A stretch of 64,000 nucleotides of DNA from Flavihumibacter rivuli (GTDB lineage: Bacteria; Bacteroidota; Bacteroidia; Chitinophagales; Chitinophagaceae), in contig NZ_CP092334.1 of assembly GCF_018595685.2 (NCBI RefSeq), positions 2,942,001-3,006,000 of the forward strand, in the 5' to 3' direction. This document shows, piece after piece, positions 1 to 64,000 of the stretch. The translations under genes were made by a program, and so were the position numbers. The notes beneath the pieces were generated by a model that was not told the DNA's origin, did not search any database, and saw nothing but the letters and a program-made list of their open reading frames with translations. Each line of letters opens with the position of its first letter. Within the stretch, counting starts at the first letter, position 1.

Positions 1-777
1 ATTCTGATGAATCAAATCGATAATCTCGACAGTGGGGTTGATATAGAGAAATCCACACCGTTTGCATTTTAACCAATCTGTAGACCCATGTAACTTGAAA
101 ATCTTAAATAGGGGCTTAGAAGGTCTATTATAGATGATATCTTTTTCATCTACAGGATCCCGCCAGGAAACACCATAGTCAATTTCCCGGTCAGCATTAT
201 AGGTATCATCGTAATTCAGCAATTCCCACTCCAATGAAACATCATAATTGGTAGAAACCAGGGAAACAAAATGGCTTCCCCCTTTATTTTCCTTTCTGAT
301 CCATTTCACAAAATCATCCATCTTCTTGGGTAGCACATACTTTCTTGAACGATTTATAGAGTCAATGATTGCCCATTCAAATATTGTTTTCAGATTTGAC
401 ATATCCCACCGGTCATTTAACTGTTTGGGAATCTGCAGGAGACCGGGTATTTCATTATTCCAATCAACAATGCAGTGATTGGTATTGATCAATTGGTCAA
501 CCATTGACAATAGCTCAGTAACCATTGGTAATTCTTTGACCAAGACATCCATCGGGACATTCTTACCAAAATAATCTTTGATTCCGGGTGACAGCGATAC
601 CAACAACTGCTTTAGCATTTCCCGATACTTGTGCGCAACCCTTCTATTCCTTTCAATATTGTTAAATAAGGTTCCGCTGTTGATCTTATTTACAATGATG
701 GGTAGCAAATCCCTGGTCAGCGGATACCCGAAGGTTGCAGATACACCAGCCCCTGTAAAAACAACCGTTTTTTTCAT
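1..777 (-). CDS. SIR2-like NAD-binding domain protein (C-terminus outside window)
   Basis: An open frame runs without a stop from 777 to the window edge, giving 259 residues of a longer protein. The N-terminus carries the Rossmann motif VVFTGAGVS of the SIR2 fold. Further on come VSTNYD and LHGSTDW, matching the TxNxD and catalytic HG positions of SIR2-like enzymes, followed by CKRCG, which may start a zinc ribbon. Family members deacylate proteins or, in many bacterial defence proteins, hydrolyse NAD+. The start at 777 (MKKTVVF) sits a few residues before the motif, as is usual; an in-frame ATG at 801 is possible. The gene is transcribed away from the 994-6991 cluster, with about 215 bases between them. 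Family assignment is confident; an NADase or defence role is inference. Confidence 0.82.
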   Translation of the reverse strand, partial: MKKTVVFTGAGVSATFGYPLTRDLLPIIVNKINSGTLFNNIERNRRVAHKYREMLKQLLVSLSPGIKDYFGKNVPMDVLVKELPMVTELLSMVDQLINTNHCIVDWNNEIPGLLQIPKQLNDRWDMSNLKTIFEWAIIDSINRSRKYVLPKKMDDFVKWIRKENKGGSHFVSLVSTNYDVSLEWELLNYDDTYNADREIDYGVSWRDPVDEKDIIYNRPSKPLFKIFKLHGSTDWLKCKRCGFLYINPTVEIIDLIHQN

Positions 778-993
778 ACTTGATAGTTTATGATTCAGCA
801 TTTAGAAAAGGAATCTAAGTTTTTCAGCGCCTTTTGAATAGGGGAATTTTCCCGCCCTGCTAATGGGAAAAAGACCCCTACTTACAGATCTTTTTTCAAC
901 TAGTTTGCTATGGTTATTCAAAGCTTACCCACAATCCTACCTTGCAATTTCCATCGACCATTTAAAAGACATTAACCTTCTAAACCATTAGTT

Positions 994-1791
994 ATGGCAT
1001 TAAAACTAGTTGACGACAGTTCTACCTATTGGGGGATCATGGTTAACCGCCAGCCAAAAGCAGGTAAACAAAAAATGATAACCGGTGAAATTCCGACAGC
1101 CGGTGAATTAACTGGGATAGAATTAAGAATGCTACCACCCTTTATCAAAGAGAATGGTACCACACCGGTATTTCCCTTTCCTGGTAACGCAAAGCTATAC
1201 TGCCTTGTAATGGTGGTTAGCGATGCCAACAACCAACTTATCGGTGGAATTGATCTGCAAGGATTTCCAAGGATCGGAGACAAAGAACACCTTCCCATCA
1301 ACAAAACATTATTTTACTGGGAACCCTCCACTGACAACAAAACAGCACCCAGGCAAATTCATATGGCTTGTTCCATCATTAAATGCAAGCAGTCTTTGCG
1401 GGACGTAGCTAAAATATTAACATCGGTAAAAAGCGATGAGGACTATAAGGGAGTAGTGAAAACACTTGAAAAGCTGGCCAAAAATGCCAGTGGTGCTACC
1501 CTATTCCTTGATGCACTTAGTCAGCTAGGATCATTGGTAGGCAAATACCTGAAGGATGTGGAAGACAAGCCCCTTGGCGCCATTGTTCAGAGTTATACTG
1601 CACTTAGGGGTGATTTTGACAACAAGGGGGTTCAAAGAAGGCAGTATATGACACCTAGGGTAATGTTTGATTTTGAACTGGTTGTACGGGACAAAACGGC
1701 AACTCCCGTCAAGTCCATAAGGGGTGGTAAGAAGAGCCAAGCCCTAGTTCATGAAGAGGTGATTGTTGATCTGCAACCATTTAAAAGCTGA
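994..1791 (+). CDS. Conserved-looking protein of unknown function, first gene of accessory cluster
   Basis: This 265-residue protein has no signal peptide or membrane segment and I do not recognise its family. The N-terminal half (about 1-130) is rich in short hydrophobic strands and looks like a beta-sandwich. The middle (about 130-190) is amphipathic-helical with SLRDVAKIL and LEKLAKNASG. The C-terminal part contains YLKDVEDKPLGAIVQSYTAL and then more strands. It is followed after 63 bases by the patatin gene and probably begins a five-gene transcription unit. Coding is supported by length, by the tight array of same-strand genes and by base usage like theirs. A membrane-binding or adaptor role beside a lipase is only a guess. 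Confidence 0.75.
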   Translation: MALKLVDDSSTYWGIMVNRQPKAGKQKMITGEIPTAGELTGIELRMLPPFIKENGTTPVFPFPGNAKLYCLVMVVSDANNQLIGGIDLQGFPRIGDKEHLPINKTLFYWEPSTDNKTAPRQIHMACSIIKCKQSLRDVAKILTSVKSDEDYKGVVKTLEKLAKNASGATLFLDALSQLGSLVGKYLKDVEDKPLGAIVQSYTALRGDFDNKGVQRRQYMTPRVMFDFELVVRDKTATPVKSIRGGKKSQALVHEEVIVDLQPFKS

Positions 1792-1854
1792 TCCAGGTAA
1801 ATTTCACAATGGACTTCTGCAGAAAAATTAATCCTTAGAGAATAGAATCTAGCC

Positions 1855-3150
1855 ATGGACAAAAGCATCATCAGGGGACTGGCCCTATCGGGTGGAGGGT
1901 ATCGGGCAGCCGCCTATCATTTAGGAACCCTGCGAAAACTGCAGGAAATGGGTAAGCTGCAAGGCATAGAAAAAATGTCAACCATTTCCGGAGGTAGCAT
2001 TATCGGAGCATTCTACTGCCTCAATGAGGACAACTATCCGGACTTCGAGAACAAAATGTACACCATTCTCACCAGTAAGGATGTGATCCGCTCCGTCTTT
2101 TTATCATGGCCCTTCCTACGGCTCATTATTGTGGCACTCATTATACTTGCCCTAGCCGTATGGACCTTCATAAAAGTACATACCCTTCTATTTCCAGTGA
2201 TTTTAGGCCTGGCCATATGGTATTTGATCAGTAATCAATTCACCATTTTTCCTGTAAGCAAAATAATTGAAGGGGTATATGATGAATTCCTGTATGGGAA
2301 TAAAACCCTGAAAGACCTGAGTGAAAAGCGGCCACTATTAGCGATCGGTGCAACCAATCTACAAACGGCCAGACCTTTTGTATTCTCCAAGCCATATATG
2401 GGAGAAAGCTATTACACCAGGGAAATGCAAGCGAGGTTTCTTCCAGACAGTTTCCCCATATCCAGGGCAGTAATGGCGTCCAGTTGCGTTCCTTTTGCCT
2501 TCACCCCTGTTTCCATTGATAAAACCTTCATAGAGAACGGAAAAGAGCTAGGCTCTTCTGCGCCCATCATTGTTGATGGAGGGGTTTTTGACAACCAGGG
2601 TTCCCATAAGTTAACCCACCCCAGAAGCCTGTTTAGGGCAGATATCATAGTCATCAGTGATGCTGGCAACAAACTACCATTTGAAGACCTCTATAAAAAT
2701 ACGATCAGTCTACTCATAAGAACATCCAATGTATTCATGGAAAGGATCAAACGCTTCCAGCTAAAAGAGGATGTGTATGATCAACAACAATCTGGCATAA
2801 GCGAGATTGGGTATATTTCATTAGGGTGGGATCTGGAAAGATGTATAGAAGGCTTCCTTGATAATTTAGAAAACAAGATCATCAATCCCAGGGTAATTGC
2901 GGCACATGAAATCCCTTTAGAATGGATAGATCAAATAAAAAAGTACAGGAACCTAATAAAGGATCATATCAGTAACAGGGTTGATCTCGAAGGCATCAGG
3001 AATCAATATCCCACACAGGAACAAGTAAAGTTGGCAAGAAATGTTACAACAAATCTCAAAAAGCTGACGCATGCAGAAGTAGAAGCCCTTAGCGCACATG
3101 CAGCCGCACTTACAGAACTACAGGTAAAGCTATATTGTCCAAGTTTATAA
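1855..3150 (+). CDS. Patatin-like phospholipase with internal transmembrane hairpin
   Basis: This is a patatin-family acyl hydrolase with a Ser-Asp dyad (431 residues). The oxyanion-hole loop LSGGGYRAAAYH is at residues 11-22, the nucleophile motif STISGGS has Ser45, and the dyad motif DGGVFDNQG has Asp241. Between them, at about residues 80-126, are two strongly hydrophobic helices separated by a short polar turn, so the catalytic domain appears split by a membrane hairpin. Patatins cleave acyl chains from phospholipids, and several anti-phage systems use them to damage the membrane. The stop is followed after only 10 bases by the peptidase gene, so the two are very likely co-transcribed. 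Lipase family is confident; substrate and role are unknown. Confidence 0.88.
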   Translation: MDKSIIRGLALSGGGYRAAAYHLGTLRKLQEMGKLQGIEKMSTISGGSIIGAFYCLNEDNYPDFENKMYTILTSKDVIRSVFLSWPFLRLIIVALIILALAVWTFIKVHTLLFPVILGLAIWYLISNQFTIFPVSKIIEGVYDEFLYGNKTLKDLSEKRPLLAIGATNLQTARPFVFSKPYMGESYYTREMQARFLPDSFPISRAVMASSCVPFAFTPVSIDKTFIENGKELGSSAPIIVDGGVFDNQGSHKLTHPRSLFRADIIVISDAGNKLPFEDLYKNTISLLIRTSNVFMERIKRFQLKEDVYDQQQSGISEIGYISLGWDLERCIEGFLDNLENKIINPRVIAAHEIPLEWIDQIKKYRNLIKDHISNRVDLEGIRNQYPTQEQVKLARNVTTNLKKLTHAEVEALSAHAAALTELQVKLYCPSL

Positions 3151-3160
3151 AACCAGCGCC

Positions 3161-5080
3161 ATGAGTAAACCTTCCTTCAGGATGTTGAGAGGCTATTCCC
3201 TGGACCCAGGATTCTCCATCCAACTAAATACAGCCCAAATCAATGAGATCACCTATGCTATAAGGTGGGAAGAGATTGGGAAAGGTCCAGTAGGCGAATA
3301 TTTCGAAGTGATAGATATTGATCCCGCCAGTAATTGCTGGTATGAGCCAGTGGATCTGGACTCCATTGAGGTATTGGCCCAAAATGGCTTACCGCCTAGT
3401 GAAGGTAATCCCAAGTTTCATCAGCAATTCGTGTATACGATATCCATGAAAACCCTGGAGCACTTTGAACATAGTTTAGGAAGAAAAATACTTTGGCGAC
3501 CTAGAAATTATAATCCGAAGTTAATACATGGAGGAAAAGGCGCAGAATTTGTTCGCCGGCTTAGAATTTATCCCCATGCATTCAGAGGCGCTAATGCCTA
3601 CTATGACCCTGAAAAAAAAGCCATCCTATTCGGATATTTTGAAGCTCCAAAGGACAGTTATTATAATGGATTACCAGGTGGCGCCATATTTGCCTGTCTC
3701 TCGCCTGATATAGTAGCCCATGAGCTAACCCATGCCCTGCTGGATTCCATTCATCCACGTTTCATAGAGGACACTAATCCAGATGTAGGAGGTTTTCATG
3801 AAGGATTTGCAGACATTGTGGCCTTGCTCCAAAGGTTTACCATTACGAACCTAGTTGAACATCAAATAGCAGAAACCAAAGGAAACCTCAGTGAATTCTC
3901 CTACTTGGGAGAGCTCGCCACGCAATTTGGCAATGCATTGGACAATAGCAGGGGAGCCTTAAGAGGTGCTATCGGGGCGATCAATCCTAAAACCAACAAA
4001 TGGGAAAGATTTAAGCCAGATCCGCTGAAATACAAAAAATCCACGGAACCACATGACCGAGGAGCCATATTAGTAGCCACTATTTTTGATGCCTTTCTAA
4101 GGCTTTATCATTGGCAAACTGCTGACCTGCTTAGAATAGCCAGTAACGGAACAGGTGTTCTGCAAAAGGGTGCCATTCATCCCGACCTCGTAAAACGACT
4201 TGCTGCAGAAGCTTGCTCTATTGCCAAACATTTGCTCTATATCTGCATTAGGGCTTTGGATTATTGTCCACCGGTTGACATTACCTACGGTGATTACTTG
4301 AGGGCACTCATTACCGCAGACCTGGACAGCTCGCCACAAGATAAAAATGGCTATAGGCTAGCCTTGATCGAGGCATTCAAAGCTTGGGGAATCTATCCGG
4401 ATAGGGTAAATACCCTTTCAGTAGAAAGTCTCAAATGGGCTAAATCAGGTTTTAGGTTAGGAGAGAAAGACAATGATATGTGGCGCGAAATTGTAAATAC
4501 TCTAAAACCCCAAATAAGAGAGCTGGTTGACATCGGAATCAAGGAACCAAGTGATCGGGAACTTCTATATACAAAAACCTTAGAGATACAGGCCGCATTT
4601 TATCGGCTACTTATGCAAGGCAGTTGGACAAAAGATCCCTTAGAATGGGGGAAAATCCTTCAAAACCATGGTCTTACCAATAAGACTCTTGAATTCATCT
4701 ATAACGATGAGGTTATCAAGAGCAATGAGGTCCCGAAGATCCAGGTCCACAAAGTAAGACCAGCCTATCGGGTAGGAAGAGACGGTACAATTCAAGAACA
4801 GGTATTGATTACACTGGTTCAAACCTTTAGGATAACAACGGGTTCTTTATCGGGCGAGATCTTCAGGGGTGGTTGTACTGTAGTCATCAATATGTCCAAA
4901 AACTATGAAATAGAATACGTTATTCTCAAAAATATTGAAAGCAGCTACCGATTTGCGAAACAGATGAATTATCAGACAGGCAATTCCGAAGACTTCAGCT
5001 TTGCGTCAGATGACACCTATGCACAAGAACAACAGTCGCCAAAAATAAACTTCGAGAAACTACACTTCCACTCACACTAA
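3161..5080 (+). CDS. Zincin (M4-like gluzincin) metallopeptidase domain protein
   Basis: The protein has 639 residues and no signal peptide. A zinc-binding HELTH motif (His187, Glu188, His191) is followed by FHEGFAD, whose Glu214 lies at the spacing of the third zinc ligand in thermolysin-type gluzincins. The surrounding helix DIVAHELTHALLD closely resembles the thermolysin active-site helix. The C-terminal half (about 430-639) is not recognised and ends in strand-rich sequence. With no export signal it should act in the cytosol, unlike typical secreted M4 enzymes. It lies 10 bases after the patatin gene and 11 before the metallo-beta-lactamase gene. Metallopeptidase chemistry is well supported; the target is unknown, but processing of a cluster partner is a reasonable hypothesis. 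Confidence 0.85.
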   Translation: MSKPSFRMLRGYSLDPGFSIQLNTAQINEITYAIRWEEIGKGPVGEYFEVIDIDPASNCWYEPVDLDSIEVLAQNGLPPSEGNPKFHQQFVYTISMKTLEHFEHSLGRKILWRPRNYNPKLIHGGKGAEFVRRLRIYPHAFRGANAYYDPEKKAILFGYFEAPKDSYYNGLPGGAIFACLSPDIVAHELTHALLDSIHPRFIEDTNPDVGGFHEGFADIVALLQRFTITNLVEHQIAETKGNLSEFSYLGELATQFGNALDNSRGALRGAIGAINPKTNKWERFKPDPLKYKKSTEPHDRGAILVATIFDAFLRLYHWQTADLLRIASNGTGVLQKGAIHPDLVKRLAAEACSIAKHLLYICIRALDYCPPVDITYGDYLRALITADLDSSPQDKNGYRLALIEAFKAWGIYPDRVNTLSVESLKWAKSGFRLGEKDNDMWREIVNTLKPQIRELVDIGIKEPSDRELLYTKTLEIQAAFYRLLMQGSWTKDPLEWGKILQNHGLTNKTLEFIYNDEVIKSNEVPKIQVHKVRPAYRVGRDGTIQEQVLITLVQTFRITTGSLSGEIFRGGCTVVINMSKNYEIEYVILKNIESSYRFAKQMNYQTGNSEDFSFASDDTYAQEQQSPKINFEKLHFHSH

Positions 5081-5091
5081 AAGCTATTACT

Positions 5092-6483
5092 ATGTCCCAG
5101 AAACTTAGTGTATCCATAAGAATGTACAGGGTCGGAGAACTTGGGGATTGCTTTTATCTGCAATTTAAGGAAGGACAAACACAAAGCAGGGTATTGATCG
5201 ATTGTGGATCTTTTAGAAATTCAACGGCATCTAAAGAAAGATTACAAAAGATTGCTAGTCATATTACAGAAGAACTGAATGGCGAAAAGATTGATGTGGT
5301 AGTTGGTACCCATCAGCACAATGACCACTTGTCAGGCTTTGTGCATGCTAAAGAAATATTTGAGGGCAACATTGACCAGGTATGGCTATCCTGGTTAGAT
5401 GATCCAAAGGATGCAGCAGCCAGGAAAATAAACAAGGAACATAAAAAAATAGTACTGGGTTTGTTGGAAGTGGTAAGCGAGTCGAAAAAGATCGGCAAAA
5501 GTAAGCAACTGAATATTGCCACAGAATTGCTTGACTTTTATGGCTTATTAGGGGCAGCCCCCGCAGTACCGGCCGAAGGCATAAAAGTATTGAAGGAAAT
5601 AGGTACAAAACCCGTTAAATATCTGGAACCCGGAGACAGGTTGATCTTACCCAATCTCAACAAGAATAGCGTCAATGTTTATGTCCTGGGACCACCCAGG
5701 AATCCAGACTTGCTGTATGATATAAGCGCAAGCAGTAAGGAAAGCTATGATCACCGGCTACAACTGGCAGAAGCAGGAACAAAGCAATTGCTATCCGCAG
5801 TCAAGAATAAAATAAAGGGAATCGACCAGCCGGAGGAATCTGACTTCCCCTTTAATAAAACCTATAAGCGGATAACAAGGGAAATAGACCCTAAAGTCAG
5901 GCAACTCTATAACAATGATCCCAGCAGGCAGATTGAAGATGATTGGCTGGAGCAAGCCAATCGATTAGCTATTTATATGGATACCTATACCAACAACAGC
6001 AGTCTCGTACTAGCATTTGAGCTTGTACAGTCAGGTAAGGTATTGCTGTTTGTTGGTGATGCCCAAACCGGGAACTGGCTATCATGGAAAGAAATAAAAT
6101 GGAAAGGGAAGAATGCCAAATTCAGTATCAATCAACTTCTTGAGAATACTGTATTGTATAAGGTTGGTCATCATGGAAGCCACAATGCCAGCCTTGTGGA
6201 GGCCATAGAGAAAATGTGTCATCCGGAATTGGTAGCCATGATTCCAGTGGATAGAACTGATGGCCATATCACCAAGCAAAACGGATGGCGAATGCCCGCA
6301 AAAAACTTACTGAATAAGCTTAAGGAAAAAACCAATAACAGGGTGATGGTGATGGATAAGAATGGATTTGAGGATGATTGTCAACCTACAAAAGGAAAGG
6401 GTAAATCTGGTTGGAAAATGGTAGAAGGAAAACCTAAAGTAGACAACACTAACAATTATGTAGAATATACTATATACACATAG
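5092..6483 (+). CDS. ComEC/Rec2-like metallo-beta-lactamase-fold hydrolase
   Basis: This 463-residue protein has the MBL metal-site motif GTHQHNDHLSG (His74, His76, Asp78, His79). Later ligands are FVGDAQ (Asp323) and VGHHGSHNAS (His360/361), the pattern of the ComEC-type MBL branch. There are no transmembrane segments, so it is a stand-alone soluble domain and not a DNA-uptake channel. Family members hydrolyse phosphodiesters or related bonds. An insertion of about 150 residues separates the first and last metal motifs. It follows the peptidase gene by 11 bases and is part of the same unit. Fold and metal site are confident; nuclease activity is inferred. Confidence 0.87.
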   Translation: MSQKLSVSIRMYRVGELGDCFYLQFKEGQTQSRVLIDCGSFRNSTASKERLQKIASHITEELNGEKIDVVVGTHQHNDHLSGFVHAKEIFEGNIDQVWLSWLDDPKDAAARKINKEHKKIVLGLLEVVSESKKIGKSKQLNIATELLDFYGLLGAAPAVPAEGIKVLKEIGTKPVKYLEPGDRLILPNLNKNSVNVYVLGPPRNPDLLYDISASSKESYDHRLQLAEAGTKQLLSAVKNKIKGIDQPEESDFPFNKTYKRITREIDPKVRQLYNNDPSRQIEDDWLEQANRLAIYMDTYTNNSSLVLAFELVQSGKVLLFVGDAQTGNWLSWKEIKWKGKNAKFSINQLLENTVLYKVGHHGSHNASLVEAIEKMCHPELVAMIPVDRTDGHITKQNGWRMPAKNLLNKLKEKTNNRVMVMDKNGFEDDCQPTKGKGKSGWKMVEGKPKVDNTNNYVEYTIYT

Positions 6484-6589
6484 ATGGAATAAAAACTCAG
6501 CTATAAATGGAAATGTAATTTTTACCTTATTCATAAATGGGAAAAATCATTCTATCTAAACTTTTTTTAAACCAAATAAACCTTTTCTA

Positions 6590-6991
6590 ATGAAAGAGAA
6601 TCCCCAACAAGGTCAATATGAGCATGCTTTTGAAAGTCAACTTAAGATTCATTACAACGAAAAAAAGCTCAAAGCCATCAATCAGTCAATTGATGCCGTT
6701 GTTAAGCAAATCAGCAACCTAACTGGTAAAAACCAGGAGGATGTTGGCAAAAACATTAAACGTATAGAAATTAAAGGAGGGCAATCCAAAAACGAGCAGA
6801 TTAATGATGTACTCGTAATATCAAGAGAAAAACCCAACCATCATGGACCACTCTCTCCTATCATTCCTCATGAATGTCATATCTCAGTGAAACTATGTAA
6901 CCCCTTACCATTTGGACCCCAAGTTTGTGTGGAAGTAGAGCTTCCCTGGCCTTGTCCGGATATTGTGTTTGAACCTGGGCCATTTGAGTAA
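6590..6991 (+). CDS. Small protein of unknown function at end of accessory cluster
   Basis: The product has 133 residues and no recognised domain. Its N-terminal half is charged and helical (about 20-60). The C-terminal third is proline- and cysteine-rich, with HECHISVKLCNPLPFGP and ELPWPCPD; four cysteines are spread through this part. It starts 106 bases after the metallo-beta-lactamase gene, a wider gap than between the upstream genes, so it could have its own promoter. It may be a structural or sensing partner of the cluster; no function can be assigned. Confidence 0.6.
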   Translation: MKENPQQGQYEHAFESQLKIHYNEKKLKAINQSIDAVVKQISNLTGKNQEDVGKNIKRIEIKGGQSKNEQINDVLVISREKPNHHGPLSPIIPHECHISVKLCNPLPFGPQVCVEVELPWPCPDIVFEPGPFE

Positions 6992-7283
6992 CAGTAGATT
7001 CCGGGCCAAATTGCTCCCTTTTATTGAGTTCAGTTTGGCCCTAACTATTTCCAGGATGATTTTTCAACTGTTACTCAGGCACATGTTGCCCCCCTTTTGT
7101 ATAGCTGAGCTACTGGTACAAGATCGGCGGTTTATTTCAGTTAGTAAATTCTCAGTTGAGAAGTAGAAAGAATATTAAAAGAAAATTGCGGATCAACTAT
7201 CCTTTCCTAACATTTGCCACACACATTAGCACACCCTTAACAGCCCACCCTCAACCAACTCCGGCTCCTCCTGTTAATTGGGC

Positions 7284-7694
7284 ATGAAAAAACTCATTCT
7301 ACTATTTAGCGTTATCCTTGCCTGCCAGTTCTCCCTCCAGGCGCAGGACAAGTCCTACCAGTTGTCCACCCATATCCTCGACATTTCTAGTGGCAGTCCG
7401 GCCACGGGTGTGACCATCCGGCTGGAACGCTATGACTCACTGGCGGGGTCATGGAAAAAGATCAGTGAGCAAAAGACTGATGGGAATGGACGCATCAAGG
7501 ACTTCCTTCCCACAGGGGGCAACAATGACGGCACTTATAAATTGGTCTTCCTGACCAGGGAATATTTCGAACGCAGGAAATGGGAGAGCTTCTATCCTTT
7601 TATCGAAGTGGTGTTCGCGATCCGGGGAAGCTCCCATTACCATGTTCCGCTGACACTTTCGCCGTTTGGGTATTCTACTTATAGGGGTAATTGA
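7284..7694 (+). CDS. uraH: 5-hydroxyisourate hydrolase, exported (transthyretin-like)
   Basis: This enzyme hydrolyses 5-hydroxyisourate to OHCU in urate breakdown. The 136-residue product starts with a signal peptide (MKKLILLFSVILACQFSLQAQ), so it acts in the periplasm or outside. The mature part shows the family signatures: LSTHILDISSG with the first active-site His, the RLERYD strand, HYHVPLTLSPFGY, and the C-terminal YSTYRGN close to the canonical YRGS. The ATG at 7284 is preferred over an in-frame TTG at 7278 because the signal peptide begins there. No other urate genes are nearby, so it may serve an isolated scavenging step. Confidence 0.93.
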   Translation: MKKLILLFSVILACQFSLQAQDKSYQLSTHILDISSGSPATGVTIRLERYDSLAGSWKKISEQKTDGNGRIKDFLPTGGNNDGTYKLVFLTREYFERRKWESFYPFIEVVFAIRGSSHYHVPLTLSPFGYSTYRGN

Positions 7695-7719
7695 TGGAAG
7701 GACATTAAGAGTGAAACCT

Positions 7720-7905
7720 ATTGGCTGCGCCAATGGTTTTTTGTAACGCAAAGAGCGCGAAGAATACGCAAAGGACGCTAAGAAGGTTATGCTTTTGAGG
7801 AGTTTTTGAGGACGCAAAGTATTGGCTACGCCAATTTTCGATTTCATTTGTAAGGCACCGCGCCCGCCGAAGCGAAGCGAAGGTGGGAAGAACGCTAGAA
7901 GTTTT
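7720..7905. repeat. GCAAAG-type intergenic repeat, copy 1
   Basis: Non-coding DNA after uraH. It begins with the near-palindrome ATTGGCTGCGCCAAT and continues with short ACGCAAAG-like words spaced about 8-10 bases apart. It ends with a GCGCCCGCCGAAGCGAAG segment. The same blocks recur near 19545-19673, in reverse at 20509-20613, and partly at 37820-37887. No coding potential is seen. Confidence 0.75.
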
Positions 7906-7940
7906 TTGGCTTCTCTAGTTATTCTTGCCCCTATTTAATT

Positions 7941-7976
7941 GGTTATGCTTGTTGATTTACTTCAACAAGCATAACC
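7941..7976 (-). terminator. Hairpin downstream of LytTR regulator
   Basis: A perfect 15-base-pair inverted repeat (GGTTATGCTTGTTGA with its complement, 6-base loop) lies 10 bases past the stop codon of the minus-strand regulator gene. There is no clear T tract on the minus strand, so it may be an RNA-stabilising stem or a weak terminator. Confidence 0.55.
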
Positions 7977-7985
7977 AACCAGCAA

Positions 7986-8720
7986 TCAACTGCCCTGGAG
8001 TTTTAAGAAATTATTGCGGTACAATTTGCCGATGGGTAATTCTTTGTTGCCGATCTCCACGGTTTCCGCCGTGAAGGACTTTAACTTACTCAGGGACACG
8101 ATGTAGGAACGATGCACGCGGATGAACTGGCTTTCCGACAGCATGGCCTCTACGGAGGCAATGGTTTGCCGGGTGATGATGATGTCTTTTTCGGTAAACA
8201 CTTTTACATAATCCCTGTTGCTTTCAATATACAGGATATCATCCAGCAGCACTTTCTTCATCTTGCGGTCCAACCGAAGGTAAATGAAGGAATTGGCCGG
8301 CTTGCCTTCCTCAGCGGCCACGGCAGCAGCAGACTGGATTTCCTGTTGCTTTTGCGGGAAGGCTTTATTTACCGCCCTTAGGAAACGGTCAAACCGGATG
8401 GGCTTCAGTAGGTAATCGGTCACATCCAGCTCAAAGCCTTCATGTGCATATTCCTTATGTGCCGTAGTGAAGATGATCTTGGGTACCGTGTGCAGGCTTC
8501 TCACAAATTCTGTCCCGGTGAGTTGCGGCATTTTGATGTCCAGGAAAATAATGTCCACTGATTGCTCCTGCAGGAAAATGGTGGCATCAATGGCGTTGCC
8601 AAATTCACCAACCAGCTTCAGCGTGGGGACCATTTGTACATACCGCCTCACCACATCCCTTGCCATGGGTTCATCATCCACAATGATGCATTTGATCGGT
8701 AGCTGGTTTCCGTTAGGCAT
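7986..8720 (-). CDS. LytTR-family response regulator
   Basis: The 244-residue protein has a receiver domain (about 8-125) with acidic pocket VDDEP and phospho-acceptor Asp61 in FLDIKMP. A LytTR DNA-binding domain follows (about 145-244), with ILYIESNRDYVKV and FIRVHRSYIVS. It should be phosphorylated by the kinase encoded just upstream, whose gene overlaps this one by 8 bases. LytTR regulators of this type in Bacteroidota usually control membrane-stress, transport or surface genes. The target here is unknown; the divergent haloperoxidase-like gene at 10137 is a candidate. Confidence 0.94.
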   Translation of the reverse strand: MPNGNQLPIKCIIVDDEPMARDVVRRYVQMVPTLKLVGEFGNAIDATIFLQEQSVDIIFLDIKMPQLTGTEFVRSLHTVPKIIFTTAHKEYAHEGFELDVTDYLLKPIRFDRFLRAVNKAFPQKQQEIQSAAAVAAEEGKPANSFIYLRLDRKMKKVLLDDILYIESNRDYVKVFTEKDIIITRQTIASVEAMLSESQFIRVHRSYIVSLSKLKSFTAETVEIGNKELPIGKLYRNNFLKLQGS

Positions 8721-9882
8721 ACACCATATTTGGGTGAATGGGCGTCAAGGCTTCCTCCTCCTGCTTATTCCTGATCCTGATCAGGTCGACCCGCAAGTCC
8801 ACCACAAATACCTCTTCTTCATCCCTGATCTGCAGCTCGTATTGCTGCTTGTATAAAAGATCAAGCCGTTGCCTTACGTTATTGATGCCAATACCGGACT
8901 GGTTCCGGTCGTTCGTCTTTAGCGGCGCTTTCCCATTCATCAACTTCATCACCAGCGTGGTATCCTTCAACTCAATGGTCAGGTTGATCCAGGGATTCTC
9001 CAATATGTTGCTGGTACCATGCTTAAAACAATTCTCGACAAATGGCAGCAACAACAAAGGGGCAATATAGATATCCCCCGGGGTTTCCGGCATCAACACA
9101 TGCACCTCCAGCCTGTTGCCATAGCGGATCTTTTCCAGGTTGATATATTCGTTCACCAACTGCAATTCCTGGCTTAAGGGTACCAATGGTTTTTGTCCCT
9201 CGTACAACACATACCGGAGGATATCCGAAAGCCCCATGATCATTTTAGAGCCTTTGGGGGATTCCACCTGTGTTTGCGAGTAAATATTGTTCAGTGTATT
9301 GAATAAAAAATGCGGATGCACCTGCGCGGTCAGCAGCCTCAGCTGCGATTCGGTATTCTCCTTTTGCAACTGCAGGTTACGGTGTTCCTTGTGATACCAG
9401 TGTTTGCCAAATTTCAGCATCAGCGCACTGGCGGCAATGGTAAAAGCTCCTTTGTTGGTAGCAATGACGGCCATAAAGAAGGATACCCCTTCGCTGCGTG
9501 GGGCAAGGGGCTGGTATTTGGCCGGTAATAAAAATGCCAGCAATTGCGGAAGTACCTTGCCCAAAAAATAGAGGTTCAGCGCTCCGCCGGCAAACCAGAG
9601 CACAATGATCCAGAATAGGCCCAGCAAGTATTTCTTCCTTAAAATGAACCTGGGCAGTACAAAGTAGAGTATTCCATAGGTCAGGGGAACCTGTGCCAAG
9701 ACCACAAAGAAACTTTCCGTACAGGTGTAGACAGGATTCTTGAAATAGGCCATTTCCGGATAGCCGAACGGGAAGGCGGCATGCGTGAGGGTAATGTAGG
9801 GATACCAAATTCCCCAAAACAGCAGGTGTTGTTTCAGGCGAACCTTCTTGTCCTCCGAAAAAATGAACTCCTGGATCGTCAT
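8713..9882 (-). CDS. LytS-type sensor histidine kinase
   Basis: The protein has 389 residues. The N-terminal region (about 1-160) carries roughly four hydrophobic segments, so sensing is in or at the membrane. The His_kinase motif VHPHFLFNTLNNI places phospho-His at 191. An ATPase domain follows, with the N box LPFVENCFKHG and glycine motif SGIGINNVRQRL. It passes phosphate to the overlapping LytTR regulator. The two genes overlap by 8 bases, the usual translationally coupled arrangement. The 254 bases upstream form a divergent promoter region shared with the gene at 10137. Confidence 0.94.
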   Translation of the reverse strand: MTIQEFIFSEDKKVRLKQHLLFWGIWYPYITLTHAAFPFGYPEMAYFKNPVYTCTESFFVVLAQVPLTYGILYFVLPRFILRKKYLLGLFWIIVLWFAGGALNLYFLGKVLPQLLAFLLPAKYQPLAPRSEGVSFFMAVIATNKGAFTIAASALMLKFGKHWYHKEHRNLQLQKENTESQLRLLTAQVHPHFLFNTLNNIYSQTQVESPKGSKMIMGLSDILRYVLYEGQKPLVPLSQELQLVNEYINLEKIRYGNRLEVHVLMPETPGDIYIAPLLLLPFVENCFKHGTSNILENPWINLTIELKDTTLVMKLMNGKAPLKTNDRNQSGIGINNVRQRLDLLYKQQYELQIRDEEEVFVVDLRVDLIRIRNKQEEEALTPIHPNMVYA

Positions 9883-10136
9883 AGGTAAGTTTCTCTTCTA
9901 AATTTAAATGATAAATCACGCATTCGGAAATATTGCGACCAGAAGTATCCAAAGCACGACCAATCAATTTTGTCGCAGACCAACAGTCGGGAATGGGATG
10001 AAATAGCTGATTTCCTACAATTCATCGTGCTTAAGCAGCGGTTTGCCTTAACCGTTCTGCCCTCAGCCGCATTTCATTAAAAATGCCCCTGCCGATGAGT
10101 AGTTTTAGGCTAACCATTAAACCTAATCAAAAAATT

Positions 10137-11501
10137 ATGAAAAAGATCAACTTGCCAAAGCTGGCCCTGATCGGGCTGCTTGCCATTTTTGCAGTCGCTA
10201 ACCAGGCATGCAGGAAAGGGGTGGCAGACGAAGTGGTGGTGCTTCCTGCCAAGAACCAGTCAAGTGCGCTTCCGCATACCAAACAATACCCGGCAGAGGT
10301 GGCCACTGAATGGTTCATGCTGCTAACAGAAATCTCCAGGACCAAGCCCTATTTTTCCCCTCAATCGCTCCGCATTTTTTCTTACAGCGGCATGGCGCTT
10401 TACGAATCGGTAGTACCGGGCATGCCTTCCTACCAAAGCATGTATCACTACTTTACGGGTAACACCATAATGGTAGACAAGAAAAAAGACTATTACTGGC
10501 CAGCCGCGGCCAATGCAGCCATTGCCAGGATAGCCTCGAAGATCATGGAGAACTACCCTGCTCCCAACCTATCCGCCGTGCAGGCTTTGGAATCCACTTT
10601 CAATACCCGCTTCCAGTCGGAGGCCAGTCCGGAACGACTACAGTTCTCCAGGGAATTCGGTAGCTACGTAGCGGACCTTATTTACGAGTGGAGCAAAACC
10701 GACGGCACACTGAATGCTGATGGAAGTCTAGCGGTCTGTCCGCCGTATACACCATTGGGCGGACCGGGCAATTGGGTGCCCACACCGCCATTCTTCCTCC
10801 CTGTAGCCGGCGCCTGCCAGGGCAATCTAAATACTTATATCCCGAATATTGCCAATACCGTTTTGGCCCCTCCGCCTCCCGCCTATTCCACCGATCCCGG
10901 ATCTGCTTTTTACCAGGCCGCTTTAGAAACCGCAACGTCCCGGAATAACATTAGCACCGACGAAACAAATCAATTCAACAATTGGAGGGACATCGCGCCG
11001 AATTACAACCCGCTTGCCCATATGCTGAGGATTTCTACACAGATCATGGTGAAGGAAGGACTGAACCTGGAAGACGCAGCCACCCTGTATGCCAAGCAAA
11101 CCATTGCCGGCTCCGATGCCATCATCGCTGTCTTCAAATCAAAGTTTCATTATTCACTGCTCAGGCCGGTTACCTATATCAGGAATGTACTGGGCCAGGG
11201 CACCTGGAGTTCGCTGCCCAATACGCCGCAAACACCTTCCTATCCCGATGAAATGTCTGCGACGGCTTCTTCAGTCGCCATCCTGGAAAATTATTTTGGC
11301 ACCAACTATTCCTTTGTGGACGACATCCATAAAGCTACCCATGGCGAGTGGACCTATACGTCCTTTGACCAGATGCTGGAAGACATTGTACAGGCCAGGG
11401 TCAGCGGCGGCACTACCTTCAGGTTTGCCGGGGATGCCGGTATCAACCAGGGACGACTGGTAGGCAATATGGTAGATCAATTGCCTTTTAAGAAATTATA
11501 A
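10137..11501 (+). CDS. Vanadium haloperoxidase/PAP2-like lipoprotein lacking catalytic histidines
   Basis: The 454-residue product starts at 10137 (MKKINLPKLAL...), giving a signal peptide ending near a Cys (NQAC) as in Bacteroidota lipoproteins; an upstream in-frame ATG at 10083 would bury it. The fold is that of the vanadium-dependent haloperoxidase/acid phosphatase superfamily: KFHYSLLRPVTYIR carries the Lys/Arg region. The next motif reads YPDEMSATAS where the family has YPSGHS, and the last reads GGTTFRF where it has GGxHF. Both catalytic histidines are therefore replaced (Met373, Thr427). It is probably a binding or structural pseudoenzyme at the cell surface. A terminator follows at 11562. 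Divergent from the LytS/LytTR pair. Confidence 0.83.
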   Translation: MKKINLPKLALIGLLAIFAVANQACRKGVADEVVVLPAKNQSSALPHTKQYPAEVATEWFMLLTEISRTKPYFSPQSLRIFSYSGMALYESVVPGMPSYQSMYHYFTGNTIMVDKKKDYYWPAAANAAIARIASKIMENYPAPNLSAVQALESTFNTRFQSEASPERLQFSREFGSYVADLIYEWSKTDGTLNADGSLAVCPPYTPLGGPGNWVPTPPFFLPVAGACQGNLNTYIPNIANTVLAPPPPAYSTDPGSAFYQAALETATSRNNISTDETNQFNNWRDIAPNYNPLAHMLRISTQIMVKEGLNLEDAATLYAKQTIAGSDAIIAVFKSKFHYSLLRPVTYIRNVLGQGTWSSLPNTPQTPSYPDEMSATASSVAILENYFGTNYSFVDDIHKATHGEWTYTSFDQMLEDIVQARVSGGTTFRFAGDAGINQGRLVGNMVDQLPFKKL

Positions 11502-11561
11502 ACCTTGTGGAAGGAATAAACCTCCTGTTGCACCTACCTCTTACCTGCACTAGAAAAACTG

Positions 11562-11600
11562 GCGATGCTTTCCTGATAATGGAAGCATCGCTTTGTTATT
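11562..11600 (+). terminator. Rho-independent terminator after haloperoxidase-like gene
   Basis: The arms GCGATGCTTTCC and GGAAGCATCGC form an 11-bp stem with one bulged base and a 7-base loop. A T-rich stretch (TTTGTTATT) follows on the plus strand, about 60 bases after the stop codon. Confidence 0.85.
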
Positions 11601-11639
11601 CCAGGTCAATAGACAGCTGCACACTTTTGAATTCGGGGA

Positions 11640-11890
11640 TGCTGCGGAACCGGGTCTTTGCTCAACGGAGTCCCCTTCGGGCTACCGTGTACCCACATTT
11701 TCCCCTCAGCAGGGTCTCCCGCAGGGGACCCTGATGAATAGTAGGAGAGAAATTCATCAGGAGTCATTTGCGACCACGCCCGCTGGCGTGATGAGCTGTA
11801 CTATCCCCCGTCGCCCCCGTTGTGTTTGATGACCAACCGGTAGTTGGAAGATGAGCATAGCTGGTGAATGTATGGATATTTCACCTCATC
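11640..11890. repeat. Hairpin-type intergenic repeat, reverse-oriented copy
   Basis: A copy, in reverse orientation, of the long repeat found in tandem at 15912-16590. The core hairpin is at 11711-11732 (AGGGTC...GACCCT). The adjacent block with TGTGTTTGATGACCAAC and GTAGTTGGAAGATGAGC is shared with the other copies. The rest of 11502-12177 shows no credible gene. Confidence 0.8.
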
Positions 11891-12177
11891 CATGATCGCG
11901 ATGGCGATCAATCCTCAATGCCCGGATGGGTATGCGAAAATAGCTGGGTGGAAGTTCTTCGAACGCACACCAATGCGTTCTCTCCCATGCTGGCTGATGG
12001 AATAACCATCTGTCCCAAATCGGTAGCACCTTAAGCGCCGGCCGAAGCTGATACATTCAGCCATAATCGTTAACTTTAAGCTAAGGTTACCGACCGGGCT
12101 TCTTTTCCCGGCTGACAGCATCCGGGTCACCAGCCCAGCATTAGCCCCCACCTTTAGTGCCATATAAATAACGGACC

Positions 12178-12879
12178 ATGAACAACCTGGACAATTATCT
12201 CTCCAGTCATTTTATCCACCGAAGCAATTGGTTAAGAGCAGCTGTTTTAGGTGCCAATGACGGAATCATCTCCATTGCCAGCCTGGCAATAGGTATTGCC
12301 ACTGCCAGTACCACAAGGGAACCTATTGTTTTAGCGACAGTGGCAGGGTTAGTGGCAGGCGCTCTTTCAATGGCGGCGGGAGAATATGTCTCGGTTAGCT
12401 CCCAAACCGATGTAGAAAAATCCGACATAGAAAGAGAAAAAGCCGAACTCAAATCCATGCCGGAAACAGAAGTCCAACGACTTGCAGAGATCTATGAGAA
12501 AAGGGGACTTAAAAAGGAAACGGCCATGATTGTGGCAAAAGAACTGACAGAGGTAGACGCTTTGGGAGCACACGTCAGGGACGAACTGGGAATTAATGAA
12601 CTAAATCAAGCCAAGCCGATACAAGCAGCAATTGCTTCAGGATCAGCATTTGTAGGCGGTGGCATAATGCCCCTTTTAGGAGCATTTTTTCTCCCCGTTC
12701 AAAATATGGAATATTACTTATACGGATTATCCCTTCTTTTTTTATCCATTCTGGGAGCAGTGGCAGCAAAGACCGGTGGTTCAAGCATTCCCAAGGCCAT
12801 TCTCCGCGTAACATTTTGGGGAACAATCGCCATGGTGTTAACAGCTGTAGTAGGTTATTTATTCGGGGTTAGTTTGTAA
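12178..12879 (+). CDS. VIT1/CCC1-family Fe2+/Mn2+ transporter
   Basis: The 233-residue membrane protein has the family opening NWLRAAVLGANDGIIS followed by a first helix (about 20-45). Then comes a second helix ending in AGALSMAAGEYVSVSSQ, and a charged cytoplasmic segment with EKSDIEREKAEL (about 75-130). Three more helices are packed in the C-terminal third. Relatives move iron or manganese out of the cytosol, and the acidic segment between helices 2 and 3 binds metal in plant VIT1. It stands alone, with repeats on both sides, so no operon context helps. Confidence 0.92.
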   Translation: MNNLDNYLSSHFIHRSNWLRAAVLGANDGIISIASLAIGIATASTTREPIVLATVAGLVAGALSMAAGEYVSVSSQTDVEKSDIEREKAELKSMPETEVQRLAEIYEKRGLKKETAMIVAKELTEVDALGAHVRDELGINELNQAKPIQAAIASGSAFVGGGIMPLLGAFFLPVQNMEYYLYGLSLLFLSILGAVAAKTGGSSIPKAILRVTFWGTIAMVLTAVVGYLFGVSL

Positions 12880-12961
12880 TTGACTAGGCACAACCTGTAT
12901 TGCCCGGGAAAGGCATCGCGGGTAATAGGCAAAGGTGTTTGGGAATTTCCTTCATCAATGC

Positions 12962-13005
12962 TATACTCATCCCTCGCTCATCCTTTCCTCCTTGTATACG
13001 CTGGG
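12962..13005. repeat. Degenerate 11-bp tandem repeat
   Basis: Four consecutive 11-base units (TATACTCATCC, CTCGCTCATCC, then two diverged units). The first two nearly match the first two units of the array at 16621, so the arrays share ancestry. Confidence 0.6.
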
Positions 13006-13054
13006 TGACTTTTACGTTTTTCTAGTGCGGCTTTATATTGTGGGTATGTACAAC

Positions 13055-13545
13055 ATTAGCTACGCCAGTGGGAAACCATCTTGCATAATCCCATCTACCT
13101 ATCATTGCCGGCATCGGGAGACCTAGTTGATCTATATTAAAATGTATTTCGTCCATTTCCATCAGGGTCCCCTCCGGGAGACCCTGCTGAGGTGAACCCA
13201 CATCTATTTTACCCCAGCGGGGTCTCCCGAAGGGGCTACCGTGTACCCACAACTATTTATACCCCCAGCGGGGTCTCCCGAAGGGGACCCCGATGTATAC
13301 AAGGCGAAATAGTTAATGCATCCAACAGCTAAGCTCATCTTCCAACTACCCGTTGGTCACCAAACACAACTGGGGCGAAGGGGGATAGTAAATCTTATCT
13401 ACTAATAGGAGTTCTCTGCTAAAGTCTCGGTGAATTTCTCTCCTACCATTCATCAGGGTCCCCTCCGGGAGACCCTGCTGAGGTGAAGATGTAGGTACTC
13501 GGTAGCAATTGCGGAAGACCCCGATGGAGTATATGATAGCCAGCG
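13055..13545. repeat. Cluster of hairpin-type intergenic repeats
   Basis: Four core hairpins lie at 13164-13185, 13219-13240 (degenerate), 13270-13291 and 13455-13476. The stretch 13270-13500 is a forward copy of the about 295-base unit repeated at 15912-16590. The small frames here are not preserved between copies. No gene is supported in 12880-13653. Confidence 0.85.
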
Positions 13546-13653
13546 CTGGGGCAGAAAGTAGCCGTATTTTGCCCTAATTTTATTTGACAGGGCTGTTTAT
13601 TACCATCCTAATGAGCTGCCTGTTTCACTCATACCGGGTTCATTAAAACGCAT

Positions 13654-14232
13654 ATGCAACAGCTCACGCAGGTCATACAACAGATGATCGATATTTCCGA
13701 CAGGGAGTTGGAGGACTTTCTGCATTTCTGTACCATCAAACAATTCAAACGCTCGGCCATCATCAGCAGGCCCAACATTGTCCCCAACGAGATCTTCTTT
13801 ATCAACCAGGGACTGGTCAGGGTACTGATCACCGATAATGAGGGCGTGGAAAACACCATCCACTTTGCCCTCGAAAACCAGTTCATCGCCGATTATTCCG
13901 CCTTCCTGTTAAAAACCCCTTCGCCTTACCAATTGCAAACGGAAGAAGCAACCGAGGTCGTGGTGCTACCCAGGGCCGCTATTGAGTGGGGCTACCAGAA
14001 CCTCCAACAAGGCGATAGGCTAGGCCGACTGATCGCCGAGTTCTACTTCATCTACCAGGACAACCGCATCAAAAACCTCTATGCCCGAACGCCCAAAGAA
14101 AGATATGACTCCATCACCGATGTCTTCCCCAACATCCACAACCGGGTACCACAGCATATGATCGCTTCTTACCTCGGCATTACCCCGGTACACCTGAGCA
14201 GGCTGAAAAAAGCCGACCGGGAAAAACCCTAA
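13654..14232 (+). CDS. Crp/Fnr-family transcriptional regulator
   Basis: This 192-residue protein has a cyclic-nucleotide-binding-like beta-roll (about 20-110; FINQGLVRVLITDNEGVE) and a short C-terminal helix-turn-helix (about 145-190; IASYLGITPVHLSRLKK). The cAMP-contacting residues of E. coli Crp are not evident, and relatives in Bacteroidota often sense other signals. The product is shorter than classic Crp (about 210). The start at 13654 gives MQQLTQVIQQMIDIS. The SDR gene 283 bases downstream is a possible target, as such regulators often sit beside one stress-response oxidoreductase. Confidence 0.88.
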   Translation: MQQLTQVIQQMIDISDRELEDFLHFCTIKQFKRSAIISRPNIVPNEIFFINQGLVRVLITDNEGVENTIHFALENQFIADYSAFLLKTPSPYQLQTEEATEVVVLPRAAIEWGYQNLQQGDRLGRLIAEFYFIYQDNRIKNLYARTPKERYDSITDVFPNIHNRVPQHMIASYLGITPVHLSRLKKADREKP

Positions 14233-14514
14233 ACAAATGTTATCGTTTGGGCAATAGCAACTGCTGACATTTGTCCAATGAAAGGACATCAACCATTAGT
14301 GACCTGTAGCGCAAGCGGCCTTCCGGGAATAGCGGTCAGCAACTAAGGATCATCCTATATCAACACCAATGACAAAAGCTTCTCCCCTTCTTGATCAAGA
14401 AAGGGAACCTGAAGCATTGCACCAGGGATGATTGAAAATGCTTTGCATTGCAGGTAGCGGCAAGATCTTCCTTTCATTACCTAAACCTATTCATCAATTA
14501 AAAACAGCAGTACT

Positions 14515-15321
14515 ATGACATTGACGGCTAAAGAAAAAGCGAGGTTAAAAAGCAACTATGGGGAATGGGCCATCGTGACCGGGGCCTCATCGGGCATCGG
14601 TTTGGAACTGGCCCATCAACTGGCAGCCTCCGGCATCAACCTGATCATCAATGGCCGCCAGGAAGAACGCTTACTGCAGGCGAAAAAGCAACTCAGCCGC
14701 CATCAGGTTCAGGTGATCCCGGTGGTCGCCGACCTGGCGGAAGCCGGTGGCATAGATAAGATCATCCAGGCCTCCCGGGGCCTGCCCATTGGCTTGCTGG
14801 TCAACAATGCCGGTTTCGGGACTTCAGGGCTTTTTGTTGATGCCTCCTTGTTCACGGAGATCAATATGCTTCGGGTAAACTGTGAAGCGGTGCTGTCCCT
14901 CACCCATTATTTTGCCCAACAATTCAAACAGCAAAAAAGGGGAGGGATCATCTTCCTGAGTTCACTGGTCGCTTTCCAGGGGGTTCCCTATGCCGCCCAC
15001 TATGCCGCCACCAAAGCCTATATCCAAAGCTTTGCTGAAGCGTTGGCAGTAGAGCTAAAGCCTTTTCAGGTAGATGTGCTGGCAGCAGCGCCCGGCCCTG
15101 TGGACAGCGGCTTCGCTCATCGGGCCAACATGAAGATGGGCAATTCCCTGGCACCCGAAAAAATTGGCGTTCCCATCCTCAAGGCACTTGGCAGGACCAA
15201 TAATGTCGTCCCGGGCCTTCTCTCTAAAGTCCTGGTGTACAGTTTAGCTACCGTCCCGAGGTCGGCAAAAATAAAGATCATGAAAAAGGTCATGGGTGGC
15301 TTTACACAGCACCAGCGCTAG
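14515..15321 (+). CDS. Short-chain dehydrogenase/reductase (SDR)
   Basis: The 268-residue classical SDR has TGASSGIG at residues 22-29 for the cofactor, NNAGFG, the catalytic serine in IFLSSLVAFQG, and the YxxxK motif in HYAATKAY. It should oxidise or reduce a hydroxyl/carbonyl group using NAD(P). The substrate is unknown. The product resembles the DltE-like general oxidoreductase subgroup in length and motif spacing. It lies downstream of the Crp/Fnr gene, and a long perfect hairpin follows the stop. Confidence 0.92.
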   Translation: MTLTAKEKARLKSNYGEWAIVTGASSGIGLELAHQLAASGINLIINGRQEERLLQAKKQLSRHQVQVIPVVADLAEAGGIDKIIQASRGLPIGLLVNNAGFGTSGLFVDASLFTEINMLRVNCEAVLSLTHYFAQQFKQQKRGGIIFLSSLVAFQGVPYAAHYAATKAYIQSFAEALAVELKPFQVDVLAAAPGPVDSGFAHRANMKMGNSLAPEKIGVPILKALGRTNNVVPGLLSKVLVYSLATVPRSAKIKIMKKVMGGFTQHQR

Positions 15322-15366
15322 CAGCACCGAATAGGCAAATAACTGCTGGCTGGATAAACCATTCAG

Positions 15367-15402
15367 GGATCGTTCAATGGTGATTGATCCATTGAACGAT
15401 CC
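15367..15402 (+). terminator. 14-bp perfect hairpin after SDR gene
   Basis: GGATCGTTCAATGG and its exact complement flank an 8-base loop 46 bases after the SDR stop. The following bases (TTACC) are not a T tract, so it is a stem-loop of terminator type but uncertain efficiency. Confidence 0.55.
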
Positions 15403-15578
15403 TTACCATCTGTGTAACGGGTGTCCGAGGTTAATGCAATTGTCGGCCCCATGAAAGGCTTATGCTCCTTTCATTGACATTAGCAGGTCCGGGTAGTTAG
15501 GGAAAAATTGATCCAACATGAAAAGCATCAAAAGCACAGGCCTTTAACATGATGATGAAAACCTTGCAATTCAACTAC

Positions 15579-15734
15579 CTAGATCGGTTTTCTGCCCTGG
15601 ATAATCCTTAGTATAATGGCAATTAATGCAATTACCAGTAGAATATGGATAACTGCACCTGCATTAAAGGCAAAAAAACCAACTGCCCAGCCGATAATGA
15701 GTATTACGGCTACCAGATAAAGTAGATTTCCCAT
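15579..15734 (-). CDS. lmo0937-family small membrane protein
   Basis: A 51-residue frame reads MGNLLYLVAVILIIGW and continues with a second hydrophobic helix ending in RIIQGRKPI. The two helices, the glycine/asparagine turn FFAFNAGAVIH and the terminal RIIQG match the lmo0937 (DUF5670) family of tiny membrane proteins, often linked to stress. The start is ATG at 15734 and the stop is at 15579. It is alone between the SDR gene and the tandem repeats. Function is unknown in the family. Confidence 0.85.
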   Translation of the reverse strand: MGNLLYLVAVILIIGWAVGFFAFNAGAVIHILLVIALIAIILRIIQGRKPI

Positions 15735-15911
15735 ATTACTTGTTTTAATGGTTATGAATCAACAACTGACTATACCAAGCTACACTTCTTTAGAATGCTA
15801 ACCCATGAGCAGGTTCATTGGGTGTGATGATTGTTATCACTATTGTTCTACAATTCCATTTAACACCATTGTGGTGCTCTTCAAGCGTCTCCCAATGTAT
15901 ATCCATCCTGC

Positions 15912-16590
15912 TATTCATCAGGGTCCCCTGCGGGAGACCCTGCTGAGGTGAAGATGTGGGTACACGGCAGCACTTTCAGCAGACCCTGCTGGGGTGATCG
16001 GTGTACCCATATCTATTTTAACCCCAGCGGGGTCTCCCGCAGGGGACCCCGATGTATAAAAGGCAAAACAATTTTTGCATTCAACAGCTAAGCTCATCTT
16101 CCAATTACCCGTTGGTCATCAAACACAACGGGGGCGACGGGGGGGCGTTAAATCTTTCCACCCATACTGGTACTCTTGAAGAGTCCCCGATGAATTTTCT
16201 CCCTTCTATTCATCAGGGTCCCCTGCGGGAGACCCTGCTGAGGTGAAGATGTGGGTACACGGCAGCCCTTTCAGCAGACCCTGCTGGGGTGATCGGTGTA
16301 CCCATATCTATTTTAACCCCAGCGGGGTCTCCCGCAGGGGACCCCGATGTATAAAAGGCAAAACAATTTTTGCATCCAACAACTAAGCTCATCTTCCAAT
16401 TACCCGTTGGTCATAAGATACAGAGGGGGCGACGGGGGGGGCGTTAAATCTTTCAACCCATATTGGTACTCTTCGAGAGTCCCCGATGAATTTTCTCCCT
16501 TCTATTCATCAGGGTCCCCTGCGGGAGACCCTGCTGAGGTGAAGATGTGGGTACACGGCAGCCCTTTCAGCAGACCCTGCTGAGGTGAAA
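15912..16590 (+). repeat. Tandem array of about 295-bp repeat units with hairpins
   Basis: More than two copies of a unit with a period of 295-296 bases (matching points 15913, 16208, 16504 and 16051, 16346). Core hairpins lie at 15920-15941, 16029-16050, 16215-16236, 16324-16345 and 16511-16532, alternating between the AGGGTC...GACCCT and GGGGTC...GACCCC forms. Frames beginning MYKRQ inside the units are a by-product of repeat conservation. Single copies lie at 11640, 13270 and 19735. Confidence 0.92.
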
Positions 16591-16620
16591 AAGGCGTGCA
16601 GGTATTTCTTGCATCAAATC

Positions 16621-16697
16621 TATACTCATCCTTCGCTCATCCTATACTCATGGTATACTCATGGTATACTCATGGTATACTCTCGGTATACTTATCC
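16621..16697. repeat. 11-bp tandem repeat array
   Basis: Seven contiguous 11-base units: TATACTCATCC, TTCGCTCATCC, three exact TATACTCATGG, TATACTCTCGG and TATACTTATCC. The period is close to one helical turn. It lies 198 bases before the Asp-box protein start and directly after the 295-bp array. Confidence 0.85.
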
Positions 16698-16894
16698 TAT
16701 ATCCCGATGATGCAATAGCAGGTCATGGACATCCCTGATTTCGGGCAATCGTTTGCATGTACCAGCAGGTCATTAGCGGGTGTATGTTTATGGCAGTCCT
16801 TCCGGATGGGCCACCAGCTGCTTCGCACCAAAGTAGGAGACAGCAGGGTTCTTCCAGTGAAGGTTGTACCGTTGAATACCTACTAAACACTGCC

Positions 16895-19468
16895 ATGACT
16901 ACACGCCATTTTTTGACGCTGGCCCTATTGCTGGCCGGTCAGGCCCTGACCGCACAGCTGAAGCAATCGCCCTGGAAACCCCTGGGACCTTTTTCCATCC
17001 ACAAGACCACGGGTGAGACCGGCGCACCCGGACTGGGCGTGATGCGCAGCATCGATGTGCATCCCTCCCAACCCAACCGCCTCATCATGGGCGGCATGAG
17101 CAGCGGCATCTGGCTCAGCAAGGACAAGGGCAAGTCCTGGCGCAATACCAGTCTCGACCTGCCCGTAGAGAACGTGAAGAAGATCCAGATCGCTGCCAGC
17201 AATCCCGCCATCGTCTATGCCGCCACTACCGTGGGCATCATCAAAAGCACCGACGGCGGTGAGCACTGGGCTTTCACCCAACTCAACCTCCTGCACAAAC
17301 TGCCCTGCGCCGACCGCGAGAAATGGAACGATGACCGCACCCTACTCAGCGTGGCGCCAGCCAATCCACAGCAGGTAGTCGCCACTGCCGGCGATACGCT
17401 CTACCAAACCCTCGATGGCGGTACGGCCTGGACGGCTGTCCTACCCGGATGGCAGGCACAGTTCATCGAGTTCCATCCCACCAATAACCGCATCGTCTAT
17501 ACCGGTGGCGCTTATAAGAAGGATCCCAAGACCTTCGTGATCCTGCGCTCCGAAGATGGCGGGAAGACCTATTCACCTTCTACCACCGGACTGCCCGACC
17601 CTTCTCGCCTCACGAGGCTCCATGATATTACGGCCGCCGTTTCCAAGGCTTCGCCCGACAAGCTCTACCTGCTCATCTTCGGCGATGCGCAGGTGAAGAC
17701 ATCCGTGAAGCAGGAAGAGAAGAAGCAGATGGTGGGCGCCTTTCTGGTGAGCGAGGATGCCGGTAAAAGTTTCAAGACCATCCAACAGGAGAAGAACTAT
17801 CGTTATATCGATGCACACTATTCCCTCTTCCATATGTACAGCGCGGATGAGGACAAGGAGCGCTATGATTTCAACTATACCGATAACTCCTTCTGGCAGG
17901 CTTCTTTCCAGCAGGTGGGCTGGGCAACTGCCTTTGGCTTGTCGGACCGCGATCCGCAGACCATGGTGATGGCCGCCTCCGGCGCCGTGTTCAGCAAGGA
18001 TGCCGGCAAGACCTGGACATTCCTGCGCAAACAGGGACAGTATGGCATCCATGGGGATATCCAGACCGCTAAAGTGATCGGCAATGATGTGTGGCTGGCC
18101 AATGATGGCGGGCTCAACCATGTGGACCTGCAGACGCGCCAACAGACAAGGATGGAAGGCTTCAGCGGCCAGGACCTCTGGGGCTTCAGCACTTCCTTCA
18201 AGACCGATGTGATGGCTGTTGGCGTGGACCATAGCGGCACCATGATCTATGACCAAAAACTCTATGGCAAGGACTGGTACCATTATGGCGGCGGTGATGC
18301 CATGACCGCCAGCGTGAACCCATTCGATGACCGTTATGTCTATGCCACGCCCTATGACCATTATATCGTGAAGCGTCCTACGCACCTGCGCGATGAGGCC
18401 AGTTCTGTCAAGTCGCCCATCAAGTTCGGCTATATCCCCAACCGCAACGTGGAGTTCCATCCCAATGATGTGTACACCCTCTATGCCATCGATGAGGACA
18501 AGCCGCACTGGCGCTATGATACCTGCAGGGTGGTGATGAGCCGCGACAATGCCAGAACGGTGGATACCCTGCTGACCTTCCCCACCAAGGCCTATGGAAA
18601 GCGGGTAAGGATCAGTGTTAGTTACCCGAACGTGCTCTATGCCATTGGCCAGAAACCTTCACAGGTATATCTCAGCGAAGATGGCGGGAAGAACTGGACA
18701 GAACGGACACCCAAGGACAGCATTGCCGTGAAATATCCCTTTAATGATATCGCTATCGACGACCGTGACCCACAGCATGCCTGGTTGGTGATCGGTGGCT
18801 ACCAGAACAAGCGGAAGGTGATGGAGACCCGCGATGGTGGCCAGAGCTGGCAGGATTACCATTCCGCCGAACTGCCGGTGAATGAATTGCTGACCGCGGC
18901 CTTCCAGCGCGGGACAGAAGGCGGCATCTATCTGGGGGCAGATCCCGGGGTCTTCTATCGCAGTGCCCGTACCGGCAAATGGGTGAAGGTAGGAACAGGA
19001 TTGCCTTATACACCGGTCAATTTCATCAGCCTGAATTACGATAAGGCGAAGATCAGGATCGGTACTTACCGTGGCATCTGGGAGACCGACCTGGTGGAGG
19101 ATTTCCAGCCCAGGGCACTGATCGCCCTGAACAAGCGCAGCCTGCCTTCGGGCGAGAGTGATGAGCGCAAGGTCTTCTTCTATGACCATTCGGCCATCCG
19201 TCGGGAGGGTGCCAAATGGTATTGGGAATTCCCCGGCTCCATCCAGGGCAGTTCCACCGAAGAGAATCCCATCATCGACTACGAGACCGCCAAACCCGGC
19301 AAGTACGATGTGCGACTGACCATCACCGATAGTAAGGGCCGAAAAGATACCTATGAAATGAAAGGAGCCATAGAAGTGAAATACAATTATCCCTGGAACC
19401 TGAGGGAGAAGAAACTGGAAATGGAAGCGGAGCAGGAGGAAAGGGAAAGGAGGGAAATGGAGAACTAA
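16895..19468 (+). CDS. Secreted Asp-box (BNR/sortilin-like) beta-propeller protein
   Basis: The product has 857 residues from the ATG at 16895, which opens the signal peptide MTTRHFLTLALLLAGQALTAQ; an upstream in-frame extension to 16757 lacks one. At least seven Asp boxes (SxDxGxxW type) are visible: SKDKGKSW, STDGGEHW, TLDGGTAW, SEDGGKTY, SKDAGKTW, SEDGGKNW and TRDGGQSW. They mark one or two beta-propellers of the BNR/VPS10 class. The C-terminal about 100 residues look like a PKD-type domain, ending in a charged EEQEERERREMEN tail. The gene is visibly richer in G and C at third positions than its neighbours. Relatives bind or cleave glycans; no catalytic residues can be assigned here. Confidence 0.85.
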   Translation: MTTRHFLTLALLLAGQALTAQLKQSPWKPLGPFSIHKTTGETGAPGLGVMRSIDVHPSQPNRLIMGGMSSGIWLSKDKGKSWRNTSLDLPVENVKKIQIAASNPAIVYAATTVGIIKSTDGGEHWAFTQLNLLHKLPCADREKWNDDRTLLSVAPANPQQVVATAGDTLYQTLDGGTAWTAVLPGWQAQFIEFHPTNNRIVYTGGAYKKDPKTFVILRSEDGGKTYSPSTTGLPDPSRLTRLHDITAAVSKASPDKLYLLIFGDAQVKTSVKQEEKKQMVGAFLVSEDAGKSFKTIQQEKNYRYIDAHYSLFHMYSADEDKERYDFNYTDNSFWQASFQQVGWATAFGLSDRDPQTMVMAASGAVFSKDAGKTWTFLRKQGQYGIHGDIQTAKVIGNDVWLANDGGLNHVDLQTRQQTRMEGFSGQDLWGFSTSFKTDVMAVGVDHSGTMIYDQKLYGKDWYHYGGGDAMTASVNPFDDRYVYATPYDHYIVKRPTHLRDEASSVKSPIKFGYIPNRNVEFHPNDVYTLYAIDEDKPHWRYDTCRVVMSRDNARTVDTLLTFPTKAYGKRVRISVSYPNVLYAIGQKPSQVYLSEDGGKNWTERTPKDSIAVKYPFNDIAIDDRDPQHAWLVIGGYQNKRKVMETRDGGQSWQDYHSAELPVNELLTAAFQRGTEGGIYLGADPGVFYRSARTGKWVKVGTGLPYTPVNFISLNYDKAKIRIGTYRGIWETDLVEDFQPRALIALNKRSLPSGESDERKVFFYDHSAIRREGAKWYWEFPGSIQGSSTEENPIIDYETAKPGKYDVRLTITDSKGRKDTYEMKGAIEVKYNYPWNLREKKLEMEAEQEERERREMEN

Positions 19469-19474
19469 TGAATG

Positions 19475-19499
19475 ACCCCAGTGAAGCGCCGGGGTTTTT
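19475..19499 (+). terminator. Weak terminator after Asp-box gene
   Basis: GACCCC and GGGGT arms around an 11-base loop, then TTTTTC, start 6 bases after the stop codon. The stem is short (5 bp), so confidence is moderate. Confidence 0.5.
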
Positions 19500-19544
19500 C
19501 ATTGGCGAACTATTCTAACCCCAAGGCAGAAAAAGGGGTTGCTT

Positions 19545-19673
19545 CACGCAAAGACGCCAAGATTCGCAAAGACGCACCGTGCCCGACGAAGCAAAGAGAA
19601 GGTAGCCAGACGCGGTCAGGCATTTGAGGGATATTCAAGAGCGCAACGTTTTGGCTGCGCCAAAGCTTTACGC
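19545..19673. repeat. GCAAAG-type intergenic repeat, copy 2
   Basis: Words such as ACGCAAAGACGC and TTCGCAAAGACGC are followed by a diverged GCCCGACGAAGC block and a TTGGCTGCGCCAA palindrome. The same order is seen at 7720-7905. Confidence 0.7.
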
Positions 19674-19734
19674 CTTCAATTATAACGTACTCTCCCCTAC
19701 CCCAGCTGGGGCTCCTGAAAGGACTACTGTGCAC

Positions 19735-19945
19735 CAACATCTCCACCTCAGCAGGGTCTCCCGCAGGGGACCCTGATGAATAGTGGGATGAAAATTCATC
19801 AGGGACTCTTGAAGAGTATCACCATGGGGCGAAAAGTTTTAACACCCCTGTCGCCCCCGTTGTGTCTTATGACCAACGGGTAGTTGGAAGATGAGCTTAG
19901 CTGTTGGATGCATAAATTATTTCGCCTTTTATACATATATTCCAA
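19735..19945 (-). repeat. Hairpin-type intergenic repeat, reverse copy
   Basis: A reverse copy of the 295-base unit with core hairpin at 19753-19774 and the block ACGGGTAGTTGGAAGATGAG. Read on the minus strand it again encodes a MYKRRNN-like frame, as in the 16-kb array. Together with the preceding repeat it fills most of 19469-20065. Confidence 0.82.
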
Positions 19946-20065
19946 AAGAAAAGTAATGTCCACCTGGGTATTCTGTGAGACACACCAATAGGTTAAAAAG
20001 CTAGTTTTCTTATAAGCCAGCTGTAATCCCAATTAAAATCCAATAACCAATCATGATATACGAGA

Positions 20066-20311
20066 ATGTGTGACAGTTGTTTTAACAGGGAGATAAGATC
20101 CTTCCCTACGCAACATGACTTTGAAGTCTTCGATTTGGAGCTGACAAAGAAAATTGCCAACGATAAAAGCATTAAAATGAAAGATTGCCAAAATTCACCA
20201 TCAACAAACAGCAGGTATCAAATTTATGAATGCCTTATCTGTGGACAGTTATGGAAACTTTCAGTTCCAGATTATGCCGACAGGGGATACTTCCTAAGGA
20301 TTCCAGGATAA
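20066..20311 (+). CDS. Small two-CxxC protein, probable zinc-ribbon, function unknown
   Basis: The 81-residue product starts MCDSCFNREIRSF and carries a second pair in YECLICGQLWKLSVPD. Two CxxC knuckles about 55 residues apart suggest one zinc ribbon. The C-terminal half (CGQLWKLSVPDYADRGYF) looks like constrained protein sequence and not chance. There are no partners: repeats lie on both sides. I believe it is coding but cannot name the family. Confidence 0.6.
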   Translation: MCDSCFNREIRSFPTQHDFEVFDLELTKKIANDKSIKMKDCQNSPSTNSRYQIYECLICGQLWKLSVPDYADRGYFLRIPG

Positions 20312-20334
20312 ATAATCCTATTATAGTTGTCCTT

Positions 20335-20640
20335 CCGATCCCCATCGGAGCCCCCTTCGAGAGACCCCGCTGAGGTGTAAGGTAAAATTCCAAATTATAA
20401 ATCAACGTTTCCATTGGTTATCCTTAGGAGCTGTTGCTGATAACACACAACAGCGGCGAAGGATACAATTACCTTGCAACAAACAACTACCGGAAAAGAT
20501 GGGTTTACATTGGCGCAGCCAATGCTTTGCGTTCTCAAAAACCCCTCAAAAGTAAAACCTCCTTCGCGTTCTTCCCGCCTTCGCTTTGCTTCGGCGGGCG
20601 CGGTGCGTTACAAAAAATAGTGATTGATACGAAATAGATG
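20335..20640. repeat. Degenerate hairpin repeat plus reverse GCAAAG-type repeat
   Basis: 20345-20369 is a decayed core hairpin (GGAGCCCC...GAGACCCC). 20509-20613 is a reverse copy of the GCAAAG-type element, with ATTGGCGCAGCCAAT and a CTTCGGCGGGCGCGG block. No gene is supported in 20312-20760. Confidence 0.75.
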
Positions 20641-20760
20641 ATTATAAACAACATCGAGACAAAATCCGTATTTGTCCCTATTTTCACCGGTTGGGCAGGG
20701 TCGATGAACGGAATGGTGGTTTTCCACTAACATGAAGCCCTGTCAACTCATCATCATCTA

Positions 20761-21201
20761 ATGAAAGATCCATTAGCCATTAAAATTGAAATAGCCAAGG
20801 AACAACACCTGGATGCATTACGGAACCTCTTCCTGGAAACAAGGCAGCAGACCTTTACCTGGGCAGATCCTACGCAGTATACTTTGCCAGACTTTGATCA
20901 AGAGACAGAAGGGGAATATATCCTGGTGGCCATGGCAGATGATAAAATTATTGGCTTTATTTCAGTCTGGCTGCCTGACCGATTTATCCATCACTTGTAT
21001 GTAGCCAGGGAATACCACCATCACGGTGTGGGCACAGCATTACTGAATGCGGCTATTGACCATACCGGTTACCCTATCGGGCTCAAATGCCTGGTAAAGA
21101 ACGAGGCTGCGCTGGAGTTTTATCAAAGAAAAGGATTCTCAGCAAGATCCAGGGGTGGGTCAGAAGGGGAAGCATTTGTTTACCTGGTATTGGAGGAATA
21201 G
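20761..21201 (+). CDS. GNAT-family N-acetyltransferase
   Basis: The 146-residue protein matches the acetyl-CoA-dependent N-acetyltransferase fold. The beta4/beta5 region reads FIHHLYVAREYHHHGVGTALL, with the R/Q-x-x-G-x-A-like pyrophosphate loop in HHGVGTAL. The C-terminal part ALEFYQRKGFSA is the usual substrate-side segment. Acceptor substrate unknown. The gene stands alone between repeat clusters, with a long palindromic element directly after it. Confidence 0.9.
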   Translation: MKDPLAIKIEIAKEQHLDALRNLFLETRQQTFTWADPTQYTLPDFDQETEGEYILVAMADDKIIGFISVWLPDRFIHHLYVAREYHHHGVGTALLNAAIDHTGYPIGLKCLVKNEAALEFYQRKGFSARSRGGSEGEAFVYLVLEE

Positions 21202-21213
21202 CATTGTTAGTGG

Positions 21214-21370
21214 GGCCACAAAGACACCAAGACACTAAGTTGCACTAAGACGTCTTAGTGCTCCTTCGAGTCTTCGCCTGCCCCAACAGTATTGTTGTGG
21301 GAGTCTTAGTGGCCTATACCGCTATAAACTTCCATCCCACTATTCATCAGGGTCCCCTACGGGAGACCCT
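21214..21370. repeat. Composite element: long palindrome plus core hairpin
   Basis: 21214-21314 is a long imperfect palindrome of the GGGCCAC...GTGGCC family, here carrying about 25 extra bases. The spacer CTATTCATC leads to the core hairpin 21349-21370 (loop TACG type). The same composite occurs at 22092-22224. It lies between the GNAT and LbH acetyltransferase genes. Confidence 0.85.
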
Positions 21371-21430
21371 GCTGGGGTTTAGCCCGGCACTTTAGGGACA
21401 AAATTCTTCTTACCTTAACGCTTTGTTCCT

Positions 21431-21997
21431 ATGCACCCACACAATGATTTATTCACCGACATGCTTAAAGGCGGTATCATCCGCAATGATGATCCGCGTA
21501 TGCCCGCATTATGGGAGCAGGTCTCGCGGACACTGGCATTAGTGCCGCAGCTGAACAATTCTACCGGTATTAAGCAAACGCGGGATTTACTGGGAACGAT
21601 AACCGGAACCCCCATTGACCCGAGTACGGTGGTCTTTGTGCCCTTCTACACCAATTTTGGCCGTCAAATCAGGTTGGGTAAGCGGGTATTCATCAACCAT
21701 GCCTGTACCTTCCTCGACCTGGGTGGCATCACCATTGAAGACGATGTGCAGATCGGTCCGAAGGTCAACCTCATTACCGAAAACCATCCTGTTGATCCCA
21801 GCAGGCGGAAGGACCTCGATCTTCAATCCGTTCGTATCTGCAGGAATGCCTGGATCGGCGCTGGTGCAAGTATCCTGCCCGGTGTGACCATCGGTGAAAA
21901 TTCGATCGTCGCAGCAGGCGCGGTGGTGAACAAGGATGTTCCCGCCAATACCATCGTGGGTGGTATCCCGGCGAAGGTGATTAAGTCGATTGGATGA
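21431..21997 (+). CDS. Left-handed beta-helix (hexapeptide) sugar O-acetyltransferase
   Basis: The 188-residue protein belongs to the maltose/galactoside acetyltransferase (LacA/Maa-like) group. It transfers acetyl from acetyl-CoA to a sugar hydroxyl. Hexapeptide repeats fill about 75-180. The catalytic His is in [11 protein letters not shown], and the end shows [25 protein letters not shown], typical of the coil-capping segment. No sugar-pathway genes are adjacent, so the acceptor is unknown. Confidence 0.92.
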
Positions 21998-22091
21998 AGG
22001 TTTTACTTTCCTATTTTAATGATGAAATTCCCTACCCAAGCGAGCGCGGTCGTGGGCAAGCCCGATGAACCTCTTACCTATTATTTAAGTT

Positions 22092-22224
22092 GGGCCACGA
22101 AGACACCAAGACACTAAGTTGCACCAAGTCGTCTTGGTGTTCCTTCGAGTCTTGGTGTCTTAGTGGCCTATACCCCGATAAATTTTCATCCCACTATTCA
22201 TCAGGGTCCCCTACGGGAGACCCT
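22092..22224. repeat. Composite element: 77-bp palindrome plus core hairpin
   Basis: The palindrome 22092-22168 (GGGCCACGAAGACACC...GGTGTCTTAGTGGCC) is followed by the core hairpin 22203-22224. Spacer and flanks nearly equal those at 21214-21370. It fills the gap after the acetyltransferase gene. Confidence 0.87.
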
Positions 22225-22300
22225 GCTGGGGTTTAAATTGTTTTGGTCGTCCTTTATGTGTGCTTCCCTGAATTTCCTTACATTTAATAAGCGGGCCACC

Positions 22301-23008
22301 ATGAAAAAATGCTTACTCTATTTTCTCATCTCAGCTACCTGTATGGCCTTGTTAACAGCATGCGGTACGGTAGATAAAGTCTCTAAACACGGCTTTAACA
22401 GTGGCTACTATAAATTCTACCCGGACAACAAATCAAAGGATGTTTATGCAGATATCTCGGAAGAAAAGATCGACCTCTATGAACAGGTAAATAAAAAACC
22501 TGCTAAAGAGCAATTCCTCTCTATCAAGTTAAAAGATCCCGACAGCCTGCTAACCACTCCATTGAAGTTCAAAAAGCAAAGCCTTGACATTGATATTACT
22601 TCTGTTCTGTTGAAATACCGTCCATCAGTAAATGGATTACCCCCGCAACTGACCACCGACCTGAACATTGCCATCTACGCGGGTTGGCGGTTTGACAACT
22701 ACAAGATCACCAGCAAAAAGGATCCCCTAGGCAGGCCTTACCAAAAATTATCCAGCCTGGGCTATGATTTCGGCTTCTTCGCAGGGCCGGGAACAACACC
22801 TGTCAATCCCTTTACGACCAACAACAGGACCGGAAATGACTATAATGGGATGATCCTTCAGGGGGGCTTTGCGGGATTCATCGAGACCAGCTTCGTCAGC
22901 TTTGGGTTGGCAGTCGGATTCGATTACCTGCTGAACAGCGACAGGAAGATATGGATCTACAACAACAAGCCCTGGCTGGGATTTGTGGTGGGCGTTGCGA
23001 TAAATTGA
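22301..23008 (+). CDS. Lipoprotein of unknown function
   Basis: The product has 235 residues. The ATG at 22301 opens a clear lipoprotein signal, MKKCLLYFLISATCMALLTAC, so the longer in-frame extension to 22163, which runs through repeat DNA, is rejected. The mature part alternates short strands and aromatic residues (SGYYKFYP, AGWRFDNYKI, SYDFGFFAG-like). The end GLAVGFDYLLN...WLGFVVGVAIN resembles porin-like beta-strands, so an outer-membrane beta-barrel domain is possible. Family not recognised. Confidence 0.7.
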   Translation: MKKCLLYFLISATCMALLTACGTVDKVSKHGFNSGYYKFYPDNKSKDVYADISEEKIDLYEQVNKKPAKEQFLSIKLKDPDSLLTTPLKFKKQSLDIDITSVLLKYRPSVNGLPPQLTTDLNIAIYAGWRFDNYKITSKKDPLGRPYQKLSSLGYDFGFFAGPGTTPVNPFTTNNRTGNDYNGMILQGGFAGFIETSFVSFGLAVGFDYLLNSDRKIWIYNNKPWLGFVVGVAIN

Positions 23009-23017
23009 TTTTCCTAG

Positions 23018-23095
23018 GGGCCACGAAGGCACGAAGACACTAAGTTACACTAAGACGGCTTCGTGCTTCTTCGAGTCTTCGTGTCTTCGTGGCCC
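23018..23095. repeat. 77-bp palindromic element
   Basis: Arms GGGGCCACGAAGGCACGAAG and the matching CTTCGTGTCTTCGTGGCCC form a long imperfect stem 10 bases after the lipoprotein stop codon. Member of the GGGCCAC...GTGGCC family. Confidence 0.87.
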
Positions 23096-23151
23096 ATCCC
23101 CCACCGATTTTCCCTCTTTTACGATAACCCGATTCATCCTATCTTTCGTCC

Positions 23152-24246
23152 ATGAATTTCCTCAAGAACCTTTTCCGTAAAAAACAAGCCCCCATCAGGT
23201 CCAACCAGGAGTTCTGGTCCTGGTTCCTCGACAACCAGCAATCTTTTTACCATATCATCAAATCCGGCAAGGATCCCGAGACCGGCTTCTTCGACCAACT
23301 CAGCCAGAAACTCGATGAGCTCAAGCCCGATATCTATTTCCTGGCAGGGATGCTGGACAAGGAAAGGGCGGAACTGATCCTCACCCCCGAAGGGGTGATC
23401 AAGGATATCGCCTTTATTGAAGAGTTGGTTGCCGATGCACCGGAACTGCCCAACTGGAAATTCACCGCGCTGAAGCCGGCCATGGATATTGCCAATGTAA
23501 GGATCGACATGAATGGCTATACCTATGACCACAGTAACCTTTCCTTCTACGCCATCGACCATCCCGACTATCCGGATGAAGTGGATATCGTGATGGTCTA
23601 CGACCAGTACAGTAAAGAAGACGAATCCACCATCACCCATGGCATCTACCTTTTCCTCGACAACTACCTGGGGGAACTGAATGCCGTTACGGAAATTGAT
23701 AACCTGAAGGTTATGGGCAGGGAGACCGCGGAAAAGGAATTGATCCCCGTGAGCAAGCTCAAGGACTACCTCAACTGGCGGGAGAAGGAATTCGTGGAGA
23801 AATACGAAGGGGTAAGGCACAACACCGAAAACGATAGCTATTCCACCCTTGAAGGGACCTACCAGAATGGCTGGACCATGATCGCTGTGGTCAATTCAAG
23901 CCTCATGGAATGGGATAGCAAGGCTTCCCATCCCTGGATGCTGATAGTGGAGATCAATTACAATGGTGATGATAACAACGGCCTGCCGGATAAGTCAACC
24001 TATGAACTCCTTAACCAATTCGAAGAGGAAATGATGGAGGAACTCCGCGATTACCAGGGCTACCTCAACCTGGGAAGGCAAACGGGTAACAACAAACGCA
24101 CCATCTACATGGCCTGCAAGGAGTTTCGCAAGCCTTCCACCGTGCTGCACCGGCTGGTTAAAAAATATGAGGGCGCACTGGATCTTTCCTTCTCCATCCA
24201 CAAGGACAAGTACTGGCAAACCGTTGAAAATTTCCGTCAGGGCTGA
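23152..24246 (+). CDS. DUF695 domain-containing protein
   Basis: The 364-residue cytoplasmic protein has no signal or membrane segment. The N-terminal half carries AELILTPEGVIKDI...LVADAPELPNWKFTALKP, a pattern I associate with DUF695 proteins. The C-terminal part (about 230-355) has the DUF695-like series NGWTMIAVVNSS, DDNNGLPDKSTYE, RTIYMACKEF and DKYWQTVENF. DUF695 has no established function. It is flanked by two palindromic elements. Confidence 0.75.
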   Translation: MNFLKNLFRKKQAPIRSNQEFWSWFLDNQQSFYHIIKSGKDPETGFFDQLSQKLDELKPDIYFLAGMLDKERAELILTPEGVIKDIAFIEELVADAPELPNWKFTALKPAMDIANVRIDMNGYTYDHSNLSFYAIDHPDYPDEVDIVMVYDQYSKEDESTITHGIYLFLDNYLGELNAVTEIDNLKVMGRETAEKELIPVSKLKDYLNWREKEFVEKYEGVRHNTENDSYSTLEGTYQNGWTMIAVVNSSLMEWDSKASHPWMLIVEINYNGDDNNGLPDKSTYELLNQFEEEMMEELRDYQGYLNLGRQTGNNKRTIYMACKEFRKPSTVLHRLVKKYEGALDLSFSIHKDKYWQTVENFRQG

Positions 24247-24267
24247 GGAAAAACTTTGATCTTTTTA

Positions 24268-24345
24268 GGGCCACGAAGGCGCGAAGACACTAAGTTGCAC
24301 TAAGACGTCTTTGTGTTCCTTGGAGTCTTGGTGCCTTTGTGGCCC
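24268..24345. repeat. 77-bp palindromic element
   Basis: GGGCCACGAAGGCGCGAAGA pairs imperfectly with TCTTGGTGCCTTTGTGGCCC. It starts 22 bases after the DUF695 gene and ends 36 before the next gene. Confidence 0.85.
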
Positions 24346-24380
24346 AAACCCCGTTTTCTCAATAAGCCATAAATTGCACT

Positions 24381-24977
24381 ATGAAAATGCCTGATCCTTC
24401 GCTCATCTACAAAGCATATAAGGAACATATCCGTTCCTATGCTTCCTTCAGGGATGAAACATGGGAACTGATAGAAAATATCCTGACGGTGAAGGCATGC
24501 AAGAAAGGCGAATACATCGTTGAAGAAGGCAAGATCTGCCGGCATATAGATTTCATCTACAAAGGTTCCTTCAGGGCTTTTTCCAACAAGGACGGGGAAG
24601 ATATCACAACAGGCATTTACCTCGAAGGCATCTGCCTCACCAATATGAAAAGCCTTACTACCGTCACGCCGTCCCATACCTATTTACAGGCCCTGGAAGA
24701 TTCCATTACTGCAAGGCTATACAAGGACAGCCTTATCGGCATTTATGAAAAATCCACAGAACTACAGGCGGTAGGCCGTGCCATTCTGGAAGGCATGATA
24801 GTGGAAGAGAATGAATGGAAAGAAATGTATACGCTCTACGATCCGGAGGAGCGCTACAAATTCCTGCTGCAAAAATCACCAGAGATCATTCAACGTGTTT
24901 CACTCCAGTATGTCGCGTCCTTCCTCGGGATACGAAGGGAAACACTCAGCAGGATCCGCAACCGCAGCTCCCGCTGA
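24381..24977 (+). CDS. Crp/Fnr-family transcriptional regulator
   Basis: The 198-residue regulator has a sensor beta-roll (about 30-115; CKKGEYIVEEGKICRHIDFIYKGSFRAF) and a C-terminal helix-turn-helix (RVSLQYVASFLGIRRETLSRIR). Like many Bacteroidota members it lacks an obvious cAMP pocket arginine/serine pair. The NTF2-like exported protein 68 bases downstream may be its target. The two Crp/Fnr proteins in this window share only fold-level motifs. Confidence 0.9.
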   Translation: MKMPDPSLIYKAYKEHIRSYASFRDETWELIENILTVKACKKGEYIVEEGKICRHIDFIYKGSFRAFSNKDGEDITTGIYLEGICLTNMKSLTTVTPSHTYLQALEDSITARLYKDSLIGIYEKSTELQAVGRAILEGMIVEENEWKEMYTLYDPEERYKFLLQKSPEIIQRVSLQYVASFLGIRRETLSRIRNRSSR

Positions 24978-25045
24978 ACTTTTTGATTTAAGTCACAGAA
25001 TTCGTTTTTGGGTCATACCAACTTTGTGTCTGCAAATCGCAGGAC

Positions 25046-25489
25046 ATGAAAAGGATTCTATTACCGGTATTAATGATGGTCACAGCACTCACCATTAATG
25101 CGCAAAACAAAAACGAAATGGACAATCAAAAAATCGAAACGCTTATCACAGCGTATGCCGCAGCTCTTGACAACAGCAATACCGAAGCTGCCGAAAAATT
25201 CCTGGATCCTGAATTCAGGGTGGTCCTTCACAATTACAACAACAGTGGGACCACTACCATCCTTCCCAAAGCCCAATACCTGGAAATGATCAGGAACGGT
25301 AAGGCAGGCGGGAACAAAAGAACGGTTTCCTTCTCGCTGATCGACGTCCATGGGAACGCCGCTATCGTCAAAGTGAAACTGGAAGGGGAAAAGACCGTCT
25401 TCACCAACTATTACAGTCTCATCAAAAAGCAGGATGACTGGATGATCGTCAATGATATTCCCCAAATAGTAAGCAAATCCCCAAACTAA
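25046..25489 (+). CDS. Exported NTF2-like (SnoaL/DUF4440-type) protein
   Basis: The 147-residue product has a signal peptide (MKRILLPVLMMVTALTINAQ) and then a cone-shaped NTF2-like domain: helix IETLITAYAAALDNSNTEAAEKFLD, strand HNYNNSGTTTILPKAQYLEMI, and closing strands VKVKLEGEKTVFTNYYSLIKKQDDWMIV. The fold binds small ligands or catalyses simple isomerisations; nothing here identifies which. It follows the Crp/Fnr gene on the same strand. Confidence 0.82.
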   Translation: MKRILLPVLMMVTALTINAQNKNEMDNQKIETLITAYAAALDNSNTEAAEKFLDPEFRVVLHNYNNSGTTTILPKAQYLEMIRNGKAGGNKRTVSFSLIDVHGNAAIVKVKLEGEKTVFTNYYSLIKKQDDWMIVNDIPQIVSKSPN

Positions 25490-25508
25490 AAGTAGTACAA
25501 TGGTTGGT

Positions 25509-25586
25509 GGGGCCACGAAGACTCTAAGACACAAAAGAACACCAAGACGCCTTCGTGCTTCTTCGTGTCTTGGTGACTTTGTGGCC
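25509..25586. repeat. 77-bp palindromic element
   Basis: GGGGCCACGAAGACTCTAAG on the left and CTTGGTGACTTTGTGGCC on the right. It starts 20 bases after the NTF2-like gene. A longer in-frame version of the next gene would read through it, which argues for the later start. Confidence 0.83.
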
Positions 25587-25662
25587 ATATCAAGTATTCT
25601 TACCCCATAAGGGTCTGTTTCTTCGTATCTTCCATTACCCTAACCATTGCATCGCTCCAACC

Positions 25663-26337
25663 ATGCAAAGAGAAGCTAAAGTCCAACCGGCAAATACATT
25701 AGCCAAACGCGCATCCATGGCAGTATTCCTCACGGGAATCATCTATGCCGTCATCACCGCCATAGGACTGGCATCCCTTCCTTCCAAAGAGGCCGTCATA
25801 GCCGATCCCTATTTCACACTCATGGAATTGCTGACCATCCTCATCGCGTTATTGATGCTGGTCAGTGTGGCAGCCTTACATACCATCACTCCCGCAGCCG
25901 ATAAGGTCTACAGCCTATTGGCAGTTGTATTCATGGCGCTTATGACGGGTACCACTTGCGCTGTTCATTTTGTGGTACTCACGATCGCGGACCATCCCAT
26001 TATGCAAAACTTACCGGGCATCTCGCAATGGCTATCCTTTCAATGGCCTTCCCTGGTCTATGCCCTGGATATCCTGGCCTGGGACCTTTTCTTCCCCCTG
26101 GCCCTGGTATTTTTAATACCGGTCTTCAGTCGTGATGGGAAACACCCAACCCTGAAATGGGTATTGACCATTGCTGCATTCTTATCCTTTCTTGGCTTAT
26201 TAGGTGTTGTACTGGACAACATGCAGGTCAGGAATATCGGTATCCTGGGTTATGCAGTACTTTCCCCCATTACCTTCCTGCTGGTGAGCAAAAGACTGGA
26301 CCAGGTAAATGCCGGTCCATCCAGAACGGCCCTTTAG
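25663..26337 (+). CDS. Multi-pass membrane protein of unknown function
   Basis: The product has 224 residues from the ATG at 25663 (MQREAKVQPANTLAKRAS), placing the first membrane helix just after a short polar head. About six hydrophobic helices follow. The sequence VHFVVLTIADHPIM and PSLVYALDILAWDLFFPLAL suggests a small bundle of the kind seen in DUF4386-like proteins, but I am not certain. The upstream extension to 25555 would be translated repeat DNA. The DUF418 gene follows after 115 bases. Confidence 0.75.
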   Translation: MQREAKVQPANTLAKRASMAVFLTGIIYAVITAIGLASLPSKEAVIADPYFTLMELLTILIALLMLVSVAALHTITPAADKVYSLLAVVFMALMTGTTCAVHFVVLTIADHPIMQNLPGISQWLSFQWPSLVYALDILAWDLFFPLALVFLIPVFSRDGKHPTLKWVLTIAAFLSFLGLLGVVLDNMQVRNIGILGYAVLSPITFLLVSKRLDQVNAGPSRTAL

Positions 26338-26452
26338 GAATATTATACTATTTTAAAGGAATACTAGTGAAGCCTGGCTTGATCCTTTCTGATCAATCCA
26401 TCCAATCCCTGCCCTCCCCAATTAAATCAGGAACCAAAACCTTATTCCCAAC

Positions 26453-27694
26453 ATGGAAGCCAATCCCATTCCCTCCCAGCAAAGAGCGGATATCCTGGAT
26501 GTCCTCAGGGGCTTTGCGCTCTTCGGGGTTTTGATGGACAATCTATTCGGTTTTACCGGTTGGGGCTTCCTGACCGATACCGACCGTCAATCGCTTCCCA
26601 CCTGGCCGGCCGATGGGGCATTGGCCTTACTGGAGTTCACCTTTATCAACGGGAAATTCTTCAGCCTTTTCTCCTTGTTGTTCGGGATTGGTTTCGCGAT
26701 CCAGTTCCTGGGCAATGAAAAGAAGGGACTTGATGCACATCGCATTTTCTACCGCAGGTTATTCATTCTGCTGATCATCGGCATCCTGCATTTACGATTC
26801 CTTTGGGACGGCGATATCCTTACCTTGTACGCAGTGCTGGGATTCTTCTTACCACTGTTCCGCAACTGGCCCGATAGGAAACTGCTGATCCTGTCCGCAG
26901 CGCTGGTCCTATCGCCCATCATTTTCGATATTTTTAGCATTGCCTTTCACTACAAGAACGGAGCATATTTCGAGATGCTGGCAAGGGAAGTGGACAAGCG
27001 AACCGGGCTGCCAACAACAGATGCTTATGCCAAATACCTCTACAACGACGGTGCAGGATGGGCAGAATGGAGCAACTGGAAAGCTTCGGGCTATTTGTAC
27101 CGGATTGCCTACCTGCTGGACACCAACCGCCTACCCAAGGTATTCGGCATGTTCATCCTCGGTTTCTATGCCGGAAGGAAAATGATCCACCTGCATTTGG
27201 AAAGCTATACCAGGATATTCAGGCTCCTGCGCAAATGGGGACTGATCATAGGCATACCAGCGGCGTTCTGCTGTACCTATTTTGAGATCTTCCAACCACA
27301 TATTCCCAATCCGGTTGGACTGGCACATACTGTCTTTTTTGCCCTGAGCGTTGTCCCGCTCTGTCTTGCCTATACCTCCATTGTCTGCCTGCATTGGATC
27401 AAACACAAGGATACCAGTATCCTGCGTTTCCTCGCCCCCATGGGCAGGATGGCCCTCACGAATTACCTCATGCAAACGGTCCTGGGGATTTCCATTTTCT
27501 ATGGCGTTGGTTTAGGACTGGGCGGGAATATTGGTCCATCCCTTTACCTCCCGATAGGATTACTGATCTATCTCTTCCAGGTCATCTTCAGCAACTGGTG
27601 GTTCAGCCGTTTCAATTTCGGTCCCATGGAATGGATCTGGCGACAACTGACCTATGGGAAAAAGATTCCCTTGCGTAAGGCAGTGAGTTTTTGA
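26453..27694 (+). CDS. DUF418 domain-containing membrane protein
   Basis: The 413-residue protein opens with RADILDVLRGFALFGVLMDNL, the hallmark of the DUF418/YeiB family. Eight or more membrane helices follow, and the C-terminal DUF418 domain contains GRMALTNYLMQTV and FNFGPMEWIWRQLTYGK. The family resembles membrane acyltransferases; its biochemical role is not established. It follows a small membrane protein gene on the same strand and ends 32 bases before a palindromic element. Confidence 0.92.
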   Translation: MEANPIPSQQRADILDVLRGFALFGVLMDNLFGFTGWGFLTDTDRQSLPTWPADGALALLEFTFINGKFFSLFSLLFGIGFAIQFLGNEKKGLDAHRIFYRRLFILLIIGILHLRFLWDGDILTLYAVLGFFLPLFRNWPDRKLLILSAALVLSPIIFDIFSIAFHYKNGAYFEMLAREVDKRTGLPTTDAYAKYLYNDGAGWAEWSNWKASGYLYRIAYLLDTNRLPKVFGMFILGFYAGRKMIHLHLESYTRIFRLLRKWGLIIGIPAAFCCTYFEIFQPHIPNPVGLAHTVFFALSVVPLCLAYTSIVCLHWIKHKDTSILRFLAPMGRMALTNYLMQTVLGISIFYGVGLGLGGNIGPSLYLPIGLLIYLFQVIFSNWWFSRFNFGPMEWIWRQLTYGKKIPLRKAVSF

Positions 27695-27725
27695 TGGAGC
27701 GGGAAGGATTGGGTATTTATTGTTG

Positions 27726-27802
27726 GGGCCACAAAGACACGAAGACACGAAGTTGCACTAAGACGTCTTCGTGTTCCTTCGGGCCTTGGTGCCTTCGTGG
27801 CC
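27726..27802. repeat. 77-bp palindromic element
   Basis: GGGCCACAAAGACACGAAGA pairs with CTTGGTGCCTTCGTGGCC around an inner AAGACGTCTT palindrome. It lies 60 bases upstream of the WG-repeat gene. Confidence 0.85.
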
Positions 27803-27861
27803 TCCCTGAAGCAGGAAAGAAGCGAAGAATATAGTATAAACTTGTACTTTTCCGGTAATTA

Positions 27862-29643
27862 ATGGTTAAGTCAATGATGAAAGCGCTCCGCCCTGGCATT
27901 CGCCTATGCCTGCTATTCCTGCATGTCCTGATCCTTTCTCCTGTCCTAACTACAGCACAGGAATATGATCTGGATGATTTACCAGAAGATGACTATGATT
28001 TTTCCGGGCCATTTTATTCCCTTGCTACCCAAAAAGGCTATGACTATTTCGGTCCGCCTCAAATGTTCAAGCTCCGGATCCGTCACCAGGGCAAATATGC
28101 TTTTATGGATAGGGAGGGCAAGATCATTGGAAGCTTTTACGACTTCGTATTGGATTACAAGGGCAATGTGGCGGCGGTCAACAGGAATAAAAAATGGGGC
28201 TTCATCAACGAGAATGGGGAAGAACTGGTGCAACCCCGTTATGATTTGACCGATGATTTCTACGATGGCAGGGCAAGGGTTTACCTGAATGGGAAGTTTG
28301 GCTATATCAACCGTGAGGGGAATGAGATCTCCCCTTTACAATATGACTATGCCGGTAATTTCAGTAATGGGTTTGCCTGGGCCAAAAAGAAAGAAGAATG
28401 GGTCTTGCTCAACAGGCAGGGAAAGGAAGTGAAGTCCTTCGATCTCGATGGGGTGCAGGCTTTCCAGAAAGGAGTGGCTGTCGTTTACAAAAAATCCAGG
28501 CAAGGACTTATAGATACCACAGGAAAGGCCATAACCAGGATCAAGTACCAAACCATCTATCCATTCAGGGACAATAACCTGGCATTGGTAGAACTGGACA
28601 AAGGTGAATGGGGCTTTATTGATAAAACCGGCCATGAACTGATCCGCCCTATTTATGAAGATGCCTACATGTTTTCCGGGGGATTGGCAAGGGTCAAAAA
28701 AGATGGCAAATGGGGGTTCATTGATTCTACGGGTAAGATGCTCATCCAGCCACAGTACGATCACGCCTTTGATTTCGATCCCAAATCGGGAAAGGCCATA
28801 GTTGCCAGTAATATGGAATACTTTTTCATTGACCGATCCGGTCAACCCGTATCCAATTTCAGGTGGAGTGTAAAAAAGGATGAACAGGGAAAGCCTGTCT
28901 ATTCCCTTCCTGCATTTTCAAAAGGTATGGCCATTGTAGCCAGTAGTGCTTCCCTCTATATTATTGATGATGCGGGCAAATACAGGAAACCACTACCCTA
29001 TGCCTTTGCCAGCAGTTTCAGCAATGGTCGGGCAATGGTCAGTGATGGCAACAAATATGGCTTCATCGATGGGAACGGGGAGCTGGTGATCCCCATGAAA
29101 TACAACGATGCAGAGCAGTTTTATAATTATGTGGCATTTGTAAAAGAAGGTTCTGTTTACAAAATGATCGACCAGACCGGCAAGGAATTGGGAAGGTTCG
29201 ACCCGACCATTGAGAGTTCTACCCATATCTACAGGGACAACAGGATCCTGGTAAAATCAGGAGGCAAATGGGGCTATATTGATATCAGTGGGCAAAAGGT
29301 CATTCCCTGCAAATATGACTACGCTGCCAACTTTTCTGAAGGATTGGCTATCGTAAAACAGGATGGGAAATATGGCTATATCGATCCTTCCGGGAAGATG
29401 GTGATCCCGCCTGTGTTTAGCGAAGCCAACTCTTTTCACAATGGCTTTGCAGCAGTTCGATTGGCAACAGGCTGGGGAATGATTGACAAAACCGGCGTAT
29501 TAAGGATCCCGGCGCAGTTCCGGTCGGCTGGTAATTTTAGCAATGGTATCGTAGAAATGGTCACGGCATCCGACAAGGCCGGATTCTATACCCTGAAAAG
29601 CCGTCTTACCGAACGCGGACTACCGGTTCTTGAAGAGGAATAA
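27862..29643 (+). CDS. Exported WG-repeat (beta-propeller-like) protein
   Basis: The 593-residue product has a signal peptide (about 1-33; LLFLHVLILSPVLTTAQ). After it, WG repeats run to the end, each shaped like KWGFINENGEELVQPRYD. About twelve repeats are visible, with clear copies KFGYINREG, EWGFIDKTG, KWGFIDSTG, KYGFIDGNG, KWGYIDISG, KYGYIDPSG and GWGMIDKTG. WG repeats mediate binding; none is known to be catalytic. Starts at 27862 or 27874 are both possible. A palindromic element follows, and the next gene is convergent. Confidence 0.93.
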   Translation: MVKSMMKALRPGIRLCLLFLHVLILSPVLTTAQEYDLDDLPEDDYDFSGPFYSLATQKGYDYFGPPQMFKLRIRHQGKYAFMDREGKIIGSFYDFVLDYKGNVAAVNRNKKWGFINENGEELVQPRYDLTDDFYDGRARVYLNGKFGYINREGNEISPLQYDYAGNFSNGFAWAKKKEEWVLLNRQGKEVKSFDLDGVQAFQKGVAVVYKKSRQGLIDTTGKAITRIKYQTIYPFRDNNLALVELDKGEWGFIDKTGHELIRPIYEDAYMFSGGLARVKKDGKWGFIDSTGKMLIQPQYDHAFDFDPKSGKAIVASNMEYFFIDRSGQPVSNFRWSVKKDEQGKPVYSLPAFSKGMAIVASSASLYIIDDAGKYRKPLPYAFASSFSNGRAMVSDGNKYGFIDGNGELVIPMKYNDAEQFYNYVAFVKEGSVYKMIDQTGKELGRFDPTIESSTHIYRDNRILVKSGGKWGYIDISGQKVIPCKYDYAANFSEGLAIVKQDGKYGYIDPSGKMVIPPVFSEANSFHNGFAAVRLATGWGMIDKTGVLRIPAQFRSAGNFSNGIVEMVTASDKAGFYTLKSRLTERGLPVLEEE

Positions 29644-29673
29644 ATGTTGGGGAAGTAATGGCATGGGGGTAGT

Positions 29674-29751
29674 GGGCCACAAAGACACGAAGACACTAAG
29701 TTGCACAAAGACGTCTTTGTGTTTCTTTGTGCCTTAGAGTCTTCGTGGCCC
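29674..29751. repeat. 77-bp palindromic element between convergent genes
   Basis: GGGCCACAAAGACACGAAGA pairs with TTAGAGTCTTCGTGGCCC. It ends 1 base before the stop codon of the minus-strand HTH gene and begins 30 after the WG gene, well placed to act as a bidirectional terminator. Confidence 0.85.
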
Positions 29752-29752
29752 A

Positions 29753-29971
29753 TCATCTCTTCTGCTCATCTTCCACATATTCCAATATATCCGCAGGCTG
29801 GCAGTTCAGTGCCTTACAGATCGCTTCCAATGTACTGAAGCGAATGGCCTTCGCCTTCCCTGTCTTCAGGATGGAAAGGTTGGCCAGGGTCAGTCCCACT
29901 TTCTCCGACAATTCATTCAACGACATCTTCCTTTTCGCCATCATCACATCGAGGTTCACAACTATGGGCAT
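29753..29971 (-). CDS. XRE/YozG-type helix-turn-helix regulator
   Basis: The 72-residue protein is essentially one HTH domain: MAKRKMSLNELSEKVGLTLANLSILKTGKAKAIRFSTLEAICKAL, then QPADILEYV. It matches the compact Cro/C1-type regulators paired with DUF2975 membrane proteins. It starts 3 bases after the DUF2975 stop, so the two are co-translated. It probably represses or activates its own operon. Confidence 0.93.
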   Translation of the reverse strand: MPIVVNLDVMMAKRKMSLNELSEKVGLTLANLSILKTGKAKAIRFSTLEAICKALNCQPADILEYVEDEQKR

Positions 29972-29974
29972 AAC

Positions 29975-30514
29975 TTATACGGTTAGGTCGTTTTCCATTT
30001 GAATTTCCATTCCCCTCCTGATCACCAGGGTAATGACAAAGAGGATTCCACCGAAGACCAGGAATACGCCACCCGATCCAATGAAGGCATCCAGTCCGGG
30101 AGATGGTATTCCTTTTTGCACCAGGGACTCATTGTACCTGGTAGCCAATAATGACAATACCCCGATCGCCATGGCAACATAGCTGATCCGTGCCACCAGC
30201 CTGGCCAATGGCTCCCCGAAAGGATGGTCGAGGTCGACCTTGAGGAAGACATTGATCACCTGGTAAAGCATCCAGGCCTGCAGGGCAGTGAGGAGTACTA
30301 CCGTTGCCACCATGGCAATATACTGGACCTCACTCATGGCCCTCAGGGCGGAAAGGTCAAGCCCGAGGTAGAGGTCGCGGGCCGCAACCGGGTTCACCCA
30401 CTGGCTCACGGCAAAGGATACCAATAAGGAACCCGTTTTAATACAGAAACCAATAAAGGCTACCCATGACAATACCTTCATCAGGGTCAATACCTGTTTC
30501 GTACTTGTTTTCAT
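29975..30514 (-). CDS. DUF2975 membrane protein
   Basis: The 179-residue protein has four membrane helices (about 10-35, 60-85, 115-135, 150-170) and the DUF2975 feature of a helix followed by VFLKVDLDHPFGEPLARLVARISY. The family (YoaS in Bacillus) is nearly always encoded with an XRE-type HTH protein, as here. Membrane-signal-controlled regulation is suspected but unproven. The upstream region is very AT-rich, consistent with a promoter. Confidence 0.92.
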   Translation of the reverse strand: MKTSTKQVLTLMKVLSWVAFIGFCIKTGSLLVSFAVSQWVNPVAARDLYLGLDLSALRAMSEVQYIAMVATVVLLTALQAWMLYQVINVFLKVDLDHPFGEPLARLVARISYVAMAIGVLSLLATRYNESLVQKGIPSPGLDAFIGSGGVFLVFGGILFVITLVIRRGMEIQMENDLTV

Positions 30515-30599
30515 TTTAGTGCTTTTCGATTTACAACACGAATATAAATATATATTTATTGTTTTTCAATAAATTTTTAATGAAATATTCTACTATAAC

Positions 30600-30776
30600 C
30601 TCAGCGGGGTCTCTCGTAGAGGACCCCGATGAACTTTCATCCTACTATTCATCAGGGTCCGTTTCAGGAGACCCTGCTGGGGTATAAAGGCGGGTTTTAG
30701 GGCCACAAAGACTCGAAGCCTCGAAGGAACACTAAGGCGTCTTAGTGGAGCTTAGAGTCTTCGAGACTTCGTGGCC
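30600..30776. repeat. Composite element: two core hairpins plus 77-bp palindrome
   Basis: Core hairpins at 30606-30627 (GGGGTC...GACCCC form) and 30654-30675 (AGGGTC...GACCCT form) are followed by a palindrome at 30700-30776. The order is hairpin then palindrome, the reverse of the composites at 21.2 and 22.1 kb. It fills most of 30515-30873. Confidence 0.85.
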
Positions 30777-30873
30777 TCCCCCCTTGATTTCTTCGCAATT
30801 CATCCGTATTTTCAATAGTAACCACTAGCGGAATTGGGTACAAAACTGACCCCCTAAAAACCTTTAGCTCCCC

Positions 30874-31695
30874 ATGCATTCATTTGAAGCAGTACTACCA
30901 AGGAAAATCCCCACTACAGTACTGGAACGTTTTTTCATTGCAAAGGGCAACCTGCCACCGGGCATGGTGCTCGAGGACAAGCCCATGCCCTCCATCATGC
31001 AATCCCTGATCATTGATTTCGGGGGCACACCGCAAACGGCCATCCTCCCGAATGGAAAACTATTCAACTGCGAAGGCGACCTGATCATGGGGCAGTTCTC
31101 CAAACGCTACTCCTCCACCATCTCCGGCACCATCAATGCCATAGGCATCCAGATGGCCCCGACCGGTATCTACCGGCTCTTCCGCCAACCCATGACCCAA
31201 TTCGCCAATTCCATCTCGTATTTGAAAGACTATGCCGTTTGGCATGCTTCCCTGCGCCGCGACCTGGAAAAGGTCGATACCAATGAAGACAGGATCAGTA
31301 TCCTGGAGCACTACCTGCAGGAAAACTTGTGGATGGAAGCGACCGACTCCTTAACTGCCATAGAAGAAGCTGCCCGCCTGATCAGGAATGAACATGCCAC
31401 CATTACCCTTCCCCGCATCTGCAAGAGCATCGGCATGTCGGACCGAAGCCTGCAGCGTTACTTCACGGCCTACATCGGTGTAAACCCCAAAGCCTTCATG
31501 CGCATCGCCCGCATCAATGCCGTTACCAAACTCATTGAGCAAGATAAACCCATGAGCTGGCAGGATATCCTGAATGAGACAGGCTATTTTGATCCGGCAC
31601 ACTTTACCAAAGACTTCAAAAGCATCACCGGCAAAACCCCTTCCGATTATTACAAAGGGAAAACCGATTATGAGAAGTTCTTTTACGGGACCTGA
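30874..31695 (+). CDS. AraC-family transcriptional regulator
   Basis: The 273-residue protein has an N-terminal sensing region (about 1-150; SLIIDFGGTPQTAILPNGKLF and GIQMAPTGIYRLF, as in regulators with a DUF6597-like domain). A C-terminal AraC double HTH follows (about 165-265; ICKSIGMSDRSLQRYFTAYIGVNPKAFMRIARI and ETGYFDPAHFTKDFKSITGKTPSDYY). It is upstream of and in line with three serine-hydrolase genes, which are plausible targets. The ligand is unknown. Confidence 0.93.
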   Translation: MHSFEAVLPRKIPTTVLERFFIAKGNLPPGMVLEDKPMPSIMQSLIIDFGGTPQTAILPNGKLFNCEGDLIMGQFSKRYSSTISGTINAIGIQMAPTGIYRLFRQPMTQFANSISYLKDYAVWHASLRRDLEKVDTNEDRISILEHYLQENLWMEATDSLTAIEEAARLIRNEHATITLPRICKSIGMSDRSLQRYFTAYIGVNPKAFMRIARINAVTKLIEQDKPMSWQDILNETGYFDPAHFTKDFKSITGKTPSDYYKGKTDYEKFFYGT

Positions 31696-31930
31696 TCCAT
31701 TCTACATATTTGGCGGTTTTTTACAAAGGTTTTCTTTTGCCTTGCTCTATTTTCACCCAGGAAAATAACCGGGCAGAGTGCCTGTAGGAAATAACCTTGA
31801 AAATCCCGGTTCCCGATGCTGATCAATATGCCACAAGCGAGATCTGCGATTGATCCTAACGTTCTACCTGAAATCAAGTAGATAACGATATACCGAATAC
31901 CATTCCATTAAACCTCATCCTATTTTTTCA

Positions 31931-33403
31931 ATGAAACCTTTCCTTTGTTTCCTGGCACTCCTATGTGCCTATGTTTCCAACTACGCACAAATCACCAAAG
32001 ACAATGTAGACAGTCTCGTAAAAGCTGCCGTAGATAGTGTACGTATTGCAGGCGCAACAGTCCTGGTAGCAAAAGGTGATGAGATCATCCACCATAAAGG
32101 TTATGGTTATGCGCATATTGGTTTTAAAGTGCCGGCGACAACTGATACCCGATACTTTATCGTTGGTCCAAACGGTACCCTACTTGCTGGTATCGTGATG
32201 CATTATGTTGAACAAAAGAAGTTCAGTCTGGATGATAAGGTGCTCCGCTACCTGCCAAAGCTCCCATCCGCTTATGAAGCTATTACCATAAGGCATCTCC
32301 TGACCTGTACTTCCGGGATTCCCGACTACCATTACCTTGGCGACAGGTATGATGGTAGCCTGGGCCAGCCCCATACCACCGACGAAGTAATGGCACGGTT
32401 CATCGACCTGCCGCTCTCCCACCCACCCGGCACCAGGTTTGAATGGTCCATTTCCAACTTCCTGATCCTGACCATGCTGCTGGAAGAAGTTGCTGGGAAG
32501 CCCTATCGTGACATACTGAAAGAGTTTATTGCCCCGTTGAAGATCAACTCCACTGCGGTGATAGACCCGGTCAAAAGCATTGATCATTTCGCACCGGGAT
32601 ACATGTACCAACTGGAAAGACAAGAGCTCTACCCTGCCTACCAAAGCGTTCTTAACTATGATCCTTCCCTGAGGATCTATAGTACGGCGGGCGACTGGTT
32701 TGAAATGTGGAAAGGATTAAAAAACGCCAGGCTCATCAGCAAGGAAAGCTTCGCCCTGATGACCAGTAAGGAAGAAGCAAAAAGAAACAAGAATATCCGT
32801 TTTGGATACCTTATCCTGCTATCAGAGTTTAGTGGAAAAGACATCTACCATTTTAACGGCGCCCTGCCCGGCTACAGCAGTTATTTTAGCTATGTGCCCG
32901 CAGAGGATATTACCATCATTGTATTCTCCAACACAGGAAATGTTCAGGAGGCAGACCAGATTGGCGGTATGATCCTGCACAATATTGTTAAGGTACCGAC
33001 CTTCCCATTCAAGGTCCCGAAAGACCTCAACTATGCATCCATCGCGGTGCCGAAAGATTCAATGACACTTTTAACAGGCACATTTCATTTAAGGCGCCAG
33101 TTGAAAGGGGGCAATAAAGGGCCGGCTTCGTTTGCATTATACAAGAGAACGATAAGGGTATTTATTGAGAATGATCAATTGATGATTCAGCAATTGGGCG
33201 AATTGCCCAGCCCATTATTGAAACAAAAGGACGGTAGTTATCGTATCGTAGGAGCCTTGCCCCAGGCAAGCCTAAGATTTGTATTTGACAATGGGAAAAT
33301 AAAAAGTATCGTGAGGGAGTATGATGGCCAGCCCGTAGAAGAGGTTGGGGAAAGGATCGGCGATGCTGATGCAAGGACCTTTCACAAAAGCCTGATAGAT
33401 TAA
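31931..33403 (+). CDS. Beta-lactamase-fold serine hydrolase homologue, catalytic motifs lost
   Basis: The 490-residue exported protein (signal MKPFLCFLALLCAYVSNYAQ) has the class C beta-lactamase/esterase fold: TVLVAKGDEIIHHKGYGYAH, FSLDDKVLRYLP, and RHLLTCTSGIPDYHYLGD. Where SxxK should occur the protein reads YFIVGPNGTLLAG (Ser to Pro, Lys to Thr, around 80-83). The YxN site reads WSI (172-174), and the HxG site reads FNG (308-310). All three active-site motifs are gone, yet the frame is intact. It is closely related to the gene at 34912 and flanks the intact gene at 33452. A binding or regulatory pseudoenzyme is inferred. Confidence 0.88.
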   Translation: MKPFLCFLALLCAYVSNYAQITKDNVDSLVKAAVDSVRIAGATVLVAKGDEIIHHKGYGYAHIGFKVPATTDTRYFIVGPNGTLLAGIVMHYVEQKKFSLDDKVLRYLPKLPSAYEAITIRHLLTCTSGIPDYHYLGDRYDGSLGQPHTTDEVMARFIDLPLSHPPGTRFEWSISNFLILTMLLEEVAGKPYRDILKEFIAPLKINSTAVIDPVKSIDHFAPGYMYQLERQELYPAYQSVLNYDPSLRIYSTAGDWFEMWKGLKNARLISKESFALMTSKEEAKRNKNIRFGYLILLSEFSGKDIYHFNGALPGYSSYFSYVPAEDITIIVFSNTGNVQEADQIGGMILHNIVKVPTFPFKVPKDLNYASIAVPKDSMTLLTGTFHLRRQLKGGNKGPASFALYKRTIRVFIENDQLMIQQLGELPSPLLKQKDGSYRIVGALPQASLRFVFDNGKIKSIVREYDGQPVEEVGERIGDADARTFHKSLID

Positions 33404-33451
33404 ATACGAATAAAAAGCTTCCCATTCATTACCTACTTATATGAAATTACT

Positions 33452-34834
33452 ATGAAGCCCTTCCTGACATTTCTGTTAGCCACATTTGCCTGGCAATTAC
33501 CGGCACAGGATTTTAATCCTTCACTACTAGATAGCTTCATGCAGGCAAAGACAGCCATTCATCATTTCAATGGAAACGTATTGATTGCGAGGGAAGGTAA
33601 AGTGCTGTACAAAAAATCATTTGGATACAGCGACCTGGCCACCAAAAAACCTTTGGATGAGCAAACTATGTTTGAACTGGGGTCGATTTCCAAGCAATTT
33701 ACGGCCATGGGCATCCTGCTATTGCAACAAGACAAGAAACTATCCCTGCAGGACACACTTAGGAAGTTTTTCCCTGAACTTCCCTATTCCAACATTACCC
33801 TTCAGCATTTACTCACCCACACTTCCGGACTGCCTCCCTATGAACCATTGATGGAAGCAAAATGGGATCATTCTAAAATTGCCTTCAACCTAGATCTGAT
33901 CCGCTTACTTGCTGCTGAAAAACCAGCCGTGCTATTCCAGCCCGGTAAGCGATACAGGTATAGCAATACGGGATACGTATTGCTGGCTTCCATCATTGAA
34001 AAAGTCACAGGGAAACCTTTTGCCGAATTTATGCAGGAAAAGATCTTCTCACCGTTGCAAATGACGAGAACAAGGATCTACAATACCAGGCGTTCGGGGG
34101 AAACGATCCCCAATTATGCTTACGGTTATCAATGGTCAGATAGCCTTAAAAGATATCTGCTGCCCGACAGCATACCGGAAGCAAGTTTTGTGTATTATAT
34201 GGATGGTCTTCAGGGTGATGGGGTAGTCAATTCAACCACTGGCGACCTGTTAAAATGGGACCGGGCCTTGAAGCAGGATAAACTGCTGAAGCCTGAACTC
34301 CAGCAACAAATGCTTTCCCCGCAAGCCATTATAGACTCCATACAAAACATGTATTATGGCTATGGCCTCAGGATTGACTCTTCCCGTTTTGGCCACCGCT
34401 ATCACCATGGAGGCTCATGGCCGGGATACTTCAACTATTATACCCATTACATTCCTTCAGATGTCACCATAATTGTACTGTCGAATAATGGATACTATTC
34501 CGAAGGCCTTTCACAACAACTAATGTCCTTGGTAAATGAGGAAGCAGTAGCCTTTCCTTATATCCCCAAAGAGGTAAAACTGGATCCTGCCCTTCTGGAT
34601 CGCTATGTAGGCTCCTATTTAAATCAAGGCCGCATGAGGATCAACGTTTTTCGAAAAGGTGACCAACTATACGTAAAACGCAACAAGGATATACTGCTAA
34701 GGCCCGAATCCGACCGTCTCTTTTTCCTGGATATCCGTGATGACCAAAAATTGGAGTTCGCATTCGATGAAAATGGCAAGGTAGCCAAAGCTTGGTTTGA
34801 ATGGCAGGGACAGCGCTTTGAACTTAGGAAGTAA
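33452..34834 (+). CDS. Serine hydrolase (beta-lactamase class C-like), intact active site
   Basis: The 460-residue exported protein (signal MKPFLTFLLATFAWQLPAQ) has the full motif set: SxxK as Ser78-Ile-Ser-Lys81 in FELGSISKQFTA, YSN in YRYSNTGYVLL, and HGG in YHHGGSWPGY. These belong to the beta-lactamase/D-aminopeptidase/esterase superfamily acting on peptides or esters in the periplasm. The C-terminal 100 residues form an extra lipocalin-like domain, as in many homologues. It is 49 bases after the first pseudoenzyme gene, in a probable three-gene operon. Confidence 0.93.
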   Translation: MKPFLTFLLATFAWQLPAQDFNPSLLDSFMQAKTAIHHFNGNVLIAREGKVLYKKSFGYSDLATKKPLDEQTMFELGSISKQFTAMGILLLQQDKKLSLQDTLRKFFPELPYSNITLQHLLTHTSGLPPYEPLMEAKWDHSKIAFNLDLIRLLAAEKPAVLFQPGKRYRYSNTGYVLLASIIEKVTGKPFAEFMQEKIFSPLQMTRTRIYNTRRSGETIPNYAYGYQWSDSLKRYLLPDSIPEASFVYYMDGLQGDGVVNSTTGDLLKWDRALKQDKLLKPELQQQMLSPQAIIDSIQNMYYGYGLRIDSSRFGHRYHHGGSWPGYFNYYTHYIPSDVTIIVLSNNGYYSEGLSQQLMSLVNEEAVAFPYIPKEVKLDPALLDRYVGSYLNQGRMRINVFRKGDQLYVKRNKDILLRPESDRLFFLDIRDDQKLEFAFDENGKVAKAWFEWQGQRFELRK

Positions 34835-34911
34835 GGTCTTCCAGAGGAGCAATTTACATGGGTTGTTGAAAGCATCTTATACTAACCAACAACATAAAAA
34901 ATATCACTATT

Positions 34912-36378
34912 ATGAAACAATTATTATTACTACTATTCATAGTCCCCTTCTTTCAGCTATCGGCACAGGATTTCCCTGGCTTGGATACCGTCATCCAACG
35001 CATTACCAGCCAAACAGAATTCCTTGGGGCGACCATCCTGGTAGCCAAAGGGGATAAGATCATTCATAACAAAGGTTATGGGTTGGCCCATCCGGGCTTT
35101 AATGTACCCGCCAGTACAGAAACCAAATACTTTGTACAGGGACCGGACGGCAATTTGCTCAGTGCCGTGGTCATGAAGTTTGTAGAAAACAAAAAGTTCA
35201 GCCTGGACGATAAGATATCCAAGTACCTCCCGACCCTTCCTGAACATTACAAGGACATCACCATCAAACAACTGCTCACCTGTACCTCCGGCATCATGGA
35301 TTATCATTACCTGGGCGACCCATTTGCCAGTACCTTATATATGCCCAAGTCGAGGGATGAAGCCATGGCCAGGTTTATTGACATGCCGCTGACCCAGGAG
35401 CCAGGCTCCGGGTTCGACTGGTCCATTTCCAATATCAGCATTCTCGGTGCCATACTGGAAAAAGTGGATGGACGTCCCTATGCCAACATCCTTGATGAAT
35501 TCCTTGCTCCGCTGCAACTGAAAAATACCGGTAGCCTGGAGCCGGGAAAGGTCATTTCCCACTTCACCAATGGATACGCTTACGATCCGCAAAGCAAGGA
35601 ATACAAACAGCTAACCTATTCCCTATTCTCTTATGATCCGGTGATCAGGTTGTATAGTACGGCTGAGGAGGTGTTCCGGTTTTGCAGGGCAATTGCCAAT
35701 GGAACATTGATCAGTCGGGAAAGTTATGCACTGATGACCAGCAGGGAGGAAGCGAAGAAGAACAAGTCCGATCAGATGGGGTACATGATCATGCTGTCCA
35801 AATTGGGGGATCATGAAATATTAAGGAACTTCGGTGGACTATCAGGGTACACGGGAGCTTGGTGCTATATACCCAAACTTGATGCTACAGTCATTGTGCT
35901 CAGCAATAGTTATGGCATGACCCAACATGCCATGGCCTTGAACAATGCCATTAGCAGGCACCTCCTTGGATTACCCGCCCAACCTCCACCACCAAGCTTT
36001 CCTGAAGTAAAACTGGAAAAATCAAAGGTTGATGCCGGGGAGGCAGAACGCATCAGCGGCACCTATTACCTTGCCCGCACCTCCAAAATTTCGGAATTCG
36101 CAAGATCCTATAATTATTACCGCCGGACTGTCAGGGTCTTTGAGGAAAATGGGGAACTGATGATCCAATCACTCGGTGAATTGCCGGAAGTTATGTACCT
36201 GCAAAAAGATGGGAGCTATAGGGTAGAATCTAGCCCAACAAGTGTGATCAGCTTTCCCAATCCTAAATCTGCCGATCAGGAACTGGTCATTGATCATAAT
36301 CCCTATCCCATAACCGATAAAGGAAAACGAATAGGCAATGCAGATGTGAAAACCTTTCACAAAGGCATCAAACCATGA
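34912..36378 (+). CDS. Beta-lactamase-fold serine hydrolase homologue, catalytic motifs lost
   Basis: The 488-residue exported protein (signal MKQLLLLLFIVPFFQLSAQ) is a close paralogue of the 31931 product: ATILVAKGDKIIHNKGYGLAHPG, QLLTCTSGIMDYHYLGD and FDWSISNISIL line up. SxxK is replaced by GPDGN, YxN by WSI, and HxG by NFG (HEILRNFGGLSGY). The same sites are lost as in the first paralogue, so loss probably predates the duplication and the proteins have been kept. C-terminal strands (SYNYYRRTVRVFEENGELMIQ) match the first paralogue too. Confidence 0.88.
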   Translation: MKQLLLLLFIVPFFQLSAQDFPGLDTVIQRITSQTEFLGATILVAKGDKIIHNKGYGLAHPGFNVPASTETKYFVQGPDGNLLSAVVMKFVENKKFSLDDKISKYLPTLPEHYKDITIKQLLTCTSGIMDYHYLGDPFASTLYMPKSRDEAMARFIDMPLTQEPGSGFDWSISNISILGAILEKVDGRPYANILDEFLAPLQLKNTGSLEPGKVISHFTNGYAYDPQSKEYKQLTYSLFSYDPVIRLYSTAEEVFRFCRAIANGTLISRESYALMTSREEAKKNKSDQMGYMIMLSKLGDHEILRNFGGLSGYTGAWCYIPKLDATVIVLSNSYGMTQHAMALNNAISRHLLGLPAQPPPPSFPEVKLEKSKVDAGEAERISGTYYLARTSKISEFARSYNYYRRTVRVFEENGELMIQSLGELPEVMYLQKDGSYRVESSPTSVISFPNPKSADQELVIDHNPYPITDKGKRIGNADVKTFHKGIKP

Positions 36379-36596
36379 TGAAATGCTCCCATCCGCAATC
36401 GTTGCCATAGAAGGATTAGTGACCCTTCCATCCAAATGCAGCTTTAATAATGCATGGCAAAATGAAATGGTACTTCATTCAACAGAACGGTAAATGCCGG
36501 CAAGAAAAGCAAAGGAGCTGAAACCTTTATAATGGAACAAATTCAAGTCAGGAGCGAAAAACCAGAAATACTATAAAGAACATCAAATCAAATAAG

Positions 36597-36710
36597 ATGA
36601 ACCTCAAGCTGTGGATATTATTCTTGTTTTCCTTCATTCGCCTGCCAGCTCAGGTAAAGCCAAACGAAACAACAGGCAGGGACCTGTCGAACTGGATAAT
36701 TCCCCAATAG
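36597..36710 (+). CDS. Tiny signal-peptide frame, possible remnant
   Basis: A 37-residue frame starts MNLKLWILFLFSFIRLPAQ, which looks like a Bacteroidota signal peptide, then stops after VKPNETTGRDLSNWIIPQ. It may be the remaining 5' end of a decayed secreted protein gene, perhaps a fourth member of the serine-hydrolase group, or a real small peptide. The surrounding 36379-36858 shows no other frame. Confidence 0.35.
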   Translation: MNLKLWILFLFSFIRLPAQVKPNETTGRDLSNWIIPQ

Positions 36711-36858
36711 CTAACAACCCACCTACTCTGGAACAGGCAATGATTATACATTTCCTGTTCCCTGAATTAACAAAGCTTTACTAGGCCATTACTTTCAAAC
36801 ACCAACAAAAATTCCAAACTTGGGGTAGAGTTATTGTTGAACCCAAAACCCGTACCCC

Positions 36859-37791
36859 ATGTCAACATATCTACTCGGCAGTATTAGTTTCCTGTTGGTG
36901 CTCTGCTCCTGCAGCCCTTCACGGAACCAGGCCCCGCAACCATTGGCCACCACCAGTGCTTTCAACCTGCCCGATTCTACCCCACCATTGTCCATACTGG
37001 AACAGCCCCAAACAGAAGACGGCGCTTATTACCTGGAACCCGGATTCTACGAAGGCGAGTTCAGGTCCTATTGCCTCCAACCCGGCACACCCGATCCGGG
37101 TAGCCGAGATGCCTATGGCCAGGTGAACCTTACCGGACCAAGAATGGACATCATCCAGTCGGTCCTGAAACGTTCCCAGCAAACCGAAGGGCTCGACCAG
37201 CAGAACATCCAGCTGCTGCTTTGGGCCATTGTCAATAAGGTAGAATTCAATTCACTTTCGGCACCGGTACAATCAACGGGAAGGCAACTCCTCACGTCAA
37301 AGCAGATCTTTGAACTGAATGGCGGCACTATGGGCATTGTCAGGACAGTCGCTTCCATGGTACCCAACACCGCCTCTGGCAGCGATATCCGCAGGTTGTT
37401 TGAACTGGGCACCTGGTCTTATGCAGCCTATGAACAGTTGGCGGTACTGCGGATCCCATCTACCATCCACCGGCCCGATTATGCCCTCCACCAATGGCAA
37501 CGCCAGCCGGATGGCTACTATGTCCGTTACTACCCGGCAGGTTACCAGAAAACCAGGATTCAGGTCTACGTTCCCCAACCGGAAAAAACATCGACTAACG
37601 AAGAGCATTATGCGCTTTTCTATCCTGCCAGCACCGTCATTGCCCCGGCCAATTCCAATGCCCAGCGATTGGGTATCGGTGGTCCCGCACTCGAAATGGC
37701 CAAAGTGATCATCAAGGTCCTGGAACGCCGGGAGAACCGGCCCGCACCGCAACAGGAAAGAAAAGTGATAAAGGGCGATAGGACGGATTGA
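36859..37791 (+). CDS. Lipoprotein of unknown function
   Basis: The 310-residue product has lipoprotein signal MSTYLLGSISFLLVLCSC with the modified Cys at about 18. A conserved-looking segment follows: GFYEGEFRSYCLQPGTPDPG and IIQSVLKRSQQTEGLDQQNIQLLLWAIVNKVEF, ending with LLTSKQIFELNGG. I cannot name the family. The C-terminus is basic and unstructured (RRENRPAPQQERK). The gene is alone, with a GCAAAG-type repeat after it. Confidence 0.7.
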   Translation: MSTYLLGSISFLLVLCSCSPSRNQAPQPLATTSAFNLPDSTPPLSILEQPQTEDGAYYLEPGFYEGEFRSYCLQPGTPDPGSRDAYGQVNLTGPRMDIIQSVLKRSQQTEGLDQQNIQLLLWAIVNKVEFNSLSAPVQSTGRQLLTSKQIFELNGGTMGIVRTVASMVPNTASGSDIRRLFELGTWSYAAYEQLAVLRIPSTIHRPDYALHQWQRQPDGYYVRYYPAGYQKTRIQVYVPQPEKTSTNEEHYALFYPASTVIAPANSNAQRLGIGGPALEMAKVIIKVLERRENRPAPQQERKVIKGDRTD

Positions 37792-37819
37792 TAATGGTAT
37801 ATTCGGAATAAAGAGAGCA

Positions 37820-37887
37820 TAACGCAAAGAGCGCAAAGCCTAACTATTCTTTGCGTCCTTCGCGGTCTCTTTGCGAACTTTGCGTTA
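37820..37887. repeat. GCAAAG-type palindromic repeat
   Basis: TAACGCAAAGAGCGCAAAG and its partner CTTTGCGAACTTTGCGTTA form a long imperfect inverted repeat after the lipoprotein gene. It shares words with the elements at 7720 and 19545. Confidence 0.75.
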
Positions 37888-37960
37888 CAAAAAAATCGCA
37901 AATTTGAACTACCCTCCATCATAGCTTATCTTCATACCAGCATCAATCATCTTCCACCAT

Positions 37961-38626
37961 ATGCCCAAGACCATCCTCCTCCTCTTATCAGCACTCTCCT
38001 TCTTCCCCTGTCTCGCTCAGACAAAAGGCCTGCCTGCCAGCTACCAACTGGTACAGGATGTAAAAGGCGACCTCGATAAGGACGGCATAGAGGAACTGGT
38101 AGAAGTATACAACACCAAACCCCTTCAACCGGGGAATGTCCAGGATGGCATCGACCGCGAACTGATCATCTTCAAACGCCAGGGTAATGATTGGGTGATC
38201 TGGCAACGGTCCAGCCAGGCCGTATACAAAAGCAACGAAGGCGGCATGATGGGTGATCCCTTCGAAGCTGTTGATATCAGTAACGGGATCCTGCTCATCG
38301 CGCATAACGGCGGCAGCAGCTGGAAATGGGGCCATACCGATAAGTACCGTTTCCAGAACGGCCGTTTCGAACTCATTGGCTATACCAGTCTGTACGGCAA
38401 GGACTGTGAACAATGGTCGAGGTTCGATTATAATATTTCTACAGGCATCATCAATTTCTATAAGGACATGGATGAATGTGATGAAAATGGCGAACCTAAA
38501 AAGGTCAACAGCACCCTCTCTGAACGATTCACCCACAAATTGAAACAACCTATTACCTTGCAGGAAAGACGCAAGGAGCAGGTAAAGATCATCACGCCTA
38601 AGAACAAGGAAGAACTGTACCTGTGA
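37961..38626 (+). CDS. Exported protein with VCBS/EF-hand-like start, unknown function
   Basis: The 221-residue protein has a signal peptide (MPKTILLLLSALSFFPCLAQ) and then VKGDLDKDGIEELVEVY, a calcium-loop-like D-x-D-x-D-G repeat typical of FG-GAP/VCBS segments. The rest (SNGILLIAHNGGSSWKWGHTDKYRFQNGRFELIGYT) resembles a single beta-propeller-like blade set found in Bacteroidota exported proteins. Role unknown. The next gene starts 27 bases downstream, so they may be co-transcribed. Confidence 0.75.
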   Translation: MPKTILLLLSALSFFPCLAQTKGLPASYQLVQDVKGDLDKDGIEELVEVYNTKPLQPGNVQDGIDRELIIFKRQGNDWVIWQRSSQAVYKSNEGGMMGDPFEAVDISNGILLIAHNGGSSWKWGHTDKYRFQNGRFELIGYTSLYGKDCEQWSRFDYNISTGIINFYKDMDECDENGEPKKVNSTLSERFTHKLKQPITLQERRKEQVKIITPKNKEELYL

Positions 38627-38653
38627 TCTGCTCATAACCTTTCAAAATGGCCT

Positions 38654-38932
38654 ATGAACAGGCAATTGCATTACCATAACATGGGCCGTGGCGGCTATGT
38701 GATTTATCGGGATGATAAAGGGGAGATCAAACTGGATTTTGAATTCGGTGGCGGCGATTGTGTGGCCATTATTTTCCTGCCAACCGCTGATCAATGGTTG
38801 ACTGCCTACAACCGATCAGCCGAAGAAAAAGAAGGAATCCTTACCTTCATTGCCCAATGCGCCATTCGCGACCAGGTCCCTAATGGCCGCGCGGTAATCT
38901 CTGATGCATTCATTGAATTGTTTCATTCCTAA
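38654..38932 (+). CDS. Small protein of unknown function
   Basis: The 92-residue protein has strand-rich start GRGGYVIYRDDKGEIKLDFEFGGGDCVAIIFLPT and an amphipathic helical end with ILTFIAQCAIRDQ. No signal peptide; no recognised family. It is 9 bases from the next gene and probably in one unit with it. Confidence 0.62.
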   Translation: MNRQLHYHNMGRGGYVIYRDDKGEIKLDFEFGGGDCVAIIFLPTADQWLTAYNRSAEEKEGILTFIAQCAIRDQVPNGRAVISDAFIELFHS

Positions 38933-38941
38933 ACTTTATCC

Positions 38942-39499
38942 ATGGGCAAATTCCATACTTCTATCCAACCGAACCAGGCCGAATTCATCCGGGAACAGCA
39001 TATCTTCTTTGTAGCCACCGCCCCACTGAGCGCGGATGGCAGGGTCAACCTTTCCCCCAAGGGATTGGATGCCTTCCGGATCCTGAACGACAAACAGGTG
39101 GGTTATATGGACCTCATCAGCAGTGGCAATGAAACCTCGGCCCATACCCTGGAGAATGGGCGCATCACCTTTATGTTCTGTTCTTTTGGCAAGAAGCCCC
39201 TGATCCTTCGACTCTATGGCAAGGGAAAGGCCATCCTGCCCGGCACACCCGAATGGGAAACCTATTCCCCCCATTTTACCATCTACCCCAGCACCCGCCA
39301 GCTGATCATTGCCGATATCGACCTCGTTCAATCATCCTGCGGTTTCGGTGTCCCGCAATTCGACTTCGTTGGTGACCGCGATATTCATTTTGAATGGGCA
39401 GAACAAAAGGGGGAAGAAGGTCTGAAGGATTATGTACAGGAAAAGAACCTCGTCAGCCTGGATGGGTTACCCACCGACCTTGGACTGAAGAACGAATAG
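38942..39499 (+). CDS. Pyridoxamine 5'-phosphate oxidase-family protein
   Basis: The 185-residue protein has the split-barrel flavin-binding fold: FFVATAPLSADGRVNLSPKG, YMDLISSGNETSAHTLENGRITFMFCSF and LRLYGKGKAI. Members use FMN, F420 or heme and typically act on small molecules or reactive species, and most are not PNPOx proper. Start at 38942 follows the small gene by 9 bases. Substrate unknown. Confidence 0.9.
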   Translation: MGKFHTSIQPNQAEFIREQHIFFVATAPLSADGRVNLSPKGLDAFRILNDKQVGYMDLISSGNETSAHTLENGRITFMFCSFGKKPLILRLYGKGKAILPGTPEWETYSPHFTIYPSTRQLIIADIDLVQSSCGFGVPQFDFVGDRDIHFEWAEQKGEEGLKDYVQEKNLVSLDGLPTDLGLKNE

Positions 39500-39527
39500 T
39501 ATTAAAAGAAAGGACCGCTTCCCCCAA

Positions 39528-39953
39528 CTATTGATCACTGGTCTGCCACAATACCCAGGCAGCCGCGAGGATCACGATATTCTTCATGATGTATTGCCCT
39601 ACCAGCGTGAAGCCATAAGGCGCATGGCTGAAGGAAAGTTGCGGGAAGAACAGTAATGGCGTGAACGTACAAACCATATGCACGACCAGGGCAATGATCA
39701 CTTGTTTCTTCCATAGCCCACTTACCAGGAGCAGTCCCAATACGGTTTCCCAACCGGCCAGTAATAAAAGGCTCACCCTGGCTGGCAGGACACCGAAACA
39801 CAACTCGTGGATCGTATTGATGGCCAATTGCTCGGCCGGGCTCATGCCCTGGAAGAACTTCAGCATGCCGAACCAGATATAGATCACGCCGATACTGCTT
39901 CTTAAGGCCACCAATGATGGCTTGCTGATGGTAAGGGTCCTGTAATTTGCCAT
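39528..39953 (-). CDS. DoxX-like integral membrane protein
   Basis: The 141-residue protein starts at MANYRTLTISKPS (39953), rejecting an upstream in-frame extension to 39995. Four hydrophobic helices carry the family pattern IGVIYIWFGMLKFF, LLLAGWETVLGLLLVSGL and a terminal YIMKNIVILAAAWVLW. DoxX-like proteins are associated with redox and sulfur chemistry, but this member cannot be assigned. It is convergent with the flavin-type gene. Confidence 0.85.
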   Translation of the reverse strand: MANYRTLTISKPSLVALRSSIGVIYIWFGMLKFFQGMSPAEQLAINTIHELCFGVLPARVSLLLLAGWETVLGLLLVSGLWKKQVIIALVVHMVCTFTPLLFFPQLSFSHAPYGFTLVGQYIMKNIVILAAAWVLWQTSDQ

Positions 39954-40170
39954 AACCAGTTGTTTTGGAAAGAGACCAAAACTAATCGCCCCCAAAGTTT
40001 TCCGGCCTGATACCGGTCAGAGGAACAGGCTATTCAACATGATCTGCATCATATTACCAGATTAGTCAACAGGAGTAAAATTCCAATACCCATTTACCCT
40101 TTTTTGAAGTATTATGCTTAAATTTAATAAGAGATCCTGCCCTCCTTCCTTCACCATTAAACCTTACACC

Positions 40171-40548
40171 ATGCCTACCATTTATGTCAGCCGTAATGGG
40201 CAATCCTTGAATTTAAAGCTTCGGGATAACCAGGGCCATAATCCCGGCAACAGTAATCTGACCACTGATGTTGATCCGGATGATCAGGTGATCTGGGAAC
40301 TTGATGAAGATAGCGGTTTATCAGAATTAGTTGGTGTGGAGTATTCTCCTCCCGGGACCAATCCCAAATACAATAACTCGGTAAATTTTTTTGCTGCCCC
40401 GCCCCAAAAGCAGGGGGATGTAATTGTTGGCCATATCGTTGGCCAATCCCCAGGAAAGGGAGCGCGCCTGAATTATAAGATCCAATTCAAGATTCCGGGT
40501 GATTCAAGGACGCACGAAGAAGACCCCAAACTCCAAATGAACTCCTAA
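40171..40548 (+). CDS. Small beta-sandwich-like protein preceding adenylate cyclase
   Basis: The product has 125 residues from the ATG at 40171 (MPTIYVSRNGQSLNLKL); an in-frame ATG at 40114 would add 19 unremarkable residues. No signal peptide. It is strand-rich, with TDVDPDDQVIWELDEDSGLSELVGVEY and a Gly/Pro-rich middle. I cannot name the family. It ends 9 bases before the cyclase gene, suggesting co-expression and perhaps a linked function. Confidence 0.7.
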   Translation: MPTIYVSRNGQSLNLKLRDNQGHNPGNSNLTTDVDPDDQVIWELDEDSGLSELVGVEYSPPGTNPKYNNSVNFFAAPPQKQGDVIVGHIVGQSPGKGARLNYKIQFKIPGDSRTHEEDPKLQMNS

Positions 40549-40557
40549 TCCATCACC

Positions 40558-42339
40558 ATGACCCTTCAGTCGAAAGCATTGGCCTTACTGCTGGGCCCGC
40601 TTTTGCTGTTCATTCAAAACATACATGGGCAGGACCAGAAAATAGCGGACAGCCTCGCCATCATTTACAGGCATGGAACCGTTCAGGGCAATGCAAGGCT
40701 TGAACTGCTCAGGGACCTTGCGTTCAATGAAACGAGTAACCTGAAGCTGGCCCTTCGTTATGCCGATGAATTGATCAGGCTGGCCGATTCCTCGGGTAAC
40801 CAGCTCTACCTGCATCGTGGTTACCTCCAAAAAGGCAACAAGTTGAGATTGCTGGGTGGCCTGAGTGATGCACAGGCAGCCTATTTCAAAAGCCTGGAAG
40901 CCGCGCAAAAGGCCAACTACATCCTTGGCGAATCCATGGTGTACGGATCCATCGCCGATGTATATTCTTCTGCTAATGACCATAACAATGCGATCTATTA
41001 CTATAACAGATCCATCAGCGCGCTCAGGAAACTGAAGGACTCCACCGCACTTGGTTCTGCTATTTTCAATGCAAGTGATGAATACATCAAACGTGGTCGC
41101 AATGATTCTGCCCTCACCTACCTGAAAGAAGCAGGCACCATCTTCGATAAGATCCAGCATAAGGTCGGAAAGGCATATGTACTGGGGAGCATGGGAATGG
41201 CTTATGCCCAAAAGGGCCAGAACCAACTGGCGGAACAACAGATCAATGAAGCCATCAGCTTACTGGAGGGAATGGGAACCTACCTGCCCATCAGCGAATA
41301 CCTCCTGACCATGGCCGACATCTATAATGAGAAAAAGGAGCTGCCAAGGGCGATTGGCTACGCCGACCGGAGCCTGTTGATGGCCAGGCAATACGGACTG
41401 AAAGATATGATCAGCAAAGCCAGCCTGAAGCTCTCCGAAATCTATGAGCAATCAGGAAATACCGCAGCTGCCTTCGCCTATTACAAGCAATCCATCCTTT
41501 ATCGTGACAGCGTCAACGATATCAACGGTATTCAACGGATGGCTGACCTGCGCACCACCTATGAAGTGTCCAGGAAGCAGGCAGAGGTCGACCTGCTGAA
41601 CCAACAGAAAAAGACCCAATTGGTCAGGATGTTCTCAATGGCCGTGATCCTGGTCCTTACCATTGCCTTCCTGCTCTATTCTTACAAAGCCTATTTAAGG
41701 ATATCAAAGGAGAAGAAAAGGTCGGAAGGCTTGCTGCTCAATATCCTTCCTGCTTCCATTGCGCAGGAACTGAAAGCGAACGGGAAAGTGAATGCCGTAA
41801 AGTTTAACGAGGTCACAGTACTGTTCACCGATTTCGTCCAGTTCACCCGGGCAGCGGAAAAGGTTGAAGCGGAGCAACTGGTGCAAAGCATCGATTTCTA
41901 CTATAAGAAATTTGATGAGATCACGAGTAAGTTTGGGCTCGAAAAGATCAAGACCATTGGTGACTCCTACATGTGCGCAGGCGGATTGCCAATTTCCGAT
42001 CCTGACCATGTAAGGAAAGTGATCATGGCGGCAAAGGAAATGATGACCCTGGCAAGTGTAGAACTATCGGCAAATGATGGCATCCATCATTTTGAATTAA
42101 GGATAGGCATCCATACCGGTCCCGTAGTGGCAGGCATTGTGGGCATCAAAAAATGGCAATACGATATCTGGGGCGATACGGTCAATATTGCCTCGCGCAT
42201 GGAATCCATGTCCATTGCGGGAAAGATCAACCTCTCCGAATCCACCTACCAGAAGATCAGGAATGAATTCCCTTGCGAATACCGTGGTGAAATAGAGATC
42301 AAGAACCATGGTCCGGTGAAAATGTATTATCTCCTCTAA
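40558..42339 (+). CDS. TPR-containing transmembrane class III adenylate cyclase
   Basis: The 593-residue protein makes cAMP from ATP at the inner membrane. A signal/anchor (about 1-24) is followed by a periplasmic TPR region (about 30-330), with repeats such as NNAIYYYNRSISALRKL. Then come a membrane helix (about 357-378) and a cytosolic cyclase domain. Metal aspartates are in VTVLFTDFVQFT (about 424) and IKTIGDSYM (about 471). Adenine-selecting Lys (EKIKTIGD) and Asp (QYDIWGD) and transition-state NIASRM are all present, so it should be an active adenylyl cyclase. TPRs probably sense a periplasmic partner. A small unknown gene lies 9 bases upstream. Confidence 0.94.
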   Translation: MTLQSKALALLLGPLLLFIQNIHGQDQKIADSLAIIYRHGTVQGNARLELLRDLAFNETSNLKLALRYADELIRLADSSGNQLYLHRGYLQKGNKLRLLGGLSDAQAAYFKSLEAAQKANYILGESMVYGSIADVYSSANDHNNAIYYYNRSISALRKLKDSTALGSAIFNASDEYIKRGRNDSALTYLKEAGTIFDKIQHKVGKAYVLGSMGMAYAQKGQNQLAEQQINEAISLLEGMGTYLPISEYLLTMADIYNEKKELPRAIGYADRSLLMARQYGLKDMISKASLKLSEIYEQSGNTAAAFAYYKQSILYRDSVNDINGIQRMADLRTTYEVSRKQAEVDLLNQQKKTQLVRMFSMAVILVLTIAFLLYSYKAYLRISKEKKRSEGLLLNILPASIAQELKANGKVNAVKFNEVTVLFTDFVQFTRAAEKVEAEQLVQSIDFYYKKFDEITSKFGLEKIKTIGDSYMCAGGLPISDPDHVRKVIMAAKEMMTLASVELSANDGIHHFELRIGIHTGPVVAGIVGIKKWQYDIWGDTVNIASRMESMSIAGKINLSESTYQKIRNEFPCEYRGEIEIKNHGPVKMYYLL

Positions 42340-42404
42340 CATCGAATATCCATCATGACCAGCAGATATGGTCAGGTCCTTGCAATTTCTGCTCCTATAC
42401 TTTC

Positions 42405-42440
42405 ATAAAAAATACTGCCCCGGTAAAATACCAGGGCAGT
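42405..42440 (-). terminator. Terminator of SusC/SusD operon
   Basis: On the minus strand ACTGCCCTGGT and ACCGGGGCAGT form a stem with a short loop, followed by ATTTTTTATG. It lies about 27 bases past the last gene of the operon. Confidence 0.85.
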
Positions 42441-42467
42441 TAACCAAAACAACGACTGCAATAAGAA

Positions 42468-43472
42468 CTATTTCCGCGTCACATCGGGGAAGCTGAATAA
42501 AATTTCATAGGAACCGGGAACAAAGGCCCTGAAAACAAACCTGGGGTTGGCCGAAAAAGAACCATCAGGGTAAGTGGCCTGGTTATCATGCGAAAAATAC
42601 TGTGTGGGAATCCGGTAGTAGATATTGAAACCATTTCCCAATGAACTCAGCGGGAATGGCACCACCCCGTAAGAAAACTCCATGCGGTCATCAAACAACT
42701 CTGTCTTTAATGAATAATCCTGCAGGGTCTGCAAATAGGGCGGGGTAGGGTTATTGCCTGTATTGGGTCGGCGCTGGATCTCGCCGGCCTTAGGGTTAAA
42801 GATGGCACCCTTCTTGTCAATGAACTTAACGATCACCTTATTAGGCGCATCGGCTATCCTCTTGATCACCACATTCACATTGAACAGGTTGGTACCGCTG
42901 GATTCGTTACCAACCCTGATCATCCGGTTATAGGGCGTACCGATCTCCGGATGGGCTTCGTAGGGTTTGGCATCTACGAGATCGAACTTCCCGATCCGCT
43001 CATACAAGCTTGTGCCCGCGCCATTGCTGATCTCCAGGTCAAATTCATACTTTCCGGTAGGCAGGTAGATGGTCGTAAAATTGGCTTCCAATTGTCCGCT
43101 AACCGGGTTGATCCTGATCGGCGTTACCACCATATCGGCCTGCTTGGCAGCGATCAGTTCCAGCGTGGTATCGGTCTTGGGATCATAAAGTCCGGTCCAT
43201 CCCTTGATGGTATATTCCTTCATGAACAGGCTGTCCACTATGGCTCCTGTTTCCCTGTTGTAAACATGCACCAACTTAACATTGGCAGGTTTGGTGGAAC
43301 CATCATAGTTCAGGGCGGAACTCACTTTCACCCTGCCCTTCTGGATGATGATGGGATCTTCTTCATAACGGATGATGGGACTTAAAAACCCATCTGGTAA
43401 TTTTTTACAGCCGGTCAGGCCCAGGCAGCCCAATACCAGGGCAGCCGCATATTGAAATAATATTCTGGTCAT
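42468..43472 (-). CDS. DUF5007-like lipoprotein of SusC/D operon
   Basis: The 334-residue product has a lipoprotein signal (LVLGCLGLTGC). The body is strand-rich: GRVKVSSALNYDGSTKPANVKLVHVYNRETG, SGQLEANFTTIYLPTGKYEFDLEISN and ILFSFPDVTRK at the end. I recall DUF5007-type proteins as the last lipoprotein of FAS1-containing Sus operons in Chitinophagaceae, and this fits; family name is moderately sure. It is presumed to sit on the outer membrane beside SusD and help bind the operon's glycan or polymer. It starts 12 bases after the FAS1 gene. Confidence 0.72.
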   Translation of the reverse strand: MTRILFQYAAALVLGCLGLTGCKKLPDGFLSPIIRYEEDPIIIQKGRVKVSSALNYDGSTKPANVKLVHVYNRETGAIVDSLFMKEYTIKGWTGLYDPKTDTTLELIAAKQADMVVTPIRINPVSGQLEANFTTIYLPTGKYEFDLEISNGAGTSLYERIGKFDLVDAKPYEAHPEIGTPYNRMIRVGNESSGTNLFNVNVVIKRIADAPNKVIVKFIDKKGAIFNPKAGEIQRRPNTGNNPTPPYLQTLQDYSLKTELFDDRMEFSYGVVPFPLSSLGNGFNIYYRIPTQYFSHDNQATYPDGSFSANPRFVFRAFVPGSYEILFSFPDVTRK

Positions 43473-43484
43473 GTTAATGGGTTT

Positions 43485-44174
43485 TTATTTCCTGAAGAAC
43501 AGGGAATGCGCATTGTTTAACACCATGATCGTTCCTGTATTGCTCTGGATGCCCGAGGTCTGCACCCGCTCACGTTTACCCTGCTCACTGGGGATCTCGG
43601 GAGCTACAATGGGCGGTGGGATATCCTCAAACAACAAGGTGTAGTAAACGATCCTGGGAATGGTACTTACATTGGGGTTATAGCCAAGGCTGGGATCCCT
43701 TGTTTCTTCATAGGAAACCACAGACTGTGTACCCGGATGCATGGTATTGTACTTCTTACCATTCTTAGTTAGCTTGTCGTAACCCAACTCTTCAGCAATA
43801 ATGTAGGTATCGATTGAATCCGCAAACTTGGGCAATTCATACTTGATCATGGAGTCGATGGTCCACTGCCGGAATGGGTCGATATTCTGTTCCTCCTTTA
43901 CCCGCTTGGAGAGGTAACTGTTCACGGCATAATCGGTTGGCGCGAAAAAGGTGATCCCGGGTTTATTGATCTTCTCCTTCACTCCTGCCTTGTCCACCAA
44001 TAGCAACAGTGTATCGAAAAGTCCCTGTGGATGGCTTTTCAGGTAATCGTAAGTGGTCATGTCCACCTTCGCACTATGGGTGGAGCCGCCGATGAAATAT
44101 TCATCGCGCTTGCAGGACACGAAGGTCACCGCGGCCAACACCATTATTATGATTGTATTCTTTATTCGCAACAT
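43485..44174 (-). CDS. Fasciclin (FAS1) domain lipoprotein
   Basis: The 229-residue product has a lipoprotein signal (MVLAAVTFVSC) and one FAS1 domain: YDYLKSHPQGLFDTLLLLVDKAGVKEKINKPGITFFAPTDYAV, with the characteristic TFFAPTDxA. FAS1 domains bind other surface proteins or polymers. Gap of 19 bases to SusD upstream and 12 to the next lipoprotein gene indicates one operon. A surface-adhesion or accessory-binding role is inferred. Confidence 0.92.
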   Translation of the reverse strand: MLRIKNTIIIMVLAAVTFVSCKRDEYFIGGSTHSAKVDMTTYDYLKSHPQGLFDTLLLLVDKAGVKEKINKPGITFFAPTDYAVNSYLSKRVKEEQNIDPFRQWTIDSMIKYELPKFADSIDTYIIAEELGYDKLTKNGKKYNTMHPGTQSVVSYEETRDPSLGYNPNVSTIPRIVYYTLLFEDIPPPIVAPEIPSEQGKRERVQTSGIQSNTGTIMVLNNAHSLFFRK

Positions 44175-44193
44175 AGCTGGTTATTAATTTTGA

Positions 44194-45687
44194 TCAATGA
44201 TTTTTCCACCATTCGTTCTGCGTGAGCAATGGGTCCTGTGGCAGGAGGGTACGCATATCCAATGGCCAGTAGTAGCCCTTCTTGCTGATGCGCTCCGCTG
44301 AATAGGCATCGGGGAAGAGTTCTGCCAGTTTGCCCATCCTGATCATGTCAAAGGCAAGCACGCCTTCTCCGTAGAGTTCGCGGTAACGTTCATCGATCAG
44401 TTCATAATAAAGGGCTTCCCCTGTCAATGCAACCGGCTCCAGTCCTGCCCTTTCCTTCACCTGGTTCAGGTACTGCAGGGCCACACCTTCGTTTCCATTC
44501 TTGAAAGCGGCTTCTGCTTTCAACAAGAGGATATCCGCTAGCCTGATCAATACAAGATTATTGTCTACCACATAAACCGTTGGACGGGATGGATCGAAAT
44601 AGTTCACATTAGCATACTTCACCAGCGCTGGATAACCTGTTTCGATCAAGCCAACAGTTTGATGGAACCTTTTATCTACGGTAGAATCATAGAGGGTGTA
44701 GATACGGTCGCCATTCAACTCCCATGCTTCCCATGGCGCCTTATTGCGTACGATGGGGTCATGAAGGAAGTCGCCAAAGAAATCGGCGGTAGCTTCTTTG
44801 TTGTTGGCATCGAACTTCATGAACAACTCCAGGATGGTCTCATTGGAATTCCCCTGGAAGATGGCGCTGAAGTTTTCGCCTGCCTCGAGTGCATACTGGT
44901 TGGATTGGATCACACTATCACAGTACTTCTCGGCATTGGCATAATCCTGCTTCCAGGCATAAACCTGCGCCAGCAATGCCCAGGCTGCACCCTTATCGGC
45001 ACGGGACTTGTCCAATCCTGTTTCGGCATTGAAGGGCAACAAGGCAGAAGCCTTCTTCAGGTCTTCGATACAGTAATCCAGCACAGCGGCTTCAGGGGAA
45101 CGACCAATAGGTTCCACTTTGGTGGGGTCTTTCAGGGATTCCTTAGTAAGAATGGGATCACCCCAAACCTTATTGATGTAGAAATAGGTGAAGGCGCGAA
45201 GGAAATGTCCCTCTCCCAGCAACCTGTTCTTCTCTTCCCATCCGCCATCGAACTCGTCCACACCAATCCTGGCAGTATTCTCAACGATCAGGTGGGTCTG
45301 GTTAACAATGGTGTAGAACCTGGTCCAGTTGTGTACGGTCTGTTCCAGGTAAGGCGCATAACTGAAACGGAAACGCCGTTGGTAAAGCAGGTCCTGGTAA
45401 TTCCAGAAGGTGCCGGCATCCAGCCAGAACTCATCTGCCGGCAGGTCACCAAAAACGAAATAGCTGCGGTCCTGCTGGAAGGCATTACGGATCTGTCCAT
45501 AAGCACCGCTGATGGCCTTCTCCACGTTCTCGCCACTGGTCCAGAATACCTGGTCATAAGTGGCATCTTCTGGCTCCAGGTTGATATACTTCGTGCAGGA
45601 ACCAAGGCCAAGGCTGGCGATGGCTGCACCAATGAGGAGCAACTTCAACCTTGCCGTTCCAAATATTGTGGGATGATACATTTTCAT
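44194..45687 (-). CDS. SusD/RagB-family nutrient-binding lipoprotein
   Basis: The 497-residue outer-membrane lipoprotein (signal ending LGLGSC) has SusD features: N-terminal EDATYDQVFWTSGENVEKAISGAYGQIRNAF, RFYTIVNQTHLIVENTARIG, TPR-like AWALLAQVYAWKQDYANAEKYCDSVIQ, and C-terminal RLADILLLKAEAAFKNGNEGVALQYLNQVKERAG. It caps the SusC channel and captures substrate. It is 14 bases after susC. Substrate not deducible from sequence; the linked GH109-like gene hints at an amino-sugar glycan. Confidence 0.95.
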   Translation of the reverse strand: MKMYHPTIFGTARLKLLLIGAAIASLGLGSCTKYINLEPEDATYDQVFWTSGENVEKAISGAYGQIRNAFQQDRSYFVFGDLPADEFWLDAGTFWNYQDLLYQRRFRFSYAPYLEQTVHNWTRFYTIVNQTHLIVENTARIGVDEFDGGWEEKNRLLGEGHFLRAFTYFYINKVWGDPILTKESLKDPTKVEPIGRSPEAAVLDYCIEDLKKASALLPFNAETGLDKSRADKGAAWALLAQVYAWKQDYANAEKYCDSVIQSNQYALEAGENFSAIFQGNSNETILELFMKFDANNKEATADFFGDFLHDPIVRNKAPWEAWELNGDRIYTLYDSTVDKRFHQTVGLIETGYPALVKYANVNYFDPSRPTVYVVDNNLVLIRLADILLLKAEAAFKNGNEGVALQYLNQVKERAGLEPVALTGEALYYELIDERYRELYGEGVLAFDMIRMGKLAELFPDAYSAERISKKGYYWPLDMRTLLPQDPLLTQNEWWKNH

Positions 45688-45701
45688 TGTTCAAGTTTTT
45701 G

Positions 45702-48700
45702 TTAGAAGGTCACTTCAAATCCTAAGGTGTACTTGCGGGGCAGTGGATAGGCGGTACCACGGTATTCTCCCTGCGGACTCACCAGTTCTGCATCCGGGAC
45801 ACTCGCCTGCTGGAAAGTGTAGATATTGTCCACGATGCTGTAGATCCTTGCGCCCTGCAGACCAATACGCTTCAATAAAGAAGGGTTGAAGTTGTAGCCC
45901 ATGCTGATATTCCTGATCTTGAAATAACTGCCGTTCTCATTCCACAAAGTGCTGAAGGGAAGGAACTGGTAGTAGTTCGGGCCATAAGGATTCAGGCTGG
46001 GGAAGTCTGCTGAACCGGTCTTGTCCTTGCCCGCCATGGTGGGCACCCAATAGTTGAATTGGGAAAGGTCTGGCAAGCGCTGCGACGCAAAATTGTTGAT
46101 GTCTCCGAAGTTCCACACGTTCTGGAATTGCGAGGACAAATGGTTATTGATGATATCCCTTCCGAAGGTGTAGGTGCAGAGGATACCCAGGGAGAATCCT
46201 TTCCAGGTGAATTCATTGTACAAGCCACCAACCACTTTTGGATTGGGATCACCTGTGGCAACGAGGTCACCTTTCGCTTCACCCTTGTCTTCATCACTCC
46301 ATACATCCCAGTCCTGGTTCACATCGGTCCATATGGGGAATCCGGGCTGTACCGGGTAATAGGTTTTGAAATAGGTGAGGCGTTGGCCGGTCAAGGGATT
46401 CACCGGGATCTCACCCATACGGTTGTACACACCGTTGTACTGCATCTGCGCCCAGGTATAGATCGGCTGGCCTACGGCGAAGATCAGCTCCTGGTTATAG
46501 TTGTAAGAGCTGGAGTAGAAGGTCCTGTTACCATTGGGCAGTGAAGCGATCCTGTTCTTGTTGAAGGACATGTTCAGGTTCGTGGTCCACTGCACCGCAC
46601 TGTTCCTGGGAAGGTTGCGGGTCTGGATCTGCAGGTCAACCCCTTCGTTCAGGATATTCAACGGCGCATTGTAGGTCTGCGAAGTGTAACCAGTATAGAA
46701 TGGGAAGGGCAGGTTCAGGATGGGGTTCAGCGAGTTCCTGCGATAGGCATCAACGGTGATGTTCACCCGATTATTAAACATGAATAGGTCGAAGCCAATG
46801 TTCAACTGGTTCGATTTGTTCCAGGTAAGGTTGGGCAGTGTCAATGGCTTATTGAAGGAAGGAGTCGCCATCACAATACCGTTATAGGTTCCCTGGTTTA
46901 CATTCCATACGTTGAAAGGCGCATAGAAATCCTCCGGCATGGTCCCGGACAGACCATAGCTTCCCCTGATCTTGAAGAGATCGATCCAGTTGAAGCGCTC
47001 CATGAACTTTTCCTCCGACAGGATATAGGCTGCCGATACGGAGGGGAAATAACCCCATTTGGAATCCTGGCCGAATCGGGAAGAAGCATCTGCCCTCCAG
47101 GAGGCGTTCAGGATATACTTCTGCTTGTAGTCATAGGACAACTGGCCCATGAAAGAAAGCAACCCTGATTGCTGTGCATAGGAATAACCATATAGGTCAC
47201 GTTGGGGCACACCCGAAACCACCTGGATGTTCTCATCGGGTACATTGAACCCTTCGAGGCTGCTACCCTGCTTGTCATCCAGCTGGAAACTCTGTGTCAA
47301 TACCACCCCAAAATTATGGCCCTTGCCCAGGGTCTTGCTTCCGGTGAGCACGTTGGCCAGGTAGTACTGGAAATAATTGTTCTGGAAGGAAGCGGCATAG
47401 GACCTGCCATCGGGCGTGATCTCCTTGGGCTGGAACCTGTTCCTGCGATCGGCAGTGGAACTGAGTGATCCCTGGAAAGAGTACTGCAATCCCCTTACGA
47501 TATCGTAATTGGCCTGTACATAGGCGGTAAAGGCATCAGATTGGTTCTTGTCCTTCTGCTTGTCATAACCGCCATAATAGAATGCCTTATCCTCATCGGT
47601 AAGGGCATAGAAGGATGCCGGCATGGTAGCGGCATTGATGGGAACGATATCATTCCTTCCCCTTCCCAGTCCGCGCTTGCGGTCGAGGCGCGTAGCAGAA
47701 AGGTTCAGGTTGATGTTGAATTTCTTGCTCACCCTGAAATCGAAATTTCCCCTGATCGAAAAACGCTTGAAGCCGGTCTGGCGGATGATCCCTTCTTCAT
47801 CATAATAGTTGATGCCGAGGCGATAGTTTACAGTCTCATTTCCCGCCGACACACTCATATCGGCATTGTTCACCTTACCATCCTGGTAAAAGAGATCCTG
47901 CCAGTCGGTGGCATTATTGAAGGCCGGGTTCAAACTATCAGACAATACCTGGGGAATATTGGCGAGGTTCTGGTAAGTACCATAATCCCGCATCAGTCCC
48001 AGCTTCTGCCAGCGTTCTTCAGCACCTGCTACCGTCCGCATCAGTTCAGGCTTCTTGGTCAGGCCGGTGTAGAAAGAAAATCGCAGCTGTGGCTTACCGG
48101 TACGGCCGCGCTTGGTCTTGATTACGATCACGCCATTGGCGCCCCTTGATCCCCATACGGCAGTAGCGGCAGCATCCTTCTGCACCACAATACTTTCAAT
48201 ATCGTTGATGTTAATGCCTGCCAGGTAGTTCGTACCCGTGCTGGAAGTGCTCTCCAGGTCAGTAACGGAAATGGGAATTCCATCAATTACATAGAGTGGC
48301 GTACTCAGCGTCCTCGCATCATCCAATCCACCGTTCAGGTCGGTCACAATGGTGGAGTTACCGCGCACGGTAAAGGTGTTGCGCACACCGGGTTCGCCGG
48401 AAAAATTCTGGATGTTCACACCGGAAACCTTTCCCTGCAGGAGCTGCTCGAAACTTGGTGCAGGCATGTTCTCAATGGATTTGCCTGATACCACCTGCAC
48501 GGAACTCGTGGTCTTCTTGAGTGATTGTTTCTGGTAACCTACCACCACCACATCATTCAATTGGCGGCCTCCTTTCTCGATCAGTCGCACACTGATACTC
48601 TGCTGTGTTTCACCAACAGTAATGACCTGCGGTTCATACTCGACAAAGGAAATGGTAAGGACCTGTTTGCCTCCCGGCAGGGACAATTGAAAACGTCCCG

Positions 48701-48890
48701 AAGCATCGGTAAGGGTGGAAGCCGATCCTCCTTTGAGGGAGATGGTTGCCCCTTCCAATGGTTGACCGTTCTTTTGCTCCAGTACTATTCCTGTTACCAC
48801 ACGGTCCTGTGCCAGGAGTGTACTGACAGGAAAGAGCAGCAGCAGCAGAAGGCCGATGAACATCAATGATGGCGATCTACGCATAAGCAT
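45702..48890 (-). CDS. SusC/RagA-family TonB-linked outer-membrane transporter
   Basis: The product has 1062 residues from the ATG at 48890 (MLMRRSPSLMF, then a signal peptide ending STLLAQ); an upstream extension to 48935 is rejected. Domains in order are a carboxypeptidase-regulatory-like domain (GTVLEQ-type VVTGIVLEQKNGQPLEGATI), the plug (VVVVGYQKQSLKKTTSSVQVVSG, LLQGKVSGVNIQNFSGEPG), and a C-terminal barrel ending in aromatic YTLGFEVTF. It imports the oligomer bound by SusD with TonB energy. It has no N-terminal sigma/anti-sigma extension, so a LacI regulator is the likely control. CAAACGTTTG boxes lie about 105-130 bases upstream. Confidence 0.95.
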   Translation of the reverse strand: MLMRRSPSLMFIGLLLLLLFPVSTLLAQDRVVTGIVLEQKNGQPLEGATISLKGGSASTLTDASGRFQLSLPGGKQVLTISFVEYEPQVITVGETQQSISVRLIEKGGRQLNDVVVVGYQKQSLKKTTSSVQVVSGKSIENMPAPSFEQLLQGKVSGVNIQNFSGEPGVRNTFTVRGNSTIVTDLNGGLDDARTLSTPLYVIDGIPISVTDLESTSSTGTNYLAGININDIESIVVQKDAAATAVWGSRGANGVIVIKTKRGRTGKPQLRFSFYTGLTKKPELMRTVAGAEERWQKLGLMRDYGTYQNLANIPQVLSDSLNPAFNNATDWQDLFYQDGKVNNADMSVSAGNETVNYRLGINYYDEEGIIRQTGFKRFSIRGNFDFRVSKKFNINLNLSATRLDRKRGLGRGRNDIVPINAATMPASFYALTDEDKAFYYGGYDKQKDKNQSDAFTAYVQANYDIVRGLQYSFQGSLSSTADRRNRFQPKEITPDGRSYAASFQNNYFQYYLANVLTGSKTLGKGHNFGVVLTQSFQLDDKQGSSLEGFNVPDENIQVVSGVPQRDLYGYSYAQQSGLLSFMGQLSYDYKQKYILNASWRADASSRFGQDSKWGYFPSVSAAYILSEEKFMERFNWIDLFKIRGSYGLSGTMPEDFYAPFNVWNVNQGTYNGIVMATPSFNKPLTLPNLTWNKSNQLNIGFDLFMFNNRVNITVDAYRRNSLNPILNLPFPFYTGYTSQTYNAPLNILNEGVDLQIQTRNLPRNSAVQWTTNLNMSFNKNRIASLPNGNRTFYSSSYNYNQELIFAVGQPIYTWAQMQYNGVYNRMGEIPVNPLTGQRLTYFKTYYPVQPGFPIWTDVNQDWDVWSDEDKGEAKGDLVATGDPNPKVVGGLYNEFTWKGFSLGILCTYTFGRDIINNHLSSQFQNVWNFGDINNFASQRLPDLSQFNYWVPTMAGKDKTGSADFPSLNPYGPNYYQFLPFSTLWNENGSYFKIRNISMGYNFNPSLLKRIGLQGARIYSIVDNIYTFQQASVPDAELVSPQGEYRGTAYPLPRKYTLGFEVTF

Positions 48891-48992
48891 GTTGTTAGGT
48901 TTGGTTTTTGATTCTTGAACTGAAATAAAAATCAAGATTTTTTAACACAATAACTAGCGTAGAAACCGCTCCAGAACTGAAACACAGCTATG

Positions 48993-49023
48993 CAAACGTT
49001 TGATATTTCAAGTCAAACGTTTG
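48993..49023. promoter_or_regulatory. Tandem LacI-type operator boxes between susC and lacI-like gene
   Basis: Two identical perfect palindromes CAAACGTTTG (48993-49002 and 49014-49023) are 21 bases apart, two helical turns. The CG-centred form suits LacI/GalR proteins. A third copy is at 52029. They are upstream of susC and of the divergent regulator. Confidence 0.8.
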
Positions 49024-49211
49024 CGCAATTTTTTCAATATCTCGACATTGAAAGCAGAAATGTGGTGTTTAGGTTCGAAGCATTTTTGGTGATGGGAAAA
49101 TTGTTCTTAAGTCTTCCTTTTATGAACAACAGAAATGTGTTTAACCAATGGAAAAATTCAATGGTGAATGATACAGGTCAATGGTGAAAAAATGAAGCTG
49201 GTCAATAATAT

Positions 49212-49221
49212 CAATCGATTG
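49212..49221. promoter_or_regulatory. Diverged operator-like palindrome near lacI-like gene
   Basis: CAATCGATTG is followed by GCGCAATTTTT, and the box at 49014 is followed by the same GCGCAATTTTT. The shared flank suggests a duplicated, diverged operator that could serve autoregulation. Confidence 0.45.
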
Positions 49222-49387
49222 CGCAATTTTTAACAGCAGTAAAAACGGTAATTATGCGATATTAACAGGGTGATATCGGGTAGTTGTTCTATATAACTTG
49301 CTATCCCTATTATTTATACCATAAGTATTTTGAAAGGAAACTACGGTCCTTGAAAACCTTAAAGGAAGAAAGGTAAATGGTTGATCT

Positions 49388-50410
49388 ATGTCGTTAAAGA
49401 AGTTACCTACCATAAAGGAAATAGCACAGCAGTTGAACATATCCGTTTCCACTGTATCAAGGGCATTGCATGACCATCCCAGCATAGGGCTGCGGACAAA
49501 AATGAGGGTGCGCAAACTGGCAGAGGACCTGGGTTATGAGCCCAACCAGACCGCTATATTCTTCAAGCAAAGGAAGACATTTACCATAGGGGTGATCCTG
49601 CCTTACCTAATTGAGGACTTTTTTGCGGGAGCCATTAGCGGTATTGAGGAAGTGGCCAATGCACACAAATACAATGTACTCATTGGTCAGTCGCACGATG
49701 ATGTGGAACGCGAAAAGGCCATCCTGACCGCATTCAAGAACCAGCGCGTGGATGGCATCATCGTTTCCCTTTCCAAGCACACCAAGAACCTCGATCATTT
49801 CAGGGCCATGGAGAAATACCAGATTCCTGTGGTTTTCTTTGACAGGGTTCCAGCTTCCAATGAATTCGATAAGGTGGCTTTCGATATGCCCGATGGCACT
49901 TTCCATGCCATCTCCTACCTGATGGAAAAAGGGCATCGCCGGATCGGTATCATCAATGGCCCGGAAGAAATGAAATCCTCCAAGGAACGGACGGATACCT
50001 ATATGAAGGTGCATGAGAAAAAGCGCCTGAAGATCGACCTAACCCTGGTAGCCTATTGCGACCTTACCAGGGAAGGAACATGGAAGGCGATGGAATCGCT
50101 GATGAGCCTGAGGCAGCCCCCGACTGCGATCCTGGCCATCAATGATTATGTAGCCCTGGATGCGATCCAATATGCCAAGGCCAACAAACGAAAGAACAAT
50201 AAGGACATCTTCTTTGTCAGTTATGCCAACTTACCCATCACCCGATACCTCGATAACCCGCCAATGGCGTCAATCGAACAATATCCGCAAAAGCAGGGAG
50301 CGAAAGCTGCCGAATTACTGCTCCATCGATTGAATGCAGGCGAAGAAGAACAACTGCCATTCCAAAACATTCTTATCCAGGGGGAATTGGTCATCCATAA
50401 AAAGACATAA
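49388..50410 (+). CDS. LacI/GalR-family transcriptional regulator
   Basis: The 340-residue protein has the LacI HTH at its N-terminus (PTIKEIAQQLNISVSTVSRALHDHPSIGLRTKMRVRKLAEDLGYEPN) and a periplasmic-binding-protein-like sensor (about 60-335; GVILPYLIEDFFAGAISGIEEVA and GIIVSLSKH). LacI proteins bind CG-centred palindromes and respond to a sugar. The gene is divergent from the SusC/SusD operon with two boxes in between, so it most likely controls that operon and the GH109-like gene. Inducer unknown. A strong terminator follows. Confidence 0.94.
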   Translation: MSLKKLPTIKEIAQQLNISVSTVSRALHDHPSIGLRTKMRVRKLAEDLGYEPNQTAIFFKQRKTFTIGVILPYLIEDFFAGAISGIEEVANAHKYNVLIGQSHDDVEREKAILTAFKNQRVDGIIVSLSKHTKNLDHFRAMEKYQIPVVFFDRVPASNEFDKVAFDMPDGTFHAISYLMEKGHRRIGIINGPEEMKSSKERTDTYMKVHEKKRLKIDLTLVAYCDLTREGTWKAMESLMSLRQPPTAILAINDYVALDAIQYAKANKRKNNKDIFFVSYANLPITRYLDNPPMASIEQYPQKQGAKAAELLLHRLNAGEEEQLPFQNILIQGELVIHKKT

Positions 50411-50411
50411 G

Positions 50412-50440
50412 AAAAGGCGCCTCTTTCGGGGCGCCTTTTT
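50412..50440 (+). terminator. Rho-independent terminator of LacI-type gene
   Basis: AAAAGGCGCC and GGCGCCTTTTT arms around TCTTTCGG begin 2 bases after the stop codon. The T tract is clear. Confidence 0.92.
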
Positions 50441-50540
50441 CGTTAGCCTTAACCATTTAGATCCTGTCTTTCGTAACTGTTCCGCTTTTACTATTTCCTT
50501 TCTATTGATTACTGGTCTATTAAACGCAGGCCCTTTCCTT

Positions 50541-51899
50541 TTAGTATTCGTCGGTGATCGCAAATTCATTTTTCCTGTACATCCACTGTCCACCTGTGAA
50601 ATCAGGGAACTCTACCGTTTCATTCCCCAATTCAACGCTCTGTTCACTCAGCGGGGTGATGGCACTCCATGCAGCTGCATCATACACATCCATCGGCGTA
50701 GGCTTGTTGCGCTTGATGGATTCAATGAATGCATGCAGTACAAAGAAGTCCATGCCACCATGACCGGCATTCTCCGTACCCTTGCCCCAACGCTTCCACA
50801 GCGGGTGGTCATATTTGTCGAGATAAGCTTTCGCTTCTTCCCAAACATGTGCTTTAGGGCTTACGCCTTCCAGGTAGATCGACCTGTTCAGGTCCATCCA
50901 GATACCATTGGTTCCCTGCACCCGGAAGCCCAGTGAATAAGGCCTTGGCAGGTTGGTATCGTGTTGCAGCAGGATGGTCTCCCCATTGGCACACCTGATC
51001 TGCGTCGTTACCACATCACCCAGTTTGAACTCCACCTTGGTATTGGGATGATTGGCACCGCCAATCTTGGTCACATACTCATGCAAACCCCTTGCTTTTG
51101 ACGCAAAACAGTTCAGGGATACGAAGCGGTTACCATAATTGATGTTCAGCATTTCCGCCACGGGCCCGATGCCATGCGTCGGGTATAGGTCACCGTTACG
51201 ATGAACCGAATGGTTGGTCCGCCAGGCGGCTTCCGAGAAACCCTTCTCACCAAACTCTGCCCCGCCACCATAAGCATTCTTGCCATCATTGAACTTCACC
51301 GCACGGAGATCGTGCTGGTAGCCGCCCTGCAGATGGATCAATTCCCCGAACATTCCCTGGCGTACCATATTGAGGATAGCCAAAACATCACGACGGTAAC
51401 AAACATTCTCCAGCATCATCACATTGCCCCTGGTTCGTTCAGCAGCTTTCACTACATCCCAATGGTCCTGCAGGGTGATACCCAGCATCACTTCCGATCC
51501 CACATACCTGATACCAGCATTGAGCGAATCGATGATCATGGGGGCATGCCATTCCCATGGCGTGGAAATGATCACCCCATCCAGCTTTTCCTTGGCCAGC
51601 ATCTCCCGATAGGCATAAGGACTTCCCGTATACACTTTGGGCCACTTCTTACCTTGGCCTTCAACGATCTTCCTGCTGGATTCCAGCATCCGGTTATCGA
51701 TATCGCAAATGGCCACCAGTTCAACATCCGTGCGGCGGATGGCATTGTCAAGGTGATTCTGGCCGCGGAGTCCTACACCAATAAAACCCAGTTTCACCTT
51801 TGCATCGGCGGGCTTATTGGCCAGGATATTCACGGAGGGAGCGATGGCCAGGCCTGAACCGGCCAGGGCTACATTGCGAACGAAATTTCTTCTTTTCAT
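50541..51899 (-). CDS. Gfo/Idh/MocA oxidoreductase, GH109-like (alpha-N-acetylgalactosaminidase family)
   Basis: The 452-residue protein has a twin-arginine signal (MKRRNFVRNVALAG). An NAD-binding fold follows, with GFIGVGLRGQNHLD, VAICDID and STPWEWHAPMI. The remainder carries GELIHLQGGYQHDLRAV and WRTNHSVHRNGDLYPTHGIGP, which I associate with glycoside hydrolase family 109, enzymes that use tightly bound NAD to cleave alpha-GalNAc. Other GH109-like proteins act on other sugars. Its promoter region (52029) has the same CAAACGTTTG box as the Sus operon. Exported, presumably folded with NAD. Family is strong; substrate is inferred. Confidence 0.88.
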   Translation of the reverse strand: MKRRNFVRNVALAGSGLAIAPSVNILANKPADAKVKLGFIGVGLRGQNHLDNAIRRTDVELVAICDIDNRMLESSRKIVEGQGKKWPKVYTGSPYAYREMLAKEKLDGVIISTPWEWHAPMIIDSLNAGIRYVGSEVMLGITLQDHWDVVKAAERTRGNVMMLENVCYRRDVLAILNMVRQGMFGELIHLQGGYQHDLRAVKFNDGKNAYGGGAEFGEKGFSEAAWRTNHSVHRNGDLYPTHGIGPVAEMLNINYGNRFVSLNCFASKARGLHEYVTKIGGANHPNTKVEFKLGDVVTTQIRCANGETILLQHDTNLPRPYSLGFRVQGTNGIWMDLNRSIYLEGVSPKAHVWEEAKAYLDKYDHPLWKRWGKGTENAGHGGMDFFVLHAFIESIKRNKPTPMDVYDAAAWSAITPLSEQSVELGNETVEFPDFTGGQWMYRKNEFAITDEY

Positions 51900-52028
51900 T
51901 GTCAGTGTTTTTATTCAGGAGCCTTATTTATGCGATTGGGATCCGGGGCGGATGTCCTTTCCCGATCCCGCATCCTGTTGGAAGATGCCTGGTCAAACTT
52001 AATCTTTCCCTGCCAGCATTGGCGCATG

Positions 52029-52038
52029 CAAACGTTTG
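52029..52038. promoter_or_regulatory. LacI-type operator box upstream of GH109-like gene
   Basis: CAAACGTTTG, identical to the two boxes at 48993 and 49014, lies 130 bases upstream of the GH109-like start and 8 bases past the stop of the AhpD-like gene. Confidence 0.75.
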
Positions 52039-52045
52039 AGGAAAA

Positions 52046-52399
52046 TCAGGATCCTGCAGTGGCACAAAGTTCTTCCCAATATTCCGCTGCCCTGCGTGTA
52101 TGCGGAATCACGATGGTACCACCAACGATATTGGCCACCGCAAAAATCTCGTACATCTGTTCGGTAGTCACGCCCAGCTCATGGCTTTTACCAAGATGAT
52201 ACTTGATGCAATCATCACAACGCAATACCATGCTGGCCACCAGGCCGAGCATCTCCTTGGTCTTCTTGTCGAGGGCGCCATCATCATAGGTATTGGTGTC
52301 CAGGTTCCATAGGCGCTTCATCACCAGGTTATTCTTGCTCAGGATCACTTCGTTCATCCTGGCACGGTAGTCATTGAATTCTTCTATCAGTTTACTCAT
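52046..52399 (-). CDS. Carboxymuconolactone decarboxylase/AhpD-like protein
   Basis: The product has 117 residues from the ATG at 52399 (MSKLIEEFNDYRARMNE); the longer frame to 52483 is rejected because it would overlap the upstream region of the opposite gene. The redox pair CxxC with following His is in RCDDCIKYHLGKSHELG. AhpD-like proteins are peroxide or disulfide reductants. It is divergent from the S9 peptidase gene and has no obvious partner. Confidence 0.9.
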   Translation of the reverse strand: MSKLIEEFNDYRARMNEVILSKNNLVMKRLWNLDTNTYDDGALDKKTKEMLGLVASMVLRCDDCIKYHLGKSHELGVTTEQMYEIFAVANIVGGTIVIPHTRRAAEYWEELCATAGS

Positions 52400-52612
52400 G
52401 TCAATAATGTTTATGGCCAAAAGTAAAGAACCCCTATTAATTGGGACCAGTTGGAAGATCTTCCAATGTTCTGGGGGAAGCATTTGTTGAACATTTTATG
52501 GATTCCCGGGAGCTTGCAACAACTCCTCATTCATCCGGTACCAGGCCGAATAATAATTGCCAGGGGGCATAACGGGTCGATAATCCGTAAATTCGGAGAC
52601 CAAAACATTGCT

Positions 52613-54763
52613 ATGAGAACATCATTATTCCTCTCCTTCCTGGTTTGCAGCGCCCTTAGCTACGGCCAGGGTGGGAAAGAACCGGTTAAGGTTTCAGACA
52701 TGCTCCGCATCAAACAGCCGGGTAATGTCCAGCTATCCCCCGATGGCGCTTCAGCCTTCTTTACCCTCACCAGTATTGAACCCGAAGCAGACAAAAAATG
52801 GGAATACCAGTACCAGACGCAGCTCTGGACAGTCCCGACAGATGGCAGCGCTGCCCCCCGCCAACTCACAGCCGCAAAGGAAGGTGCGGCACAGCCTGCC
52901 CTCAGCCCGGACGGCAGCCAGCTGGCTTTTGTGCGGCAAGTGGATGGAAGGCCACAGATCTTCCTCCTCTCCCTTAAAGGAGGAGAGCCACTCCAGCTTA
53001 CCCGCTACAAGTACGGTGCAGGCAATCCCAGGTGGAGTCCTGATGGGAAATCGATCGCCTTCGTTTCCGCGATCAACTGGCGGGAACTGGCCAATGATTC
53101 TTCCCTTAATCCGGGTTTGATACCACCCTCATGGTCAACCGAAAGACCCGGCATCGAGCCCAAAGACCAGCTCAGGAACAGCAGTGCAACGCCCGATCCC
53201 GATGGCGGGATAGCAGAAGCCCGTGCCTGGCTCCAGCAAAATGAAAAGGACAAGCGGGCGAAAGTGATCAACAGGCTGCAGTTCCAGGAAGAATCTTCCA
53301 CCAATGGTGAGATGACCATCAGCCATGTGTTCATAGTGCCTGCGCAGGCCGGTTCACAGCCGAGGCAGGTAACGAAAGGCATCAACAGCTTTAGTAATCC
53401 CCAGTTCCTCAGCAATACCCAGTTGCTGGTGGAAGGCGAATCAGATTTCAATACCCACCCCGACCGGGTATTGGCCAGTGCCATTTATCGCGTCAATACA
53501 GATGGTTCAGGGTTCACTCCCCTCTTGCAGAAGAAGGATTACAACTATGGGAATGCCGTGGTTTCCGCCACTGGTAAGTGGATCGCCTTTTCCCATGGCC
53601 CGGTAGGCTTTGTTACCATTCCATCAATCGGGTTGATTCCGGCCAACGGAACTGAGAAAGATTTCATCAATATCCCATACGATCGCAACAGGTCCAATCT
53701 CACTTTCATGGGTGATGATGTACTATATGCAGCAGCACAAAGCAATGGTGGTTCGATAGTGTTGCGTTACGATATCAAGACCAAAAAGCTCGAAACCCTC
53801 GGTTCCGTTGATGAAGGCATCGGCAGCTTCGATGTAGTAAATAACAAGATGGTATATGTAAAGACCATGGTGAGCGATCCCTTCGACCTCTATAGCGCTG
53901 ATGGTTATGCGAAAAATGAGAAACGCCTGTCAGCATTCAACTTCGACTGGGTGAAGCAGAAGAATATTGTACTTCCCGAAAAGCATACGTTTACGAATGA
54001 GAAGGGACTGACCGTTGAATACTGGGTGATGAAACCAGCCAACTATACCCCCGGTAAGAAGTATCCCCTCTTGCTCGAGATCCATGGAGGTCCTTCCGCC
54101 ATGTGGGGCCCTGGCGAAAGCAGCATGTGGCATGAATTCCAGTTCTGGTGCAGCAAGGGCTACGGGGTGGTGTACAGCAACCCAAGGGGTTCAGGAGGCT
54201 ATGGGTACGATTTCCTCAAGGCCAACGTTAATGATTGGGGTAACGGCCCGATGACCGATGTACTCTCTGCCCTCGACAAGACCGTAGCAGAAGGCTGGGC
54301 TGATCCATCCCGTTTATTCGTAACCGGCGGGTCCTATGCAGGATACTTGATCGGTTATATCCTAGGCCATGACAAGCGCTTTGCTGCGGCCTGCAGCCAG
54401 CGCGGCGTTTACGACCTGCGCACCTTCTTTGGCGAAGGCAACGCCTGGAGACTCGTACCCAATTATTTTGGCGGCTATCCCTGGGAAAAACAGGTGCTGG
54501 ACATCCTTGAAAGGGAATCACCCATCAGCTATGTCCAGAACATCACAACACCTTATATCATTTTTCACGGCGAAAACGACCTGCGTACAGGTGTCATCCA
54601 GAGTGAGCAGATGTACAAGAGCCTGAAAGTATTGGGCCGGCCGGTAGAATATGTCCGCCATCCGGGTGCCACCCATGAGATCACCCGCAGCGGCAACAAC
54701 CGCCAAAGGATGGACCAAATGCTCCGGACCTGGGAATTCTTCGAAAGATACATGACCAAATAA
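52613..54763 (+). CDS. S9-family prolyl-oligopeptidase-like peptidase, exported
   Basis: The product has 716 residues from the ATG at 52613 (MRTSLFLSFLVCSALSYGQ signal); the longer frame to 52451 has no signal. An N-terminal beta-propeller (WSPDGKSIAFVS, LSPDGSQLAFVR) covers about 30-420. A C-terminal alpha/beta hydrolase follows with nucleophile GGSYAGY, Asp in HGENDLRTG and His in HPGATHE. This is the DPP4/acylaminoacyl-peptidase group, which removes short peptides in the periplasm. A hairpin terminator lies about 195 bases downstream. Confidence 0.95.
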   Translation: MRTSLFLSFLVCSALSYGQGGKEPVKVSDMLRIKQPGNVQLSPDGASAFFTLTSIEPEADKKWEYQYQTQLWTVPTDGSAAPRQLTAAKEGAAQPALSPDGSQLAFVRQVDGRPQIFLLSLKGGEPLQLTRYKYGAGNPRWSPDGKSIAFVSAINWRELANDSSLNPGLIPPSWSTERPGIEPKDQLRNSSATPDPDGGIAEARAWLQQNEKDKRAKVINRLQFQEESSTNGEMTISHVFIVPAQAGSQPRQVTKGINSFSNPQFLSNTQLLVEGESDFNTHPDRVLASAIYRVNTDGSGFTPLLQKKDYNYGNAVVSATGKWIAFSHGPVGFVTIPSIGLIPANGTEKDFINIPYDRNRSNLTFMGDDVLYAAAQSNGGSIVLRYDIKTKKLETLGSVDEGIGSFDVVNNKMVYVKTMVSDPFDLYSADGYAKNEKRLSAFNFDWVKQKNIVLPEKHTFTNEKGLTVEYWVMKPANYTPGKKYPLLLEIHGGPSAMWGPGESSMWHEFQFWCSKGYGVVYSNPRGSGGYGYDFLKANVNDWGNGPMTDVLSALDKTVAEGWADPSRLFVTGGSYAGYLIGYILGHDKRFAAACSQRGVYDLRTFFGEGNAWRLVPNYFGGYPWEKQVLDILERESPISYVQNITTPYIIFHGENDLRTGVIQSEQMYKSLKVLGRPVEYVRHPGATHEITRSGNNRQRMDQMLRTWEFFERYMTK

Positions 54764-54856
54764 CCATACATTTTGTCATGACTATTTCTTTCAATTACCC
54801 GTGCCAAGTTTCCCAAACCTGAAATTCTCCGTTTTATCACCCGAATTTTCCGGCAT

Positions 54857-54933
54857 GGTCGGAGACGGGTCGGACCCGGGTCGGAGACGGGTCGGATTCG
54901 GGTCGGATTCGGGTCGGATTCGAGTCCGACGCG
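54857..54933. repeat. 11-bp tandem repeat (7 units)
   Basis: Units of the form GGTCGGAnnCG: variable bases are GA, CC, GA, TT, TT, TT, and a seventh diverged unit AGTCCGACGCG. It is in the gap between convergent genes. The unit length equals that of the unrelated array at 16621. Confidence 0.92.
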
Positions 54934-54956
54934 GGTGAAAAAATGGCAGAAATGAA

Positions 54957-54991
54957 GAGGCCACCCCGATTGGGATGGCCTCAATTTTTTT
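54957..54991 (+). terminator. Terminator between S9 peptidase and RRM genes
   Basis: GAGGCCACCCC and GGGATGGCCTC arms with a 4-base loop are followed by AATTTTTTT on the plus strand. On the minus strand the following bases (TTCATTTCT) are only moderately T-rich. Confidence 0.85.
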
Positions 54992-55019
54992 GGCTGATCT
55001 TTCAATCAGTTCAATGAGC

Positions 55020-55331
55020 TTACCAGCGGTTGTTGCTGTTGCTGAAAGAACGACGACCACCACCATTGCTGTTGCTGCTGCTGCGCTCTTCGCGAGGCTT
55101 GGCAACAGATACGCGGATAGCACGGCCTTCTACCATACCACCATCCAGTTCAGCGATTGCCTTCTGGGCAGCAGCATCATCAGACATCTCAACAAAACCG
55201 AAACCACGGCTCTTGTTGGTGAATTTGTCCATGATTACACGGGCGGAAGTTACTTCGCCATACTCTTCAAAAAAACCACGCAGGTCTTCGTCTTCAACAT
55301 TGAAGCTCAAATTGGAAACGTAAATGTTCAT
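55020..55331 (-). CDS. RRM-domain RNA-binding protein
   Basis: The 103-residue protein is one RRM with RNP2 (IYVSNL) and RNP1 (KSRGFGFVEM) followed by a Ser/Asn/Gly-rich arginine tail (SSSNSNGGGRRSFSNSNNRW). Such short RRM proteins are common and often cold- or stress-induced in Bacteroidota. Target RNAs unknown. Convergent with the S9 gene; about 175 bases separate it from the MFS gene. Confidence 0.94.
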   Translation of the reverse strand: MNIYVSNLSFNVEDEDLRGFFEEYGEVTSARVIMDKFTNKSRGFGFVEMSDDAAAQKAIAELDGGMVEGRAIRVSVAKPREERSSSNSNGGGRRSFSNSNNRW

Positions 55332-55506
55332 AACACTTGATAAAAAATAAAAAATACTGAGCGACTCGATACGGGCGGGAGATTACCAGATAGCAGAAAA
55401 TGCGTAGCAGAATAACTCGATCCAAAGCCAGGACCTTCAACTCAAATAACGGCGCAAAGGTAGGGGTATTCCCCTCCCCTACCAATTGTTTATTGTTAAA
55501 TGCACA

Positions 55507-56736
55507 TTAAGCTTTGGGATGGAACCTCGGATTGGTGTGTAAACTCCTGTAAGCCAGCCAAGAACTGATCAAAACCAGGATCGCCGCCATCACAAACGGG
55601 GCGCCTGCAAACTTGAATGGAGCCGCTGTCCCGGTGAAATAGGAGAAAAGGTTGGTCATGACTGGTGGACCGACGATCGAGGTGGCGCTCATCAGGCTGG
55701 TCAGCGCTCCCTGTAATTCCCCCTGCTCATTCGGTGGCACGCTGGAAGAAATGATCCCCTGGATGGCAGGTCCCGCAATTCCTCCCAGGCAATACACGAT
55801 CGTAAAGGCAAACATCATCCAGGTTTCGGTGGCCAATCCATACAAGAGAAAGCCAATGCTATAGAGCAGCAATCCCAGGTACACACTGCGTTCATTGCCC
55901 AACCTGGGGATGGCGACCCTGATCAGGCCGCCCTGTACTAACGCCACCATCAGTCCAATGAAGCCAAGCGAATAACCGATCAACTTCTCATTCCAACCGA
56001 ACTTCTCAATATTATAGTAGGTCCAGGTGCTTTGCACCGCATGGGCCGCGATATACACCAATGCCAATGAAATGACCAGCTCCGAAACCGCGGGATACTT
56101 CTTCAATTGAACAAGGGAGCCCATAGGATTTGCCCGCTTCCACTCAAACTTCCTGCGGTTCTCCACCGGAAGCGATTCAGGAAGAATAAAGTAACCATAC
56201 AGGGCATTCAGGAAACAGAGGCCGGCTGCGAAAAGGAAGGGTACCCTTACCCCATACTGCCCCAATAATCCCCCAATCACGGGACCTATGATGAAACCCA
56301 GTCCAAAGGCCGCACCGATCATCCCGAAATTCTGGGCACGGTTCTCAGGGGTGCTGATATCGGCAATATAGGCAGAAGCGGTGGTGATGCTGGCGCCAAA
56401 CAATCCCGCGATCATCCTGCCCACAAATAACCAGGCAATGGTAGGGGCATAGGCAACGAAGAGGTAGTCAATGCCGAAGCCCAAAAGCGAAAGCAGCAAA
56501 ATGGGACGCCTGCCATAGCGGTCGCTCAGGTTACCCAGGATAGGGGCACATACGAACTGCATGATGGCATAGGCAAAACCCAACCAGCCACTGTAGCGCG
56601 AAGCATCACTGTTGGTCCCATGGATCAACTCGGAGATCAGCTTGGGTACAACCGGAATGATGATCCCCCAACCTATCACGTCTACCACTAATGTGATGAA
56701 AATAAAACCTAACGCTGCCTTCTTGCTTGCCGACAT
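55507..56736 (-). CDS. MFS transporter, TetA/TCR-like
   Basis: The 409-residue protein has 12 predicted membrane helices and the MFS motif A-like [24 protein letters not shown], the same pattern as in TetA-type exporters. The C-terminal half has a second GxLxDR-like region. Relatives export tetracycline or other small molecules; substrate cannot be told from sequence. Divergent from gnd. Confidence 0.92.
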
Positions 56737-56878
56737 ATATTAAAATATCTGCAAAGTAAGTCCGGGCCAGCCAGAATTCAACCCATTATTTGAAGAAGGA
56801 CCGTTAATAATATGCAATTGACCGAATCCAACTAACGAACGCTAGTGTTTTCCACTCCCGCCACAACGCAATAGTCAC

Positions 56879-56886
56879 TACCTTTG
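56879..56886 (+). promoter_or_regulatory. Candidate -7 element for gnd-zwf-pgl operon
   Basis: TACCTTTG fits the Bacteroidota TAnnTTTG -7 consensus and lies 21 bases before the gnd start. No good TTTG -33 element is found, so confidence is moderate. Confidence 0.45.
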
Positions 56887-56907
56887 CGGCCTACCCAAGC
56901 AATCGAA

Positions 56908-58317
56908 ATGGATAATCAACTTTTTGACTTTGGCATGGTTGGACTCGGCGTAATGGGCCGCAACCTGTTGCTGAATGTTGCCGACCATGGTTTCAAGGCC
57001 ATCGGTTTCGATATGGATCCGCAAAAGACTGCCGATCTGGAAAAGACTGCCTCCCCCGGCACCGTGGTAAAAGGCGTGAACAGCCTGGAAGAAATGGTGA
57101 AAAGCCTCAGCACCCCACGCCGCATCATGATGCTGGTGCCCGCCGGCAAACCTGTAGACGATGTGATCGAAAAATTGCTGCCCCTGGTAGAACCTGGTGA
57201 TATCATTATCGATGGGGGCAATACCTATTATACCGACACCCTCCGCCGCTACCAATACCTGCAGCCCAAGGGCCTGCATTTCATCGGTATCGGTGTTTCT
57301 GGCGGGGAAGAAGGCGCCCGCCGCGGTCCGAGCATGATGCCGGGTGGCGACCTCACTGCCTGGGATCACCTCAAGCCTGTGCTCCAATCCATCGCCGCTA
57401 AAGTGAATGAAGAAGCCTGTGTGGATTACATGGGCAAGGGCGCTGCCGGACACTTTGTAAAGATGGTCCATAACGGCATCGAATATGCGATCATGCAGAT
57501 GATCTGCGAAGCCTATGATATCCTCCATCGCGGTGCCGGTCTTACCAACGAAGAACTGCACCTGCTCTTCACGGATTGGAACAATGCTGAACTGCGCTCT
57601 TACCTGGTGGAGATCACTGCCGATATCTTCAGGCAGAAAGATGAACTCACCGATGCGCACCTGGTAGACATGATCCTGGACAAGGCCGGTGCCAAAGGAA
57701 CGGGTAAATGGACCTCCCAGATCGCCATGGATATGGGCGTTGCCATCCCGACCATCGACATGGCCGTGACCATGCGCAATCTCTCGGCCCTTAAATCACA
57801 ACGAATGGAAGCCGATGCCCTCAAGTCCAGCCATGCCAAAACCATTGCCGACAAGGATTCCCTCATCCAGCATACCCGTCAGGCTCTCTTTGCCGGTATC
57901 ATCATGAGCTATGTGCAAGGCCTGGCCATGCTGCATACTGCCTCTAAGGACCTGGAAATGGATATCCCCATACAGAATGCCGTTAAGGTATGGCGCGGGG
58001 GATGCATCATCCGCTCCACCTTGCTGGAGACCTTCTATGAAGCCTACCAACGCAACCCCCAGATCCCCAACCTCCTGCTCGATGAAAAGCTTTCCTGTCT
58101 CGTGAAAGCCAATATCGACGGGCTTCGCAACGTAGTGGCGCAGGCTGCCCTGAATGGCTATCCCGCTGGATGCCTGATGAACGCCCTCACCTACTACGAT
58201 GCCTACACCACCGGAAGGTTGCCGCTCAACCTCCTGCAGGCACAGCGCGATTATTTCGGTGCCCATACCTACGAAAGAACGGACAGGGAGGGTAAGTTTC
58301 ATACCCAATGGGGCTAA
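56908..58317 (+). CDS. gnd: 6-phosphogluconate dehydrogenase, decarboxylating
   Basis: This enzyme oxidises 6-phosphogluconate to ribulose 5-phosphate and CO2 with NADP+. The product has 469 residues (family about 470) from the ATG at 56908; a TTG at 56884 is rejected. Motifs: GLGVMGRNLLLN, DGGNTYYTDTLRR, GVSGGEEGARRGPSMMPGG with catalytic Lys in GHFVKMVHNGIEY, and C-terminal RDYFGAHTYER. First gene of an operon with zwf (39 bases) and pgl (54 bases), covering the oxidative branch of the pentose phosphate pathway. Confidence 0.97.
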   Translation: MDNQLFDFGMVGLGVMGRNLLLNVADHGFKAIGFDMDPQKTADLEKTASPGTVVKGVNSLEEMVKSLSTPRRIMMLVPAGKPVDDVIEKLLPLVEPGDIIIDGGNTYYTDTLRRYQYLQPKGLHFIGIGVSGGEEGARRGPSMMPGGDLTAWDHLKPVLQSIAAKVNEEACVDYMGKGAAGHFVKMVHNGIEYAIMQMICEAYDILHRGAGLTNEELHLLFTDWNNAELRSYLVEITADIFRQKDELTDAHLVDMILDKAGAKGTGKWTSQIAMDMGVAIPTIDMAVTMRNLSALKSQRMEADALKSSHAKTIADKDSLIQHTRQALFAGIIMSYVQGLAMLHTASKDLEMDIPIQNAVKVWRGGCIIRSTLLETFYEAYQRNPQIPNLLLDEKLSCLVKANIDGLRNVVAQAALNGYPAGCLMNALTYYDAYTTGRLPLNLLQAQRDYFGAHTYERTDREGKFHTQWG

Positions 58318-58356
58318 TTTTGCAATCAACATCAAACACCAAACGCACAACCGGTA

Positions 58357-59874
58357 ATGTCTCAACATCATAAACGTCCACCTTCTTCCCTCATCTTCAT
58401 CTTCGGGGGAAGTGGCGACCTTAACCATAGGAAACTGGCTCCAGCACTTTACAATCTCTATATGGATAACTGGATGCCGGAGAAATTCGATATCGTAGGG
58501 ATCGGCCGCAGGCCATACGACCAGGACAGCTATCGCACCCATCTCTTCAATGGTATCCAGCAGTTTAGTCGCCGCAAGGCCGACGAGGCCGGTGGCTGGG
58601 AAGCTTTCGCACAGCGCGTTGCCTACCTGCAGATGGATGCTGAGAAAGAAGAAGAATACCAGAAGATCGCCGAGATCGTGAAGGAAAAAGAAGCGGCCTA
58701 TGGCGAACACCCCAATGTGATCTTCTACCTGGCCGTGGCTCCGCAGCTGGTTCCCGGCATCGTCAGCAAGCTGGGTCCCCTGAATATCTGCCACGACACC
58801 AAGTGCACCCGCGTGGTGGTGGAAAAGCCTTTTGGCCATGATCTCGAAAGCGCCAACGAACTGAACAAGCTGCTCGCCAGCATGTTCGATGAGAAACAGA
58901 TCTACCGCATCGACCACTACCTTGGAAAAGAAACGGTCCAGAATATCCTCGCCCTTCGCTTTGCCAATGCCCTCTTCGAGCCCATCTGGAACAGGAACTA
59001 TATCGACCATATCCAGATCACCGCTGCCGAGACCGTTGGCGTGGAAGGAAGGGGCGATTTCTATGAGAAGTCAGGAGCCCTGCGCGATATGGTGCAGAAC
59101 CATATCCTCCAGTTGCTTTGCATGGTGGCCATGGAAGCGCCTGTGAGTTTTGATGCCGATGAGATCCGTAACAAAAAGGTTGATGTGCTGCACGCCATCC
59201 GCAAGATCTCCAAAGAAGAGGTTCACCAATACGCCGTACGCGGACAATACAGCCATGGCTGGATGAAAGGGACGGAAGTGAACGGCTATAGGGAAGAAAA
59301 GAATGTAGCACCCGATTCACCGGTGGATACATTCGCGGCGGTCAAGTTCTATATCGACAACTGGCGCTGGCAGGATGTGCCCTTCTATGTGCGCACCGGC
59401 AAAAGGATGCATGAGAAGGAAACCATCATTACGGTGCAGTTCAAAGCTGCACCCAGCTATGCTTTCCCGCCCGAAGCCGCTGAAACATGGAGGGCCAACC
59501 GCCTGACCATCAGCATCGCTCCAGACATGGATATCAGGCTGCGGTTCCAGAGCAAGCGTCCCGGCCAGGACCTCACCCTGAGCCCTGTTGACATGATCTT
59601 CAGTTATAATGATGCCTACGAAGAACATGAACCGGAAGCTTATGAAACCCTCCTGCTCGATGTAATGGAAGGCAATGCCACTTTGTTCATGCGTGAAGAC
59701 CAGGTGGAAGCCGCATGGAAAGTGATCATGCCTATCCTTGACGCATGGGAGAACCGTGAACCGGTTGACTTCCCGAACTATGGTCCGGGCAGCTGGGGTC
59801 CTGAAGATGCGGAAGCCCTTATTGCCCGCGATGGCAGGAACTGGGTGACCCTTCCGGCCCCTCACCAGGAATAA
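58357..59874 (+). CDS. zwf: Glucose-6-phosphate dehydrogenase
   Basis: This enzyme oxidises glucose 6-phosphate to 6-phosphogluconolactone with NADP+. The 505-residue protein has the nucleotide motif IFGGSGDLNHRKL and the catalytic segment RIDHYLGKETVQNIL. EKPFGHDLESANELN and the C-terminal VDFPNYGPGSWGP are also typical. Second gene of the oxidative pentose phosphate operon. Full length, no anomalies. Confidence 0.98.
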   Translation: MSQHHKRPPSSLIFIFGGSGDLNHRKLAPALYNLYMDNWMPEKFDIVGIGRRPYDQDSYRTHLFNGIQQFSRRKADEAGGWEAFAQRVAYLQMDAEKEEEYQKIAEIVKEKEAAYGEHPNVIFYLAVAPQLVPGIVSKLGPLNICHDTKCTRVVVEKPFGHDLESANELNKLLASMFDEKQIYRIDHYLGKETVQNILALRFANALFEPIWNRNYIDHIQITAAETVGVEGRGDFYEKSGALRDMVQNHILQLLCMVAMEAPVSFDADEIRNKKVDVLHAIRKISKEEVHQYAVRGQYSHGWMKGTEVNGYREEKNVAPDSPVDTFAAVKFYIDNWRWQDVPFYVRTGKRMHEKETIITVQFKAAPSYAFPPEAAETWRANRLTISIAPDMDIRLRFQSKRPGQDLTLSPVDMIFSYNDAYEEHEPEAYETLLLDVMEGNATLFMREDQVEAAWKVIMPILDAWENREPVDFPNYGPGSWGPEDAEALIARDGRNWVTLPAPHQE

Positions 59875-59928
59875 TGGTGATGGTATCGTCGGAACAAACG
59901 CTTACAAACATTTAGAAAGAACACCAAG

Positions 59929-60660
59929 ATGGCTTCGATCCTCCACAAATATGCAGATGCAGAAGCGGTAGCCCAGGCTGCGGCAAAATTCATCGCTGAC
60001 CGCATTACCGATGTTTTGAAACAGCAGGACCGTTTTACGCTGGCCCTTTCAGGCGGCAGTACGCCGAAAAGACTGCACCAGATATTGGCTGCTTCTCCTT
60101 ACAAAGAGCAGATCGACTGGAACAAACTGCATATTTTCTGGGGGGATGAACGCTATGTTCCTTTCGAAGATGAGCGCAACAACGCTAAGATGGCCTTCGA
60201 CACTTTGCTCGATCATGTTCCCGTACCGAAGGAGCAAATCCATATCATGCGTTCGGATATTGATCCCCGTGAGAGTGCAGAAGCCTATGAGAAGATCTTG
60301 CACCACTATTTTGACGGGAAGCAGCATAGCTTCGACCTGGTCATATTAGGCATGGGTGACGATGGACACACCCTTTCCCTTTTCCCGGGAACAGAAGTGA
60401 TCTATGAAACTGAAAAATGGTGTACCGCCTTCTTCCTGAAGCAACAGGATATGTTCAGGATAACCCTGACGAGGACCATTGCCAACAATGCTTCCTGCAT
60501 CCTTTTCCTGACTACAGGTACGGCAAAGGCACCGGCATTGAAGCAGGTATTACAGGGTGAACCCAATCCAACCATCTATCCCTCGCAAGTGATCAATGCG
60601 GCGCATGGGGAAACCATCTGGATGGTGGACCAGGCGGCTGCATCGCTGTTGGATGGATAG
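59929..60660 (+). CDS. pgl: 6-phosphogluconolactonase
   Basis: This enzyme hydrolyses 6-phosphogluconolactone between zwf and gnd steps. The 243-residue protein shows LALSGGSTPKRLHQIL, IFWGDERYVPFEDERNN and GMGDDGHTLSLFPGT, all family signatures. It closes the gnd-zwf-pgl operon. The next gene is convergent and ends 12 bases away; the small AGCCTTAAGGCT palindrome at 60668 could be a transcript end. Confidence 0.97.
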   Translation: MASILHKYADAEAVAQAAAKFIADRITDVLKQQDRFTLALSGGSTPKRLHQILAASPYKEQIDWNKLHIFWGDERYVPFEDERNNAKMAFDTLLDHVPVPKEQIHIMRSDIDPRESAEAYEKILHHYFDGKQHSFDLVILGMGDDGHTLSLFPGTEVIYETEKWCTAFFLKQQDMFRITLTRTIANNASCILFLTTGTAKAPALKQVLQGEPNPTIYPSQVINAAHGETIWMVDQAAASLLDG

Positions 60661-60672
60661 GAACCCTGAGCC

Positions 60673-61086
60673 TTAAGGCTTCACTTCCACGGTATCATAG
60701 ACCACCACCTTTTCCCAGAGGAGCTTGCACTCCTCTACGAATTTGAGGTGGATGGGGTCTACCTGGTAACTGTCCTGGTCTGCGGCATTATCAAACAGCA
60801 CCAGCCAGGAGATATCATAACTGCTGTCGATAACTTCCCTCCTTGTTTTAGCGGGCTCGCCGATCTGGAAAGTGCGAATGGTGGAAACAGCTGATAACTT
60901 CCTCAGGCCTTCTACCAAGGCTTTCTTATCATCCGCATTGCCCGGACGCTTTAGCCAGAAATAAACGTGGTGAATGAACATGTTGTGGATCTTTTTGTCC
61001 CAGGTGGCGGCTGAGAATGCTCCTAATCCAGCCATTGTTGCCTTACCGGTTTCGGAAATGAACTCCCGACGTGTTTGGGTTTCCAT
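60673..61086 (-). CDS. Exported Dabb-family protein with twin-arginine-like signal
   Basis: The 137-residue protein begins METQTRREFISETGKATMAGLG, a twin-arginine-type signal. A Dabb (dimeric alpha/beta barrel, stress-responsive) domain follows: FIHHVYFWLKRPGNADDKKALVEGLRKLS and SSYDISWLVLFDNAADQDSYQVDPIHLKFV. Roles in the family range from aldehyde or polyketide processing to unknown stress functions. It is convergent with pgl and separated from the next gene by a strong terminator. Confidence 0.9.
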   Translation of the reverse strand: METQTRREFISETGKATMAGLGAFSAATWDKKIHNMFIHHVYFWLKRPGNADDKKALVEGLRKLSAVSTIRTFQIGEPAKTRREVIDSSYDISWLVLFDNAADQDSYQVDPIHLKFVEECKLLWEKVVVYDTVEVKP

Positions 61087-61133
61087 TTGGTTGTTTTAAA
61101 ATTGGGCTCAGAAGTTACAAAATGATTGGCGAA

Positions 61134-61166
61134 CAACAAAAAACCCGGCGTATAAACGCCGGGTTT
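61134..61166 (-). terminator. Terminator of acyl-CoA dehydrogenase gene
   Basis: A perfect palindrome AAACCCGGCGT with 4-base loop and its complement lies 22 bases past the stop of the dehydrogenase. On the minus strand it is followed by TTTTTTG. Confidence 0.9.
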
Positions 61167-61187
61167 GTCAGACAATGTAACTAAAAA

Positions 61188-62984
61188 CTACAGTGGATAT
61201 TTGTTTTCACTGATCAGGCGGGCAGCGATCCTGCGCCTGGCTTCCTTACTGTTGAACGGGTCAACCTTGGTGAAGCGCTTCAGGCCCAGCAACATCATGC
61301 GCTGCTCATCCCCTTCAGCAAAAGCGTTGATGGCATCCTTACCATACTTATTGATCTTATCGGCCGCATCATAGAGGTAGCTGCGCACCACATCCAGTTC
61401 GAACTGGCAGGCAGCCTCACCCTTCTGGTCAACCAGCTTCATGGCGCGCAGCAACGCACTTTCCGCATTATAGGTCTCGATGGCCATATCAGCAATATTC
61501 ATCAGGATCTCCTGCTCACTCTCGATCTTCATCATCAACTTCTGCACCGCACCACCTGCAGTCATCAGGATGGCCTTCTTGAAATTATTAATGGCCTTTC
61601 TCTCCTTATCGAATGGCTGGTCATCGCCGCTGCCAAAATCCGGGATGCTCATCAATTCCTTCATCACATTCATGGCAGGACCCATCAGGTCAAGCTTGCC
61701 CTTCATGGCACGCTTCAACACCATGTCAACCGTTAACAAACGATTGATCTCGTTGGTTCCCTCGTAGATCCTGTTGATACGGCTGTCGCGATAGGCCTTG
61801 GAGATCACGTACTCGTCGCTGAAACCGTTACCACCATGGATCTGCACCCCTTCATCCACTACAAAATCCAGCATCTCACTACCATATACTTTCAGCATGG
61901 CGCACTCGATGGCATATTCTTCCGCTGCACCCAACAGGGCTTCATTAAAGGGCTTGCCGCTGTTCAGCAATTCAATTTCCTTGTTATCGATCCACTTAGC
62001 CGCACGGTAGAGGGCACTTTCGCATACCCACACCTGGATGGCCATTTCCGCCAGTTTGTTCTTGATCGCGCCGAAATTACTGATGGGCTGCTTGAACTGC
62101 TCACGGGTATTGGCATACACGATGGCAGTGTTCAGGGAACGCTTGGATCCACCCAATGCCGCAGCACAAAGTTTCAGTCGACCGATGTTCAGGATATTGA
62201 AGGCAATGACATGGCCCTTGCCGATCTCACCCAAAACATTCTCCACCGGAACCTTACAGTCCTGGAAATAGAGCTGGACTGTTGAAGAACCCTTGATACC
62301 CATCTTATGTTCTTCCGAACCCTGGGTAAATCCTTCCATGCCGCGCTCTACAATGAAGCCGGTGAACTTGTCACCATCTACCTTGGCGAATACGGTATAT
62401 ACATCTGCAAAACCACCATTGGTGATCCAGCATTTCTGTCCGTTAAGGATGTAATGTTTGCCATCCTCACTGAGCTTGGCCGTGGTCTTCGCACCCAACG
62501 CATCACTTCCACTGTTCGGCTCGGTCAGGCCATAGGCACCTTTCCACTCACCCGAGGCCAGCTTGGGAATGTATTTTGCTTTCTGTTCAGGCGTTCCGAA
62601 ATACAGGATAGGCAGGGTACCAATACCCGTATGGGCGGCAATGGCAACAGAAAAAGAGAATCCGCCACCCAGCGCTTCGTTCACCAGGGTGGAAGTGATG
62701 AAGTCCTTTCCGAGACCACCGAACTCTTCGGGGATGGATGTTCCCAGCAATCCCTGCTCACCGGCTTTCTCCACCAAAGATGGCATCAGGCCGGGTTCAA
62801 GTTTGTCGATACGTTCAATAATGGGAAGCACTTCGGTGTCGAGGAAGGTGGCACACATGTCCTTCACCATTTGTTGCTCTTCGTTGTAGTCTTCCGGGAT
62901 AAAGGTCTCAAAAGGTGAGCTTTCCTTGATCAACCACTCCCCTCCTTTGAGGGCAATTCCCTGTTGTTGCGCTGCGCTGCTCAT
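61188..62984 (-). CDS. Acyl-CoA dehydrogenase
   Basis: The product has 598 residues from the ATG at 62984 (MSSAAQQQGIALKGGEWL). FAD-dependent acyl-CoA dehydrogenase signatures are AYGLTEPNSGSDALG, HGGNGFSDEYVISKAYRDSRINRIYEGTNEI, and the N-terminal GLLGTSIPEEFGGLG. Length (about 600) is that of the extended group with an additional C-terminal domain of about 170 residues. Catalyses alpha,beta-dehydrogenation in fatty-acid or branched-chain breakdown. It follows the marR-type gene by 40 bases. Confidence 0.95.
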   Translation of the reverse strand: MSSAAQQQGIALKGGEWLIKESSPFETFIPEDYNEEQQMVKDMCATFLDTEVLPIIERIDKLEPGLMPSLVEKAGEQGLLGTSIPEEFGGLGKDFITSTLVNEALGGGFSFSVAIAAHTGIGTLPILYFGTPEQKAKYIPKLASGEWKGAYGLTEPNSGSDALGAKTTAKLSEDGKHYILNGQKCWITNGGFADVYTVFAKVDGDKFTGFIVERGMEGFTQGSEEHKMGIKGSSTVQLYFQDCKVPVENVLGEIGKGHVIAFNILNIGRLKLCAAALGGSKRSLNTAIVYANTREQFKQPISNFGAIKNKLAEMAIQVWVCESALYRAAKWIDNKEIELLNSGKPFNEALLGAAEEYAIECAMLKVYGSEMLDFVVDEGVQIHGGNGFSDEYVISKAYRDSRINRIYEGTNEINRLLTVDMVLKRAMKGKLDLMGPAMNVMKELMSIPDFGSGDDQPFDKERKAINNFKKAILMTAGGAVQKLMMKIESEQEILMNIADMAIETYNAESALLRAMKLVDQKGEAACQFELDVVRSYLYDAADKINKYGKDAINAFAEGDEQRMMLLGLKRFTKVDPFNSKEARRRIAARLISENKYPL

Positions 62985-63024
62985 GGCGTTTTTTTTATAT
63001 GGTTTCAATGATGAATGAATAGTC

Positions 63025-63465
63025 CTACTTAAGGTTATCATAAACGATCTGCAACACTGCCTTACAGATCTCCACCTGGTCTTCGGGCACACCTTTCAAT
63101 GCTTCATTCAGCGTATCCTCTGCCAGGTCCATCGATTCGTCCTGCATCTTCCTGGCCTCGCTGGTCAGGTAGATCAGGTTCATGCGCCGGTCTTCCTTGG
63201 AAGAAACCCGCTTCACCAACTTGAGTCGCTCCAGGTTGTCCACCAGCCTCGTGATGCTCGGCTTGTCGCGGAATGTGGCATTGCACAATTCCTGCTGGCT
63301 GATGCCATCCTGCTTCCATAAATGGTACAAAACACTCCATTGCTCAATCGTCAGGTTGAGCCCGGCTGAATTGAATTTCTTCTGCAGCCTGCGGGCTATG
63401 GCCGTCGATGCCTTACCGGTAATAAAACTGTATAATTCCCCTCTCTTAAATTGGTTGTTTGGCAT
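63025..63465 (-). CDS. MarR-family transcriptional regulator
   Basis: The 146-residue protein starts at 63465 (MPNNQFKRGELYSF). The winged HTH reads WSVLYHLWKQDGISQQELCNATFRDKPSITRLVDNLERLKLVKRVSSKEDRRMNLIYLT, a classic MarR domain. The acyl-CoA dehydrogenase gene follows, so it probably represses fatty-acid breakdown in response to an acyl-CoA or similar ligand. Its own upstream region has a promoter and palindrome at 63467-63494. Confidence 0.94.
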   Translation of the reverse strand: MPNNQFKRGELYSFITGKASTAIARRLQKKFNSAGLNLTIEQWSVLYHLWKQDGISQQELCNATFRDKPSITRLVDNLERLKLVKRVSSKEDRRMNLIYLTSEARKMQDESMDLAEDTLNEALKGVPEDQVEICKAVLQIVYDNLK

Positions 63466-63466
63466 A

Positions 63467-63494
63467 TAGTTAGTTAAACAACTATTCAAATATA
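63467..63494 (-). promoter_or_regulatory. Bacteroidota promoter and putative operator for marR-type operon
   Basis: On the minus strand TATATTTG (63494-63487) matches the TAnnTTTG -7 element and TTTG about 20 bases upstream matches -33. The palindrome TAGTT...AACTA (63467-63484) overlaps the region just downstream of -7, well placed for autorepression. Confidence 0.7.
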
Positions 63495-63619
63495 TTAAAT
63501 GGGTTGAAAATTCGCAAATATTATTTTCACAAGCCGGCTATTGCATTTTAAAGCGCCAGGGCAGTTCATTGTTGCCTATTGACGCCTAACCATTTGATTA
63601 TCTATCTTCAACCTTTCCA

Positions 63620-64000
63620 ATGACCGTCAGCCTCCACCAACATACCATCCATTACCACCGCTTCGGGTCCGGTCCTGTACCGATGGTCTGCCTCCATGGT
63701 TACGGGGAGAACGGGAAAAGCTTTGAAGACCTGGGTGCTGCCTTCCGGGAGTCCCATACCCTGATCTGCCCCGACCTTCCCCTGCACGGACATACCCAAT
63801 GGCTGGAAGGCCAATTCCACCCGGGGGACCTGGATTCCCTCATCACCACCTTGTTGGAAGCAGGTGGATTTGCCAGCGGGAAATTCGTACTCGCAGGTTA
63901 CAGCATGGGCGGCAGGCTGGCACTGGCCTATGCGGAACATTTCAGCCAGAAACTGGAAGGCTTATTGTTGATCGCGCCGGATGGACTGAAAGTGAACAAA
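63620..64000 (+). CDS. Alpha/beta hydrolase (C-terminus outside window)
   Basis: The frame starts at 63620 (MTVSLHQHTIHYHRFGSGPV) and is open to the window edge: 127 residues. Oxyanion region CLHGYGENGKSFEDL and nucleophile elbow GYSMGGRLAL (Gly-Tyr-Ser-Met-Gly) are clear, so it is an alpha/beta hydrolase of the MenH-like/esterase type. The catalytic Asp and His would lie outside. Substrate unknown. Divergent from marR. Confidence 0.88.
   Translation, partial: MTVSLHQHTIHYHRFGSGPVPMVCLHGYGENGKSFEDLGAAFRESHTLICPDLPLHGHTQWLEGQFHPGDLDSLITTLLEAGGFASGKFVLAGYSMGGRLALAYAEHFSQKLEGLLLIAPDGLKVNK

Follow-up and report, generated by a model that had tools for sequence, protein, structure and literature searches.

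A conserved zincin-MBL gene pair, likely to be defensive, at the core of a six-gene cluster in Flavihumibacter rivuli

A 64,000-nucleotide stretch of the Flavihumibacter rivuli genome (hereafter the window) opens with a cluster of SIR2-like, patatin, zincin and ComEC-like MBL genes, which raises the question of whether these constitute one system and whether that system is defensive. The original prediction described six genes, five of which lie on the same strand and face the SIR2-like gene across about 215 bases, with the patatin, zincin and MBL genes only 10-11 bases apart. All six open reading frames were confirmed as described, with intergenic gaps of 10 bases (patatin-zincin), 11 bases (zincin-MBL) and 63 bases (gene 1-patatin), and a distance between the SIR2 gene and gene 1 of 216 bases if measured from the second ATG, or 192 from the first. 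The GC content of the first 8 kb is 41-43%, and the remaining 2-kb steps of the window range from 46 to 55%. The features of the cluster are:

1..801, minus strand: SIR2-like gene, 5' part, running off the window; outside the conserved unit
994..1791, plus strand: gene 1, optional; its product is predicted to be a C2-like beta-sandwich into which three helices are inserted, and may serve as a membrane adaptor
1855..3150, plus strand: patatin-like phospholipase gene, an optional partner; the product carries an SGGS nucleophile motif and a DGG motif, and a transmembrane segment is predicted
3161..5080, plus strand: zincin gene, predicted thermolysin/fungalysin-like metallopeptidase with no signal segment and an unmatched C-terminal region; core gene
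3719..3733, plus strand: zincin HExxH (H187, E188, H191), with the third ligand E214 at 3800-3802 and H298 at 4052-4054; found in 45/45 sequences
5092..6483, plus strand: MBL gene, ComEC-nuclease-like hydrolase; core gene
5311..5328, plus strand: MBL metal motif HxHxDH (residues 74-79), assigned by motif pattern and conservation
5344..5505, plus strand: first insertion of the MBL protein compared with ComEC, at residues about 85-138; W98, L99, W101, D103 and P105 are invariant in this candidate gating loop
5707..5988, plus strand: second insertion of the MBL protein compared with ComEC, at residues about 206-299; also a candidate gating loop, in which P253-F254 is invariant
6590..6991, plus strand: small gene of 133 aa, outside the conserved unit; present in this genome only within the family sample

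The enzyme classes originally proposed were also borne out. Pfam searches identified a patatin domain (5.2e-18) and an MBL fold (1.8e-5), and the full SIR2 protein of 397 aa, whose gene is complete in the upstream stretch (L002, 13608-14801), reached SIR2_2 at 5.7e-7. The zincin was recognised through its predicted structure, which matches M36 and M4 peptidases. Catalytic residues, the conservation of which had been put forward as a check, were largely retained: the HExxH motif, the third Glu ligand and the second catalytic His were kept in all 45 zincins, residues H74, H76, D78, H79, D323, H360 and H361 of the MBL protein were invariant in 48/48 sequences, and the SGGS motif was found in 14 of the 16 patatins examined. 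In this last count L088 had no SGGS match, L030 was read from an over-long, mis-framed ORF and gave invalid motifs, and the patatin of L078 was missed.

Comparison of 45 stretches carrying related genes revealed that the MBL gene directly follows the zincin gene in 44, the sole exception being a stretch that ends inside the zincin. The presence patterns of the two genes were identical amongst 147 genomes of the family, with the same 10 genomes carrying both, and the pair was distributed across five phylum-level groups (Bacteroidota, Verrucomicrobia, Proteobacteria, Deinococcota and a MAG labelled Euryarchaeota). For one comparison, the near-duplicate stretches L032, L039, L092 and L093 and the split L080 were removed, reducing the set from 45 to 40. 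The expected co-occurrence of the genes held in part: across the stretches compared, the trio of patatin, zincin and MBL genes recurs in a conserved order, but the six-gene set does not. In the family genomes SIR2 and the small gene are not linked to the zincin, and gene 1 shares a genome with it in the source genome only. The cluster is real, but it is not a single six-gene system, and its core is the zincin-MBL pair. A zincin-MBL fusion was considered as the origin of relatives of approximately 1000 aa and was rejected because those that were read are tandem zincins. Carriage of the pair by phages was likewise rejected, since a viral scan yielded just distant relatives (19 loci, 25-34%) and, of two matches to phage records, the closer is a 9.5-kb faecal contig that bears no annotation. 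No description of the pair was found in the titles, abstracts and passages of the open-licence literature that were accessible, though it may already figure in the supplement (fig. S2) of Tuck et al.

The patatin is an optional partner of this pair. Partner classes amongst the 45 stretches comprised patatin (15), Tle1-like lipase (5) and PLD (1), with a fused subtilase (S8) in other copies, whilst none of these was detected in 19 stretches, all of which kept both zincin and MBL. Transmembrane segments were predicted in the window patatin and six relatives (L006, L031, L035, L038, L039 and L071), and in none of nine other patatins examined. As in CBASS, a patatin-type phospholipase would be the candidate membrane-attacking arm; the window operon, however, lacks a cyclase gene, no CD-NTase was recognised among the six genes of the cluster, and the CBASS genes found on plasmids are separate neighbours. 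The adjacency of the patatin gene to gene 1, for which structure prediction suggests a C2-like fold, recalls the eukaryotic cPLA2 (a C2 domain plus a patatin-like lipase), except that in the window the lipase and the C2-like domain are separate genes.

Of the remaining three genes, gene 1 is optional, whilst SIR2 and the small gene fall outside the conserved unit. Gene 1 was present in 6 of the 147 family genomes, and the zincin was co-present only in the source genome, being absent from the other five. In Chitinophaga barathri gene 1 sits after the MBL gene, and its relatives adjoin other peptidase conflict genes; one relative is next to an M15-type peptidase in L067. A search for gene 1 on plasmids with the C. 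barathri copy as query returned no match. The SIR2 gene had matches in 3/147 family genomes and stands beside the zincin-MBL pair in the source genome only, where it is located after a type I restriction locus and has its own convergent neighbour. The small gene was confined to the source genome, with no match in the 146 other family genomes or in the 45 stretches (E<=1e-5). No convincing family was found for gene 1, the small gene or the zincin in Pfam, PADLOC or NCBIfam, which gave weak sub-cut-off matches only.

The zincin itself is predicted to adopt a thermolysin/fungalysin-like fold, sharing with M36 (fungalysin) and M4 (thermolysin) peptidases the HExxH motif and the downstream Glu and His. 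It differs from them in that no signal or hydrophobic segment was detected, in an extra C-terminal region of approximately 200 residues, and in that the window sequence falls under Pfam detection, below the Peptidase_M4 cut-off; a tandem-zincin relative (P0068) does pass PF01447. The C-terminal third had no clear fold match in the predicted structure, where absence from the match list is not proof of novelty, and no PADLOC model matched the zincin. For the MBL protein, profile alignment indicated homology to the ComEC nuclease domain (hhalign 99.4%, E 3.3e-21), and defence MBL nuclease models were also matched, including the PADLOC LmuA model at 2.5e-17; it is accordingly placed by sequence as a ComEC-nuclease relative with putative nuclease activity. 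Sequence alignment placed two insertions, relative to ComEC, between its metal motifs (residues about 85-138 and 206-299). In a separate measurement by motif pattern, 9 of 45 MBL proteins lacked a match and were left out, and only six ComEC proteins matched. Extra sequence also occupies both of these intervals in two Avs1a-like proteins, as judged by sequence only.

This arrangement bears on a known group of defence systems. In Hachiman and AVAST, a partner protease activates the nuclease by cutting such insertions in the MBL protein (Tuck et al., Science 2025, PMC12799240). Pairs of an MBL pro-nuclease and a trypsin-like protease occur in Hachiman (HamMAB) and AVAST type 1 (Avs1a/Avs1b), as well as in Lamassu and DRT, and gating by proteolysis has been experimentally tested with trypsin-like proteases and a caspase (PMC12799240). 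The pair described here shares with HamMAB and Avs1 the adjacency of a ComEC-like MBL gene and a protease gene (44/45 stretches), the extra sequence in the same two inter-motif intervals as the two Avs1a-like proteins, and occurrence beside different defence genes. Their protease is trypsin-like, whereas the zincin, with HExxH in 45/45 sequences and a thermolysin/fungalysin-like model, belongs to neither the trypsin-like nor the caspase class. Its gene precedes the MBL gene; the window copy is free-standing and unfused to NTPase, HamA or LmuA. Unlike Hachiman and AVAST, the window operon has no sensor NTPase, and no HamB, STAND, SMC or similar sensor was recognised among its six genes; nor was an LmuB-like gene, despite the match of the MBL protein to the LmuA model of Lamassu. 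Canu (the caspase-nuclease system CanABC; PMC12799240) also has a protease gene upstream of a gated nuclease gene and additional genes that vary, but its protease is a caspase with Ig-like and TPR parts rather than a zincin, and the main text of PMC12799240 mentions no lipase for it, whereas lipases accompany some copies of the zincin-MBL pair. By analogy, we read the pair as a thermolysin-type version of the gated MBL nuclease-protease pair, with putative nuclease activity and activation.

Defence genes as neighbours, which had been suggested as a further check, were encountered on some plasmids but did not recur around genome-contig copies. Some plasmid copies adjoin CBASS and Hachiman genes; L075 has a ThsA-like SIR2 gene on the far side of the MBL gene, and an AAA_23/SMC-like ATPase gene is directly upstream in L074, with a 53% identical one in L083. 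Named defence genes were found near the pair in 5/8 plasmid stretches (L072, L073, L075, L076, L077, L084, L087 and L091, hand-picked from 22, with "named defence gene" defined after viewing) and in 1/8 controls (a Shedu gene), giving a one-sided Fisher P of 0.06; toxin-antitoxin genes, which occur in L091 among the stretches with the pair and in the controls L133 and L135, were left out of both counts. The neighbours of genome-contig copies appeared mostly ordinary by eye. A PADLOC scan of 111 of their 117 neighbouring ORFs (six were omitted, namely patatins, gene 1 and two patatin-overlapping ORFs) matched 65 models at E<=1e-10, a tally of models and not genes. The defence-like neighbours that it revealed were scattered and none was recurrent, and among the 25 models listed each occurred in one or two members (SoFic in two; E1-E2, capP and MzaA in one each). 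The pair is likely to be defensive, and phages would be the presumed target.

The explanation that we favour, at roughly an even chance, is that the zincin-MBL pair is a two-gene abortive-infection switch, often with a lipase or second protease beside it or fused to it, in which the zincin cuts the loops of the MBL protein to release a DNA-cutting enzyme. Following the Hachiman, AVAST and Canu pairs, the MBL insertions would block the active site, the zincin would remove both loops, and the freed nuclease would degrade DNA. More loosely, the trigger might be an infection cue sensed by the C-terminal region of the zincin or by neighbouring proteins, and the patatin might form a second killing arm, for which gene 1 would be the membrane adaptor. 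A bolder version, which is possible but held only tentatively, puts the thermolysin-type protease at the centre of a suicide switch with two arms. The protease would unlock a gated ComEC-type DNase as well as a membrane lipase of the same operon, which the C2-like adaptor would steer, such that an infected cell would lose DNA and membrane together; the second arm would be swapped among patatin, Tle1-like lipase, phospholipase D and fused subtilase. Several observations sit uneasily with the favoured switch, namely the lack of any PADLOC model for the zincin, the mostly ordinary genome-contig neighbours with models in one or two members each, the P of 0.06 for the plasmid comparison (5/8 versus 1/8), the missing sensor NTPase, the 19/45 stretches without a detected lipase or S8 partner, and the five other family genomes in which gene 1 occurs without the zincin.

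The lipase might instead be the true effector, activated through cleavage by the zincin, with the pair as its sensor or regulator and the MBL protein acting as a phosphodiesterase on a signal rather than as a DNase. The constancy of the pair whilst the lipase class changes, the 10-11 base spacing from patatin to MBL in the window and the transmembrane segments of seven patatins (nine others have none) would suit this reading, yet it is unlikely given that 19 stretches keep zincin and MBL with no detected lipase or S8 partner, and that the matches of the MBL protein are to ComEC-type nuclease domains and to defence MBL nuclease models. Tle1-like, PLD and patatin lipases are of types that also serve as secretion-system effectors; for the Tle1-like family, its name in Pfam says as much. 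A cell-envelope or inter-bacterial competition module, in which lipases and wall hydrolases act on rivals or on their own cell and zincin and MBL are processing enzymes, would accommodate these lipase types, and also the GH25, cell wall hydrolase and peptidoglycan-binding protein genes upstream in L080, L084 and L090 and the M15-type peptidase beside a gene 1 relative in L067. It is less probable still, as neither zincin nor MBL has a segment above the hydrophobicity threshold used, and the annotated plasmid stretches name a single transfer gene, the conjugation-type TraH in L091, and no type VI gene (L082, L085 and L088 being unannotated).

A peptide-maturation operon, with the zincin trimming a small precursor that the MBL protein modifies or releases, as in zincin/FxSxx peptide systems, is suggested by the small gene after MBL in the window, by a different Cys-rich 91-aa ORF at that position in L004, and by zincin-linked precursor peptides beside conflict systems, as described in PMC7159879. 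We regard it as improbable: the small gene is unmatched elsewhere in the sample, and no small ORF common to the stretches was evident by eye after MBL (44 stretches, at most two listed per stretch), for which reasons this gene was also rejected as a conserved substrate peptide. Least probable of all, and hardly tenable, is the original proposal that all six genes including SIR2 form one conflict system. Tight packing and the divergent SIR2 gene in the window speak for it, as does the ThsA-like SIR2 gene in L075, but it is weakened because the window SIR2 protein had zero matches across the 45 stretches (E<=1e-5) and is adjacent in the source genome only, on which grounds SIR2 was rejected as a member of the unit; its position after the restriction locus and its convergent neighbour also count against it. 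Comparison with SIR2-based systems (Thoeris and others) likewise found SIR2 not conserved with the partner genes. The claim of a single system further failed on the small gene (1/147) and on gene 1, which accompanies the zincin in one of its six genomes.

If the abortive-infection switch is correct, the zincin-MBL pair would represent a third unrelated protease class working with the same nuclease type, and the gate would be a general lock that various proteases can evolve to open. Direct predictions also follow, namely which two loops would be cut, which residues would be needed, and that the lipase would be dispensable for DNA cutting.

The original prediction read the SIR2-like gene of the window and the five forward-strand genes opposite it (994-6991) as one candidate conflict system. 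A real and widespread unit was indeed recovered, but it comprises only the zincin and MBL genes, with the other partners being optional: the MBL gene lies beside the zincin gene in 44 of 45 stretches, and a patatin gene occurs in 15 (14 by tblastn, and L078 by annotation and Pfam). This adjacency held in all seven genome stretches that extend beyond the zincin (L004-L010, with Verrucomicrobia and a Euryarchaeota-labelled MAG among their sources; an eighth, L011, stops within it) and in 15/15 further genome stretches; 21 stretches from plasmids and a single phage-record contig complete the set. The plasmid hosts include Rhizobium, Agrobacterium, Methylorubrum, Paraburkholderia, Hymenobacter and Deinococcus.

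Searches of 147 genomes of the family found zincin (E<=1e-20) and MBL (E<=1e-15) confined to exactly the same 10 genomes. The zincin was present in 6 of 395 genomes of a phylum-wide sample, and its distribution is therefore patchy. At E<=0.001, at least 7,689 proteins matched the zincin and at least 4,714 the MBL protein. The distance matrices of the two were correlated (r 0.81, n=40, P 1e-4; calculated without a control pair). In one plasmid stretch (L080, 8916-10180) the MBL gene downstream of a subtilase (S8)-zincin fusion falls into two reading frames, which were read as separate pieces, and in L004 a 91-aa Cys-rich ORF (13334-13609), by eye unlike the small gene of the window, overlaps the MBL gene end by 4 bases. 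Five zincin relatives of ~1000 aa (P0054, P0064, P0068, P0026 and P0047) each carry two tandem zincin copies, the HExxH of the first being intact in P0068 and altered in the other four; because of this alteration, the sequences suggest a pseudo-protease domain in some tandem relatives.

The genes accompanying the pair vary. Ten of the 15 patatin genes are directly upstream on the same strand. The patatin (E<=1e-40) was found in five of the 147 family genomes, all of which have the pair, and is adjacent to it in four and elsewhere in one. Six of the 45 stretches encode a zincin with a subtilase fused to its N-terminus (S8 domain Pfam-confirmed in the five scanned), and no patatin was detected in any of these six. 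A Tle1-like lipase gene occurs in five stretches (two Pfam-confirmed) and a phospholipase D in one, whilst none of these four partners was detected in 19/45. In L074, an AAA_23 ATPase gene with an SMC_N match just below cut-off precedes the zincin; L083 has a 53% identical counterpart in the same place, an arrangement reminiscent of the SMC subunit of Lamassu. Relatives of gene 1, the predicted C2-like gene of the window, were seen near a giant CHAT-LCAT-TPR-S protein (L069, 4221-13738) and adjoining a Trypsin-TPR-S protein (L066, 7680-10365), a hint that C2-like adaptors may be generally associated with proteases.

The source genome (4.30 Mb, one contig, 99% complete), of which the window covers 64 kb, contains the SIR2 gene whole in the stretch upstream of the window, L002. 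Convergent with it, with 42 bases between gene ends, is a 520-aa gene (12003-13565) without a Pfam or PADLOC match, a possible SIR2 partner. Further upstream lies a type I restriction locus, its HsdR and HsdS recognised by PADLOC, where an hsdM-like gene (2976-7273) is broken by IS21-type istA/istB genes (2976-3764 | 4036-6333 | 6425-7273), leaving hsdS and hsdR downstream; the IS21 and hsdM identities were assigned by eye. GC content is 41-43% over the first 8 kb of the window, below that of the remainder. Directly beyond the cluster, a Transthyretin/HIUase-family gene (7278-7694; Pfam 4e-37) whose N-terminus looks signal-like by eye probably marks the beginning of unrelated genes.

Several plasmid copies lie among defence genes. 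The patatin-zincin-MBL trio is situated between a CBASS cyclase locus and Hachiman HamA/HamB on pRle248a, precedes HamA and a helicase gene on pAtH25_79a, and follows a CBASS cyclase and SAVED endonuclease on pColt5.8d, and on pCMU01 the pair is followed by a ThsA-like SIR2 gene. Named defence genes were nearby in five of eight analyst-picked plasmid stretches, compared with one (a Shedu gene) of eight controls taken about half a plasmid away (P 0.06). Neighbours of genome-contig copies appeared mostly ordinary by eye. A PADLOC scan of 111 neighbours in 15 such stretches matched 65 models; each of the 25 listed was matched in one or two members (SoFic in two; E1-E2, capP and MzaA in one each), so that defence-like neighbours are scattered and none is recurrent. 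It is this absence of a recurrent defence neighbour that most weakens the case for a role in defence. In L040, a Mom-like DNA-modification family gene (5952-6878; Pfam Mom, 3e-15) lies three genes upstream of the pair.

Profile comparison with 14 ComEC MBL domains from relatives related the MBL protein to ComEC (E 3.3e-21), relative to which it has two large insertions (residues about 85-138 and 206-299) and a small third near 327-337. The HxHxDH-to-NNxS spacing is 221 residues in the window MBL and 208-267 across its family (36 of 45 members measured), against 73-75 in six ComEC proteins. Two Avs1a-like proteins (from L094 and L095; 107 and 95 bits with the Avs1a profile, short of its curated cut-off of 420) have additional sequence in the same two intervals, with spacings of 144 and 127; the gene that follows the one of L095 encodes, by eye, a trypsin-like and a P-loop domain. 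In the MBL insertions, W98, L99, W101, D103, P105 and P253-F254 do not vary across 48 close relatives. Thermolysin-type proteases favour bulky hydrophobic residues, and on this basis the P-F and W-L-x-W stretches are, speculatively, candidate zincin cut sites. By analogy with known gated nucleases, the zincin would cut both insertions.

As described by Tuck et al., HamM is a pro-nuclease whose two insertions cover the active site and are each cut after isoleucine by a partner trypsin-like protease, Avs1a is activated in the same manner, and the nuclease of Canu is activated by a caspase (PMC12799240). The words metalloprotease, patatin, phospholipase and subtilisin are absent from the main text of that paper. 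The zincin-MBL pair differs from these trypsin and caspase nuclease-protease pairs in protease class and in its missing sensor, and is therefore treated as a variant that likely works as they do.
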